From: Blautia sp.
GTDB lineage: Bacteria > Bacillota > Clostridia > Lachnospirales > Lachnospiraceae
Direction: 5' to 3'
DNA length: 44,971 bases
Assembly (NCBI GenBank): GCA_017475035.1
Contig: JAFVGK010000195.1
Location: forward strand, 1-44,971
The notes under the pieces were generated by a model. The model was not told the DNA's origin. It ran no database searches and was given only the letters and a program-made list of their open reading frames with translations. The first letter of the stretch is position 1. Every line of letters begins with the position of its first letter. Positions 1 through 44,971 of this stretch are shown piece by piece. Both the position numbers and the translations under genes were made by a program.

Positions 1-63
1 ACTCGGAATCCGCTCATTTTGCACAGAAAGATTTGCAAAGTTAAGTATAAATAGTGCAAAATG
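1..63 (+). repeat. Repeat B fragment and stem-loop
   Basis: ACTCGGAATCCGCTCATTTT (1-20) matches the fragments at 26812 and 15081 (opposite strand). CATTTTGCAC (15-24) pairs perfectly with GTGCAAAATG (54-63). Confidence 0.5.
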
Positions 64-82
64 GCTACTTCCTCGTGTCTGT

Positions 83-142
83 GGGCGACCCAATCTCATG
101 CAAAAATGAGCGAGCTCATTTTTGCATGACCTTTTGTCGCCC
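83..142. repeat. Two repeat B copies head-to-head, forming a long inverted repeat
   Basis: TCATGCAAAAATGAGC and its exact complement are separated by 2 bp (96-129); outer arms GGGCGAC and GTCGCCC (83 and 136) pair across 6-bp mismatched loops. Confidence 0.8.
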
Positions 143-218
143 GAATCATTAAAATACCATATACACGCTCCGGCAGTGTAACTCCCGGTTCACCTCCCGA
201 ACCTGAAGCCCTGATTTC

Positions 219-485
219 TCAAGGCTTTAAGACCGGGTCCGGTTTTTCGGCATCTGAAAAACGCTTTGCGATCGTCTCGGGTACCAGAGCAGACAGGACG
301 AGAATATTATCTGTCGTAACAATAACTGCTTTTGTCTTCCTTCCCTGTGTGGCATCCACCAGGGCGTTGGTACCTCGGACACTTTGCACCATCCGTTTAA
401 TCGGCGCGGCTTCCGGGCTCACAACCGCCACGATTTTATCGGAATTTACGACATTTCCAAAGCCTATATTGATCAATCTGGCCAT
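219..485 (-). CDS. remA: RemA/DUF370 family DNA-binding regulator
   Basis: An 88-residue protein beginning MARLINIGFGN, the signature start of the DUF370/RemA family; the following NxxVNSDKIVAVVSPEAAPIKR stretch is spread through the rest of the family fold. In Bacillus subtilis RemA is an oligomeric DNA-binding activator of biofilm matrix and osmoprotection operons. The start was chosen at 485 because it matches the family N-terminus and follows GGGGAGGAG; a longer upstream reading would translate a repeat. It lies downstream of yicC on the same strand, the conserved Firmicutes order yicC-remA-gmk. No gmk start is seen in the 218 bases that follow, so it is either beyond the window edge or displaced by the inverted repeat there. 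A copy of the conserved leader element sits immediately upstream. Confidence 0.93.
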   Translation of the reverse strand: MARLINIGFGNVVNSDKIVAVVSPEAAPIKRMVQSVRGTNALVDATQGRKTKAVIVTTDNILVLSALVPETIAKRFSDAEKPDPVLKP

Positions 486-497
486 GCGGCAAGTATC

Positions 498-555
498 TCC
501 TCCCCCCTGACATAGTTTTGTACATTGACTCAATGTCTTCGGATGACGATTTTGT
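498..555 (-). repeat. Leader element copy 1 (remA)
   Basis: Minus-strand core CAAAATCGTCATCCGAAGAC, ATTGAGTCAATGTACAAAAC, then GGGGGGAGGAG as ribosome binding site. The 5' half is missing and an unrelated repeat (582-663) takes its place. Confidence 0.85.
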
Positions 556-581
556 CTGATATTTTTATGGCAAATGAATAA

Positions 582-663
582 AATGCCTGCATTTGGATTC
601 GTTTACAGCGCCGGATTTACGCCGCTGCAAGCGGCATGATTTCACAGTAAATCCGTGCGCATA
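582..663 (+). repeat. Interspersed repeat D, copy 1
   Basis: AATGCCTGCATT, GGATTC, then CGGATTTAC-GCCGCT with AGCGGC and GTAAATCCG as inverted arms. The second copy at 10608-10687 is in the opposite orientation. Confidence 0.75.
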
Positions 664-672
664 CCATAAAAA

Positions 673-1551
673 CTATTCCAGATTCTGGATTTGTTCTCTG
701 ATTTTCTCAATTTCTGTTTTTAAATCGATGGCAAGTTCAGATACCTCCAGATCTGCAGACTTGGACAGGATCGTATTGGCTTCCCGATTCATTTCCTGCG
801 CCATAAAGTCCAGTTTCCGGCCGATCCCCTCTTTTTCCAGCAGCATTTTCCGCATACCTTCTATATGGGAAAGGAGGCGCACCGTCTCCTCGTCATTACA
901 GATTTTATCCGCAAACAAAACCACCTCTGCGGCAATCCTGGCATCCTCTATCGAGGTATCGGACAGCAGCTCCTTTACCTTCCCTTCGATCTTTTCCCGA
1001 TAAAGGTCAAGAACGATCGGCGACCTTTCCTGTACCTTTATAACCTTTTTCTTTAATCCGTCCAGTTTTTCCAGAAGATCACTGCAAAGATGGCCGCCCT
1101 CTCTTACCCTTGTTTCCACAAATTTATCACATGCAGAGCGCAGAACAGGCGCGATCTCTTCCCAAAGCTCCTCTTCATCCAGGGATTGCTCTTCCATGGA
1201 AAAAACTTCGGGAAGCCTGATTAAGGTTGAGGTCCGAATATCATCTGTCAGTCCGAACTCGCTGCTCATCTTGCGAAGGTAATGCAGATAAGAGGCAGCC
1301 AGCTTTTGATTACACTTTAACGCAGCGTCGCTGGCGGAATAATCCTCATAGATAATATAAACATCGATCTTTCCTCTCTCGGCATATTCCTTAATAAGGC
1401 TTCGAACCTGTCCTTCCAGAAAACCCAGTTTTCTTGGCATCTTAATCGACAGATCCAGATAACGGTGATTTACAGACTTCAGCTCCGCAGAAATCCTGTG
1501 ACTGCTCGTAACGGCTTCCGCCCTTCCAAATCCTGTCATACTTTTAACCAT
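673..1551 (-). CDS. yicC: YicC/YloC family endoribonuclease
   Basis: A 292-residue protein starting MVKSMTGFGRAE, the hallmark N-terminus of the YicC family, with the family C-terminus (DFMAQEMNREANTILSKS, then EIEKIREQIQNLE). Length is normal. Escherichia coli YicC is an RNA endonuclease; the cytoplasmic role here is inferred from the family. The start follows AGGGGGATG and lies about 90 nt downstream of a good sigma-A promoter (1648-1676). It is followed by remA on the same strand after about 190 nt that hold an interspersed repeat and a leader element, so the two genes may be separately controlled. Confidence 0.93.
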   Translation of the reverse strand: MVKSMTGFGRAEAVTSSHRISAELKSVNHRYLDLSIKMPRKLGFLEGQVRSLIKEYAERGKIDVYIIYEDYSASDAALKCNQKLAASYLHYLRKMSSEFGLTDDIRTSTLIRLPEVFSMEEQSLDEEELWEEIAPVLRSACDKFVETRVREGGHLCSDLLEKLDGLKKKVIKVQERSPIVLDLYREKIEGKVKELLSDTSIEDARIAAEVVLFADKICNDEETVRLLSHIEGMRKMLLEKEGIGRKLDFMAQEMNREANTILSKSADLEVSELAIDLKTEIEKIREQIQNLE

Positions 1552-1647
1552 GGTATATTCATCCCCCTGTTATACTCATGATCTCCATATCGTTCTTACA
1601 AACGTATCTGTTCAGTCAAGCTGATTCTTACAGATAAACTTCGTTTT

Positions 1648-1676
1648 ATCATACCATAGACCGGCCAAAGATTCAA
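1648..1676 (-). promoter_or_regulatory. Sigma-A promoter of yicC
   Basis: On the minus strand TTGAAT is separated by 17 bp from TATGAT. It is the only convincing promoter in the yicC upstream region. Confidence 0.6.
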
Positions 1677-1757
1677 ATTTCTTTTTCAGATTTTTCCCTG
1701 ATCACCAATCTCGTTGTTATCTACGAATCCGAAGTCTCTTTTTTGCCACTATATAGA

Positions 1758-1786
1758 TTGACAAAGAGGTTTTTGTTTCTTATATT
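1758..1786 (+). promoter_or_regulatory. Sigma-A promoter of the GH13 gene
   Basis: TTGACA, 17 bp, TATATT: a near-consensus promoter. Transcription would begin near 1793, which excludes the longer upstream reading of the GH13 protein and supports the start at 1836. Confidence 0.8.
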
Positions 1787-1835
1787 ATTAATGTTGGTTT
1801 TTTTATTGGCAGAACACATAGGAGGTTTTCCCTTT

Positions 1836-3743
1836 ATGATTTGTGTGGATTGGGAAGCCGAGTTTATCTCGCGCTTGGAGAAACACTATGATGAGTTAAA
1901 ATGGCTTTACTGTGAGCTTTATCATAACGACGAACAGGCTTTTGATTATTTCTGCACTGTCTTGCATCGTTATTATCAGGAAAGAAAACCTGTGCTGAAG
2001 AAACTGGATCGTTCCCGCAGTCAGGATCCCCACTGGTATAAGAAAAATGATATGCTGGGCATGCAGATGTATGTCAATGCATTCGCCCGGAATCTTGCGG
2101 GTGTACGTGACCATCTGGATTATATCAGGGACTGCGGTGTCAACTATATCCACCTGATGCCTTTGCTGGAATCTCCTGCGGGCAGAAGTGACGGAGGATA
2201 TGCGGTATCCGATTTCAACAAGGTTGAGCCGGAGCTTGGCACCATGCAGGATCTGGCTCACCTTGCCGATGACTGCCATGATCAGGGGATCTGCCTCTGC
2301 CTGGACTTCGTCATGAACCATACCAGTGAGGATCATGAGTGGGCAAAGCGCGCAAAAGCCGGTGAAAAAGAATATCAGGACCGTTATTTCTTTTTTGACA
2401 GCTGGGATATTCCCAATGAGTATGAAAAAACAGTTCCCCAGGTATTTCCGACTACCGCTCCGGGCAACTTTTCCTGGTGTGACTCTGTCGGAAAAGTCGT
2501 TATGACGACTTTTTACCCATATCAGTGGGATCTGAACTACGCGAACCCCATTGTTTTCAATGATATGACGGCAAACATGCTGCACCTGTACAATCAGGGA
2601 ATCGACATTATTCGTCTTGATGCCGTTCCTTATATCTGGAAAACCCTCGGTACAAACTGCCGGAACCTTCCCCAGGTGCATACCCTTGTACGGCTGATGC
2701 ACATGGCTGCGGATATCGTGTGTCCCGGCACTCTTCTCCTGGGAGAGGTCGTCATGGAGCCTTCCAAGGTTGTCCCATATTTCGGTACGATTGATAAACC
2801 CGAATGTCATATGCTCTACAACGTGACCACGATGGCAACAACATGGCACACGGTTGCCACCAGAGATGTCCGCCTGCTGAAGCATCAGCTTGGGGCTGTG
2901 TTCTCCTTACCCAGAGAGTATATCTTCCTGAACTATCTCCGCTGCCATGATGATATCGGCTGGGGACTTGATTATCCCTTCCTGTCACAATTCGGCGCTG
3001 ATGAAGTCGCCCACAAACGTTATCTGAACGATTACCTCACCGGCCGCTGGTTTGAGAGTGACATGCGCGGAGAGCTTTATAACGATGATCCCAGACTCGG
3101 AGACGCGCGGCTGTGCGGCACTACCGCTTCCCTTTGCGGAATTGAAGCTGCCGAATTTGAAGAAAATGCCTGGAAAGCAGAACGCGCGATCACGCTGGAT
3201 ATCATGCTCCATGCATTCTTATTCACACAGAGCGGCATCCCTGTTATTTACAGCGGTGATGAAATCGGCCAGCTGAATGATTACGGGTATCACGAGGATC
3301 CGTTAAAGTGGGATGACTCCCGCTATATTCATCGGGGCAATTTCCATTGGGACGAAGCGGAGCTGCGCCATGATCCATCTACGAGGCAGGGTAAGATATT
3401 TACGGCTTTGCGCAAGCTGGAAGAAATCCGCCGTGCCCATGAAGTTTTTGACAACAACGCTGATACATGGGTCGTGGAAACGTACAACAACTCGATATTA
3501 GGCATCGGCAGATATTATGCCGGCGAAAAGCTCATCGCATTGTTTAATTTCAGCGAAAGTCCACAGACCGCCTGGATCAACGACGAGCCGGATTGCCTGA
3601 ATCTCTGGAACGGGGAACATTGGGATGCCCACAATGTGGGACTTCCTGCCTACGGTTTTGTATGGCTCTACAAAAAATACCTTCAGGTTGACGAAGGAGC
3701 GGTTTCGAAACCGGCAGCAAAAAGGAAGAAAAAGACAGCTTAA
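1836..3743 (+). CDS. Amylosucrase-like GH13 glycoside hydrolase
   Basis: A 635-residue cytoplasmic alpha-amylase-superfamily enzyme. The order of motifs matches amylosucrase (GH13_4): an N-terminal helical region, DFVMNHTSEDHEWA, nucleophile Asp262 in IIRLDAVPYIW, acid/base Glu304 in LLLGEVV, and the CHDDIGW motif with transition-state Asp372. The following TNCRNLPQVH stretch also resembles amylosucrase. Expected chemistry is cleavage of sucrose, with glucosyl transfer to water, phosphate or a glucan; which acceptor is used cannot be read from sequence. The start at 1836 follows AGGAGG and agrees with the promoter at 1758; an upstream in-frame hydrophobic extension would begin at the promoter and is rejected. 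It is monocistronic, ending at a bidirectional terminator. Confidence 0.9.
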   Translation: MICVDWEAEFISRLEKHYDELKWLYCELYHNDEQAFDYFCTVLHRYYQERKPVLKKLDRSRSQDPHWYKKNDMLGMQMYVNAFARNLAGVRDHLDYIRDCGVNYIHLMPLLESPAGRSDGGYAVSDFNKVEPELGTMQDLAHLADDCHDQGICLCLDFVMNHTSEDHEWAKRAKAGEKEYQDRYFFFDSWDIPNEYEKTVPQVFPTTAPGNFSWCDSVGKVVMTTFYPYQWDLNYANPIVFNDMTANMLHLYNQGIDIIRLDAVPYIWKTLGTNCRNLPQVHTLVRLMHMAADIVCPGTLLLGEVVMEPSKVVPYFGTIDKPECHMLYNVTTMATTWHTVATRDVRLLKHQLGAVFSLPREYIFLNYLRCHDDIGWGLDYPFLSQFGADEVAHKRYLNDYLTGRWFESDMRGELYNDDPRLGDARLCGTTASLCGIEAAEFEENAWKAERAITLDIMLHAFLFTQSGIPVIYSGDEIGQLNDYGYHEDPLKWDDSRYIHRGNFHWDEAELRHDPSTRQGKIFTALRKLEEIRRAHEVFDNNADTWVVETYNNSILGIGRYYAGEKLIALFNFSESPQTAWINDEPDCLNLWNGEHWDAHNVGLPAYGFVWLYKKYLQVDEGAVSKPAAKRKKKTA

Positions 3744-3758
3744 TTTCAGACTGGACAG

Positions 3759-3794
3759 AAAAAAAACGGGGCATCTCTCAGCCCCGTTTTTTTT
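3759..3794. terminator. Bidirectional terminator
   Basis: An A-run, the stem ACGGGGC with an 8-nt loop and GCCCCGT, then a T-run. It lies between two convergent genes and can serve both strands. Confidence 0.85.
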
Positions 3795-4080
3795 CTTCTT
3801 TTATCCGTTCCATAAGGACGGCTATTTCAGGATACTTTCCTATGATATAGTCATACCCCTCTTTGCGATGAGGCAGAAGGCAATTCGTACAATCCTTATA
3901 TCCCTTCGCGTTATAGCGGAAATTTCCTCCGCACTCATCCCCTAAAATATAGAGCGGGCAATAGCAAAACAGACAGTTAAAATTTTCCCGGTCCGCATTC
4001 TCATGACAGGGAAAATACTCACAGTCCTTATGACTGAAGTACGAGTAATTCCCTCTCCGTTTATCTTTCTCAGGATGCAT
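3778..4080 (-). CDS. Cysteine-rich small-domain protein
   Basis: A 100-residue protein with about eight cysteines in the pattern YFSHKDCEYFPCH, NCLFCYCPLY, GDECGG and KDCTNCLLPH. This matches the cysteine-rich small domain family (PF04071-like), likely a zinc-binding fold of unknown role often found near cobalamin or metal genes. The start at 4080 lies 4 nt after the stop of the upstream wall-hydrolase gene and has only GAGG touching it, so translational coupling is likely. A longer reading would overlap that hydrolase gene. The C-terminus reads into the shared terminator. Confidence 0.75.
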   Translation of the reverse strand: MHPEKDKRRGNYSYFSHKDCEYFPCHENADRENFNCLFCYCPLYILGDECGGNFRYNAKGYKDCTNCLLPHRKEGYDYIIGKYPEIAVLMERIKEEKKRG

Positions 4081-4084
4081 CCTC

Positions 4085-5401
4085 TTACACCAGTCTGCGG
4101 ACTGAGGTAATCGTCCGATAGGCTGCATTGTCGCTGATGATAATACCGTCTGTCGAATTAGACGCGTGAACGATCCTTCCGTTCCCCATGTAAATCGCAA
4201 CGTGACCACCGTAGCAGATCAGGTCTCCCGGCTGCGCATCCGCGTAAGATACTTCCGTGCCGGCATTCTGCTGTTCATAAGAGGTCCTGGGCAGATTCAC
4301 GCCAAAGTTCGCATAGACACTCTGAACAAAACCGGAGCAATCCGCGCCGTTTGTCAGGCTTGTGCCGCCCCATACATACGGATTGCCGACAAACTGGGTT
4401 GCAAAATCAACAACGGAGCTTCCCGATGAAGAAGAAACGGCAGCGACAACAGAGGAAGCATCGACCTCATCTCCATCAGAATCGTAAACCTTCGTTCCTG
4501 AGTTCGCCGCATCTACAGCGCTCATTTCATTTCCGTCTTCATCATATACCGTCAGATCCCGTGCCGCCTGCTGAACTGAGTCTGCGTCCAGACCTGCCGC
4601 CTCCGCTGCTGCCGCTGCTTCCGCTTCCTGTCTGGCAATCTCAGCCTGCTCGGCCATGTACATTTCCCACTCGATTCTCTCCTGCTCTAACCTGGCTATT
4701 TCCGCCTGCTGCTCTTCGAGAAGATTTGCATACTCCGTTGCCTGATACTCAGCCCATGCAATCTCGTCTTCGCAGTCTGCTGAATTCTCTCTCATGACGG
4801 CAAGCTGCCATTCCAGTTCTTCGGAAAGCTGCTGGCATTCTTCCTGCATTACCTGAAGATCTGCTTTCTCCTGGACATAACGGGTCTCCAGATTCTCTAC
4901 CTCTTTGATGGTATTGTCATAATTCTGCAGGCTCTTTCTGTCCTGCTCATAAATCTCCTGAGTATACTCCGCGCGGGTAAGAAGCTCGCCGATATTTTCC
5001 GCATTCATGATCATCTGGAACCAGGCGTCGTCTCCGCCCTTTTCGTATATGTACTGAATACGCTGCTTCATGGCTGAATACTGCTTATCCCTGGCTTTTT
5101 TTGCTTTACCCAGGTCTTTCTCTGTCTTTGTGATATCCGCCTCTTTTGCTTCAATATCGCTTTGGATTACCTGAAGGTTAACCATGACGTTAAACAGGCT
5201 GTCATCCAGAATAGCGGCCTGATAGTCAAACTCCTGCTTTTGGGCATACAATTCATCAATACGGGCGTAGGTCTCTCCCAGCATATACTCCGTCCAGGCA
5301 GCCTCCTCACGAAGCTCAGACTCTTCATCCGCCAAAGCGCAGCAGGACTGTCCCAACACCATAACAGAAGCAAGTACAAGGCTCAATATCTTTTTTTTCA
5401 T
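4085..5401 (-). CDS. Secreted NlpC/P60 peptidoglycan hydrolase with coiled coil
   Basis: A 438-residue exported protein. Residues 1-24 form a signal peptide ending in CALA before DEESEL. Residues about 25-265 are a long charged coiled coil rich in Glu/Gln/Lys, as in PcsB, SagA and CwlO. A linker precedes a C-terminal NlpC/P60 domain with Cys355 (ADCSGFV), His400 (GGHVAIY) and His412 (RIVHAS), the expected triad. It should cleave D-Glu-mDAP type stem-peptide bonds during wall growth or division, probably under control of a membrane partner through the coiled coil. It has its own promoter about 180 nt upstream and is followed closely by the Cys-rich small protein. Confidence 0.9.
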   Translation of the reverse strand: MKKKILSLVLASVMVLGQSCCALADEESELREEAAWTEYMLGETYARIDELYAQKQEFDYQAAILDDSLFNVMVNLQVIQSDIEAKEADITKTEKDLGKAKKARDKQYSAMKQRIQYIYEKGGDDAWFQMIMNAENIGELLTRAEYTQEIYEQDRKSLQNYDNTIKEVENLETRYVQEKADLQVMQEECQQLSEELEWQLAVMRENSADCEDEIAWAEYQATEYANLLEEQQAEIARLEQERIEWEMYMAEQAEIARQEAEAAAAAEAAGLDADSVQQAARDLTVYDEDGNEMSAVDAANSGTKVYDSDGDEVDASSVVAAVSSSSGSSVVDFATQFVGNPYVWGGTSLTNGADCSGFVQSVYANFGVNLPRTSYEQQNAGTEVSYADAQPGDLICYGGHVAIYMGNGRIVHASNSTDGIIISDNAAYRTITSVRRLV

Positions 5402-5581
5402 TGTAAATCACCCTCTGAAATCTTTTTCAAATCTTCTTTAACATATCCGTGAACGATAAAACTCCCCGTAACCATAAAATCCGGTGAAATGAAGAATTAT
5501 GCCACAGCCTATGCGGTCAGGCTAAACCATTTCCTCAGCTTTAACCGACATTTTTTCAATCCTGTTTCACTCACGGGAATA

Positions 5582-5610
5582 ATATTAACACATCATTTCA
5601 AAGATTGCAA
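5582..5610 (-). promoter_or_regulatory. Sigma-A promoter of the coiled-coil NlpC/P60 gene
   Basis: On the minus strand TTGCAA, 17 bp, TAATAT. It leaves an untranslated leader of about 170 nt (5402-5575) in which I see no recognisable riboswitch. Confidence 0.55.
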
Positions 5611-5690
5611 GAGGATTTTACATTTAATTAATAAATTCGTAATATTTTAGCTGGTATGCTATCTTCTTTTGGGCGGCTCCGGAATAAAAC

Positions 5691-5729
5691 ACAGGCAGGA
5701 GTTGAGGAAAAGACCTCGCCTCCTGCCTG
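5691..5729 (-). terminator. Terminator after the first wall-binding hydrolase gene
   Basis: Stem CAGGCAGGAG pairing with CTCCTGCCTG, with an inner GAGG/CCTC stem. On the minus strand it is followed by TGTGTTTTATT. It lies 63 nt past the stop at 5792. Confidence 0.7.
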
Positions 5730-5791
5730 ATTCATTCACTTCTTCATCCTGACCCCGCACACAGGTGCGGCGGCCGTAAAGGTTCAGAAAA

Positions 5792-7327
5792 TTAGCCTCT
5801 GAAAAGATCTGCCAGGATCTGATCCGCAGTCTTATTCATATATCCCTCCGGATCCGCTAAAGTAGAACGATTCCAGCGGATAAAATTATACTGTCGAATA
5901 TAATTTCCCACGGACGGATAGTAAGTGAACTTCTTTGTCCCGGAATACCTGGACATATACTTCTTTGCCAGCTCTGCAGCCTGGCTGTTCGTGTTGCCGG
6001 TCGTCGGAACGGCGGTTCCCGCGATCTGCACGCCTGCATTCGTTGTAGAATGTACGATCACCACACTCTTGTCCCTGCACTGTCCAAGCACGATCCACGT
6101 ATGACCGCTGTTATACCCTATATCACCGGGTTTCAGAACCCAGTCATGGGCAGAAAGATAATTCTGATTGATGATGGTACCCCAACCCAGTCTATTCTGG
6201 TACTGATTGCCTATATCTCCTGATACAACGGTATAACCACCGCCAACCCCGGATCTGGTCTGCATGACCTGATAAGCCGCCCATCCTACAAACCCGGAAC
6301 AATCAAGACCCTTCGCGCGATTCGTTGTAGAAAGGTCAGAATAATTCAGGTAATTATAGCTGCTGGGCTGACTCTTATACCACTTCGTCCAGGTTTCGCT
6401 CAACCCTTTTCTGGTCTGATCGCTGTAATTGTACCCGCCTCCCCAGATGTAAAGCACCTTGCCAACCGGCAGCAATGCCCCCAGGAGATAATTCTTGATC
6501 GTCTTCTTACCGTTCGTAGTCGTGCTCGGCATACTGGAATACTCACCGATCAGGATGCCGTCATCCGCAAACTCGTATTTCACTCCGTTAATGGAAACAA
6601 TGCCGGTAGCCATCACGCCTGTATTCGGGTCAAAGTAGTATTTATACCCTTTCTTCGTGTTGGTGACCCAGCCCGTCGCCATCTTTCCGCTGTTGGAATA
6701 AAAATAATAAGTCTTCCTGTCGATCGTGGAAAACTTCGTTGCCATGACTCCGTCATTTACCAGCTTTTTGGCTGAGGCGAAATAACGTTTTTCATTTTTG
6801 CTGTTTGTCAGCCAGCCTCTTGCCATTGCGCAGGACTTTGAATAAAAATACCGTACTTTTCCGGCACTGTCTTTAAAAAAGCCTGCCTTCGCAAATCCGG
6901 TATTCGTATCCAGATAATACCTGTTCGAGCCAATCAGAATCCAGCCTGTCTTCATAATGCCGGACTTCTCATTAAAGTATCGCTTTCCGCCGGAGTACTG
7001 TACCCAGCCGGTATACATGACTCCGGTTTCTTTATGAAAGAACCGTCTGTTCCCTCTGGAATCCTTCACCCAGCCTGTAAGCATCACGCCTTGTCCGGAG
7101 GTAAAATAATACTTCTTGCCGTCCAGCTCAAGCCAGCCTTTATGCTTAACCCCGTTGATATAATAGTATGTCTTGCCGCCTTCGGTAACAAAACCGTTCT
7201 TCTTAGCCGCCTGAACCGCCGCAGCTCCGAAAACAAGCTGCAGCGTCAAAAAGAGCATGCCTAAAACCAATCCTGCAAAGAAACGGCGACCGCCGGACTG
7301 CTGTTTCAACTTGTACATCATAACCAC
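5792..7327 (-). CDS. Secreted wall-binding repeat protein with NlpC/P60-like domain (paralogue 1)
   Basis: A 511-residue exported protein. Residues 1-41 are a signal peptide (hydrophobic core, VQAA). Residues about 42-270 hold roughly ten short aromatic repeats of the choline/glucan-binding type (GWLELDGKKYYF, TGWVKDSRGNRRFF, MATGWVTN), which anchor proteins to wall polymers. The C-terminal third has an NlpC/P60-like triad: Cys343 (LDCSGFV), His409 (SGHTWIV), His426 (VIVHST). It is probably a surface peptidoglycan amidase or peptidase. It lies directly downstream of a close paralogue and has its own strong promoter overlapping a WalR-like box. Three Met codons lie at the start; the first is given. 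Confidence 0.87.
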   Translation of the reverse strand: MVMMYKLKQQSGGRRFFAGLVLGMLFLTLQLVFGAAAVQAAKKNGFVTEGGKTYYYINGVKHKGWLELDGKKYYFTSGQGVMLTGWVKDSRGNRRFFHKETGVMYTGWVQYSGGKRYFNEKSGIMKTGWILIGSNRYYLDTNTGFAKAGFFKDSAGKVRYFYSKSCAMARGWLTNSKNEKRYFASAKKLVNDGVMATKFSTIDRKTYYFYSNSGKMATGWVTNTKKGYKYYFDPNTGVMATGIVSINGVKYEFADDGILIGEYSSMPSTTTNGKKTIKNYLLGALLPVGKVLYIWGGGYNYSDQTRKGLSETWTKWYKSQPSSYNYLNYSDLSTTNRAKGLDCSGFVGWAAYQVMQTRSGVGGGYTVVSGDIGNQYQNRLGWGTIINQNYLSAHDWVLKPGDIGYNSGHTWIVLGQCRDKSVVIVHSTTNAGVQIAGTAVPTTGNTNSQAAELAKKYMSRYSGTKKFTYYPSVGNYIRQYNFIRWNRSTLADPEGYMNKTADQILADLFRG

Positions 7328-7402
7328 ACCCTTTTGAAATAATCCCCAAGATCAATGATCGTCAAAGCAAAAAGCACAACAGTACCTTTTTTGCTGGTCT
7401 TC

Positions 7403-7431
7403 ATTATACCTTAACTTTTTTGTAACGTCAA
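7403..7431 (-). promoter_or_regulatory. Consensus sigma-A promoter of paralogue 1
   Basis: On the minus strand TTGACG, 17 bp, TATAAT. The leader of about 65 nt contains a small AGCAAAAA/TTTTTGCT hairpin. Confidence 0.8.
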
Positions 7432-7437
7432 TGTAAA
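7421..7437 (+). promoter_or_regulatory. Possible WalR (YycF) binding box
   Basis: TGTAAC, five bases (GTCAA), TGTAAA matches the WalR consensus of two TGTWAH hexamers spaced by 5 bp. It overlaps the -35 hexamer of the promoter of a cell-wall hydrolase gene, which is the kind of gene WalR controls. No walRK genes are in this window, so this is a motif match only. Confidence 0.45.
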
Positions 7438-7462
7438 ATCTCGGAAATCTTTTGTCGGATTT

Positions 7463-8965
7463 TTACCATCCATACAAATCCTTCAAAATCTTATCCGCGG
7501 TCATATTCATATAACCGTCCGGATCACTGAGCGTGGTACGATTCCAACGGAAGAAATTGTACTGGCGTACATAATTGCCGACAGCTGTATAATACTTATA
7601 CTTTTTGAAGCCCGGATATTTAGACATATATTTCTCTGCAAGCGCGGCTGCCTGGCTGTTATAAGCACCGGTCGTCGGTACGGAAGTCCCGGCAATCTGG
7701 ACTCCGGCGTCCGGTGTGGAATGTACCAGCACAACGCTCTTGTCAGGGCACTGACCGAGCACAATCCAGGTATGGCCGCTGTTGAAGCCGATATCACCTG
7801 CTTTAAGAACATAATTATGTGAGGAAAGATAATTCTGGTTAATGATATTTCCCCAGCCCCGGGAATTATAATAAGACCCGACTTCTCCTGAAACAACAGT
7901 ATAACCGCTGCCGACATTGGATTTTTTCTGCATGACCTGATATGCGGTCCAGCCTACAAATCCGGAGCAATCCATGCCCTTGGACCGGTCCGAGCAGCTG
8001 CCATAGCTGTAGCCGGAGGACTGGCTGTTGTAAAACGCCTCCCATGCAGGGCTGAGACCTTTTCTGGTAGAATCCGTCCATGCGCCGCCCCAGACATACA
8101 GAGTCTTGCCTACAGGCATCAGCGCACCGAGAAGATAATTCTTAATCGTCTTTTTCCCGTTCGTCGTCGTGGACGGCATGCCGGTATATTCGCCGATCAG
8201 GATACCGTCATTTGCGAACTGATATTTTACCCCGTTGATCGTGACAACTCCTGTCGCCATCACGCCGCTGGAGGGATTAAAATAGTATTTATATCCTTTT
8301 GCGGTATTTACGACCCACCCGGTTGCCATCTTTCCGCTGCCGGAATAAAAATAGTATGTTTTCTTAGCAATCGTGGCAAATCTGGTCGCCATAATGCCGT
8401 CTTTTGCGACAGACTTTGCCTTGTAAAAAAATCGTCTTTCCCCTTTGCTGTTTGACAGCCATCCTCTGGCCATCACGCATGACTCCTGATAGAAATACCG
8501 CACATTACCGGATTCGTCCGTGTAAAACCCGGTTTTGGCATATCCTGTTCTGGCATCAAAATAGTAACGTTTGTCACCGACCGTCAGCCAGCCTGTCTGC
8601 ATGACGCCGGATTTGGGATTGAAGTAACGTTTTCCATTATCATACTTCACCCAACCCGTGATCATCTCCCCGGTTTTTTCGTTAAAAAACCGCTTGTTTC
8701 CTTTTGTATCCTGAATCCAGCCGGTAATCATCACGCCCTGGCCGGATGTAAAATAATACTTCTTTCCATTCAGCTCCAGCCAGCCTTTATGCTTCACGCC
8801 GTTTTCATAGTAATAGGTTCTGCCGTTTTCGGTCACAAACCCGTTCTTTTTCGCGGCCTGAACATAAGAAGCCCCAAAGCAGATGTGCAGGGTCAAAAGG
8901 AGCGCCATAACAAGCAGCCCAATGGGATACAGTCTGGACTTTTCGGTCTGATTTTCTAGGTGCAT
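7463..8965 (-). CDS. Secreted wall-binding repeat protein with NlpC/P60-like domain (paralogue 2)
   Basis: About 500 residues with the same architecture as its downstream neighbour: signal peptide, about ten aromatic wall-binding repeats (GWLELNGKKYYF, TGWIQDTKGNKRFF) and an NlpC/P60-like domain with Cys-Ser-Gly-Phe (MDCSGFV), SGHTWIV and LVHST. The two are alignable over their whole length, so this is a tandem duplication. The start at 8965 was chosen because AAGAAGGAAG lies 9 nt before it; the Met three codons earlier (8974) abuts the ribosome binding site. Each copy has its own promoter, so they can be controlled separately. Confidence 0.87.
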   Translation of the reverse strand: MHLENQTEKSRLYPIGLLVMALLLTLHICFGASYVQAAKKNGFVTENGRTYYYENGVKHKGWLELNGKKYYFTSGQGVMITGWIQDTKGNKRFFNEKTGEMITGWVKYDNGKRYFNPKSGVMQTGWLTVGDKRYYFDARTGYAKTGFYTDESGNVRYFYQESCVMARGWLSNSKGERRFFYKAKSVAKDGIMATRFATIAKKTYYFYSGSGKMATGWVVNTAKGYKYYFNPSSGVMATGVVTINGVKYQFANDGILIGEYTGMPSTTTNGKKTIKNYLLGALMPVGKTLYVWGGAWTDSTRKGLSPAWEAFYNSQSSGYSYGSCSDRSKGMDCSGFVGWTAYQVMQKKSNVGSGYTVVSGEVGSYYNSRGWGNIINQNYLSSHNYVLKAGDIGFNSGHTWIVLGQCPDKSVVLVHSTPDAGVQIAGTSVPTTGAYNSQAAALAEKYMSKYPGFKKYKYYTAVGNYVRQYNFFRWNRTTLSDPDGYMNMTADKILKDLYGW

Positions 8966-9105
8966 AATAATCATCTTCCTTCTTTTAAAAAAGCACTTAT
9001 TCAGAATTGGTCAGCGTCAAGGGCAAAAAACTGAATAAATGCAGGTTTGGTTAGCATAAATCATCAATCATTAAAAATCATTTTTCTCATTCCGACAACA
9101 CGGTT

Positions 9106-9134
9106 ATTATAACCTATTTTCCGGGAATCGTCAA
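9106..9134 (-). promoter_or_regulatory. Consensus sigma-A promoter of paralogue 2
   Basis: On the minus strand TTGACG, 17 bp, TATAAT: the same hexamers as the paralogue 1 promoter, but without the WalR-like box. The leader is about 135 nt and contains a TTATTCAG/CTGAATAA inverted repeat. Confidence 0.78.
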
Positions 9135-9149
9135 CTCTATCGTAAAATA

Positions 9150-9208
9150 CAGGGGACGGCTGCTCTTTGTATTCCGCAAAAAGGGAACACAAGAGCAGCC
9201 ATCCCCTG
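9150..9208 (-). terminator. Long hairpin terminator after pfp
   Basis: A long imperfect inverted repeat: CAGGGGA-x-GGCTGCTCTT pairing with AAGAGCAGCC-x-TCCCCTG. It lies 13 nt after the pfp stop and is followed by TATTTTA on the minus strand. It ends just upstream of the paralogue 2 promoter. Confidence 0.7.
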
Positions 9209-9220
9209 TGCAGATAAGGC

Positions 9221-10438
9221 TTATTCCACTATATGCTGGGTAAGGCCGTTGATGAAAATCGGAGTCAGCTCTGCCTGAACCAGCGGGCGAGCATACGTCA
9301 GAAACTCCGGAAGCATATCCGTTCTGTCTTCGTTGATCCACTCCAGCGGCACTTTCTTTTCAAGATTTGCCACATTATTGATATCTACCAGCTCCGTTGT
9401 GCACTGATACGGATCATCAGACAACCGCTTCAGAGCCACCATCTTTGCAGTCTCGCCCTCAAAAGCAGCCTTGGCGGCAGCTCCCCCTACCTGGTAGGCC
9501 TCTGTAATATCCGTACGGCTGGTCAGATGTCCCGCACAGCGCTGAAGAATGGATAATTCCACCGCCCTCGTCTTAGTGGGCAGGTTTTTGGCAACCAGAT
9601 TCGACAGATACCGTGCTGTTCCGGTCAGATTGATATGTCCGAAAGCATCCACGCTGCGCGCATCATCGCTGAGTTCGCAGACAAAGCGCCCGTCCGGAAG
9701 CTTTACTCCTTCGCTGACAGCGATCACTACGCTGGTCTTTTCCTTCTGCATCCGTTCCACTTTGGCAAGGAAGCGATCCGTATGGAAGGGAATCTCCGGC
9801 AGACAGATCAGATCGACGCCTTCACAGTCCGCTCCCCTCGACAACGCAGCTGCGGCCGTCAGCCAGCCGGCATTACGGCCCATAATCTCCACGATGGTGA
9901 CATAGTTCGTCCCGTACACTGTGGCATCACGGATGATTTCCTTCATTACTACGCCGATGTATTTTGCCGCGGAACCATAACCCGGAGTATGATCGGTGAG
10001 CATCAGGTCATTGTCGATGGTTTTCGGCACACCCATGAAACGGATCGGGGAACCGATCTGCTGTCCATAACGGGACAGTTTGTTGATCGTATCCATACTG
10101 TCATTGCCGCCGATATAGAAAAACCAGCCAATGTCCAGTTTTTTCAGAATTTCAAATAATTTCTCATACGTCGCTTCATCTTCCTCAGGATTCGGAAGCT
10201 TATACCTGCAGCTGCCCAGGAAAGAAGAAGGAGTCCTTTTCAGCAGTTCAATCTCAATGAAAGATTTCAGGCGTTCCGAAAGATCACACACCTTCTCTTC
10301 CAACAAGCCCTGGATACCGTGCAGCATACCATACACATGCTCCGCCCCGCGGCTCTGACAAGCCTGAAAAACGCCGGCCAGGCTTGCGTTAATTACTGAC
10401 GTCGGACCTCCGCTCTGACCTACAATAGCATTTGCCAT
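9221..10438 (-). CDS. pfp: Pyrophosphate-dependent 6-phosphofructokinase
   Basis: A 405-residue phosphofructokinase. The N-terminus MANAIVGQSGGPTSVINAS binds the phosphoryl donor. Two residues decide the donor: Asp113 in GGND (ATP enzymes have Gly in GGDG) and Lys139 in PKTIDND (ATP enzymes have Gly in PGTIDND). Both are the pyrophosphate-enzyme state, so the expected reaction is fructose 6-phosphate + PPi to fructose 1,6-bisphosphate + Pi, reversible, in the cytoplasm. The MGRNAGWLTAAAAL motif is intact. The start follows AGGAGGAG, which is the 3' end of a conserved leader element. A hairpin terminator follows, so the gene is probably monocistronic. Confidence 0.9.
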   Translation of the reverse strand: MANAIVGQSGGPTSVINASLAGVFQACQSRGAEHVYGMLHGIQGLLEEKVCDLSERLKSFIEIELLKRTPSSFLGSCRYKLPNPEEDEATYEKLFEILKKLDIGWFFYIGGNDSMDTINKLSRYGQQIGSPIRFMGVPKTIDNDLMLTDHTPGYGSAAKYIGVVMKEIIRDATVYGTNYVTIVEIMGRNAGWLTAAAALSRGADCEGVDLICLPEIPFHTDRFLAKVERMQKEKTSVVIAVSEGVKLPDGRFVCELSDDARSVDAFGHINLTGTARYLSNLVAKNLPTKTRAVELSILQRCAGHLTSRTDITEAYQVGGAAAKAAFEGETAKMVALKRLSDDPYQCTTELVDINNVANLEKKVPLEWINEDRTDMLPEFLTYARPLVQAELTPIFINGLTQHIVE

Positions 10439-10445
10439 GATAATT

Positions 10446-10537
10446 TCTCCTCCTATAACGAAGTTTTGTACGTTGACTCAGTGTCTTCTGATGACGGCTT
10501 TGCCGCTTCGGCAGTCGGGCTGCCGAAGCGGCAAAAT
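10446..10537 (-). repeat. Leader element copy 2 (pfp), with an added perfect hairpin
   Basis: Minus-strand core GTCATCAGAAGACACTGAG, TCAACGTACAAAACTTCG, then AGGAGGAG. The 5' half is a perfect 16-bp hairpin (TTTGCCGCTTCGGCAG at 10499, its complement at 10520, 5-nt loop). Confidence 0.85.
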
Positions 10538-10607
10538 CAGCCTCATCTTAAAACCCGGTTTTATGGTGACTGAAATAACACCTTTTTCTGTCTGAAAAAC
10601 AATTATC

Positions 10608-10687
10608 ATGCGAACGGATTTACTGCAGAAAGATGCCGCTGACGCGGCATAAATCCGTCGCAGTAAAAGAATCAGAATGCAGGCATT
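10608..10687 (-). repeat. Interspersed repeat D, copy 2
   Basis: The reverse complement reads GAATGCCTGCATT, TTTTACTGCGACGGATTT, ATGCCGC and GCGGCAT arms, then CAGTAAATCCGT. It lies between pfp and the ABC exporter gene. Confidence 0.75.
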
Positions 10688-10728
10688 CTGTTCGTTAACT
10701 ATAACAGGATTCGTCCGTTTCTTTTGCT

Positions 10729-13569
10729 TTATTCACTTCGAAGTGCTTTTACAGGATCCTGCCGCGCAGCCTGCCGGGACGGAATAAAGCCTCCGATGAA
10801 CGTCAGGGCAATGCAAAGCACGACAAGAACAATCCCCGAACCCGAAGGCAGGAATGCCCGTACATCCTGTTCTGTCAGCTTATAGATGAGCCGGTTGAGC
10901 GGAATATGCATAAGCAGCGTTGCAGCTATTCCGAAAATTCCGGCCAGAAGGCCGATCATAAAGGTCTCAGCGTTAAACACTTCCGTAATATTTCGTTTGG
11001 ATGCTCCCATGGCCCGGAGGATACCGATCTCCTGGCGTCGTTCCAGAACCGAAATATAGGTAATAATCCCGATCATGATCGAAGAAACCACAAGAGATAC
11101 GGCTACGAAAGCAATCAGTACATAGGTAATGACATCAATGATTGTCGTGACGGAAGAAGTCAGCGCTCCTACGTAATCCGTATAAGAAATCACCTTATCC
11201 TCGTAGCCTTCTTCCTCCATGACCTCATTATAAGCGTCCAGCCGCCTGATCACTTCGCCTTTGCTGTCAAAATCATTGGGATAAATGGTAATGCGCAGGG
11301 GAGAAGTTGTATCCGCATAGCCGAATTTCAAAAGATTTGATTTATAGCTGGCGGTAAGTGCAGCGGCACGTGCCGCGTACATCTCCTGCATCCTCTGTTC
11401 GTCCATCTCAAAAGAGATGACCTCTCCGATTTTTTCTTCGTCCACTTCGACAAGGTCCATCAGCAAAGGAACCGCTTCCTTCACCATTTCCTGTAAGGTC
11501 TCTGAGGAACCCGTACGCGTCAGTTCCCTGATAATACGTACAGCCCGTCTGGCAGTAAGTCTCGTTCCGTCATCCGATATGGCCTCCAGCTGATCCCAGC
11601 GGAAGGAAACGGCGTCCATGAGATTTTCAGGATGCACCGAAATCATATTTGTCAGCATCAATCCCGCATTGTCCGCGCTTTCACCAAAAGGAATCGCCGT
11701 CAGAATATCCGTATCCGGCTGCTTTCTCTGTGCCTGGACCGCGGGGCTGGTGTCTGCCTGACGGATCAGGCGGTCTAAAAGCCCGGCAGGATACTCGATT
11801 CCCAGCTGCAGGATCCCGAAAGAAACTCCGTCTTTCGGCTTTACGACACCGACGATATTCATTTCCTCTGCCGAAGAGAGTAATTCCAGCATCCGTTCTT
11901 CATCCATGGACTGGTCTGCCCAGATTCCCAGCTTTTCATCATAAGCATAATGCTGCCAGGCCGGAAGCAGACGAAAGGAAATGCCGATAAAATCCTCCGC
12001 TTTATAAACATTATTATCCGACAAAGATGTATCGGTACTGTTGCCGGCAACCAGACTGTTCAGCTGATTGTTCAGGACATCCGAATCCTTCAGTCCCATC
12101 GTATAGAGCATGAAATCCGGGATTCCGCCGGAACCCGCAAGGACAACGACACAATCCGTGTCTTTCTGCGGCCAGGAACCGGCCAATAATGTATAATCAT
12201 TTAAATATAAGGAACTGTTTTCGGGAAGAGCGCGGAAGACCTCCGTAGCTCCGTAATTGGACATCGCTTCGGTAAGATCCTCACTCATGCTTAAACCCAT
12301 CGCCGCCATCGTCTGATCGGGGTTTACCTGACGATACCCCTCCCCGCGCAGCTGATAGATCTGAGGGCTGATCCCATAGCTGTAATCAATCCCCCGGGTA
12401 AACTCTTCCATCCCGCTCACGCCGCTGTCCAGCCAGCGCTTTAATGCCTGCAGGTCATTCACTCTGGAAGAGGAAAGCACGCCGCCCATCATCTGCTGCT
12501 CGGTAATTTCATCACCGCTGCCGGATGAAAGATTGTCTGCGGCATCCTGACGCATTGCGGCAAATGCCATCATGCTTTCTTCCATTGAGAAAGCGGAATA
12601 GAGGATCTCAATCGGATACTGACTCAGGGAATCTCTCTCCATCCTGCGGATATAATCATTGGCTCCGTTGGAAAAGGATAATATCAATGCAATGCCGATT
12701 ATTCCGATGGAAGTCGCGAAAGCCACAAGGGCAGTACGCGCCTTTTTTGAGAGCAGGTTGGATATCGATAAAGACAGGGCGGTAAAAAATGACATCGAAG
12801 GCTTTCTGACGTGATGCGGCCTTTTTTTCTTTTTTCCTGTCGGATTTTCCGTATCTTCCTGATCGGGGGGATCAGAGTCTTCCGTTATCTTTCCGTCTTT
12901 CAGGCGTATGATCCGGGTCGCGTAACGCTCGGCAAGATCCGGATTATGCGTTACCATAACCACAAGATGGTCTTCCGCCACCTCCTTCAGCAGATTCATC
13001 ACCTGCTCTCCTGTATCGGAATCCAATGCGCCGGTAGGCTCATCCGCAAGAAGAATCGAGGGCTCATTGACAAGAGCCCGGGCGATGGCAACGCGCTGCA
13101 TCTGTCCCCCGGAAAGCTGAGCCGGTTTTTTTTGTGCCTGTTCCAGCAGCCCTACCCGATCCAAAGCATCCAGAGCACGCTTTTTCCGTTCATCTCTCGG
13201 TACACCGGACAACGTCATAGCCAGCTCAACATTAGACAGCAGAGTCTGGTGTGGAATCAGATTATAGCTTTGAAAAATGAAACCGACCGTGTGGTTTCGA
13301 TAGGTGTCCCAATCCCTGTCGCTGTAATGGCTGGTAGAAATACCATGGATCGTCATTTCTCCTTCATCATAACGATCCAGTCCGCCGATAATATTCAAAA
13401 GAGTCGTTTTTCCTGAACCGGAGGGACCTAAAATTGCGACGAATTCCCGGTCCCGAAAGGTGAGAGACAGGTCATCCAAAGCTTTTTGCACCAGACTGCC
13501 GGTGCGGTATTCTTTTTTAACGTGGCTGATCTGTAACATGTATACTGTCGTACCTAAGGCACCATGCAT
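10729..13569 (-). CDS. MacB-like ABC exporter, fused ATPase and FtsX permease
   Basis: A 946-residue fusion. Residues about 11-225 are an ABC ATPase with Walker [10 protein letters not shown] (49-56), Q-loop FQSYN, signature LSGGQMQR (152-159) and Walker B ILLADEP (172-178). After a charged linker comes a first membrane helix (about 280-300), a large extracytoplasmic domain, and three C-terminal helices of the FtsX/MacB type ending [16 protein letters not shown]. Such proteins export peptides or lipids, or couple ATP hydrolysis to extracytoplasmic events; the substrate is unknown. The start at 13569 is 16 nt from GGAGG, which is long; an internal Met at 13539 has no ribosome binding site. It follows the acidic protein gene and two tandem leader elements. 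Confidence 0.88.
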
Positions 13570-13584
13570 AAGGCCGACGGCTGC

Positions 13585-13690
13585 TCACCTCCTCCCAAAA
13601 CGAAGTTTTGTGCGTTGACTCAATGACCACGGATGACTATTTTGCAGCCGTGCCTGCAAAAAACACAGCCGTGGGCAAAAGATGTCTCCT
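13585..13690 (-). repeat. Leader element copy 3 (ABC exporter)
   Basis: A full copy: GGAGACATCTTTTG, CCACGG, spacer, GCAAAATAGTCAT, CCGTGG, TCATTGAGTCAACGC, ACAAAACTTCG, GGGAGGAGG. CCACGG pairs with CCGTGG. Confidence 0.88.
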
Positions 13691-13757
13691 CTTATTACGA
13701 AGTACTGCAGGTCGACTCAATGTTTTCCGGATGACGATTTTGCGTATCCCGGAAAAC
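13684..13757 (-). repeat. Leader element copy 4, in tandem before copy 3
   Basis: GTTTTCCGG, GATACGCAAAATCGTCAT, CCGGAAAAC, ATTGAGTCGACCTGC, AGTACTTCG, AGAGGAG. The 9-bp arms pair perfectly. It begins just after the stop of the acidic-protein gene. Confidence 0.88.
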
Positions 13758-13767
13758 CACCCGAGGG

Positions 13768-14172
13768 TTACTCAGCTTCCTCTGCGGCTTCTGACTCTTC
13801 AGCGCCTTCGTCCACAGCATCCTCAGAGATTTCTTCATCAGGCTCCGCGGATTCTGTTTCTGCGTCATCTGTTTCCCCGTCCTCATCCTCTTCTTCATCC
13901 TGCCCGCCAAAATGATCATGGATGTCCTGCTTTGTGTTGTCAATAATCTCGGAAACATCATCAAAGAACTTTTCCGTATCCTTTACATGCTCATCCTTAC
14001 GAATCTCGTCGACAACATCATCCACAATAGCCGCAGACTCGTCTACAATCACGTCCATATGATCCTGCACCTTTTGTTTCAGCTCAGAATCCGAGGTCGT
14101 ACCGCTGCTGACACCGAGTCCGAGACCAAAAGCCAGGAGCAGGGACAATAACCAGTTAAAAAATTGTGACAT
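13768..14172 (-). CDS. Membrane-anchored protein with highly acidic tail, unknown function
   Basis: A 134-residue protein I do not recognise. Residues about 5-22 are a hydrophobic segment (WLLSLLLAFGLGLG) that could be a signal anchor. Residues 25-90 are charged and probably helical. Residues 91-134 are almost all Glu, Asp, Ser and Ala (EEEDEDGE, EESEAAEEAE), giving a very acidic C-terminus. The start at 14172 follows AAAGGAG and lies below a good promoter at 14252; an upstream extension has no support. It precedes the ABC exporter on the same strand by about 200 nt, so it may be an accessory of it. Low complexity makes homology searches unreliable. Confidence 0.72.
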   Translation of the reverse strand: MSQFFNWLLSLLLAFGLGLGVSSGTTSDSELKQKVQDHMDVIVDESAAIVDDVVDEIRKDEHVKDTEKFFDDVSEIIDNTKQDIHDHFGGQDEEEDEDGETDDAETESAEPDEEISEDAVDEGAEESEAAEEAE

Positions 14173-14251
14173 AACAGCACACTCCTTTCTGTCATAACAG
14201 ATACTTGTTGCATTATTCCTGCAATACAGGCAGTTTTTCTTTATCAGCTGA

Positions 14252-14280
14252 AGTATAACATGCAATAAAGGGAAATGCAA
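14252..14280 (-). promoter_or_regulatory. Sigma-A promoter of the acidic protein / ABC exporter unit
   Basis: On the minus strand TTGCAT, 17 bp, TATACT, about 75 nt before the acidic-protein start. Confidence 0.65.
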
Positions 14281-14333
14281 GAATACAGCAGCTCCGGAAA
14301 CAGGGCAGGGAAGGCTTGTCCGATTCCAGTCAT

Positions 14334-14370
14334 GAAAAACAGTCCACATCAAAACATCAATGCGGACTGT
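14334..14370 (-). terminator. Terminator after the TetR gene
   Basis: On the minus strand ACAGTCC-G-CAT, loop, ATG-T-GGACTGT followed by a T-run. It lies 17 nt past the stop. Confidence 0.75.
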
Positions 14371-14386
14371 CGGTCTGATATCTTTT

Positions 14387-14956
14387 TTATTCCAAAAAGC
14401 CTTGCACGCCATAAAGAATAATCTTATTTGTAACCTTAATCACTTCTTCCAACGGCACTCTTTTCTCTTCCTCGATCCATTTTCGATACGCGGTCAGAAC
14501 TGCGCTGCTGACAAAGCCCATCAGAAGATTCTTTTCGTAATCAGACAGTGCCTGATATCTCTTGGATTTAACCCAGCCGGCTTCATTATCCTTCACGCTT
14601 GAATCCGGTGCTGTCAGGCGATAAGTTCCGCTGCAGGTTATTTTTTCATATGCCAGACCTTGCTGCGCAGAGTATTCGAAAAAAGCCCGATTTACTTTCT
14701 CTAATTCGTCAGGTAATTCATACCCTTTTATTTTTTCTACAAAGCTATCCGAATATTCAGTTTTTAATTCAAACAGCAGCGCATCCAGCGTTTCATAATA
14801 ATGGTAGAATGTTTTCTTATTAATCCTGGCTCTGTCACAAAGCTCCTTTACCGTAATTTTCCCATACTCCTTTTCACATATCAATTCCTCAAATGCCGAT
14901 TTAATGCCTTCGATCGTCTTTACAACCCTCAAGTCCTCATTTCCCTTTAATATCAT
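14387..14956 (-). CDS. TetR/AcrR-family transcriptional regulator
   Basis: A 189-residue regulator. The N-terminal helix-turn-helix is visible as ITVKELCDRARINKKTFYHYYE (about residues 30-52, helices around ELCDRARI and TFYHYY), the diagnostic TetR signature. The C-terminal part resembles the TetR-like domain of Gram-positive regulators such as DhaS (ANNYL-type helices, WIEEEKRVPLEEV). The start at 14956 follows AGAGGGG with a 6-nt gap; longer readings enter a repeat-rich intergenic region. It has its own terminator. The target is unknown; the nearest candidates are the acidic protein/ABC exporter unit and the VanY-like gene. Confidence 0.85.
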   Translation of the reverse strand: MILKGNEDLRVVKTIEGIKSAFEELICEKEYGKITVKELCDRARINKKTFYHYYETLDALLFELKTEYSDSFVEKIKGYELPDELEKVNRAFFEYSAQQGLAYEKITCSGTYRLTAPDSSVKDNEAGWVKSKRYQALSDYEKNLLMGFVSSAVLTAYRKWIEEEKRVPLEEVIKVTNKIILYGVQGFLE

Positions 14957-15080
14957 GAGCGCCCCTCTTTCAGTGTTTCTCACTTTAGCCACTTGCTCGA
15001 TCTTGCGAAGATGTATGACAGCCGGATTCAAAATTCTACTAAACCAAATATCACTCCTGCAATAAAAAACTGATGATTCA

Positions 15081-15119
15081 GGTGACCCTATCTCATGCAA
15101 AAATGAGCTGATTCCGAAT
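15081..15119 (-). repeat. Interspersed repeat B, copy with GGAATC and TCATTTTTGC core
   Basis: On the minus strand ATTCGGAATCAGCTCATTTT continues into GCATGAGATAGGGTC. The same segments recur near 1-24, 83-142 (head-to-head) and 26812. Confidence 0.55.
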
Positions 15120-15393
15120 AGCTGGTGGATCCCGGGAACAGTTCCGCTGCGAAGCGATCCGTAGAATCAGGCTTTGCCAAAGCAATCATTTTATTAGAAG
15201 TCAGCCGATCATATAAACGGTACGGATTAAAAGTAATAAAGCAGACTGTCCTCTTTTTTTTCGAATGGATCCAGAGTAAAGAATAGCAAATATCAGTCCC
15301 ATACTCGATAATGATCCTGCGCATTTCTGCCTGGCTGTCTTTTAGCGCGCTCTAAAATCGGAAGATTTGATATCTATCTATTTTTACTATCCT

Positions 15394-15423
15394 ATTATAA
15401 ATTATAATGTAAGAATTGCGCAA
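15394..15423 (-). promoter_or_regulatory. Possible promoter upstream of the TetR gene
   Basis: On the minus strand TTGCGC, 18 bp, TATAAT; a second TATAAT 7 bp upstream. It would give a leader of over 400 nt for the TetR gene. Confidence 0.35.
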
Positions 15424-15597
15424 AAACAAGAGGGAAAAACAAAAAAATCCATCTAAAAAGCAACACAAGTTTCCATTTATACCGGAATATATATAAGCAA
15501 CTGTCAGTAAATACTGAATACTCAGGAGCTCATTTCTTCAAGAAATCTTTTATCATAAAAAATAAACCTTCCATTATAAATGATTATCGTTTTTCAG

Positions 15598-16311
15598 TCA
15601 GGCCTCTCCCATATACTCCTCAAGAGTAAGGCCCTGCCACATCATCTGTTGTGCCGCATCAACTCCTACATAACGAATATGCCATGGTTCATAGCTATAG
15701 CCTGTAATTTCTTCCTTTCCTTCCGGATAGCGAAGAATAAAACCATAATCAGCGAGATTATTATGGACGATTTCCCATACTTCCGGCTTTTCCGTCAGTT
15801 CTTCATTATAATACATCTCCTCGCCGTCAACAATGAGGTACAGATCCAGGGCAAGACCCGTATGATGCTCAGAGTATCCGGGTACGGCAACGTATTGCTC
15901 CACATAACCTTCCCCGTATTTTTCGGTAAAAGTATCGACCAGCCACTCCTGCTCTGAAACGCTCCGGTAAGCATTATCAAGGTCGATACTGACGCCCTCC
16001 AGGGTCAGTTCGTATTGCAGTTCCAGGAAAGCTTCATAAGCCGTGCTTTCGATTTCAACCACATTGCCCCGGGAATTCGTCATCTCGATGATATCGATTC
16101 CTTCCTCCCATCCGTCAGGCAAAGGGTGCTCTTTATTAACCAGAACAAGATAATCCGGATAAGCCGGCTCTTTAAAGATATCTTCGTCTGCTCCAGATTC
16201 ATAATCCCGCTCCGGCTCATAATCCTCCGCCATGCCGAACCGGCCGCAGCCTAAAACCAGAATGCAAAATGCTCCCATAAGAATTGTTTTGTTTACAAAT
16301 CCCCTTTTCAT
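15598..16311 (-). CDS. VanY-like D-alanyl-D-alanine carboxypeptidase, lipoprotein
   Basis: A 237-residue M15B peptidase. The N-terminus is a lipoprotein signal with LVLGC. The zinc site is recognisable: AYRSVSEQEWLV, SEHHTGLALDL (His and Asp ligands) and EPWHIRYVG (catalytic Glu-x-x-His). Such enzymes trim the terminal D-Ala from peptidoglycan pentapeptides outside the membrane; VanY variants lower vancomycin sensitivity. No other van-cluster genes are adjacent. The start is uncertain: 16311 gives a good signal peptide, but no strong ribosome binding site is seen and 16323 is also possible. A perfect 17-bp tandem repeat lies about 70 nt upstream. Confidence 0.85.
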   Translation of the reverse strand: MKRGFVNKTILMGAFCILVLGCGRFGMAEDYEPERDYESGADEDIFKEPAYPDYLVLVNKEHPLPDGWEEGIDIIEMTNSRGNVVEIESTAYEAFLELQYELTLEGVSIDLDNAYRSVSEQEWLVDTFTEKYGEGYVEQYVAVPGYSEHHTGLALDLYLIVDGEEMYYNEELTEKPEVWEIVHNNLADYGFILRYPEGKEEITGYSYEPWHIRYVGVDAAQQMMWQGLTLEEYMGEA

Positions 16312-16378
16312 CAGATTTCCCATTTCATTTATCATAGCATCAAAAAAAATGTTTCTGCAGACTTCTCCGCGGCGAAGC

Positions 16379-16492
16379 TTCTTTGACAATTATAATTCTT
16401 TGACAATTATAATTCATTGGCAATTATAATTCATTGGCAATTATAATTCATTGGCAATTATAATTCATTGGCAATTATAATTCATTGCCATT
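16379..16492. repeat. 17-bp tandem repeat, six copies plus one decayed
   Basis: Unit TTCATTGGCAATTATAA. Copies at 16413, 16430, 16447 and 16464 are identical; those at 16379 and 16396 read TTCTTTGACAATTATAA; a decayed seventh starts at 16481. Each unit contains the palindrome AATTATAATT across its junction and a TATAAT on both strands, beside TTGACA or TTGGCA on the plus strand. It lies between the HMA gene end and the VanY-like gene start. Confidence 0.93.
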
Positions 16493-16540
16493 TATCTTCC
16501 GCCGCGGTATATGCTGTACAGCAATAAAACGTCAAAACGT

Positions 16541-16924
16541 TCAGACTGCTGTATGTGTAACCGCCTCATATTTCATCACTACATATCCCGCGTCCATGAC
16601 TGCCTTTCTCAAAATAGTCTCGTCAGGTATCCGTTTACAGTATACTTCAGCATTTTTGGTTTCAAAGGAGACCTTTGCCAAAGTATCTTCCAAAGCATTT
16701 AAAGCGTTCGCCACCCTTACGGCGCAGTTTCCGCAGGTCATACCCCCGATTTCCAGCTGAACCCGGTACGGGTAATGTGCTTTCTTCCGATCAGCAGCCC
16801 GAATGGATGCCACGCTTTCATGCTCCTGACAGCACCCTCCCCCTTTTCGAAGCTTTCTGATGGTCATTCCCACAGCCATACCAACGACAACCGCAAGCAC
16901 ACAAAATAATATGATATTAATCAC
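16541..16924 (-). CDS. Membrane-anchored heavy-metal-associated (HMA) domain protein
   Basis: A 127-residue protein. Residues 3-21 form one membrane helix, residues 31-32 are a Cys pair (GGGCCQEH), and residues about 54-120 are an HMA/copper-chaperone fold with the metal motif GMTCGNC (Cys64, Cys67). It should bind a soft metal ion at the membrane. The start is GTG at 16924, following AGGAG closely. It lies 12 nt after the FeoB-associated peptide and is the last gene of the feo operon. An HMA domain in an iron operon is less usual; it may handle copper or act on iron indirectly. Confidence 0.82.
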   Translation of the reverse strand: MINIILFCVLAVVVGMAVGMTIRKLRKGGGCCQEHESVASIRAADRKKAHYPYRVQLEIGGMTCGNCAVRVANALNALEDTLAKVSFETKNAEVYCKRIPDETILRKAVMDAGYVVMKYEAVTHTAV

Positions 16925-16936
16925 AGTCTCCTACAC

Positions 16937-17083
16937 TCACCTTTTTGAATATCCACATCCCATACAGCCGTCACAGCTTCCGGAACAGTTTTTTTTCCGT
17001 CGTTTCCTCCTGACAATATGTCTTACAGCCAAAACAAAAGCTGCGCCAATCAGAATCAAGAGCAAATAATCTATCGCCTTCAT
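16937..17083 (-). CDS. FeoB-associated Cys-rich membrane peptide
   Basis: A 48-residue peptide read directly from the sequence: start MKAIDYLLLILIGAAF, one membrane helix (residues 5-20), a basic stretch (RRKRRKK), then a Cys-rich tail CSGSCDGCMGCGY. This matches the FeoB-associated Cys-rich membrane protein family, which follows feoB in many Firmicutes and may help ferrous iron transport in place of FeoC. The start follows AGGGAAG. It lies 84 nt after feoB and 12 nt before the HMA gene, within the same operon. Confidence 0.85.
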   Translation of the reverse strand: MKAIDYLLLILIGAAFVLAVRHIVRRKRRKKNCSGSCDGCMGCGYSKR

Positions 17084-17167
17084 ATCTTCCCTGATATCTC
17101 TCGTCAATTATCTGTTTTTTATATAAACAGCTGCATCGACACAAGTCTGATTCTACATATAATAGTT

Positions 17168-19513
17168 TTATGCCAGACCAAACAGCAAGCCGACAGTATG
17201 AACCACAAAGGCCGCAATCCACGCCACAGTGCATTGCCAGATGACGACTCCGATCGCCCATTTCCGTCCCATTTCCCTCTTAATCGAAGCAACTGCGGCT
17301 ACGCACGGGGTATATAAAAGTGAGAATACCAGCAGGCATCCTGCGGTAAGGGTTGTCAGGACCGTGCCGACGCCTTCCGTCCCAAACAATACCCCAAGGA
17401 CGGAAACCATACTTTCCTTCGCCATAAAGCCGGAAATAAGGGAGGTCCCGATCCTCCAGTCGGCCAATCCCAAAGGACGCAGAATCGGAACCAGGATCCC
17501 CGCAATCGCGGCCAGCATGCTGCTGTGCGGATCTGTCACCCAATTTAAATGGAAGTCGAAGCTCTTCAAGACCCACACAACAATCGTAGCCACTAAAATT
17601 ACGGAAAAAGCCTTTTCCAGAAAATCCTTTGCTTTTTCCCATAAAAGCTGAAATACGCTTCTCGGGCTTGGCAGACGATAGTTCGGAAGCTCCATGACAA
17701 AGGGAACTGCCTCACCGGTAAACAGTATCTTCTTATACAAAAGAGCGGCTGAAATGCCAAGCACAATACCAAGAAAATATAAAGCAGTCGTCACCAGCCA
17801 TCCGATCTTCGGAAAAAAGGCCGCCGCAAAGAAGGAATAAATCGGCAGCTTCGCCGTGCAGCTCATGAACGGGGTAAGCAGAATCGTCATCCTACGGTCA
17901 CGGTCACTGGGCAAGGTGCGCGTGGACATGACAGCCGGCACGGTACAGCCGAACCCGATCAGCATCGGCACGATGCTGCGTCCGGAAAGACCGATCTTAC
18001 GCAGCAGCTTATCCATAAAAAACGCCACCCTGGCGATGTAGCCGCTATCCTCCAAAAGAGAGAGAAAGAAAAACATCGTAACGATAATGGGAAGAAAACT
18101 CAGGACACTGCCTACCCCTTCAAAAATACCTTCAATAATAAGACCATGTATTACGGTATTGATACCCGCATCCGTCAACGCCTGATTCACAAGGGTACTC
18201 AATACGGTTATCCCTTCTGCAAGCAGGTCCTGCATCCATTTTCCGATTACATTAAAAGTCAGAAAGAAGACCGTTCCCATAACGGCGATAAAAACCGGGA
18301 TCGCTGTATATTTCCCGGTCAGCACATTATCAATCTTCTGACTGCGAATATGCTCTTTACTCTCACGAGGCTTTCGTACGCAGGTTTCACAAACCTTCTC
18401 GATAAAAGCGAAGCGCATATCCGCCATCGCGGCGCTCTTATCCATCCCACGCTCATTTTCCATCTGCAGAACGATGTGATCCAGCAGCTCCTTTTCATTC
18501 TGATCCAGATTCAGCTGATTTAAAATCAGTTCGTCTCCTTCAATGATTTTACCAGCCGCAAACCGCACCGGCAAACCTGCTGTCTCGGCATGATCCTCTA
18601 TCAGATGAACCACTGCATGCAGACAACGGTGAACTGCCCCGCCATGGTCATTGGAATCACAGAAATCCTGTCTCGCAGGCTTCTCCTGATAATGCGCGAT
18701 ATGCATTGCATGCCGGACCAGCTCATCAATACCCTCGTTTTTAGCAGCTGAAATGGGGACTACCGGTACGCCAAGCATATCCTCCATCCTGTTGATATCA
18801 ACGGATCCTCCGTTTCCCCGCAGCTCGTCCATCATGTTCAGCGCTACGACTACAGGCATATTCATCTCCAGAAGCTGCATCGTCAGATACAGGTTTCTCT
18901 CAATATTCGTGGCGTCCACGATATTAATGACAGCCTTGGGTTTATTGTTCAGCACAAAATTACGGCTCACCAGCTCTTCACTGGAATACGGTGACATGGA
19001 ATAAATCCCCGGAAGGTCCGTGATGGAGGTATTCACCTGTCCCCGGATCGCCCCGTCTTTTCTGTCCACTGTAACTCCGGGAAAATTACCGACATGCTGG
19101 TTTGCGCCTGTCAGCTGGTTAAACAAAGTCGTTTTTCCGCTGTTCTGATTTCCTACCAGGGCAAAGGTCAAAAGTGTATCAGCCGGCAAAGGATCGCCGC
19201 TTCCCTTAGGATGATATTTTCCTTCTTCTCCCAGTCCGGGATGTGCAATCGGCTTTTTCCTGCCCTCTTTGCGGGTTTCAATCGTTTTATCGATCGGAGT
19301 CACTTCAATCTGCTGGGCATCCGCCAACCGCAGCGTCAGTTCATAGCCATGGATACGCAGCTCCATGGGATCTCCCAGCGGCGCTAGCTTGACCAGCGTC
19401 ACCTCCGCTCCGGGAATCACCCCCATATCCAGAAAATGCTGTCGAAGCGCACCTGTCCCTCCGACCGCATCAATCCTGGCTGACTCCCCGACGGATAAAT
19501 CTTTTATTGTCAT
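17168..19513 (-). CDS. feoB: Ferrous iron transporter, FeoA-FeoB fusion
   Basis: A 781-residue fusion. Residues 1-75 are a FeoA (SH3-like) domain (MTIKDLSVGE, DMGVIPGAEVTLVKLAPLGD). After a linker rich in Lys and Gly comes the FeoB G domain, with G1 GNQNSGKTT (121-129), G3 DLPG (166-169) and G4-type NMMDE, then the FeoB membrane core with Gate motifs and about ten helices (LPIIVTMFFFLSLLEDSGY, FGCTVPAVM, TPFMSCTAKLP). It imports Fe(II) with GTP-dependent control. FeoA is usually a separate small gene; fusion to FeoB is known in Clostridia. It is the first gene of a three-gene operon. Confidence 0.95.
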   Translation of the reverse strand: MTIKDLSVGESARIDAVGGTGALRQHFLDMGVIPGAEVTLVKLAPLGDPMELRIHGYELTLRLADAQQIEVTPIDKTIETRKEGRKKPIAHPGLGEEGKYHPKGSGDPLPADTLLTFALVGNQNSGKTTLFNQLTGANQHVGNFPGVTVDRKDGAIRGQVNTSITDLPGIYSMSPYSSEELVSRNFVLNNKPKAVINIVDATNIERNLYLTMQLLEMNMPVVVALNMMDELRGNGGSVDINRMEDMLGVPVVPISAAKNEGIDELVRHAMHIAHYQEKPARQDFCDSNDHGGAVHRCLHAVVHLIEDHAETAGLPVRFAAGKIIEGDELILNQLNLDQNEKELLDHIVLQMENERGMDKSAAMADMRFAFIEKVCETCVRKPRESKEHIRSQKIDNVLTGKYTAIPVFIAVMGTVFFLTFNVIGKWMQDLLAEGITVLSTLVNQALTDAGINTVIHGLIIEGIFEGVGSVLSFLPIIVTMFFFLSLLEDSGYIARVAFFMDKLLRKIGLSGRSIVPMLIGFGCTVPAVMSTRTLPSDRDRRMTILLTPFMSCTAKLPIYSFFAAAFFPKIGWLVTTALYFLGIVLGISAALLYKKILFTGEAVPFVMELPNYRLPSPRSVFQLLWEKAKDFLEKAFSVILVATIVVWVLKSFDFHLNWVTDPHSSMLAAIAGILVPILRPLGLADWRIGTSLISGFMAKESMVSVLGVLFGTEGVGTVLTTLTAGCLLVFSLLYTPCVAAVASIKREMGRKWAIGVVIWQCTVAWIAAFVVHTVGLLFGLA

Positions 19514-19562
19514 CTCACAGCCTCGTTTCTAAACGGAATCAAACATCGTTTCTTTAATAAAC

Positions 19563-19577
19563 AAATGGTATTCATTT
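19563..19577. promoter_or_regulatory. Possible operator upstream of feoB
   Basis: AAATG, five bases, CATTT: an inverted repeat about 50-65 bp before the feoB start, next to a TATAAT (minus strand) with a poor -35. It does not fit the classical Fur or DtxR consensus well, so this is only a candidate. Confidence 0.25.
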
Positions 19578-19656
19578 TTTCGCAGAAACATTATATATTA
19601 CTTTTGCCCAAATTTCCACCGGATTTGAAATAAGTCAGGCAGGCTTTTTCTCAGCT

Positions 19657-19699
19657 GGTTACAGTTCACGACTCAGCTGCAGGCGGCTGAACTGTAACC
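19657..19699. repeat. Inverted repeat C at the 3' end of the LysR gene
   Basis: GGTTACAGTTCA pairs perfectly with TGAACTGTAACC; inside, TCAGC pairs with GCTGA. It abuts the LysR stop codon (19700-19702). A related, less symmetrical sequence lies at 32229-32263. It may act as a terminator or be an interspersed repeat; there is no clear T-run. Confidence 0.7.
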
Positions 19700-20623
19700 T
19701 CAGCTGTTCGCAAACTGCGCGGCCAGATTGATAAAATCCCTTGCGTAGTCGGGAATAAAGGCTCCCTTTCTGTATGCGGCTACAAAGGGAAAGCCTGAAA
19801 CCGCCCCAATCAGACGATATGTGTCAAAGGAACAGATTTCTTTAAGGTACCGAAGCAGACTGCCGCTGATAAAAGCAACCCCGTATCCTTCCGCAGCCAG
19901 GGCAATTGCAGCCCTGATATTGCTGTGCTCCTGAATTTTCTTGGGACTTATGTTTTTTTCCTTTAGTTCGCGAAGTATATATTCCCCCTGGCGCTGGGTC
20001 GGCTTTTGCACCAGCAGCGTCTCATCCTTGATCCATTCCAGTTCTATACCCAACTCCCCATTCTCGCACAGGATTGCTCTTTCACGGATTGGATGTCCCA
20101 TCGGAAAGACAGCGTAAATCACATCTTCACGCAGCACTTCATACGCCAGATCCTCCAAAGGGCTGCAAAGAGCAAAAAAAGCCAGATCGATTTTTCCATG
20201 GAGCAATGCTTCATCCAGTTTAACACTGGATTCTTCAATAATCTGAAAGTCCACCTTCGGATATCTCTCACGAAATACCGGCAGAACGGCAGGAAGCAAA
20301 AGGCTGCAGCGTACAGAGGGCATCCCTACCTTCAAAACTCCCGCATTCATCTTCCTGATCTCTGCCATCTCGTTTTCCAGGCTTCTCTTTTGGGCAAGGA
20401 GCTGTTGAGCGTAAGAAAGGAAGCGCTCTCCCGCATACGTCAGTTTCAGCTCCCTGGTTCCCCTTTCAAACAAGGGTATCCCCCATTGCTCCTGAAGCCG
20501 CTGCATATACTTTGTCAGAGTCGGCTGACCCACATAAAGCTTTTGGGCGGCATGACTTAAATTCTTCTCCCTGGCAATCTCAACAAAATATTCCAGTTCC
20601 CTGAAATTCATTTCTTTAGACAT
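19700..20623 (-). CDS. LysR-family regulator, divergent from the flavinylated reductase
   Basis: A 307-residue LysR regulator. The N-terminal winged helix-turn-helix reads MNFRELEYFVEIAREKNLSH then AAQKLYVGQPTLTKYMQRLQ, with the rest a periplasmic-binding-like effector domain. The start at 20623 has GAGG 12 nt upstream; the Met four codons later is also possible. It is transcribed away from the secreted fumarate/urocanate reductase-type gene at 21103, the usual arrangement for a LysR protein controlling its neighbour, so the substrate of that reductase or a related acid is a likely effector. Confidence 0.88.
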   Translation of the reverse strand: MSKEMNFRELEYFVEIAREKNLSHAAQKLYVGQPTLTKYMQRLQEQWGIPLFERGTRELKLTYAGERFLSYAQQLLAQKRSLENEMAEIRKMNAGVLKVGMPSVRCSLLLPAVLPVFRERYPKVDFQIIEESSVKLDEALLHGKIDLAFFALCSPLEDLAYEVLREDVIYAVFPMGHPIRERAILCENGELGIELEWIKDETLLVQKPTQRQGEYILRELKEKNISPKKIQEHSNIRAAIALAAEGYGVAFISGSLLRYLKEICSFDTYRLIGAVSGFPFVAAYRKGAFIPDYARDFINLAAQFANS

Positions 20624-20646
20624 GATAAAAAATATCCTCTTAGAAG

Positions 20647-20792
20647 CTGTGCAAAAATAGCCCATACAGATGATACAGGATAAATTAGTCCGGGGAAGGC
20701 GGCGGAAGGAGACGCATCGGGCTGAGGCGACTGACAGCAGCGTAGCCTGGACGGATTCAGAAGTGCCGGTTATAAAGGTTATTTATGCACAG
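20647..20792. mobile_element. MITE-like 146-bp element
   Basis: Ends are inverted: CTGTGCAAAAATAGCC at the left and GGTTATTTATGCACAG at the right, complementary at 14 of 16 positions. The interior is GC-richer (GGCGGCGGAAGGAGACGC) and has no coding potential. It lies in the LysR/reductase divergent region, just upstream of the LysR ribosome binding site. No target-site duplication was established. Confidence 0.45.
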
Positions 20793-20922
20793 GGCCGGCC
20801 TTATCAGCTGACAGCAAACGAACTAATGACTGCATTCTAAACAGGAGCAGCCAAAATGATTATATCATGAAAGTATGGAATACAAAATATGCTCTTTATG
20901 AATTTTTAATCCATACACTTTT

Positions 20923-20952
20923 TTGCTAAAATATTCTGTGGCAGGATAATAT
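20923..20952 (+). promoter_or_regulatory. Possible promoter of the flavinylated reductase
   Basis: TTGCTA, 18 bp, TAATAT. It predicts a leader of about 145 nt. Confidence 0.45.
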
Positions 20953-20976
20953 CTTTCCAGATGCTGAAGCTTTGTC

Positions 20977-21053
20977 CGAAAGAGTACCTTCTTCCCCGCT
21001 GCACAAGCCCCTCTTGTGCCGCCAGCGAATAAGTGAAGCAGGCACCTCTTTCG
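20977..21053 (+). promoter_or_regulatory. Possible structured leader RNA upstream of the reductase gene
   Basis: Four nested pairings are visible: CGAAAGAG (20977) with CTCTTTCG (21046), CTTC (20991) with GAAG (21035), CGCT (20997) with AGCG (21024), and GCACAAG (21001) with CTTGTGC (21013). Together they form one extended, interrupted stem in the predicted leader. I do not recognise it as a known riboswitch. Confidence 0.4.
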
Positions 21054-21102
21054 CCAGAGCTTCCTGTTACCGGTTTTCACAGCACCTCAAAGGAGGAACA
21101 TA

Positions 21103-22863
21103 ATGAAAAGAAAGCTTTGCGCACTTACCCTTGCCGCCCTGTTTTCTGCCGCGTCTGTTTTCGGCTCAGCTGCTGTCTACGCGGATCCCGTTACCGCAAC
21201 AGGTGTCGGACAGGGTATTGACGGCGATGTTGTCGTCGAAGTAACCGCTGACGAGTCCACCATCTATGATGTGGTCGTAACCGAACAGAACGAAACGCCG
21301 GGTATCGGATCCGTCGCCGTTGAACAGCTTCCGGAAGAAATCGTAAACCAGAACAGCATCCTGGTCGAAGGCGTTTCCGGAGCTACCGTTACCAGTGACG
21401 CTATCAAAGCAGCAGTTAAGGAAGCTCTGACAGAAGCCGGCCTGGATCCTGCTGCGTTTGAAGTAGAAGTGGCAGCAGACGCCGCAGAGGAAAAGACCGA
21501 TGAAGAGCTTTCCTGTGACGTTGTCATCGTAGGCGCAGGCGGTGCCGGCCTGACAGCCGCAGCCCGTGCAACAGAAGACGGAGCTTCTGTCATCGTTGTA
21601 GAGAAAATGCCGATGGTCGGCGGCAACAGCCTGAAGGCTACCGGCGGTATGAATGCAGCCGGAACCGCTTTCCAGGAAGCGCTCGGCATTACCGACAGTG
21701 GTGTGCAGGAGTTTATCGAAGACACCATGAACGGCGGTCATCAGCTCAACAACATCGACCTTGTCACCACACTTTCCGAAAAGAGCTCTGAGGCAGTGGA
21801 CTGGCTTGCCTCCATCGGTGCCGAGCTTCCGAAGGTTGCGGCTACCGGCGGCACTGTCCATAAATATCTGCATGAGCCGGAAGACGGCAGCGCTGTAGGC
21901 AGCTTCCTCGTGGAAAAACTGAATGCTTACTGTGAACAGCTCGGTGTCAATGTTATGCTGAACACCACAGCTACCAGGATCCTTGTCGAAGATGAAGCTG
22001 TCTGCGGAGTCCTTGCAGAAGACAGCGGACACAACTATACCATCAAAGCGAAGGCTGTAGTTCTTGCGACAGGTGGTTTTGGCGCAAACTTTGATCTCAT
22101 GACCCAGTATGATCCTTCCCTTGCAAACGCTGTCACCACCAACCACAGCGGCGCAACCGGCGACGGTATCCTGATGGCTCAGGAAATCGGCGCTGATACC
22201 GTAGATATGGAGCAGATCCAGCTTCATCCTACCGTTTATCAGGAAACCGGCCTTCTCGTTTCCGAGAGCGTCCGCAGCATGGGCGGCATCCTTGTCAATG
22301 CTGAAGGCAAACGTTTCTGCAACGATATGAGCACCCGTGACGCAGTCTCCGCTGCTGAGCTGGAGCAGCCGGGCGCATATGCCTATATCATCTTTGATCA
22401 GCGTATCGTTGACGACCTGAAGTCCTGCCAGAAATATATCAACAGCGGGCTGACCGTACAGGCAGACACCTATGAAGATCTCGCAAAAGAGATGGGACTT
22501 GATGAGACTGCGGCAGCAAACTTCGTAGAATCCATGAACACCTGGAATGCAGCCGTCGCTGCAGGCGAAGACGCCGAATTCGGCAGAAACAACGGTATGG
22601 ACGGCGATCTTTCTACCGCTCCGTTCTATGCTATCAAGATCGCTCCCGGTATCCATCATACCATGGGCGGCGTGAAGATCGATACCGAAGCGGAAGTCAT
22701 CAATATCGACGGCAATCCGATCCCGGGACTTTATGCTGCAGGCGAGACCACCGGCGGCGTACATGGCGGCAACAGAATCGGCGGCAATGCAGTCTGTGAT
22801 TTCGTTGTTTTCGGACGGATCGCAGGAACGAACGCAGCCGCTTACGCAGCAGGTCAGGAATAA
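21103..22863 (+). CDS. Secreted FMN-binding, FAD-dependent reductase (fumarate/urocanate reductase type)
   Basis: A 586-residue exported flavoprotein. Residues 1-27 are a signal peptide (SAAVYA). Residues about 30-112 are an FMN-binding domain with the flavinylation motif EGVSGAT; Thr95 is the expected covalent FMN site used by ApbE. From residue 139 an FAD domain begins (DVVIVGAGGAGL). Fumarate-reductase active-site features are present: LHPT, SESVR, STRDAVSAA, HHTMGG and HGGNRIGGNA. Such enzymes accept electrons outside the membrane to reduce fumarate, urocanate or related unsaturated acids in anaerobic respiration; the substrate cannot be fixed from sequence. The start follows AGGAGG. No ApbE gene is in the window. 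Confidence 0.9.
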   Translation: MKRKLCALTLAALFSAASVFGSAAVYADPVTATGVGQGIDGDVVVEVTADESTIYDVVVTEQNETPGIGSVAVEQLPEEIVNQNSILVEGVSGATVTSDAIKAAVKEALTEAGLDPAAFEVEVAADAAEEKTDEELSCDVVIVGAGGAGLTAAARATEDGASVIVVEKMPMVGGNSLKATGGMNAAGTAFQEALGITDSGVQEFIEDTMNGGHQLNNIDLVTTLSEKSSEAVDWLASIGAELPKVAATGGTVHKYLHEPEDGSAVGSFLVEKLNAYCEQLGVNVMLNTTATRILVEDEAVCGVLAEDSGHNYTIKAKAVVLATGGFGANFDLMTQYDPSLANAVTTNHSGATGDGILMAQEIGADTVDMEQIQLHPTVYQETGLLVSESVRSMGGILVNAEGKRFCNDMSTRDAVSAAELEQPGAYAYIIFDQRIVDDLKSCQKYINSGLTVQADTYEDLAKEMGLDETAAANFVESMNTWNAAVAAGEDAEFGRNNGMDGDLSTAPFYAIKIAPGIHHTMGGVKIDTEAEVINIDGNPIPGLYAAGETTGGVHGGNRIGGNAVCDFVVFGRIAGTNAAAYAAGQE

Positions 22864-22937
22864 TACAGTTCCTGACCCGGCGCAGGTATGCGCGGAGTCG
22901 TAAACGAACTCCTCCCCTTCATATAAGGATGTAAAAA

Positions 22938-22988
22938 AAGATCCCTGTCATGAGTTTCGAAACATAAAAACTCATGAACAGGGATCTT
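22938..22988. terminator. Bidirectional terminator between the reductase gene and dtd
   Basis: AAGATCCCTGT pairs with ACAGGGATCTT, with an inner CATGAGTTT/AACTCATG stem; A-run and T-rich flanks serve both convergent genes. Confidence 0.75.
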
Positions 22989-22989
22989 A

Positions 22990-23424
22990 TTATCTGTCTA
23001 TCAGAATCGTCACGGGTCCGTCATTCACCGACTCTACCATCATTATTGCGCCAAACTCACCTGTTTCTACAACGAAGCCTCTCTTTCTGCACTCTTCAAT
23101 TACAAGCTCATATAGCGGGATCGCTGCTTCCGGTCTGGCAGCGTGGAAAAAGTCCGGCCTTCGGGAGCTGACATCCGCGTATAAGGTAAACTGGCTGACA
23201 ATCAGTATTTTTGCGCCGGCGTCTTTCGGATTGATATTCATCTTGCCGGCGTCATCGTCAAAGATGCGAAGTCCGCAGATCCTGTCGGCCATCCATTTTG
23301 CTTTCTCCGGAGTATCCTCCTTATGAACCCCCAGAAGAACCAGAAGGCCCTTGTCGATCTTTCCTACTGTATTGCCCTCAATCAGGACAGACGCGCTCTT
23401 CACTCTGGTAACAACCGCTCTCAT
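22990..23424 (-). CDS. dtd: D-aminoacyl-tRNA deacylase
   Basis: A 144-residue protein, full length for the family. It starts MRAVVTRVKSASV and contains the diagnostic SQFTLYAD motif and the C-terminal GEFGAIMMVESVNDGPVT, which carries the Gly-cisPro-like active-site loop region. It hydrolyses D-amino acids (and glycine mischarged on tRNA-Ala) from tRNA, preventing their use in translation. It follows a 57-residue membrane protein by 11 nt, in one unit with the promoter at 23684. Confidence 0.95.
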   Translation of the reverse strand: MRAVVTRVKSASVLIEGNTVGKIDKGLLVLLGVHKEDTPEKAKWMADRICGLRIFDDDAGKMNINPKDAGAKILIVSQFTLYADVSSRRPDFFHAARPEAAIPLYELVIEECRKRGFVVETGEFGAIMMVESVNDGPVTILIDR

Positions 23425-23435
23425 GGGATCCCTCG

Positions 23436-23609
23436 TCAGTCTTTCTTAAGAGACAGCAACACGTCTGCAAGAAAATCCAGAAAAATGATGATAAACACTA
23501 CGCCCCAGAATTTATGTCCGCCCAGAAACAGTCTGCATGTGCAATAACCGACCAATACCGTCAGAATAATCGCGACGATCGGTGAAATACCGTTTGCGCT
23601 GCCTTTCAT
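23436..23609 (-). CDS. Small two-helix membrane protein, unknown function
   Basis: A 57-residue protein read directly from the sequence. It starts MKGSANGISPIVAIILTVLV, has a first membrane helix at about residues 10-28 and a second at about 35-53 (FWGVVFIIIFLDFLADVLL), and ends in LKKD. The ribosome binding site GGAGGAG lies 8 nt before the start and a consensus promoter lies upstream, so it is very likely expressed. It precedes dtd by 11 nt. I do not recognise the family. Confidence 0.7.
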   Translation of the reverse strand: MKGSANGISPIVAIILTVLVGYCTCRLFLGGHKFWGVVFIIIFLDFLADVLLSLKKD

Positions 23610-23683
23610 CGTTTTCGCTCCTCCTTTTTTAAAAGAATAACAAAAATGTCTTGAAACAGGTTCTTTTTTATATGCATATTTAC

Positions 23684-23712
23684 AGTATAGCGAAGAGATT
23701 TTGACTTGTCAA
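23684..23712 (-). promoter_or_regulatory. Sigma-A promoter of the small membrane protein-dtd unit
   Basis: On the minus strand TTGACA, 17 bp, TATACT: near consensus. Confidence 0.8.
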
Positions 23713-23776
23713 TACAAAACAGATTGGGCGTCAAGACTGACGTGACAAAGAATTAAGAAATGTATAACTGGTTCAT

Positions 23777-23826
23777 AAAAAGCCTGTTCCAACGTCAGCT
23801 GAGACTGTTGTGGGAACAGGCTTTTA
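23777..23826 (-). terminator. Terminator after the dicarboxylate symporter gene
   Basis: AAAAGCCTGTTCC pairs with GGAACAGGCTTTT around a 23-nt loop. It lies about 75 nt past the stop at 23902. Confidence 0.7.
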
Positions 23827-23901
23827 TAACTTCATCGTTTTACGAACGATTTCTATGATTCCATCGGCAGAAGATGGATTCTATGGCTCCAGGGGATTGC
23901 T

Positions 23902-25125
23902 TTAATCCTCCCGGACCGGTCCAAGTTCGCCTTCGCTCTTGGCTACGACTACCGCTGCCGCTGCGTCGCCGACAATGTTCGGGATCACACGGGCCATATT
24001 CAGCAGTCGGTCGATTCCTGCAAGAAGACCGATCGTTTCCAGCGGAAGATTGACTGCATTTAATACGATCGTCAGCATGACAAGTCCGGAACCGGGGATG
24101 CCTGCGGTACCGATGGAAGCGAGGACTGCCGTTACCATGACCATGATCTGCTGGGTTACGGTAAGATGAATGCCGAAAACCTGAGAAGCGAAGATAACTG
24201 CTACCGCCTCATAAATAGCGGTACCGTTCATGTTCATTACCGCGCCGAAGGGGATCACAAAGTCCGCAATCTTATCTGAGACGCCTAATTTCTTGGTGCA
24301 CTTTAAGTTGATCGGAATCGTCGCCACGGAAGAGCAGGTTGCGAAGACAAAGAGCATGGCCTCTTTCATGACTTTGAAGAATTTCAGCGGGCTGATACGT
24401 GCATACAGGCCAACCATCAGGCCTCCCTGTACGAATACGGTAAAGAGGAAGCAGGTAATGTAGCATGCGGCTATGGTCTTAATAAAGGGCAGCATGACAT
24501 CCATGCCGTACTGTCCGACGATATTTGCCATCAGTCCAAATACGCCAAAGGGGGTGAATTCCAGTACGATGTTTGTGATTTCTTTCCAGGCTTCTGTCCA
24601 GGCGCGGAAGAAATCCAATACCGGCGCTCCTTTATCGCCAAGTTTAATCAGCGCGAAGCCAAGAAGCAAGGCAAAGAATATAATCTGCAGGAGGTTCTGT
24701 GTGCTCAGGGCGTTGAAGGGATTGGTCGGGATAATATCCATCAGCGTATCCACAACACTGGGGATTTCCTTTGCTGTGTAGGAGACCTCTGCCGGCATGA
24801 CAAAGCCTGCGCCGATCTGCATCACATTGCTGAGAATAAGACCAATCGCGACTGCGATTGCTGTTGTGCTCAAAAAGATGCCAAGGGTCTTTCCGCCGAT
24901 CTTCCCAAGGGTCTTAAAATCCTTTACATCTGCGGCTGCGCAGATCAAAAGGCCAAGTACCAAAGGCGCGACAACCATCGTAAGCAGACGGGTCAGAATC
25001 GTTCCGAGAAAAGCCACGCGGGTTGCCTTCTCTTTAAAGATCAGACCGACTACAACACCAACTACAAAACCAACCATAATACGGGTGAACAAACTCAGTT
25101 TATTCCATGCTTTGAAAATACCCAT
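23902..25125 (-). CDS. Dicarboxylate/amino acid:cation symporter (DAACS family)
   Basis: A 407-residue transporter of the GltP/DctA fold. Family marks are the serine-rich hairpin region (FATCSSVATIP), NMNGTAIYEAVAVIF, the AGIPGSGLVML hairpin, and the final GIDRLLNMARVIPNIVGDAAAAVVV. It imports dicarboxylates or acidic amino acids with Na+ or H+. It starts after AGGAGGAAGACA. It follows the UxaA-type dehydratase by 100 nt on the same strand, so the transporter probably supplies that enzyme with a hydroxy-diacid or similar substrate. Pfam-level assignment is firm; the substrate is inference. Confidence 0.92.
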   Translation of the reverse strand: MGIFKAWNKLSLFTRIMVGFVVGVVVGLIFKEKATRVAFLGTILTRLLTMVVAPLVLGLLICAAADVKDFKTLGKIGGKTLGIFLSTTAIAVAIGLILSNVMQIGAGFVMPAEVSYTAKEIPSVVDTLMDIIPTNPFNALSTQNLLQIIFFALLLGFALIKLGDKGAPVLDFFRAWTEAWKEITNIVLEFTPFGVFGLMANIVGQYGMDVMLPFIKTIAACYITCFLFTVFVQGGLMVGLYARISPLKFFKVMKEAMLFVFATCSSVATIPINLKCTKKLGVSDKIADFVIPFGAVMNMNGTAIYEAVAVIFASQVFGIHLTVTQQIMVMVTAVLASIGTAGIPGSGLVMLTIVLNAVNLPLETIGLLAGIDRLLNMARVIPNIVGDAAAAVVVAKSEGELGPVRED

Positions 25126-25225
25126 TGTCTTCCTCCTATCCTTTCCGGTTGTTCGAAATCATCATCCTGTGAATCAAATCATCATCCTGACTTCAGGATC
25201 CATCCGTAAATAAATGGATGAATTA

Positions 25226-26737
25226 TTACACATATCTGCAGACATGATCGACTGCAATATCAGAGAATCCGAACGCTTCTGCCTTGGTCATTTTTCCGTT
25301 GCAGATATCGCGTATCGCACTTACCATTTCCCTGCCCATCTCCTGATAGGTCTTCTCCCCCCGGACAATAGCGCTGAGATCGATGTCCATGTTGTCTTCC
25401 ATCTTCTGATAGGTTCTTCCGTTGGCCGTCACCTTGAGTACGGGAACAATCGCGTTTCCTGTCGGGGTGCCGCGTCCGGTCGTAAAGATGACAGCCTGGC
25501 ATCCTGCCGCCACCATGGAAGTAACGGAGGAAATATCATATCCCGCCGTATCCATGACAAGAGCGCCTCTCTTTGTCGGACGCTTAGCCTGTTCCAGTAC
25601 TTCCACAATCGGTCTTGTGCCTCCTTTGCGGATGCAGCCCAGACTCTTTTCATCCAACGTGGAAAGCCCGCCGGCCTTATTGCCCGGCGTAGGCTGGCCT
25701 GCTCTGCAATCCTGGCCCGCCCCGGAAAGGTGCTCTTCGTAAGCGCGGCAAACTTCTATAATCTGATGCTGAATCTCCTGATCTGCAGCTCGCTTTGCCA
25801 GTACATGTTCCCCGCCGATCCATTCGATTGACTCGCTCATCATGCAGGTCGCGCCCATATCTACCAGTATGTCGCTCAGCTCGCCCACTGCGGGGTTGCT
25901 GGCAATACCGGAGGTCGCGTCTGAACCTCCGCACTCTATGCCCAAGAAGAACTCGGAGACATCAAAGAGCTCCTTCTGCTGCATGGCTGCTTCCGCTGCC
26001 ATATCTCTGGCTGCTCTCACAGCCTTTTCGATCGTCTTTAACGTACCGCCTTCATCCTGGATTCCAAAGGATACCACCGGCTTGCTGGTCATGGCCTGGA
26101 TTTTCTCTTTCAGCTTCAGATGCGGAACTGTTTCACAGCCAAGGCCAATGATGACAACGCCGTATACATTTGGATTGCAGGCAAACCCGGTGAGTACTTT
26201 CTGGCTCATTTCCGTATTGGCTGCCACATCAGAACATCCGGTATTGAATACGATATTTACCGCTCCGCGTACCTGGCTTGCAACGATTCGGCTGCTTTCG
26301 CTTCCGCACGCACAGGTCGGAAGAATCAGGACGTGATTGCGGATTCCCGGACGTCCTTCCGCGCGGCGGTATCCCCAGAACTGAAAGCCCTCAAGATCCG
26401 GCGCGCCTTCCGACTGCTTCGCGCACATCACAAAGTCTTCCCCTGCCAGCTCACTGTCATAATCTCTCGGAACGCTGAAAAGATTATGATCCGTTACCCA
26501 TTGTCCGACAGTGATGTCCTCGGAAACCTCTCCCAGGCTTTCCCCGTACTTGATGACCTGCCCGCCCCTGGGGATATCTGTCAACGCAACTTTATGGCAA
26601 TACGGAATATCCTCCTTTGCAGCGACGGTACAGAACTCATCGCCTTTGCGGTAAACCACATTCTCACCGGCGGCTACTTCTGTCATACAGGTTACTACGT
26701 TATCGGTCTGATCCATCAAGAGCGCATTGATTTTCAT
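25226..26737 (-). CDS. UxaA-family dehydratase (altronate/galactarate dehydratase type)
   Basis: A 503-residue protein joining an N-terminal SAF-like domain (residues about 1-95) to a long UxaA C-terminal domain (GYRRAEGRPGIRNHVLILPT, GCSDVAANTEM, GLGCETVPH, ECGGSDATSGIASNPAVG). The family dehydrates hydroxy acids such as altronate or galactarate, or removes sulfite from sulfolactate, using Fe or Mn. It starts after AGGAGG below a LysR-divergent promoter. It is followed by a dicarboxylate symporter, which favours a diacid substrate over altronate. No uxaB, uxaC or aldolase is nearby. Confidence 0.87.
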   Translation of the reverse strand: MKINALLMDQTDNVVTCMTEVAAGENVVYRKGDEFCTVAAKEDIPYCHKVALTDIPRGGQVIKYGESLGEVSEDITVGQWVTDHNLFSVPRDYDSELAGEDFVMCAKQSEGAPDLEGFQFWGYRRAEGRPGIRNHVLILPTCACGSESSRIVASQVRGAVNIVFNTGCSDVAANTEMSQKVLTGFACNPNVYGVVIIGLGCETVPHLKLKEKIQAMTSKPVVSFGIQDEGGTLKTIEKAVRAARDMAAEAAMQQKELFDVSEFFLGIECGGSDATSGIASNPAVGELSDILVDMGATCMMSESIEWIGGEHVLAKRAADQEIQHQIIEVCRAYEEHLSGAGQDCRAGQPTPGNKAGGLSTLDEKSLGCIRKGGTRPIVEVLEQAKRPTKRGALVMDTAGYDISSVTSMVAAGCQAVIFTTGRGTPTGNAIVPVLKVTANGRTYQKMEDNMDIDLSAIVRGEKTYQEMGREMVSAIRDICNGKMTKAEAFGFSDIAVDHVCRYV

Positions 26738-26811
26738 TGCCTCGCCTCCTGTTTAATATTTGAAATGTTCATCGCCAGACATATGCCGCTTGTATGCAGC
26801 TGCCTGCAGCC

Positions 26812-26833
26812 ACTCGGAATCCATTCATTTTGG
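26812..26833 (+). repeat. Interspersed repeat B fragment
   Basis: ACTCGGAATCCATTCATTTT closely matches positions 1-20, and the minus-strand copy at 15081-15119. It lies in the uxaA-lysR divergent region. Confidence 0.5.
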
Positions 26834-26881
26834 ATTCGATGTCAGGAAGTTTTCCTGTGTTCATTGTTTCAGGTTGCATTT

Positions 26882-26910
26882 ATGATAACATGGCATTATA
26901 ATAAGTTCAA
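26882..26910 (-). promoter_or_regulatory. Promoter of the UxaA-symporter unit
   Basis: On the minus strand TTGAAC, 17 bp, TATCAT. It lies within the candidate LysR operator. Confidence 0.55.
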
Positions 26911-26921
26911 TTATATGTTAT
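26885..26921. promoter_or_regulatory. Candidate LysR operator in the divergent region
   Basis: ATAACAT and its complement ATGTTAT are separated by 23 bp and overlap the uxaA promoter. LysR proteins usually bind dyads placed like this between the regulator and its target. Confidence 0.4.
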
Positions 26922-26949
26922 TTATAATAGTATAAGCGAGGTTTATATT

Positions 26950-27894
26950 ATGGAACTGGAGAAAACCTATATCTATCAGATTTATCTGGACGGAAGCTTT
27001 TCCCGGGCAGCGGAGCATCTTTACATCAGTCAGCCCGCCCTCTCTCTTTCCGTAAAAAAAACAGAGGAACAGCTTGGGGTTCCCCTGTTTGATCGAAGTC
27101 ATCGCCCTTTGCGGCTGACTGACGCCGGTGAGGCCTATATTGACTCCATTAAAAAACTGATTCATCTTGAAGAAGATTTAGAAAAAAAAATACGTGACAT
27201 CCGGGATGCCGAAACCGGATCCATCTGCATCGGAGGCACCCACTTTCTCAACGCCTATATTCTTCCCGGGATTCTCGCCTCCTTTCGCCGAAGCCATCCC
27301 GGGATCGTCCTCAGTCTCATCGAACAGGGGTCCGACCGCCTGGCCGAGATGCTCAAAACTCAGGATCTGGATATTACCATAAACTGTAATCCCGCCATTG
27401 TTCCGCTCTACGAACACTATCCTGCCTTCTATGATCATATTCTGCTCGCCGTGCATCGTTCAAATCCCTTACACCGGGATCTGGAAGGAGCTGCATTCAC
27501 AGCCCCGGATATCCTTGCCGGTCAGCATCTGAGAGAGAATCATCCTGCCGTCCCGCTTTCCCGCTTTCGGAACGAGGAATTCATCCTGCTCGATGAAGGC
27601 AACAATCTTCGGGACCGATGTCTCGCCATGTTTCATGACTATGGCTTTGAGCCCCATATCCTGGCAACACTTTCACAGATGGTCACCGCCTATCGGCTCG
27701 CGCAGAACAGCTATGGCCTTACCTTTGTTTCTGACCGTCTGGTCAGCATCCATGACGAAGAACTGCTTTTTTATTCCATTCAGTCTCAGCAAAGCCATCG
27801 CCTCTTTTTTCTGCTGCTTCCAAACCGAAGCTATACCTCTGCCGCCACCCGGATGTTTGTACGGCATGCCCTGAACGCGTTCGGAAAACATTAA
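26950..27894 (+). CDS. LysR-family regulator of the UxaA-symporter unit
   Basis: A 314-residue regulator. The helix-turn-helix is GSFSRAAEHLYISQPALSLS (about residues 17-36), followed by the linker helix and a two-lobed effector domain. The start follows GAGG. It is divergent from the UxaA gene with overlapping promoters, so it probably controls that unit in response to the diacid substrate and may regulate itself. It ends at a bidirectional terminator. Confidence 0.9.
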   Translation: MELEKTYIYQIYLDGSFSRAAEHLYISQPALSLSVKKTEEQLGVPLFDRSHRPLRLTDAGEAYIDSIKKLIHLEEDLEKKIRDIRDAETGSICIGGTHFLNAYILPGILASFRRSHPGIVLSLIEQGSDRLAEMLKTQDLDITINCNPAIVPLYEHYPAFYDHILLAVHRSNPLHRDLEGAAFTAPDILAGQHLRENHPAVPLSRFRNEEFILLDEGNNLRDRCLAMFHDYGFEPHILATLSQMVTAYRLAQNSYGLTFVSDRLVSIHDEELLFYSIQSQQSHRLFFLLLPNRSYTSAATRMFVRHALNAFGKH

Positions 27895-27902
27895 CCAGAC
27901 CC

Positions 27903-27950
27903 AAAAAGCCGTCCCCACTGCAGGCAGGCCTGCAGTGGGGACGGCTTTTT
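27903..27950. terminator. Bidirectional terminator
   Basis: A perfect palindrome: AAAAAGCCGTCCCCACTGCA continues to G, a 6-nt centre, and its complement ending in TTTTT. It lies between convergent genes. Confidence 0.9.
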
Positions 27951-28010
27951 CCATCTGATTGTTCCCGCATGTATAATTGCATTCACGAGTATAACTCTGC
28001 ATTACATAGG

Positions 28011-30767
28011 TTACGACAGCCTGACGTATGAGAGACCCTTCACCGGAAGGTATTCCGTTTCTGCAGGAACCGCAAAATACTGTTCTGCCGACGGACGTCC
28101 TTCTTCACCCATGGTCAGATATTTCACGATCCTTACCGCTTTCGCCGCCGTATCCAGAACGATTTCAAAGGGGGTTTTCTCATTCTCTTCCGGCAGTACC
28201 TCCAATAATTTTCTGCCGTTTATTGTATCCATAACGAGATCCAGAACCTGAACCCCGAAGTTTACTCCGTATTTCGCGATTTTAACCAGACGTTGACGGG
28301 TGCTTCTCTCGTTATCCTTTTCAAAGGCTTCCTGAATGGAGGTCACCAGCATCCTGGGAGTCTGCAGGTCGATCCAGCGTCCCCTGACCAATACGGCGGC
28401 TCCGTTCATCTTCGTTCCCGCTTCCGTTATGTTCACAAGAACATACAGGGTCTTGCGGTCATTCACCACCATGGACATCGTGTTTGTTCCCGCTTCCCTC
28501 CAGGTAATATTCTGAACAACCAGCTTATTAAGCAGTCCGATCAGTACATCGGTAAAACAATTCAGCATTTCTTCCGGATTTTCTGTATTTATTTCATCCG
28601 GATTCAGCTTTCTTTCCGCCAGCTGCAGGTTGTCAATCAGATGATTCACCGTCGATGCCAGGCTTGCGTAATCCTCCGGATTTTTTATTCCCTGATAAAT
28701 CATTTTTGCCATGGCCGCCCCGGCATGCACCAGGGTATCCGTATTGATCTGCAAGCCGATCAGACCCCAGTTATCATCCGCAAAGGTGCTGTTGTCCGGC
28801 AATTCCAGCCGGACTACTTTCTGCCCCAGAGGAAGTTTCTCAGGAATCTGCGTTCTGTCCAGATATTCCTCTTCCACCAGCTGCTCCAGGGCTTCTGTAT
28901 AAGAACCGTTCCCGCTTGCGTCCATTGCCCAGCCAAGCAGGTCGGGAATCTGTACATAATCTGTTTTCGGCGTCATACCGACTGCTGTCATCATCCAGAA
29001 AGAAACCGCGTCTTCATAGCTCATCCCATAATCCAGACATAAATGAGCCGCGATCCTGTTTAACAGAGACGAATTCAAATGCACCCCGCCGCGGTCATTG
29101 ATCGTAACCGGGTTATCCGTATGGGCGCCGTAAAAAACATCCCACACATATTCCGGCTGGGCATACAGTCTGGGATTGCTCATAGACCGGATCGGCGTTT
29201 CCGCATTTTCTCCCAGTATCCAGTTCTCATCCTCCGTATCCTGTACGATATACTCCACCAGATTTCCCATGATATCCGACATTGCTTCGTTAATCGCGCC
29301 GAGATCATTTTCATAAAGATTCCGGTTCATAACCGTTGCCGTAAAGGTATGTGTATACTCATGAGCCATCACATCCAGGGCACGAACAAGACGTAAAGGA
29401 TTTTCGTTTTCACTGTAGCCTGTAAAGCCAAACATCTGCCAGTTTTCCACAAATTCTATGCTGCATGCGTTTTCATACAAAGTACCGTTACTTGTACACA
29501 TATCCTTCAGGATTACAACATCGGTTCCTCTCCCGTCCGGACCAGACCACCCCATATCTGCGTAAAAATCCCAGGCCCGGATATAATTATACAGCATAAA
29601 CAGATCTTCATTATCCCAATCTTTATTATTGTCACTTCCCACCAGCCTGAGGCTGTGGTTCTCACCATAAGCTGCCTCGGCAAAATCCGCCACAGCAATC
29701 CGCCGTTCAGGATCTCCCAGGTACCAGCGGCCTTCCTCTTCCTGATACATCACCGGAACCGTGATCGTACGGGTTTCCCCGTCAGCGCCGGAAACCTCGC
29801 CGGTCCAGCTGTCTGCGGTCATTCCTTCAAAAATCGCCTGTTTCCGGAAACCATTTCTGGATTCCTCATCCTGCGGTTCCTTTACCGGAAGAGAATACCG
29901 GTATTTCCCGTCCAGTGTGACATAATGAGCAAGATAAGGATAATCTTTCTCCTCTTCTCCACAGTTCTGGGAATAAACAACCCAGAGCACTTCTTTCGGG
30001 ACAGGATCTCCCTCAACGTCCAGATTCAGCGCGGTTTCCATCGTATCCACAGCATGCACCGTTCTTTCGGTATATTCCGGGTACAGCTCACCGTTCTGTC
30101 CAGGTTTTTTCAATTGCGTGCGGACGACTTTAATGATCTGATCTTTGGTTTTCTGTTTCTCTCTTCTCGTTCTCTGAGCATCCAGGGAAGCAAATACGGC
30201 GGAAACGTTTCCGTCCTCTTTCACTGCGAGCTTCACGACACTGCCCATGACCTCCTGGCTTTCAGAGACCTGTTGGAAAGAATATACCGTAAAATCATTG
30301 ATTTTGATCACAGACCAGAGCCTGAGATCCGTGTCTTCGGATCCGCCAAGCACAGGAACCAGCCTGTATACGGTGCGATAGGCCTCAAGCGGGGTCTGTA
30401 CCGGGTCAAATGCGGCATTTTCACTGATATAATAAATACCCTTCTCATCCTTTTTTATCCTGACCGAAGGGTCTGCCTTTGTCAGCTTTTCTTCCGTAAA
30501 GGCGGCTTCAAGTCCGGCTCTCTTCTGTAACGTTACAGCCGCGTCCCACTCGTCCAGACTCATCTGAGCCTGCTGCATCAGCTCCCGTTCCGTCAAAAGA
30601 GAAATTCTTGTGTCCGTTTTCCAGACCCGGAAATCCGGACTCTCCTTCTCTTCGCTTCCATATGTCATGGAAGCATTTACAGCTGTCACATTTCCGGCGG
30701 CAGCCGGCGCCGCCAGAGATAAAGTCATCATACCGGCCATGATCAGGCTTAATATAGATTTCTTCAT
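28011..30767 (-). CDS. Secreted thermolysin-like (M4) zinc metallopeptidase
   Basis: A 918-residue exported protease. Residues 1-24 are a signal peptide (AAPAAAG). A propeptide-like region follows (FTP/PepSY type, about 40-330). The catalytic core shows HEYTH (His469-His473), the third zinc ligand Glu494 in GAINEAMSD, and GGVHLNSSLLNR, matching the catalytic His region of thermolysin. The HEYTH to Glu spacing is one residue longer than in thermolysin. A C-terminal extension of about 270 residues has no motif I recognise. The start follows AAAGGAG. It should degrade extracellular protein. Confidence 0.9.
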   Translation of the reverse strand: MKKSILSLIMAGMMTLSLAAPAAAGNVTAVNASMTYGSEEKESPDFRVWKTDTRISLLTERELMQQAQMSLDEWDAAVTLQKRAGLEAAFTEEKLTKADPSVRIKKDEKGIYYISENAAFDPVQTPLEAYRTVYRLVPVLGGSEDTDLRLWSVIKINDFTVYSFQQVSESQEVMGSVVKLAVKEDGNVSAVFASLDAQRTRREKQKTKDQIIKVVRTQLKKPGQNGELYPEYTERTVHAVDTMETALNLDVEGDPVPKEVLWVVYSQNCGEEEKDYPYLAHYVTLDGKYRYSLPVKEPQDEESRNGFRKQAIFEGMTADSWTGEVSGADGETRTITVPVMYQEEEGRWYLGDPERRIAVADFAEAAYGENHSLRLVGSDNNKDWDNEDLFMLYNYIRAWDFYADMGWSGPDGRGTDVVILKDMCTSNGTLYENACSIEFVENWQMFGFTGYSENENPLRLVRALDVMAHEYTHTFTATVMNRNLYENDLGAINEAMSDIMGNLVEYIVQDTEDENWILGENAETPIRSMSNPRLYAQPEYVWDVFYGAHTDNPVTINDRGGVHLNSSLLNRIAAHLCLDYGMSYEDAVSFWMMTAVGMTPKTDYVQIPDLLGWAMDASGNGSYTEALEQLVEEEYLDRTQIPEKLPLGQKVVRLELPDNSTFADDNWGLIGLQINTDTLVHAGAAMAKMIYQGIKNPEDYASLASTVNHLIDNLQLAERKLNPDEINTENPEEMLNCFTDVLIGLLNKLVVQNITWREAGTNTMSMVVNDRKTLYVLVNITEAGTKMNGAAVLVRGRWIDLQTPRMLVTSIQEAFEKDNERSTRQRLVKIAKYGVNFGVQVLDLVMDTINGRKLLEVLPEENEKTPFEIVLDTAAKAVRIVKYLTMGEEGRPSAEQYFAVPAETEYLPVKGLSYVRLS

Positions 30768-31171
30768 ATTTCATTCTCCTTTCTGTCTTTTTTCGTACAC
30801 GCTCCTCCAAAAACACAGAATTCCGGGTTTTTGCGGGATCGTACCAGATTACTATATAATAAAAAATCAAACATCCTTGTTTTCGGCGTAAAAGCCTTCT
30901 TTCTCATCCGGCTCTTTCGCTGTCATTTTTTTATACGTATCCGATCTGATCAATCCTCATGTTTAAAAACATTTCACAATCCTTTCACAAAGCAGGATGC
31001 TTGCTTTGATTGTGTTCACAGACAAAAAGCGCCGGTCCCGCCGCAAGTGAACCTGCGGCGGGACCGGCGCTTTAAGCAGCCTTTATTTCATCTTCGTTTT
31101 TTGAAATTTCTGAAATCCATCTTCTCCGATGCCTCAGAAGACCTGATATTTCATCCCCTGCCCTGTAATCG
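30768..31171. other. Intergenic region between two minus-strand genes
   Basis: 404 bp upstream of the M4 protease. It includes the AraC-gene terminator at 31024-31070 and AT-rich sequence (TATTATATAG) that may be the protease promoter, but no -35 is clear. I see no gene. Confidence 0.5.
31024..31070 (-). terminator. Terminator after the AraC-family gene
   Basis: GCGCCGGTCCCGCCGCA pairs perfectly with its complement around an 8-nt loop; on the minus strand it is followed by TTTTTG. It lies about 100 nt past the stop. Confidence 0.85.
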
Positions 31172-32047
31172 TCAGCCTGTCTGATTTCCGATTTCCTGAT
31201 GCTTCTTCCGGTATTGCATGGGAGAACAGTGCATCAGATTCCGAAAGACTTTGTTGAAATTTGAAATACTCTGGAAGCCGGAGAGAAAAGATACATCCGT
31301 GATCGTGATCTGATCCTGATGCAGGAGGGTGATCGCATTGAGAATTCTCTGACGTGAGAGATATTCCGAAAAGCTTTCCTGCGTATATTCTTTAAAAACC
31401 CTGGAAAAGTAATACTGACTGAATCCGGCCATCTCCGCGACCTCCGTCTGGGAAATGTCCTCCCTGCAGTTCTGCCTGATATATTTGCAGGCGTTCTGTA
31501 TCCGGATATAGGTGTCATATCCCTTTTCCGTCGGCAGCGGCTGTCTCGAAACGGCGGAAAGCTGTGTCTCACAAAGGTAAAGCAGAATTTCGTAAATTCT
31601 CAGACGTATCTTCGTCTCAGAAAAAGGTGCCTGAAGAAGGTAAAGCTCCAGACATTCTTCTATTTTCTTTCTTATATATGCACAGACATCGGCATAAGAT
31701 TGATCAAATAAATGCAGTCTCTGCAAATCATAATAGCAGATATTAAAATCATCACAGCTTGACAAAAGTTCAGAGCTGAACTGCAAAATCAGATGACTGT
31801 TCTTCGGCGCACGGACGGTCTGATGAAGCTGTGTCGGCCAGATCAGCAAAACATCCCCTTTCTGCAGCCGATATTCTTTCTCGCTTACCCGAAACAGGCA
31901 GTCGTCTGTCTTAGCCACAATAAATTCCGCACTCATATGCCAGTGTTCCGGAAAGCTTGACGGAGACGCGGCAGCTTCCGTCATACTGATTCCGGAAAGA
32001 TATCGATAGGGGATTTTTTCCCTGGATCTTTTTACCATTTCATCCAT
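31172..32047 (-). CDS. AraC-family regulator of the sugar ABC unit
   Basis: A 291-residue regulator. The N-terminal half is a cupin-like sensing domain (HWHMSAEFIV, GDVLLIWPTQLHQ). The C-terminal hundred residues hold two helix-turn-helix units (TEVAEMAGFSQYYFSRVFKE and ITDVSFLSGFQSISNFNKVF) ending SPMQYRKKH, the AraC signature. The start at 32047 follows GGAGAGAG. It is divergent from the sugar-binding protein gene, with a separate promoter at 32159, so it probably activates the sugar transporter when the sugar binds its cupin domain. Confidence 0.9.
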   Translation of the reverse strand: MDEMVKRSREKIPYRYLSGISMTEAAASPSSFPEHWHMSAEFIVAKTDDCLFRVSEKEYRLQKGDVLLIWPTQLHQTVRAPKNSHLILQFSSELLSSCDDFNICYYDLQRLHLFDQSYADVCAYIRKKIEECLELYLLQAPFSETKIRLRIYEILLYLCETQLSAVSRQPLPTEKGYDTYIRIQNACKYIRQNCREDISQTEVAEMAGFSQYYFSRVFKEYTQESFSEYLSRQRILNAITLLHQDQITITDVSFLSGFQSISNFNKVFRNLMHCSPMQYRKKHQEIGNQTG

Positions 32048-32158
32048 AACTCTCTCCGATCTACAAAACACGGTCGGATACACGCTTTCCGTGCATATTC
32101 AGCTGTTCAGGGTCCGTTTCTTTACAGATATATCCCGGGCAGGTAAATGATCATATTT

Positions 32159-32188
32159 ATTATATCACTATTTACGCGGCTCTTGCAA
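32159..32188 (-). promoter_or_regulatory. Promoter of the AraC-family gene
   Basis: On the minus strand TTGCAA, 18 bp, TATAAT. Confidence 0.55.
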
Positions 32189-32228
32189 GTTTTTCGACCT
32201 TTACGGTGAGCGTAAATATACGATGGTT

Positions 32229-32263
32229 GTTACAGTTCACGGTTCAGCCGCAACGGCTGAGCC
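32229..32263 (+). repeat. Interspersed repeat C, second copy
   Basis: GTTACAGTTCACGGTTCAGC and the following CAACGGCTGAGCC resemble the inverted repeat at 19657-19699 but lack its closing arm. Confidence 0.5.
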
Positions 32264-32486
32264 TGCTTTATCCAGGCAGAATATTTCATGCTCACGATGA
32301 GCAATCCGTATTTTCGATTTATTGCTGATGCTTCTTCTGAAAATCGGTTCATCCCGGCCGCATTTTTCATCGATCGCGGGTACATAAACCTGACATAAAC
32401 AAATACCGAAATCTCGTCAGCAAAAGCAAAATGCCTGTTTTTTATTCTCCCCCGGAAAATTCATGTTGTATATATGCTGTATTTTG

Positions 32487-32518
32487 AGCAAAAATAAGCA
32501 AAAATCTCAGCAAAATTG
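32487..32518 (+). promoter_or_regulatory. Candidate AraC-type operator: three phased direct repeats
   Basis: AGCAAAAATA, AGCAAAAATC and AGCAAAATTG start at 32487, 32497 and 32509, one helical turn apart. They end just upstream of the expected -35 position of a promoter that has a perfect -10 (TATAAT, 32545-32550) but no -35, as expected for activator-dependent transcription. Confidence 0.45.
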
Positions 32519-32544
32519 TGCGAGCAACGTTTTGTCAGCTGCTG

Positions 32545-32550
32545 TATAAT
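32545..32550 (+). promoter_or_regulatory. -10 box of the sugar ABC operon
   Basis: TATAAT with no acceptable -35 hexamer 16-18 bp upstream. Transcription would begin near 32557, giving a leader of about 170 nt that includes a leader-element copy. Confidence 0.45.
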
Positions 32551-32635
32551 TTATTCGTATCATATAAAATATCTACGTTTTATCGCTTTTTCTGCAGGAG
32601 TTGTTTTGCTCCGGCGGTAAACGTGACCGGAAAGC

Positions 32636-32680
32636 TTTTCATTGAGTCAATCTGCAAAACTGCGTTTTGGGAGAAGGTAA
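32636..32680 (+). repeat. Leader element copy 7 (sugar-binding protein), 5' truncated
   Basis: CTTTTCATTGAGTCAATCTG, CAAAACTGCGTTTTGGGAGA. About 40 nt before the ribosome binding site rather than adjoining it. Confidence 0.7.
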
Positions 32681-32729
32681 GGATCTGTCCCCAAAAAGCA
32701 AGGAAGTATATGACAAAGGAGGATCACTC

Positions 32730-34100
32730 ATGAGAAAGAAAACATTAACCGCTCTTCTTAGCACCACGTTGATTTTTGCAGCTTCTTGCTCAGCCTTCGC
32801 GGAAGAAAACGTTACTGCCAAGACTGTCCATATGGGTGATAATGAGATTGAGGTAGAAGTTACGGATATCGGTATTTCCGGCTCCTTCACCTATTGGTCA
32901 GCCTTTACCGGGGATTCTGCCGTCTGGGAGCAGAAGCGTGTGGATGCCTTCAATGAAGCATACGCTGATCTTGGCATTTCCGTGGAGGTACAATATGTAC
33001 CGGACGGAGCCGGCATCAACAACGGAAAGCTTCTCTCAGCCATTGCCGGAGGAACCGCTCCGGATCTTTTGATTTCGGATAATCCTACATCCGCTTATCA
33101 GTACGCCGCAGAAGGATGCTTCGCATCCCTGGATGGTATTCTGGATGATATCGGTCTGGATGTTTCTTCCTTCTATGACGGCTGCAAGGATGTTATGTAC
33201 TATGACGACACCTGTTACCTGGTTCCGCAGGATACAAACGTCATCATGCTTTACTATCGCCCCGACATTGCCGCAGAATGCGGACTGGATCCCGAGACAC
33301 CGCCGACAAATCTGGAAGAGCTGGATGCGTGGGCAGATGCCATGACCGTACAGGCCGATGACGGTTCCTATTCCCGGTTTGGTCTGATTCCGTGGCTGGA
33401 TTCCGGTGATGACGCTTTTGTCCTGCCTTTCATCTTTGGCGCGGACCCCTACCTTCCGGAAGAAAACCGGATCGATCTTACCTCTGACCAGATGCTTGTT
33501 TATATGAACTGGATCCAGAGCTATGCCAGAAAATATGACCCGGAAAAAATCAATGCCTTTACCTCCGGTCTGGGCGGCATGTTCTCCCCTGATCATGCTT
33601 TCATGACAGGCAAGGCTGCCATGACCTTTACCGGAAACTGGTTTACCGAAGCCCTGCGTCAGTATGCGCCTGATGTGGAATACCGTGTGTGCCCGGTTCC
33701 CGTACCGGAAGGCGGCCGCGTAAAGAGCACTTCCTTCGGCTGTAATGTATTTGCGATCCCCGAAGGAACAGACAGTGAAAAAGCAGAGCTCGCGGCTCTC
33801 TTCATCAAATTCTGCGAGCAGGGCTCCGTAAATGAGGATAATTTCGCCCAGTGGCGTTCGATTCCTGTCATTGACGCGGCCTTCGACGAAGTCAGCCTGA
33901 CGAAAAACGGAGATGAGATCTATGCGCTGGAGCGTGAAATCGCCGCATCTCCCGAAAACGGCATCCCCGCGCTGTGCGCTGTTTCCGCTGAGCTCTCCTC
34001 CCAGTTCCAGAGCTTAAGAGAAACCTTGATCTACAATACCGATCTGGATCCGAAGGATGAGCTTCAGGCTCTGGAAGACCAGATGAACGCCATGCTCTAA
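32730..34100 (+). CDS. Extracellular sugar-binding protein of an ABC importer
   Basis: A 456-residue family-1 solute-binding protein. The N-terminus is a signal peptide that can be cut at SAFA; an AASC sequence could also serve as an imperfect lipobox. The mature protein has family features such as GSFTYWSAFTG, KLLSAIAGGTAPDLLISDN and GKAAMTFTGNWF. It captures a sugar or oligosaccharide and delivers it to the two permeases downstream. The start follows AAAGGAGG. An AraC-family gene is divergent. A hairpin after the stop probably limits expression of the permeases. Confidence 0.92.
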   Translation: MRKKTLTALLSTTLIFAASCSAFAEENVTAKTVHMGDNEIEVEVTDIGISGSFTYWSAFTGDSAVWEQKRVDAFNEAYADLGISVEVQYVPDGAGINNGKLLSAIAGGTAPDLLISDNPTSAYQYAAEGCFASLDGILDDIGLDVSSFYDGCKDVMYYDDTCYLVPQDTNVIMLYYRPDIAAECGLDPETPPTNLEELDAWADAMTVQADDGSYSRFGLIPWLDSGDDAFVLPFIFGADPYLPEENRIDLTSDQMLVYMNWIQSYARKYDPEKINAFTSGLGGMFSPDHAFMTGKAAMTFTGNWFTEALRQYAPDVEYRVCPVPVPEGGRVKSTSFGCNVFAIPEGTDSEKAELAALFIKFCEQGSVNEDNFAQWRSIPVIDAAFDEVSLTKNGDEIYALEREIAASPENGIPALCAVSAELSSQFQSLRETLIYNTDLDPKDELQALEDQMNAML

Positions 34101-34141
34101 TGATCGAAACGGTAGTGTCCGAAACAGATGAGACTGCCTTG

Positions 34142-34172
34142 GCTGCCCGGAGGCTTCCTTCGGGCAGCTTTT
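34142..34172 (+). terminator. Intra-operon terminator/attenuator hairpin
   Basis: GCTGCCCG and AGG pair with CCT and CGGGCAGC, followed by TTTT. It lies between the binding-protein gene and the permease genes, which fits the usual need for more binding protein than permease. Confidence 0.65.
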
Positions 34173-34200
34173 GTCTCGAATCCCTTCAAGGAGGTCATCC

Positions 34201-35052
34201 ATGAAAAAGAAAATCTCCGGTTACCGGCTGGCCTCATTTGGTAAGCTGGCTTTTTTGTATCTGCTTCTGCTGCTTTTTGCCATGGCTTTTATCCTCCCGT
34301 TTATTTTCCTGCTGACAGGCTCCTTTAAAACCTCCAGCGAGTTGTTCCATGTGCCTTTCCGCTGGCTTCCGGAGCATATTGCTCTGAATAATTATGAACA
34401 GGTATTTACCAAGATTCCCTTTGCACGGTATCTTCGCAATACACTGGTCATTGTCTTTTTCAATCTCGCCGGAGCCCTGATCTCCAATTCCCTGATCGGC
34501 TATGGCTTTGCGAGACTGCGCTGGCCGGGAAGGGACAAGGTTTTCATGATTGTCATCGCGACGATGATCCTGCCTTATCAGGTAACGCTCATTCCGCTGT
34601 ACATCATGTATACGAAATTTAAATGGGTCGGTACGTTCCTGCCATTGATTGTCCCGGGTTTTTTCGGCAACGCGTTTTTTATCTTTCTGATGCGTCAGTT
34701 CCTGATCGGCATTCCCCGGGAAATAACCGAATCAGCGAGAATAGATGGTGCCAGCGAATTCACAATCTTCTTAAAGCTGATTATGCCGATTTCCAAACCG
34801 GTTCTGGCTACGGTTGCCATCATGTCCTTCATGAATTCCTGGAAGGACTTTTTAGGGCCGCTGGTATTTCTCGGAAGCGACAAGCTCTATACCCTGTCGC
34901 TTGCTGCTTCCATGCTGCGTTCAAACCTGAACCCCAACTGGGAGCTGCTTTTAGCGCTTGGCGTAGTCATGGTGCTTCCGGTACTGATTCTGTTCTTTGT
35001 ACTGCAGAAATACTTCATTCAGGGTATTACGATGAGCGGTATTAAAGGATAA
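34201..35052 (+). CDS. Sugar ABC permease, MalG/UgpE type
   Basis: A 283-residue inner-membrane protein with six predicted helices. The EAA loop that contacts the ATPase is EITESARIDGASEFTIFLKL followed by PISKP, matching the CUT1 family. The start follows AAGGAGG. It comes before the MalF-type permease, with a 14-nt gap. No ATPase gene is in the cluster, as in many Firmicutes that use one shared MsmX/MsmK-type ATPase encoded elsewhere. Confidence 0.93.
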   Translation: MKKKISGYRLASFGKLAFLYLLLLLFAMAFILPFIFLLTGSFKTSSELFHVPFRWLPEHIALNNYEQVFTKIPFARYLRNTLVIVFFNLAGALISNSLIGYGFARLRWPGRDKVFMIVIATMILPYQVTLIPLYIMYTKFKWVGTFLPLIVPGFFGNAFFIFLMRQFLIGIPREITESARIDGASEFTIFLKLIMPISKPVLATVAIMSFMNSWKDFLGPLVFLGSDKLYTLSLAASMLRSNLNPNWELLLALGVVMVLPVLILFFVLQKYFIQGITMSGIKG

Positions 35053-35066
35053 GGAAGGAGGAAGCC

Positions 35067-35993
35067 ATGGCGTCAAAAAAGAAGAAAAAAGGATTCCTTA
35101 GCGAATATACCGGATCCCGGATGAGAAGAAATGAAGCCCGGAACGGATTTCTCTTCGTTCTTCCCTGGATCATCGGTTTTTTCGTTTTCACCCTGTATCC
35201 CATCATCAGCTCCGCATACTATTCTTTATGCAATTACAAAGTGGTGGGAAAGCCTAAGTTTATCGGCCTTGCAAATTATCAGAATCTGTTTCACGACCGT
35301 ATCTTTATACAGGCCTGTCAGAATACCGTCTATATGATCCTGATCGGAGTGCCGGTCACCACCTTTGTGGCGATCGCCGTTTCTATCATACTGAACAACA
35401 AAAAGCTGCGGGGAACAAGCTGGATGAGGGTTGTCTTCTTCATCCCGACCCTGGTTCCTACCGTCGTTGGCTGTCTTCTCTGGATCTGGGTCATGCAGCC
35501 GGAATCCGGGCTGGTGAATACTTTTTTAGGTTATCTGGGCATCAAGGGCCCCGGATGGCTTTCCAGTCCCACCTGGGCTAAACCCGCCTTTATCCTGATG
35601 ATGATCTGGACCTGCGGAAACGCCATAATTATTTATCTGGCAGGCCTGCAGGATATATCACCCACGCTCTATGACGCGGCGGAGGTAGACGGAGCAGGTT
35701 TTTTCCAGCAGGCCATCCACATCTCGGTTCCTTTGCTTCGTCCGACCATCCTTTACAATATGGTTACACTGATCATCGGAGTTTTCCAATGGTTTACCGA
35801 GCCTTACATCATGACAGAGGGCGGTCCCAGCAACGCAACCATGTTCTATTCCTTATACCTTTACAAGAATGCTTTCTCCTATTTTAAAATGGGATATGCT
35901 TCCGCACAGGCCTGGATCATGCTGCTGGTTGCCATGGTGATCATTATCATCATGTTTAAGCTGTTCCGGTTCGGTGAAACGGAAATGAGCTGA
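35067..35993 (+). CDS. Sugar ABC permease, MalF/UgpA type
   Basis: A 308-residue membrane protein with six predicted helices and the EAA loop LYDAAEVDGAGFFQQAIHIS followed by VPLLRP. It pairs with the upstream permease to form the membrane channel. The basic N-terminus (ASKKKKKGFL) is cytoplasmic. The start follows AAGGAGG. A leader-element copy separates it from the TIM-barrel gene, which lies 110 nt downstream on the same strand and without a clear terminator, so transport and catabolism are probably one operon. Confidence 0.93.
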   Translation: MASKKKKKGFLSEYTGSRMRRNEARNGFLFVLPWIIGFFVFTLYPIISSAYYSLCNYKVVGKPKFIGLANYQNLFHDRIFIQACQNTVYMILIGVPVTTFVAIAVSIILNNKKLRGTSWMRVVFFIPTLVPTVVGCLLWIWVMQPESGLVNTFLGYLGIKGPGWLSSPTWAKPAFILMMIWTCGNAIIIYLAGLQDISPTLYDAAEVDGAGFFQQAIHISVPLLRPTILYNMVTLIIGVFQWFTEPYIMTEGGPSNATMFYSLYLYKNAFSYFKMGYASAQAWIMLLVAMVIIIIMFKLFRFGETEMS

Positions 35994-36098
35994 CAGGAGA
36001 CGATTCTGTCTTCGGCATACAGCTGTCAAAGCAGCAAAATCGTTATCCGAAGACATTGGGTCGACATACAAAACTGTGTTCAGGGAGTAGTAGGAGGA
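35994..36098 (+). repeat. Leader element copy 5 (TIM-barrel gene)
   Basis: A full copy. GATTCTG (36002) pairs with CAAAATC (36035) and TCTTCGG (36009) pairs with CCGAAGA (36047), an interleaved order. It ends in AGGAGG, the ribosome binding site. Confidence 0.88.
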
Positions 36099-36103
36099 TA
36101 ACT

Positions 36104-36940
36104 ATGCGAATTGGTTTATCATCACCGTTGTCCCACGAGACGCCGGAGGAATGGGCTGCACAGATGAGCCGGCTGGGCTGCCGGAGCATTGTCTTTCCTG
36201 CAGATTATACACAGCCGGATCATATTATCTCCGATTATGTGGACGCGGCAAAAAAATACGATCTGCTGATCGCTGAGGTCGGCATCTGGAAAAATGTTTT
36301 TGCCCGGGATCCGGCGGAATGCGAAGAAGCGCGCCAGAGAGCCCTCGGACAGCTTCGGCTTGCGGATGAGATCGGCGCGAAATGCTGTGTCAATGTTGCC
36401 GGAACAAAAGGCGGGCCCATCTGGGACGGCGGCTATGCCATAAATTTTACCAGGGAAAGCTGGGATGACATTGTTGCCTATACCCGGGATCTGTTGGATA
36501 CGGTGCGTCCCAGACGTACAGAATACAGTGTGGAGCCCATGCCCTGGATGTACCCCACGGGTCCCGATGAATGTCTGAAGCTGCTGCAGGACGTAGACAG
36601 GCCGGGGTTCGGGATCCATCTGGATATCGTCAACATGGTCAACTGTCCGCAGCGGTATTTCTTCCTGGATGACTTTCTTGACGAATGCTTCGAAAAGCTG
36701 GACGGGAAAATCTGCAGCTGCCACCTGAAGGATATCCGCCTTACTCAGGAGCTGACCTTCCAGCTCGAAGAAACCTTCTGCGGGAACGGAATCCTGAACA
36801 TAGAAAAATATATGAAGCTGATTCATCAGCAGGATCCGGAAATGCCCGTGATCATCGAACATCTGACCACTGATGAAGAGTACCGCATGAGCCTGGCTTA
36901 TGTCCAGAAGCTTTTGGAGAAAGCAGGCATTCCTTTCTGA
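36104..36940 (+). CDS. Sugar phosphate isomerase/epimerase-like TIM-barrel protein
   Basis: A 278-residue xylose-isomerase-like TIM barrel (AP endonuclease 2 superfamily). The four metal ligands of the family are recognisable: Glu144 (SVEPM), Asp174 (HLDIVN), His207 (CHLKDIR) and Glu252 (IIEHL). Members isomerise or epimerise sugars, keto-inositols or dehydro-sugars, or dehydrate dehydroshikimate. The start follows AGGAGG at the end of a leader element. It sits between a sugar importer and two VOC genes, so it probably acts on the imported sugar or its oxidised form; the exact reaction is not known. Confidence 0.87.
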   Translation: MRIGLSSPLSHETPEEWAAQMSRLGCRSIVFPADYTQPDHIISDYVDAAKKYDLLIAEVGIWKNVFARDPAECEEARQRALGQLRLADEIGAKCCVNVAGTKGGPIWDGGYAINFTRESWDDIVAYTRDLLDTVRPRRTEYSVEPMPWMYPTGPDECLKLLQDVDRPGFGIHLDIVNMVNCPQRYFFLDDFLDECFEKLDGKICSCHLKDIRLTQELTFQLEETFCGNGILNIEKYMKLIHQQDPEMPVIIEHLTTDEEYRMSLAYVQKLLEKAGIPF

Positions 36941-36965
36941 AACCTGTCAGGAATTACGGGTACAC

Positions 36966-37075
36966 AATTTTGCCGAAGGAGCACAATCGTCATCCGATGA
37001 CATTGAGTCAATGTACAAAGCTTCATTATGGGAGATATATTTTGTCAACGGACAAAACTTCGTTATGAATTGGAG
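36966..37075 (+). repeat. Leader element copy 6 (first VOC gene), with partial second copy
   Basis: CAATCGTCATCCGATGACAT, TGAGTCAATGTACAAAGC, TTCATTATGGGAGA, then a shortened repeat (ATTTTGTCAACGGACAAAAC, TTCGTTATG) leading to TTGGAGG. GTCATC/GATGAC form a local hairpin. Confidence 0.8.
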
Positions 37076-37086
37076 GAAAAAACAGA

Positions 37087-37590
37087 ATGTCTTTAGGAAC
37101 AAAAAGGGTTGTCCATATTTCTTTTGTGGTAAGGGACATTAAAGCCGTGATGGCAGCCTGGAGAGAACTGCTTGGACTGGAAGCGGATCCCAGAATATGG
37201 AACATACCCGGACCGGAAACCGCCCCGACCTTTACAGAAGGGAATCCGGAGCTGTACCATGACTGCCTGATCAGCGTCATCGAATTGGATAATCTTGTTT
37301 TAGAGGTTGTTCAGCCGGGTCCGGAGCCCAGTCCGTGGAAAACGTTTCTGGAGAAGCACGGAGAGGGGTTGATGCATCTTGCCTTCCTTGTCCCGGATGA
37401 GGAAGAAGCTGTCCGGTCCATTGCTTCTGCAACAGGAAAAGAAAATTTTTATCACATCGGTTATTATCCGGAACAATATTATTCGTTCTATGATACATAC
37501 GAAACCTTAAAAACAGAGCTGAATATCAAAGTCAACAAAGATAACAGGGAACTGATCAGCAATGTTCTGAAAAGCCTGAATCAGAAATAA
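37087..37590 (+). CDS. VOC-family metalloenzyme (first of pair)
   Basis: A 167-residue vicinal-oxygen-chelate protein of the glyoxalase / methylmalonyl-CoA epimerase / dioxygenase superfamily. It shows two beta-alpha-beta-beta-beta modules with likely metal ligands His10 (VVHISFVV), Glu73 (LVLEVVQPG) and His97 (LMHLAFLV). The C-terminus contains a KTELNIKVN strand that could carry the fourth ligand. The start follows TTGGAGG. A leader element with a partial extra copy precedes it. It is co-directional with the TIM-barrel gene and the second VOC gene. Confidence 0.85.
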   Translation: MSLGTKRVVHISFVVRDIKAVMAAWRELLGLEADPRIWNIPGPETAPTFTEGNPELYHDCLISVIELDNLVLEVVQPGPEPSPWKTFLEKHGEGLMHLAFLVPDEEEAVRSIASATGKENFYHIGYYPEQYYSFYDTYETLKTELNIKVNKDNRELISNVLKSLNQK

Positions 37591-37612
37591 GAAAACGGAG
37601 GAATGTAAATAT

Positions 37613-38089
37613 ATGAGTCTGAGAGGAATTTTGAGTCACGCGAAATTTGCCCAGGTAGGATTTGTCGTGAATGATATTGACACAGTGAAGGAAAGATTCG
37701 CAGCCCTGTTTGACGTTGCCGAGCCTTCCGCTGACATCTGTGGGGAATATAAGGTTATGCAGACGAAGGTTTTTGGGGAACCTGCACCGGAGGCAAACTG
37801 CCGGCTGGCGTTTTTTGATCTCACGCCCGGAGTCCAGCTGGAGCTCATCGAGCCGAATGAAGCTCCTTCCGTATGGAGAGATCATCTGAATCAGTATGGG
37901 GACGGAATTCATCATATTGCCTTCCAGGTAGAAACAGGCACCAGTGACCAGGTCATTGAACAGCTGATCCAGGAATTTGACGCCGTAGTGGAGCAAAGAG
38001 GAATCTACGGAGACGGAAGCGGGCAGTATATTTATCTTTCGCTGCAGAAACAGCTGAAGTGCAGGATTGAACTGCTGGAAAGCTTCTAA
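37613..38089 (+). CDS. VOC-family protein (second of pair)
   Basis: A 158-residue VOC protein, distantly similar to its neighbour: FAQVGFVVNDIDTV, VQLELIEPNEAPSVW, GIHHIAFQVE, and C-terminal CRIELLESF. Where the first VOC protein has a metal His it has Gln14; Glu77, His101 and a C-terminal Glu remain. Gln is a known metal ligand in some family members (for example methylmalonyl-CoA epimerase at another site), so it may be active or may be a partner subunit. It starts 22 nt after the first VOC gene (ribosome binding site GGAGG) and ends at a terminator, closing the operon. Confidence 0.85.
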   Translation: MSLRGILSHAKFAQVGFVVNDIDTVKERFAALFDVAEPSADICGEYKVMQTKVFGEPAPEANCRLAFFDLTPGVQLELIEPNEAPSVWRDHLNQYGDGIHHIAFQVETGTSDQVIEQLIQEFDAVVEQRGIYGDGSGQYIYLSLQKQLKCRIELLESF

Positions 38090-38138
38090 GCCGATCGGAC
38101 GGCAACAGTTTATAAACAGAAACAGAACAGATTATAAA

Positions 38139-38213
38139 GAACGGTTTCTTATGGTTTAAGCAAAACGCACATGAAAATGGCGTGTTTTGTAAACACATAA
38201 GAAACCGTTTTTT
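38139..38213 (+). terminator. Terminator of the sugar/VOC operon
   Basis: AACGGTTTCTTATG pairs with CATAAGAAACCGTT, enclosing an inner AAAACGC/GCGTGTTTT pairing, followed by TTTT. Confidence 0.8.
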
Positions 38214-38214
38214 C

Positions 38215-38243
38215 TTGACCTGACTGATCAACAAAGGTACAAT
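38215..38243 (+). promoter_or_regulatory. Sigma-A promoter of the radical SAM gene
   Basis: TTGACC, 17 bp, TACAAT. The expected transcription start near 38250 excludes the upstream ATG at 38251 as a normal start. Confidence 0.7.
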
Positions 38244-38277
38244 AAACTCAATGCTTACATTTGGGAGTCTTTTGCTT

Positions 38278-40056
38278 ATGAAAATACTTCTTGCAGCTGT
38301 CAACGCAAAATATATCCATACCTGTCCCGCGATCTACAGCCTGCGGGCGTATGCTCTGGCTAACTGCCGGCCCTGCCCGGAAATCTGTCTTGCGGAATAT
38401 ACCATAAATGACCGGTATGAGGATGTCCTGGCCGGAATCCTTGGCACAAAGGCAAATGTCATCGCTTTTTCCACCTATATCTGGAATATCTCTGTCATTT
38501 ACCGGCTGAGCCGGGATATCCGCAAGGTCAGGGGAAAGCAGGTGCAAATCTGGGCCGGCGGGCCGGAGGCTTCTTATACGGCAGCAGATTTCCTGAGAAA
38601 AGCCTCTGCCGACCTGGTCATGCTCGGGGAAGGAGAAGTCACCTTTTCCCGTCTGGCGCAGCAGGCCATGCTTTCTGAGGGAAAGCCGGATGATCGTGCC
38701 GGTTTTGATCAGATCCCGGGAATCGCGTATTTCAGATCCGCATCCTGCGGCAGTCTTTTTTCACAGCAAAATCTGAAGAACCGGCAGATCCGGAGTACGA
38801 AGGTCCATCATCCCTGCTTCCCGGATTCAGGCAATGATTTCCTCCATTCTGAAGCATCAGAAAAAGATTTTGCTGCGGATACATCTGAAGAGTTCATAGA
38901 AACAGGGTTTGCCCCTCCGGTGGATCTTTCGGAGCTTCCATTTCTGTATCAGGATCTTTCTGCTTTTACCAACCGGATCCTGTATTATGAATCCAGCCGG
39001 GGCTGTCCTTTTTCCTGCACTTACTGTCTCTCCGGGAAAGAACACGGCGTACGTTATCGGGATTTGAGTCTTGTACGGAAGGAGCTTCAGTTCTTCCTTG
39101 ACCGGAAGGTAAAACAGGTGAAGTTTGTTGACCGCACCTTCAATGCAGACCCGGAGCGTGCCCTTGCCATATGGCGTTATATAAAAGATCATGACAACGG
39201 CATCACAAATTTCCATTTTGAGATTGAGGCAGACCGGATGACGCCGGAAGAATTCCGTTTACTGGAAGGATTTCGTCCCGGTCTGATCCAGATGGAGATC
39301 GGCGTGCAGTCTGCCAATCCCATGACCTTAAAAAGCGTGCACCGAAACACCAGCCTGGACGCAGTTGAGCGGATGATGAAGATACTGGTACCGCCACAGA
39401 ATATCAACCTGCACCTGGATCTGATTGCAGGACTTCCATGGGAGGATCCGGAAAGCTTTCGTCATTCCTTCCAGAAAGTCTACGAAATGCGCCCTCACCA
39501 GTTTCAGCTTGGCTTTTTAAAGCTCCTGCCCGGTACCGAATTATATGAGCGCCGGGAGGAATACGGCCTCATTTGCTCAGATACCGCGCCTTATGAAGTG
39601 CTTCAGACAAAATGGCTCTCCTTTGAGGAGCTCGCCCTTCTTCACCGGATCAGTGACCGCATAGAAGAATTTCTCAATTCACAGGGGTTTCGCAGAAGCC
39701 TGCCCCTGGCAGAGAGTTTATTTCCGGATGCGTTCGCTTTGTTTCATGCCCTTGCGGATTATTACCGGGAAAAGGGATATGAGACAAACCGTCCTTCCAT
39801 CCAGAAACGCTATCTTCTGTTTACGGAATTCATCCTTCAGACTTTCGAACAACGCCCTGAGCTTTCTGAAAAGGATAAGAAACGCATCCTGGAAACGATC
39901 CGGCTCGACCAGGCTCTCCACGTTCATCCCAGCCGCAAAATGAAGGCAGAGCTTGTCCTGGAGCCTGACGGTCGTCCGGCACGGTATCAGATTGATTATC
40001 TCTGCTGCTCTCCTGTAAACGGAGAAGCTTCTTTTACGGAAGCCGCGGAAAACTGA
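38278..40056 (+). CDS. B12-binding domain radical SAM protein
   Basis: A 592-residue protein. Residues about 1-145 are a B12-binding Rossmann-like domain (MKILLAAVNAKYIHTCPAIY, GGPEASYTAADFL). The radical SAM core has the Cys-x3-Cys-x2-Cys cluster site Cys243, Cys247, Cys250 (GCPFSCTYC). A C-terminal extension matches the DUF4080 type. Members of this class often methylate unactivated carbons or modify cofactors; the substrate here is unknown. The start at 38278 follows GGGAG and agrees with the promoter at 38215. It is followed 44 nt later by the PrsW-like gene. Confidence 0.9.
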   Translation: MKILLAAVNAKYIHTCPAIYSLRAYALANCRPCPEICLAEYTINDRYEDVLAGILGTKANVIAFSTYIWNISVIYRLSRDIRKVRGKQVQIWAGGPEASYTAADFLRKASADLVMLGEGEVTFSRLAQQAMLSEGKPDDRAGFDQIPGIAYFRSASCGSLFSQQNLKNRQIRSTKVHHPCFPDSGNDFLHSEASEKDFAADTSEEFIETGFAPPVDLSELPFLYQDLSAFTNRILYYESSRGCPFSCTYCLSGKEHGVRYRDLSLVRKELQFFLDRKVKQVKFVDRTFNADPERALAIWRYIKDHDNGITNFHFEIEADRMTPEEFRLLEGFRPGLIQMEIGVQSANPMTLKSVHRNTSLDAVERMMKILVPPQNINLHLDLIAGLPWEDPESFRHSFQKVYEMRPHQFQLGFLKLLPGTELYERREEYGLICSDTAPYEVLQTKWLSFEELALLHRISDRIEEFLNSQGFRRSLPLAESLFPDAFALFHALADYYREKGYETNRPSIQKRYLLFTEFILQTFEQRPELSEKDKKRILETIRLDQALHVHPSRKMKAELVLEPDGRPARYQIDYLCCSPVNGEASFTEAAEN

Positions 40057-40100
40057 CACGATTGCATATGTCTGTGGACAGACATGATAAGGAGTAAAAA

Positions 40101-40817
40101 ATGTTCTATTATCTCTTCCCCTCATTACTGACTTATAATTTTGTTCTTCTGGCTGCCGCTGTCATTCCGGCAATCTTTTTGATGGTAAAGGTTTATCGCT
40201 CTGACCGGCTCGAAAAAGAAAGCACTTATATGTTATGGGACATGGTCAAAGCCGGTATCTTCTCGTCTCTGATTGCCCTTGTATTGGAACGCGTCTTCGG
40301 CACGCTGCTGGATCTTACCGTTACGGGCAAGGGACTGTATGATGTCCTGCTCTATTTCGGCGTTGTGGCTTTATCGGAGGAAGGCGCAAAATATTTCATG
40401 CTGAGGAGAAAATCCTGGAACTCTGAGGAATTCGACTGTCAGTATGACGGCGTGGTATACGCCGTGTTTGTTTCATTGGGCTTCGCGCTTTGGGAAAATA
40501 TCAGCTATGTCATGCATTATGGTTTCGCCACCGCCGTCGTCCGTGCGGTTACGGCGATTCCGGGGCACACCAGCTTCGGCGTTTTCATGGGTGTATTTTA
40601 CGGTATTGCGCGAAAATACCAGAACCGGTATGAAGCAGGAAAATCCAGATGGTTCCGATTCCTTGCCGTTTTAGTTCCTGTGTTCTTACATGGATCTTAT
40701 GATTATATTGCAAGTACGGAAATAGGAACCGTCTATTTCATCGGATTTATTGTTCTTTTATTTATCGTGTCCTATTTTCTTGTCGTCCAAAGCTCAAGAA
40801 GAGACAGATATATTTAA
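40101..40817 (+). CDS. PrsW-family intramembrane protease
   Basis: A 238-residue membrane protein with about seven hydrophobic segments. The PrsW signatures are present: ALSEEGAKYF (paired Glu), GFALWENISYV, and PGHTSFGVFMGV with HGSYDY further on. In Bacillus subtilis PrsW makes the first cut in anti-sigma factor RsiW. No sigma/anti-sigma pair is adjacent. The start follows AAGGAG; a small perfect hairpin (ATGTCTG/CAGACAT) lies just before it. It may be cotranscribed with the radical SAM gene. Confidence 0.87.
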   Translation: MFYYLFPSLLTYNFVLLAAAVIPAIFLMVKVYRSDRLEKESTYMLWDMVKAGIFSSLIALVLERVFGTLLDLTVTGKGLYDVLLYFGVVALSEEGAKYFMLRRKSWNSEEFDCQYDGVVYAVFVSLGFALWENISYVMHYGFATAVVRAVTAIPGHTSFGVFMGVFYGIARKYQNRYEAGKSRWFRFLAVLVPVFLHGSYDYIASTEIGTVYFIGFIVLLFIVSYFLVVQSSRRDRYI

Positions 40818-40832
40818 ACAGGCAGAGGGACA

Positions 40833-40857
40833 GAAAAACAGGAGATGATTCTCCTGT
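40833..40857 (-). terminator. Terminator after the TIR-NB-ARC gene
   Basis: ACAGGAGA, TGAT, TCTCCTGT; on the minus strand it is followed by TTTTT. It lies 45 nt past the stop. Confidence 0.8.
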
Positions 40858-40901
40858 CTTCCTGCCCCTTTCGTTTACCATACAGCGCAGATGATATTCA
40901 T

Positions 40902-43256
40902 TCACTCTTCGAACCGGCCCACTTTTTTCCTGATTGCCATCAGATCAGGATTCTCAGCCCCGAAGCATTGCTCCATCTCTACCTCTATCTCCTGATACAT
41001 CTTCAGGGCTTCCGATCTTTCTCCCTGTGCGTATGCCAGATCAGCAAGGGCTTCCTTCGCCCAGAAGGTCTGTCGATTGAAGCCTCCGTTAAACAGGATA
41101 TTAAGACGGAGAGATTCCTCCAATGCTTCTTTCGCCTCCTCCATCTGCCCCAGGTGCATACAGCATTTTCCGATATCCGTAAGGGCACAGGCACTGTTTG
41201 GATTTTCGGCTCCGTCTCTCTTTATGTAGAATTCCTGGCTTTTTCTCGCATAGACAAGAGCGTTTTCATAATCTCCCATCGCCTGGAACATACGGTCCAT
41301 TTCAAGATGCGCATTGCCAAAGCATCCCAGAGAATCTGCTTTTTCACGGCTGATCCGGATGGATTCCTCGAAGCATTCCTTTGCTTTCACAAAATCCCCC
41401 TTCAGATACGCAATTCTTCCGATCTTCTGATATGCGTTGGAAAGGTCATTCCAAGCCGCGTATCCGCTGTCCTCTTTGATGGCGGCTTTTTGATATGCAA
41501 GTCCTTCCTCATAATAAGGTGCGGCTTTCCCGTCATCGCCGCTGTTGTGATAACACCCACCGAGAATCGTAGCGGCAATACCGATTTTTCTGCCGTCATC
41601 CGGGAAATTCTGTTTTGTATATTCCAGAAAACGACGGCCTGTTTTGATGGAAAGATCATAGCGGGCACAGATCCATGCATTATTTGCCAGATAACTGAAT
41701 TCCTCCCAGAGTTCGGGAATCGGATCAAAATAATTGTTTATAATGTAAGCATAATACGGCCACAGGCGAGCCCTGGTTTCTTTATCGCAAAGCCACAGGC
41801 TTCCGATTTCTCTCCACAGCCCGGCGATATATGTTTTTCCGTTTTCCACAGCAGGATGGAGAGTTTCCCGGATGACATCCGCAACAACCGGGTGCATGCT
41901 CAGAATATCCGTATCTTCATCCAGCATCAGCCAGCTGTGGGCGATCAGTTCATTCAGATCATCATAGGATTCCAGTTCACAGATATTATAAAAAAGCGTG
42001 ATATCCATACCGGTATACGGCACCATGGTCATATACCGCAAAAGCTCCTCCTGAACGAAAGAAAGATTGGCGGTTGTAAAAAGCCTTGAAATAAAATCAA
42101 AAGAAGACCCGCCCTTTTCCGTTCCTTCCCTGTGTACTTTTTCTTTAAGCCGGGTATTGACTCCGCTTTCTTTCAAAAGGCTCAGCATATCCTGCGGTTT
42201 GCGCCGGCTCGCCTTCATCTGACGGGCAAGCAGATCCACCGTGATCGTATGGGCGCCTACAAGCCGGATCATTTCATCAACAGCCGGCATTTCGTTATCC
42301 TTGAGCCCCTTTCCGTATGCGCTTAAAAACAGCTGCCTCACCATTTCAAATTCCGCAATCGGCCCGATTTTCAATGTCTCATAGTCCTCATGCTCATTCC
42401 GGGTGGTAACCAGAAGATGGCAGGGCATGTTGCAAAAATCCGCAAAAACCGGATCCTCATCAACATCATAGTTATCCAGAATCATAAGAACCCGGTCCGA
42501 AGAGATTTTCCGGAGAGCTTCCATTTTCCGCTTGAAATACATCTCCTGGCTCTCACTCTCGGTATCCTGCGGCGGAAGATTTTCAATAAGCAGATTATCC
42601 CCCGTGACAAGATCGAGAAGGCTCCCCTCATAGCCAAGGAAAATAACCGTATCATACCGATCGTGATACTGCTTCGCATAGGATTTTGCGATTTCCGATT
42701 TTCCGATACCACCCATTCCCTGCAAAAACAAAACGTCATGTTCCGGCAGCAGTCCCGCAATCTCTTCCAGTTCCTTTTCTCTGCCCAGAAACAACGGACG
42801 CGGCCAGACCATATGCTCTTTCAGCTTTAACTGGCGTTGATTCATATACACAGCGTCATGGTCGGATAAATTCAGGATTCTCGCCACCAGTTCGTCCACC
42901 TTTTTCTCAAGCGGCGGAGTGGATGCGTCCAGCCAGTGGCAGGGGCCAAGATGATACCGCAGTAGCGGCGGCAGCTCTGCGGTGTCCAGCTTAAACGGGA
43001 TAATATATTTGCAGGTATGCGTCGCCTCCACCAGCTCTTTCGGACATTCCGACGACTCGATATAATTTTCCCCGACAATGCTCAGACAGACATCAGCCCG
43101 GGCAAGACCATCCATAATCGCGGACGCCCAGTCTCCCCACTTAATGTCTCTCGGCGCAATCCAGCACCGGATCCCGGCTTCTTCCAGTCTGTGGCAGATA
43201 AGCTGCGCAATCGGTGCGTCTTTGGACGAATGAGAAATAAATACAAGATGTTCCAT
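40902..43256 (-). CDS. TIR-NB-ARC-TPR protein, bacterial NLR-like
   Basis: A 784-residue three-part protein. Residues 1-130 are a TIR domain (LVFISHSSKD, GIRCWIAPRDIKWGDW, ECPKELVEA); Glu74 is in the position of the catalytic NADase Glu of TIR enzymes. Residues about 155-450 are an NB-ARC/STAND ATPase with P-loop GMGGIGKS (180-187), Walker B LMILDNYD and MHP motif (LSMHPVV). The rest is a series of TPR-like helices (KAAPYYEEGLAYQKAA, KAKECFEESI, EAKEALEESL). The layout fits anti-phage TIR-STAND proteins, in which ligand binding at the TPRs triggers NAD depletion. The start at 43256 follows AAGAGG. Confidence 0.88.
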   Translation of the reverse strand: MEHLVFISHSSKDAPIAQLICHRLEEAGIRCWIAPRDIKWGDWASAIMDGLARADVCLSIVGENYIESSECPKELVEATHTCKYIIPFKLDTAELPPLLRYHLGPCHWLDASTPPLEKKVDELVARILNLSDHDAVYMNQRQLKLKEHMVWPRPLFLGREKELEEIAGLLPEHDVLFLQGMGGIGKSEIAKSYAKQYHDRYDTVIFLGYEGSLLDLVTGDNLLIENLPPQDTESESQEMYFKRKMEALRKISSDRVLMILDNYDVDEDPVFADFCNMPCHLLVTTRNEHEDYETLKIGPIAEFEMVRQLFLSAYGKGLKDNEMPAVDEMIRLVGAHTITVDLLARQMKASRRKPQDMLSLLKESGVNTRLKEKVHREGTEKGGSSFDFISRLFTTANLSFVQEELLRYMTMVPYTGMDITLFYNICELESYDDLNELIAHSWLMLDEDTDILSMHPVVADVIRETLHPAVENGKTYIAGLWREIGSLWLCDKETRARLWPYYAYIINNYFDPIPELWEEFSYLANNAWICARYDLSIKTGRRFLEYTKQNFPDDGRKIGIAATILGGCYHNSGDDGKAAPYYEEGLAYQKAAIKEDSGYAAWNDLSNAYQKIGRIAYLKGDFVKAKECFEESIRISREKADSLGCFGNAHLEMDRMFQAMGDYENALVYARKSQEFYIKRDGAENPNSACALTDIGKCCMHLGQMEEAKEALEESLRLNILFNGGFNRQTFWAKEALADLAYAQGERSEALKMYQEIEVEMEQCFGAENPDLMAIRKKVGRFEE

Positions 43257-43272
43257 GATCGTACCTCTTTTC

Positions 43273-43425
43273 ACTGTATCAGATACACGGCTGCTGCCGG
43301 AATTTTCTGTTGTCACCGTTTCAGATATCCCGCTGCTGCCGGGAATTTTCTGTTGTCACCGTTTCAGATATCCCGCTGCTGCCGAGAATTTTCTGTTGTC
43401 ACCGTTTCAGATATCCCGCTGATAC
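43273..43425. repeat. 43-bp tandem repeat between the vanX-like and TIR genes
   Basis: Three near-identical 43-bp units (AATTTTCTGTTGTCACCGTT starts at 43301, 43344 and 43387) and degenerate ends. On the minus strand each unit contains CAGCGGGATATCTGAAACGG then TGACAACAGAAAATTC. The first unit is the coding end and stop codon of the vanX-like gene, so the array has arisen by duplication of that gene's 3' end. Confidence 0.9.
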
Positions 43426-44103
43426 AGGGAATTCAAAATACGTATCCGGGTATGGTTCATTCTTCAGGGAAAAATGCCACCATTCGCAGTCAATCGGCTG
43501 AAAACCATTGCGGAGCATAGCCTGACGGAGAATCATACGGTTCTCATATTGCTCTTCGGTTATGCCTTGATAATCCGGATGGGACACCTCACTGAACAGA
43601 TCAAAGGGACTTCCCATATCCAGTTCTTTCCCCGTCTTCATATCCAGAAGCGTCAGATCTATCGCGCTTCCCCGGCTGTGACTGGACTGCTTTGCAATAT
43701 ATCCTCTGGCAAACAGCTCCTGCTTTACCAGATCCGGATAGAAATACGGCTTCATGCGTACATCCTGGTCTTCAATCCCCCACAAAACAAAATGCCTGAC
43801 CGCGCAGGCCGGACGGTAGGCGTCAAACACCTTCAGCCGGTAGCCCTGCACGATCAGTTCACTGCTGGCTGATTTTAAGGCTCTCGCCGCTTCCTTCGTC
43901 AAAAGAGCACATGGTTCCTCGTACCCGTCGATCCGTTCTCCTATAAAATTGTAAGTAGAATAATAACGGATTTCCTGTACAATATTCGGGACAAATTCCC
44001 CCAACAGTACAAATCCCGACGGATCCATCGTTTCGTTTGTATAATCTGCTCTCATTTGTTTCCCAGCCTTTTCTCCCTCTGCAATGATGCCTGTAAACGA
44101 CAT
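43399..44103 (-). CDS. VanX-like D-Ala-D-Ala dipeptidase (M15D)
   Basis: A 234-residue cytoplasmic peptidase. The M15D zinc site is clear: KVFDAYRPACAVRHF, SSHSRGSAIDLTL (His and Asp ligands) and DCEWWHF (catalytic Glu and His). VanX-type enzymes hydrolyse D-Ala-D-Ala, either in vancomycin resistance or for D-Ala use as a nutrient; no vanHA or VanRS partners are here. The start is uncertain: 44103 has AAAGGGAC before it; the Met at 44055 (MRADYTNE) also gives a complete family domain. The C-terminal codons are duplicated in the adjacent 43-bp array. Confidence 0.85.
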   Translation of the reverse strand: MSFTGIIAEGEKAGKQMRADYTNETMDPSGFVLLGEFVPNIVQEIRYYSTYNFIGERIDGYEEPCALLTKEAARALKSASSELIVQGYRLKVFDAYRPACAVRHFVLWGIEDQDVRMKPYFYPDLVKQELFARGYIAKQSSHSRGSAIDLTLLDMKTGKELDMGSPFDLFSEVSHPDYQGITEEQYENRMILRQAMLRNGFQPIDCEWWHFSLKNEPYPDTYFEFPVSAGYLKR

Positions 44104-44167
44104 ACCGTCCCTTTGAAGATTTTGCTGCCTGTCTCGCTTCGCACTCCGGGACAGAATATGTCCCCCC
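44104..44167 (-). repeat. Leader element copy 9 (vanX-like gene)
   Basis: GGGGGGACATATTCTGTCCC, GGAGTGCG, AGACAGGCAGCAAAATC, TTCAAAGGGAC. GTCCC (44152-44148) pairs with GGGAC (44111-44107), which is part of the likely ribosome binding site. Confidence 0.75.
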
Positions 44168-44216
44168 ATGACACGATGCTTAGTACGTTGCCACAGTATC
44201 TTCGGCTGACAATTTT
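44160..44216 (-). repeat. Leader element copy 8, in tandem before copy 9
   Basis: ATAAAATTGTCAGCCGAAGA, TACTGTGGCAACGTACTAAG, CATCGTGTCATGGGGGGAC. A more diverged copy starting at the lipoprotein gene stop. Confidence 0.65.
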
Positions 44217-44643
44217 ATTCTGCAGGTTTCACTTCAACCTGGACGGTACCGGTCGCTTTCTCGATACAAGTAGCCCTTAGCATATAATTGCCCGCATTTA
44301 CCGTATGAGAAACCTTATCCGTACTCCTGGTATTTGCCGTGATGATCGCTTCTTTATTATTAAAATCAGGAAGAACATCAATACTCTGTTCTTCTTCCAC
44401 TTCGATGATTTCAACCTTGACGGAACCCTTAGACAGATTGGAAGTGATCTCGATCATTTCACCGTCATCAACCTCAAGGGAACCAAGCATAAAGAAATCT
44501 CCCTTATCCGCTCTCTCAGCCTTGATCGACATCAGCTTTCCCGTATTATCGGTAACTCCGAATTCAGATTTACCGCATGATGAAAGTGTAAGCATCGAAA
44601 CCGCAAGCAAGAAAACAACAGCTGCTTTGATGAATCGTTTCAT
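44215..44643 (-). CDS. Small surface lipoprotein, unknown function
   Basis: A 142-residue lipoprotein. It begins MKRFIKAAVVFLLAVSMLTL, with lipobox LSSC, and continues with a beta-rich domain (GEMIEITSNLSKGSVKVEII, TANTRSTDKVSHTVNAGNYM). I do not recognise the family. The start at 44643 follows GGAGGAGG; a leader element lies upstream. It precedes the vanX-like gene by about 110 nt containing two more leader-element copies, so the lipoprotein, dipeptidase and TIR genes may form one unit. Confidence 0.8.
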   Translation of the reverse strand: MKRFIKAAVVFLLAVSMLTLSSCGKSEFGVTDNTGKLMSIKAERADKGDFFMLGSLEVDDGEMIEITSNLSKGSVKVEIIEVEEEQSIDVLPDFNNKEAIITANTRSTDKVSHTVNAGNYMLRATCIEKATGTVQVEVKPAE

Positions 44644-44650
44644 AGATGAA

Positions 44651-44751
44651 CCTCCTCCAGACAATGATAATTGTAAACCAACATACTCTCCGGATGATTA
44701 TTTTGCTGCCTGTCACTTTTCACGCTCCAGGACAAAATATGTCTCCTCATT
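44651..44751 (-). repeat. Leader element copy 10 (lipoprotein gene)
   Basis: GAGGAGACATATTTTGTCC, TGGAGCGTG, GACAGGCAGCAAAATAATC, ATCCGGAGAGTATG, then GGAGGAGG. TATTTTG pairs with CAAAATA. Confidence 0.78.
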
Positions 44752-44804
44752 TATACTCGTTAATCGCGAATTGCTGTTAAACTAACGGATCAGCTCTAAC
44801 ATCT

Positions 44805-44971
44805 CTATCGTCGAATGAGCTGTTGTTGATCCAATGCTTTTAAATTAGCATAATCGGATGAATAATTGGTAAGGTAAATACAATTATTGGTCAGAAAGTT
44901 TAAGGATCCTGAACTTGTTACAAAAGGATTAAATGTGCTCATAAGTGACAGCACACTACAATTTATCGGAC
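44805..44971 (-). CDS. Possible partial gene at the right edge
   Basis: An open frame of 55 codons enters from beyond the window and ends at a TAG at 44805. The visible tail reads STFNPFVTSSGSLNFLTN and ends LDQQQLIRR. It is rich in Asn, Ser and Leu, unlike its neighbours, and the DNA is more AT-rich. It could be the C-terminal part of a real gene or chance in AT-rich DNA. Confidence 0.25.
   Translation of the reverse strand, partial: PINCSVLSLMSTFNPFVTSSGSLNFLTNNCIYLTNYSSDYANLKALDQQQLIRR

Follow-up and report, generated by a model that had tools for sequence, protein, structure and literature searches.

A short palindromic, probably mobile element ending in a Shine–Dalgarno sequence is found at many gene starts in a Blautia genome

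INTRODUCTION

In-frame palindromic elements in proteins of Rickettsia were described in 2000. Rickettsia palindromic elements (RPEs) are about 100–150 bp long, form a stable hairpin and occur in several copies, and in the available parts of two papers they are placed both between genes and in frame in unrelated protein genes (PMC2229807, PMC10969869). Palindrome-associated transposable elements (PATEs) are described, in the sections of the report available, as free of a transposase and of terminal inverted repeats, with a palindrome close to each end and a conserved terminal oligonucleotide that is taken as the target (PMC3119063). For the ends of the IS200/IS605 group and for PATEs, the available text has a short target beside the hairpin foot that is read by base interactions (PMC6006769, PMC3119063). 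REP sequences, associated with the RAYT transposase (TnpA-REP), have a tetranucleotide at the hairpin foot and reach high copy numbers, and guide-type pairing is described for IS200/IS605, again according to the parts available (PMC6006769, PMC3733652). ERIC, Correia/NEMIS and RUP are small mobile repeats with RNA hairpins and, in the portion available of a 2007 review, one size class of the Neisseria repeats is intragenic and the other almost never so; the same portion treats the way in which such small palindromic elements move as an open question (PMC2229807).

Here, we describe a family of elements that are very probably copies of a mobile palindromic element. We put the probability at roughly 0.65 that this element is mobile, palindromic and non-autonomous, that its insertion is directed to Shine–Dalgarno sequences (SDs) and that it rebuilds the SD on insertion, where we infer the choice of target from the ends of the element and their flanks.

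COPIES IN THE WINDOW

The window, i.e. the whole stretch of DNA analysed, is 44,971 nt long. The initial annotation listed ten places in it that share a core sequence, and this sharing is real and far beyond chance, as the 20-mer ATTGAGTCAACGTACAAAAC has 7 near matches (≤3 mismatches) against 0 expected. GCAAAATCGTCATCC has 11 matches in the window at ≤3 mismatches against 2.1 expected, some of them inside ORFs away from the family. All ten places were recovered, eight with a covariance model (R1, built after aligning 33 copies), 13684 by an exact core match and 44104 through its repeat similarity to the 44651 copy. Three of the eight (10445, 13587 and 35989) are members of the model's own alignment, and the weakest of the eight scored 29.5 bits.

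Seven copies are on the minus strand. The copy at 498..597 (R1 score 47.7 bits) precedes a remA (DUF370-like) gene, with the start codon 13 nt downstream; its 3′ half is conserved and its 5′ hairpin has diverged. A type B copy (types are defined below) at 10445..10552 (102.1 bits, in the model's alignment; fold z −6.2) is followed 7 nt downstream by the ATG of a phosphofructokinase gene, and a type A copy at 13587..13696 (107.7 bits, also in the alignment) is 18 nt from the start of an ABC transporter gene. Just upstream of the latter, the tandem copy at 13684..13765 (repeat D4) matches the core exactly, with zero mismatches, and has no separate R1 match. The type C copy at 44095..44169, before a dipeptidase-like gene (called start 44103), shares a 75-nt repeat (D10) with the 44651 copy at 76 % identity, and a diverged element at 44160..44264 (29.5 bits) is the upstream member of a tandem pair. 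The type C copy at 44650..44753 (42.2 bits) precedes a lipoprotein gene with its ATG 7 nt downstream. On the plus strand, 32627..32678 (33.1 bits) is the 3′ half of an element from which hairpin 1 is missing, a type B copy at 35989..36092 (81.8 bits, in the model's alignment) precedes a sugar isomerase-like gene (ATG 36104), and behind the element at 36951..37039 (50.9 bits) there is a second tail-like match (37039-37058), after which comes a gene at 37087.

All ten copies point to the next gene, as the annotation stated. Its further statement that the 3′ end is the ribosome binding site in most copies stands in part. The start codon is 7, 7, 12, 13 and 18 nt after five copies, but the genes behind the 32636 and 36966 copies start 52 and 48 nt on, each with an SD of its own, and in the tandem pairs a further copy separates the upstream member from the gene.

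Phosphofructokinases 87–92 % identical to the one encoded at 9224-10438 occur in several Clostridia MAGs, most of ruminant origin (RUG, RGIG), and there the gene has no element before it. Long palindromes of a second repeat family (CGGATTTACTG...GCGGC...AGTAAATCCG, about 80 % alike) are located at 565-662 and 10608-10704, just upstream of two elements (I1, I9). A 17-nt tandem repeat (TTCATTGGCAATTATAA and variants) is found between two genes at 16362-16514 (D2), and a 42–43-nt tandem repeat at 43258-43433 (D8) lies immediately before the gene at 40902-43256; the product of this gene starts, by eye, like a TIR-domain NTPase. A Clostridiales-1 RNA (RF01699, 49.1 bits) is at the window edge, at 1-148 on the minus strand, and part of it recurs at 15073-15109 (I6, D19). 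In a search of the whole window against Rfam 15 at gathering scores this was the sole match, and no family was found for the element, in line with the annotation, which knew of none; at relaxed scores, nothing above chance level was found in 35980-37090.

STRUCTURE OF THE ELEMENT

The element is 90–101 nt long and, from 5′ to 3′, consists of (R)GGAGAC, a long hairpin (hairpin 1), GTCATCC, a linker with CATTGAGTCA, a short hairpin (hairpin 2, e.g. CAAAAC-TTC-GTTTTG) and the terminal GGGAGGAG. The first GGAGAC pairs with GTCATCC to form the base of hairpin 1, and this basal stem differs between species (GGAGAC/GTCATCC or GGAGCC/GGCATCC). Three types of long hairpin are distinguished, labelled here A (with TTTTGCCCACGGCTGC..), B (with GATTTTGTCTTCGGCAG..) and C (with TTTTGTCCTGGAGCGCGAAGCGC..). 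As the long hairpin is confined to the 5′ part and a small separate hairpin occupies the 3′ end, no stem joins the two ends of the element. The ends read AC(T/A).. and ..GGGAGGAG, and terminal inverted repeats and TA ends were absent on inspection. GGAG at the 5′ boundary is conserved at 82–88 % per base in 76 copies, and the same GGAG also pairs within hairpin 1.

Among 115 distinct rows from five genomes, in an alignment that was fitted to the structure and contains related, hence not independent, copies, 21 of the 23 pairs of hairpin 1 show two-sided changes that keep the pair. Cells with such changes numbered 235, against 75 in shuffles and at most 56 when the arms were slid. When six copies were folded singly, no shuffle folded as well as four of them, 2/200 shuffles did so for one, and one (type C) was no better than its shuffles. 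Hairpins are present near both ends, and hairpin 2 is weaker than the covarying hairpin 1. Over 35 copies, its best stem has a mean of 5.3 (shuffles, 3.7) with a wide variety of stem sequences, which supports hairpin 2 as a group, 12/35 copies being individually beyond shuffles at 0.05.

Two further readings of the sequence were set aside. One is a switch in which the 5′ arm of hairpin 1 would pair instead with CCGAAGACA/CCGTGGTCA; it was attractive on 33 copies and is not relied on after 115 rows. In these rows it was above shuffles in cells (60 vs 31.5), in the percentage paired and in covariation score, but pairs (6 vs 6.5) and pair types (17 vs 18.5) showed no excess, and the signal may be due just to two subtypes. 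A sigma-70 promoter (TTGAGT, 17 nt, TTATAG) was dropped by reasoning, as its start would fall after the SD.

COPY NUMBER, ORIENTATION AND POSITION

In the genome to which the window belongs (G000; 5.08 Mb, 200 contigs), a 32-base pattern gave 141 matches at ≤3 mismatches and its reversed control 0. Model R1 was then applied to 40 stretches, taken tile by tile from ten contigs, and the window. Within these 821,971 bases, which were not chosen by orientation, 126 matches reached an E-value of ≤0.01, and of these 107 scored ≥30 bits and 87 scored ≥50 bits (strong copies). Extrapolated by density, which is perhaps somewhat high as the contigs were known to hold copies, this amounts to about 540–660 copies per genome, and in the stretches examined to about one per six to eight genes.

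Genes were called with a dicodon script (683 genes). The next gene is on the same strand for 113 of all 126 matches and on the opposite strand for 12, the remaining one being at an edge; several weak opposite-strand matches are the palindrome of a sense copy read on the other strand. The uniform sense orientation that had been claimed is therefore nearly, but not wholly, upheld across the genome, with 82/87 strong copies facing a same-strand gene, five that do not and one copy that is antisense within a gene. A start codon is 3–16 nt after the element in 57/87 strong copies, against 2.9 expected from random intergenic placement, and 11/87 are inside called genes. Replication direction is not the cause of the orientation, because even where copies lie on the locally rarer gene strand, 19/20 are sense.

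A similar arrangement is seen in eight other species of the genus, where a frame of ≥88 codons starts within 14 nt of the element in 25/30 and 10/11 loci (41 mostly best-scoring loci). This count is weaker than that for G000, as only the downstream side and the element's own strand were covered and starts were picked by frame length.

Among the 76 best aligned rows, mostly from G000 with some from other species, no pair is ≥95 % identical (maximum 93 %, median 65 %), which indicates that the spread was not recent or that the family is now still. Recent movement is thus unproven, with no sign of it among the pairs compared (≤93 % identity).

COPIES INSIDE GENES

Ten of the 11 strong copies in called genes are sense; the antisense copy (L132:6365) is within a 360-residue frame of no Pfam family. 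Six sense copies are internal, namely one in an ABC permease, one in a HelD-like helicase, two model matches in a CobB-like protein and two, in two different frames, in an HGD-D/BcrAD protein. The other four lengthen the C-terminus of a gene into the start of the next gene. A DUF2264 gene and the gene for a small exported-looking protein each contain a weaker sense copy. In-gene copies usually add about 31 residues, the usual peptide being close to ETDFVFGSPTAEAAKSSSEDIESTYKTSLWEE, and the exact insert is ambiguous (90, 93 or 96 nt), as GGAG is repeated at both ends. This short palindromic element is therefore found both in frame in genes and between genes. At L143:18480-18790, three tandem element units form a 30-residue peptide repeat in the linker of the CobB-like protein.

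Orthologues of two of these proteins lack the added residues, though they are distant, so that their gaps are not a clean nucleotide-level empty site. For HelD, similarity searches break at the element site in many genomes, and a 31-residue gap is present at the element in the four aligned loci of 13 fetched (the other nine were missed by the motif filter and are unaligned). Five of 15 orthologue loci were compared for the HGD-D/BcrAD protein. A gap at the second copy was found in L300, L301, L302 and L307; at the first copy it was found in L301 and L302, partly in L300 and not in L307, and L308 gave no clear result. This comparison falls in a poorly conserved linker.

All 11 in-gene copies were classed as type B by script and have an open sense frame, while none of the 24 type A copies is in a gene. 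Such a pattern could arise from random insertion followed by purifying selection, where only those copies survive that supply an SD or an open frame. We regard this as unlikely. The antisense frame of type B is open in 47/49 copies, and yet 10 of the 11 in-gene copies are sense. Convergent gaps, where an insertion should do least harm, hold 2/87 copies (script classes), and only 3.3 % of random intergenic placements put the end of the element at the SD distance. An excess of GGAG on the sense strand of coding sequence (2.6-fold over the antisense strand, and fivefold for GAGGAG) goes some way to explain the sense insertions in genes.

PROPOSED INSERTION SITE AND MECHANISM

Flanks were compared for the 68 of 87 strong copies that have clean ends, after 19 had been dropped. 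Among the 58 of these that are intergenic, 76 % have A at position −5, compared with 61 % of 285 SDs that lack a copy. Two features do not fit insertion at an SD: the last GGAG is followed by G in 20/58 copies but in 170/285 ordinary SDs, and T is more frequent at positions −10 to −14 next to copies than in ordinary SDs. By eye, when the stretch between the two GGAGs is removed from L130, L135 and L140, these read as a stop codon, a good SD and an ATG at normal spacing, and the HelD site minus the element is a GGAG-rich run of codons. At tandem junctions, one GGAG is common to the neighbours (by eye). GGAG on both sides of the element could be read as a target site duplication; as the 5′ GGAG is also in the hairpin stem, target and element are inseparable in these data. 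Together, the 5′ GGAG, the 3′ GGAGGAG and flanks that are partly like those of ordinary SDs suggest that the element enters just after GGAG.

We propose that the element inserts 3′ of a GGAG, most often an SD, on the strand that carries it, perhaps recognizing this target by pairing with its own TCATCC. Because the element itself ends in GGAGGAG, insertion would rebuild the ribosome binding site without changing its spacing to the start codon, and expression of the gene would continue. A rebuilt GGAG could be hit again, which would generate tandem arrays of mixed types. A stronger version, which we favour though we hold it less firmly than the outline above, is that the SD itself is the target and the end of the element is an SD, such that each insertion swaps the ribosome binding site of a gene for an equivalent one, giving 540–660 copies mostly at gene starts, and peptides are added where the GGAG is coding. 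The layout with two hairpins would suit a single-strand (HUH-type) transposase provided in trans, and we suggest such an enzyme as the mobilizer only tentatively.

DISTRIBUTION AND SEARCH FOR A MOBILIZING ENZYME

With a broader model (R2) and 61 candidates scored per genome, copies were found in 9/64 genomes of the genus, including G000, and at that sensitivity none was found in the other 55. G000 has at least 61 copies, and the other carriers have 44 (G062), 36 (G072), 14 (G081), 12 (G032), 7 (G074), 2 (G002), 1 (G018) and 1 (G014). An order-level search of limited sensitivity (26 candidates per genome, strict filters) found a copy in 0/145 other genomes. Plasmids and phages gave no blastn match to one type A consensus, and the viral_contigs and genome_contigs collections no exact match to one short pattern each. 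In two species (L110 in G081 and L118 in G032), an element is before a gltB-like gene, identified by eye; a shared old insertion or a hot spot is possible.

The position and sense orientation of the copies, the covarying pairing, the fold that diverged copies still keep and the element before the gltB-like gene in two species would all suit a functional RNA leader, with the hairpin as a cis-regulatory or mRNA-stabilizing 5′ UTR that has spread to many genes and is kept by selection. This too is improbable, and slightly more so than random insertion with selection. If fold and SD were kept for initiation, in-gene copies, which have no initiation role, should tend to lose both, and this loss is not seen. 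The paired fraction is 0.870 in genes (n=11), 0.883 at the SD distance (n=53) and 0.885 in the others (n=23), with a rank test P of 0.63 for the first two, though with 11 in-gene copies a modest difference could escape. AGGAG or GGAGG is present at the 3′ end of 9/11, 48/53 and 18/23 copies, respectively. Moreover, there is no Rfam family, the yicC-remA gap is short and without an element in 28 relatives (by eye), no model match was found upstream of phosphofructokinase genes at the 35 loci searched of 80, a few of which have little upstream DNA, and the switch-like pairing exceeds shuffles in cells but in neither pairs nor pair types, the pattern expected from two subtypes by themselves. The initial annotation had offered two readings, a 5′ UTR function or a mobile unit that brings its own ribosome binding site along. 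The in-gene copies, the orthologues of two genes without them, the patchy carriage and the SD-like end kept in genes favour the mobile unit, and the absence of an Rfam match and of elements at remA and phosphofructokinase genes of relatives, and the equal pairing in leaders and genes, speak against the regulatory function.

Carriage did not link the element to an enzyme. A Y1 transposase (PF01797) was rejected as the mobilizer, being present in 6/9 carriers and 34/55 non-carriers; among these incomplete draft genomes, it was not found in G062, despite its 44 copies, or in G018 and G014, and G000 has just a fragment at a contig end. Y1 proteins of RAYT length were found in only three of the nine carriers (G002, G032 and G081). 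Reverse transcriptase (PF00078) likewise showed no association (5/9 carriers, 31/55 others). Insertion at the RNA level, group II-like or mediated by a reverse transcriptase, into transcripts would give sense-only copies in leaders and genes alike, and G000 has 7 RVT_1 matches, but it is very improbable, given that RVT_1 does not track carriage and was not found in the draft genomes of the carriers G072, G074, G032 and G018, and that one in-gene copy is antisense.

COMPARISON WITH KNOWN SYSTEMS

If the proposal is correct, it shows how translation starts across a genome can absorb insertions by the hundred at little cost; one hairpin then precedes a large number of unrelated genes and may affect the stability and translation of their mRNAs. 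The near-fixed orientation, the likely four-base target and the rebuilt SD amount to a concrete and testable rule, in a phylum other than that of Rickettsia. No repeat that targets or carries an SD was met in the literature at the level of titles and the starts of abstracts, in short result lists with most subscription papers outside the coverage.

ERIC, Correia/NEMIS and RUP, which are MITE-like, typically have terminal inverted repeats, TA ends and target duplications, as far as the available description goes; here, inverted repeats and TA ends, which mark a DDE-type MITE, were not seen. The Neisseria size classes, one intragenic and the other nearly never so in that partial account, nevertheless parallel types B and A. 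REP sequences share with the element a tetranucleotide at the hairpin foot and a high copy number. However, in the parts of the REP papers available, the tags are GTAG/GTGG or CGTC and most REPs are downstream of genes, whereas this element has GGAG and two hairpins and is upstream, and no RAYT-length Y1 protein is present in the three highest-copy carriers.

The closest likenesses are to RPEs and PATEs. Like RPEs, the element is short, forms a hairpin and is found between genes and in frame in unrelated genes. It differs from them in phylum and in being mostly at start codons, in the sense direction and with a built-in SD; no link to an SD appears in the available parts of the RPE literature (PMC2229807, PMC10969869). 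In addition, according to these partial descriptions, by which alone RPEs were compared, the RPE stem is formed by the two ends of the element (a terminal inverted repeat), and here the long hairpin joins no ends. The layout resembles IS200/IS605 ends and PATEs as described in the available text, and with PATEs, which have IS605-type ends, it shares the lack of a transposase and of terminal inverted repeats, hairpins toward both ends and a conserved end oligonucleotide. In contrast to PATEs, to the extent that they are covered there, no IS605-type parent was found in the carriers, the likely target resembles an SD and there are more copies per genome. Because a defining feature of each group was looked for and not found, the element is filed as neither an RPE nor a PATE; it works like both and is a member of neither.
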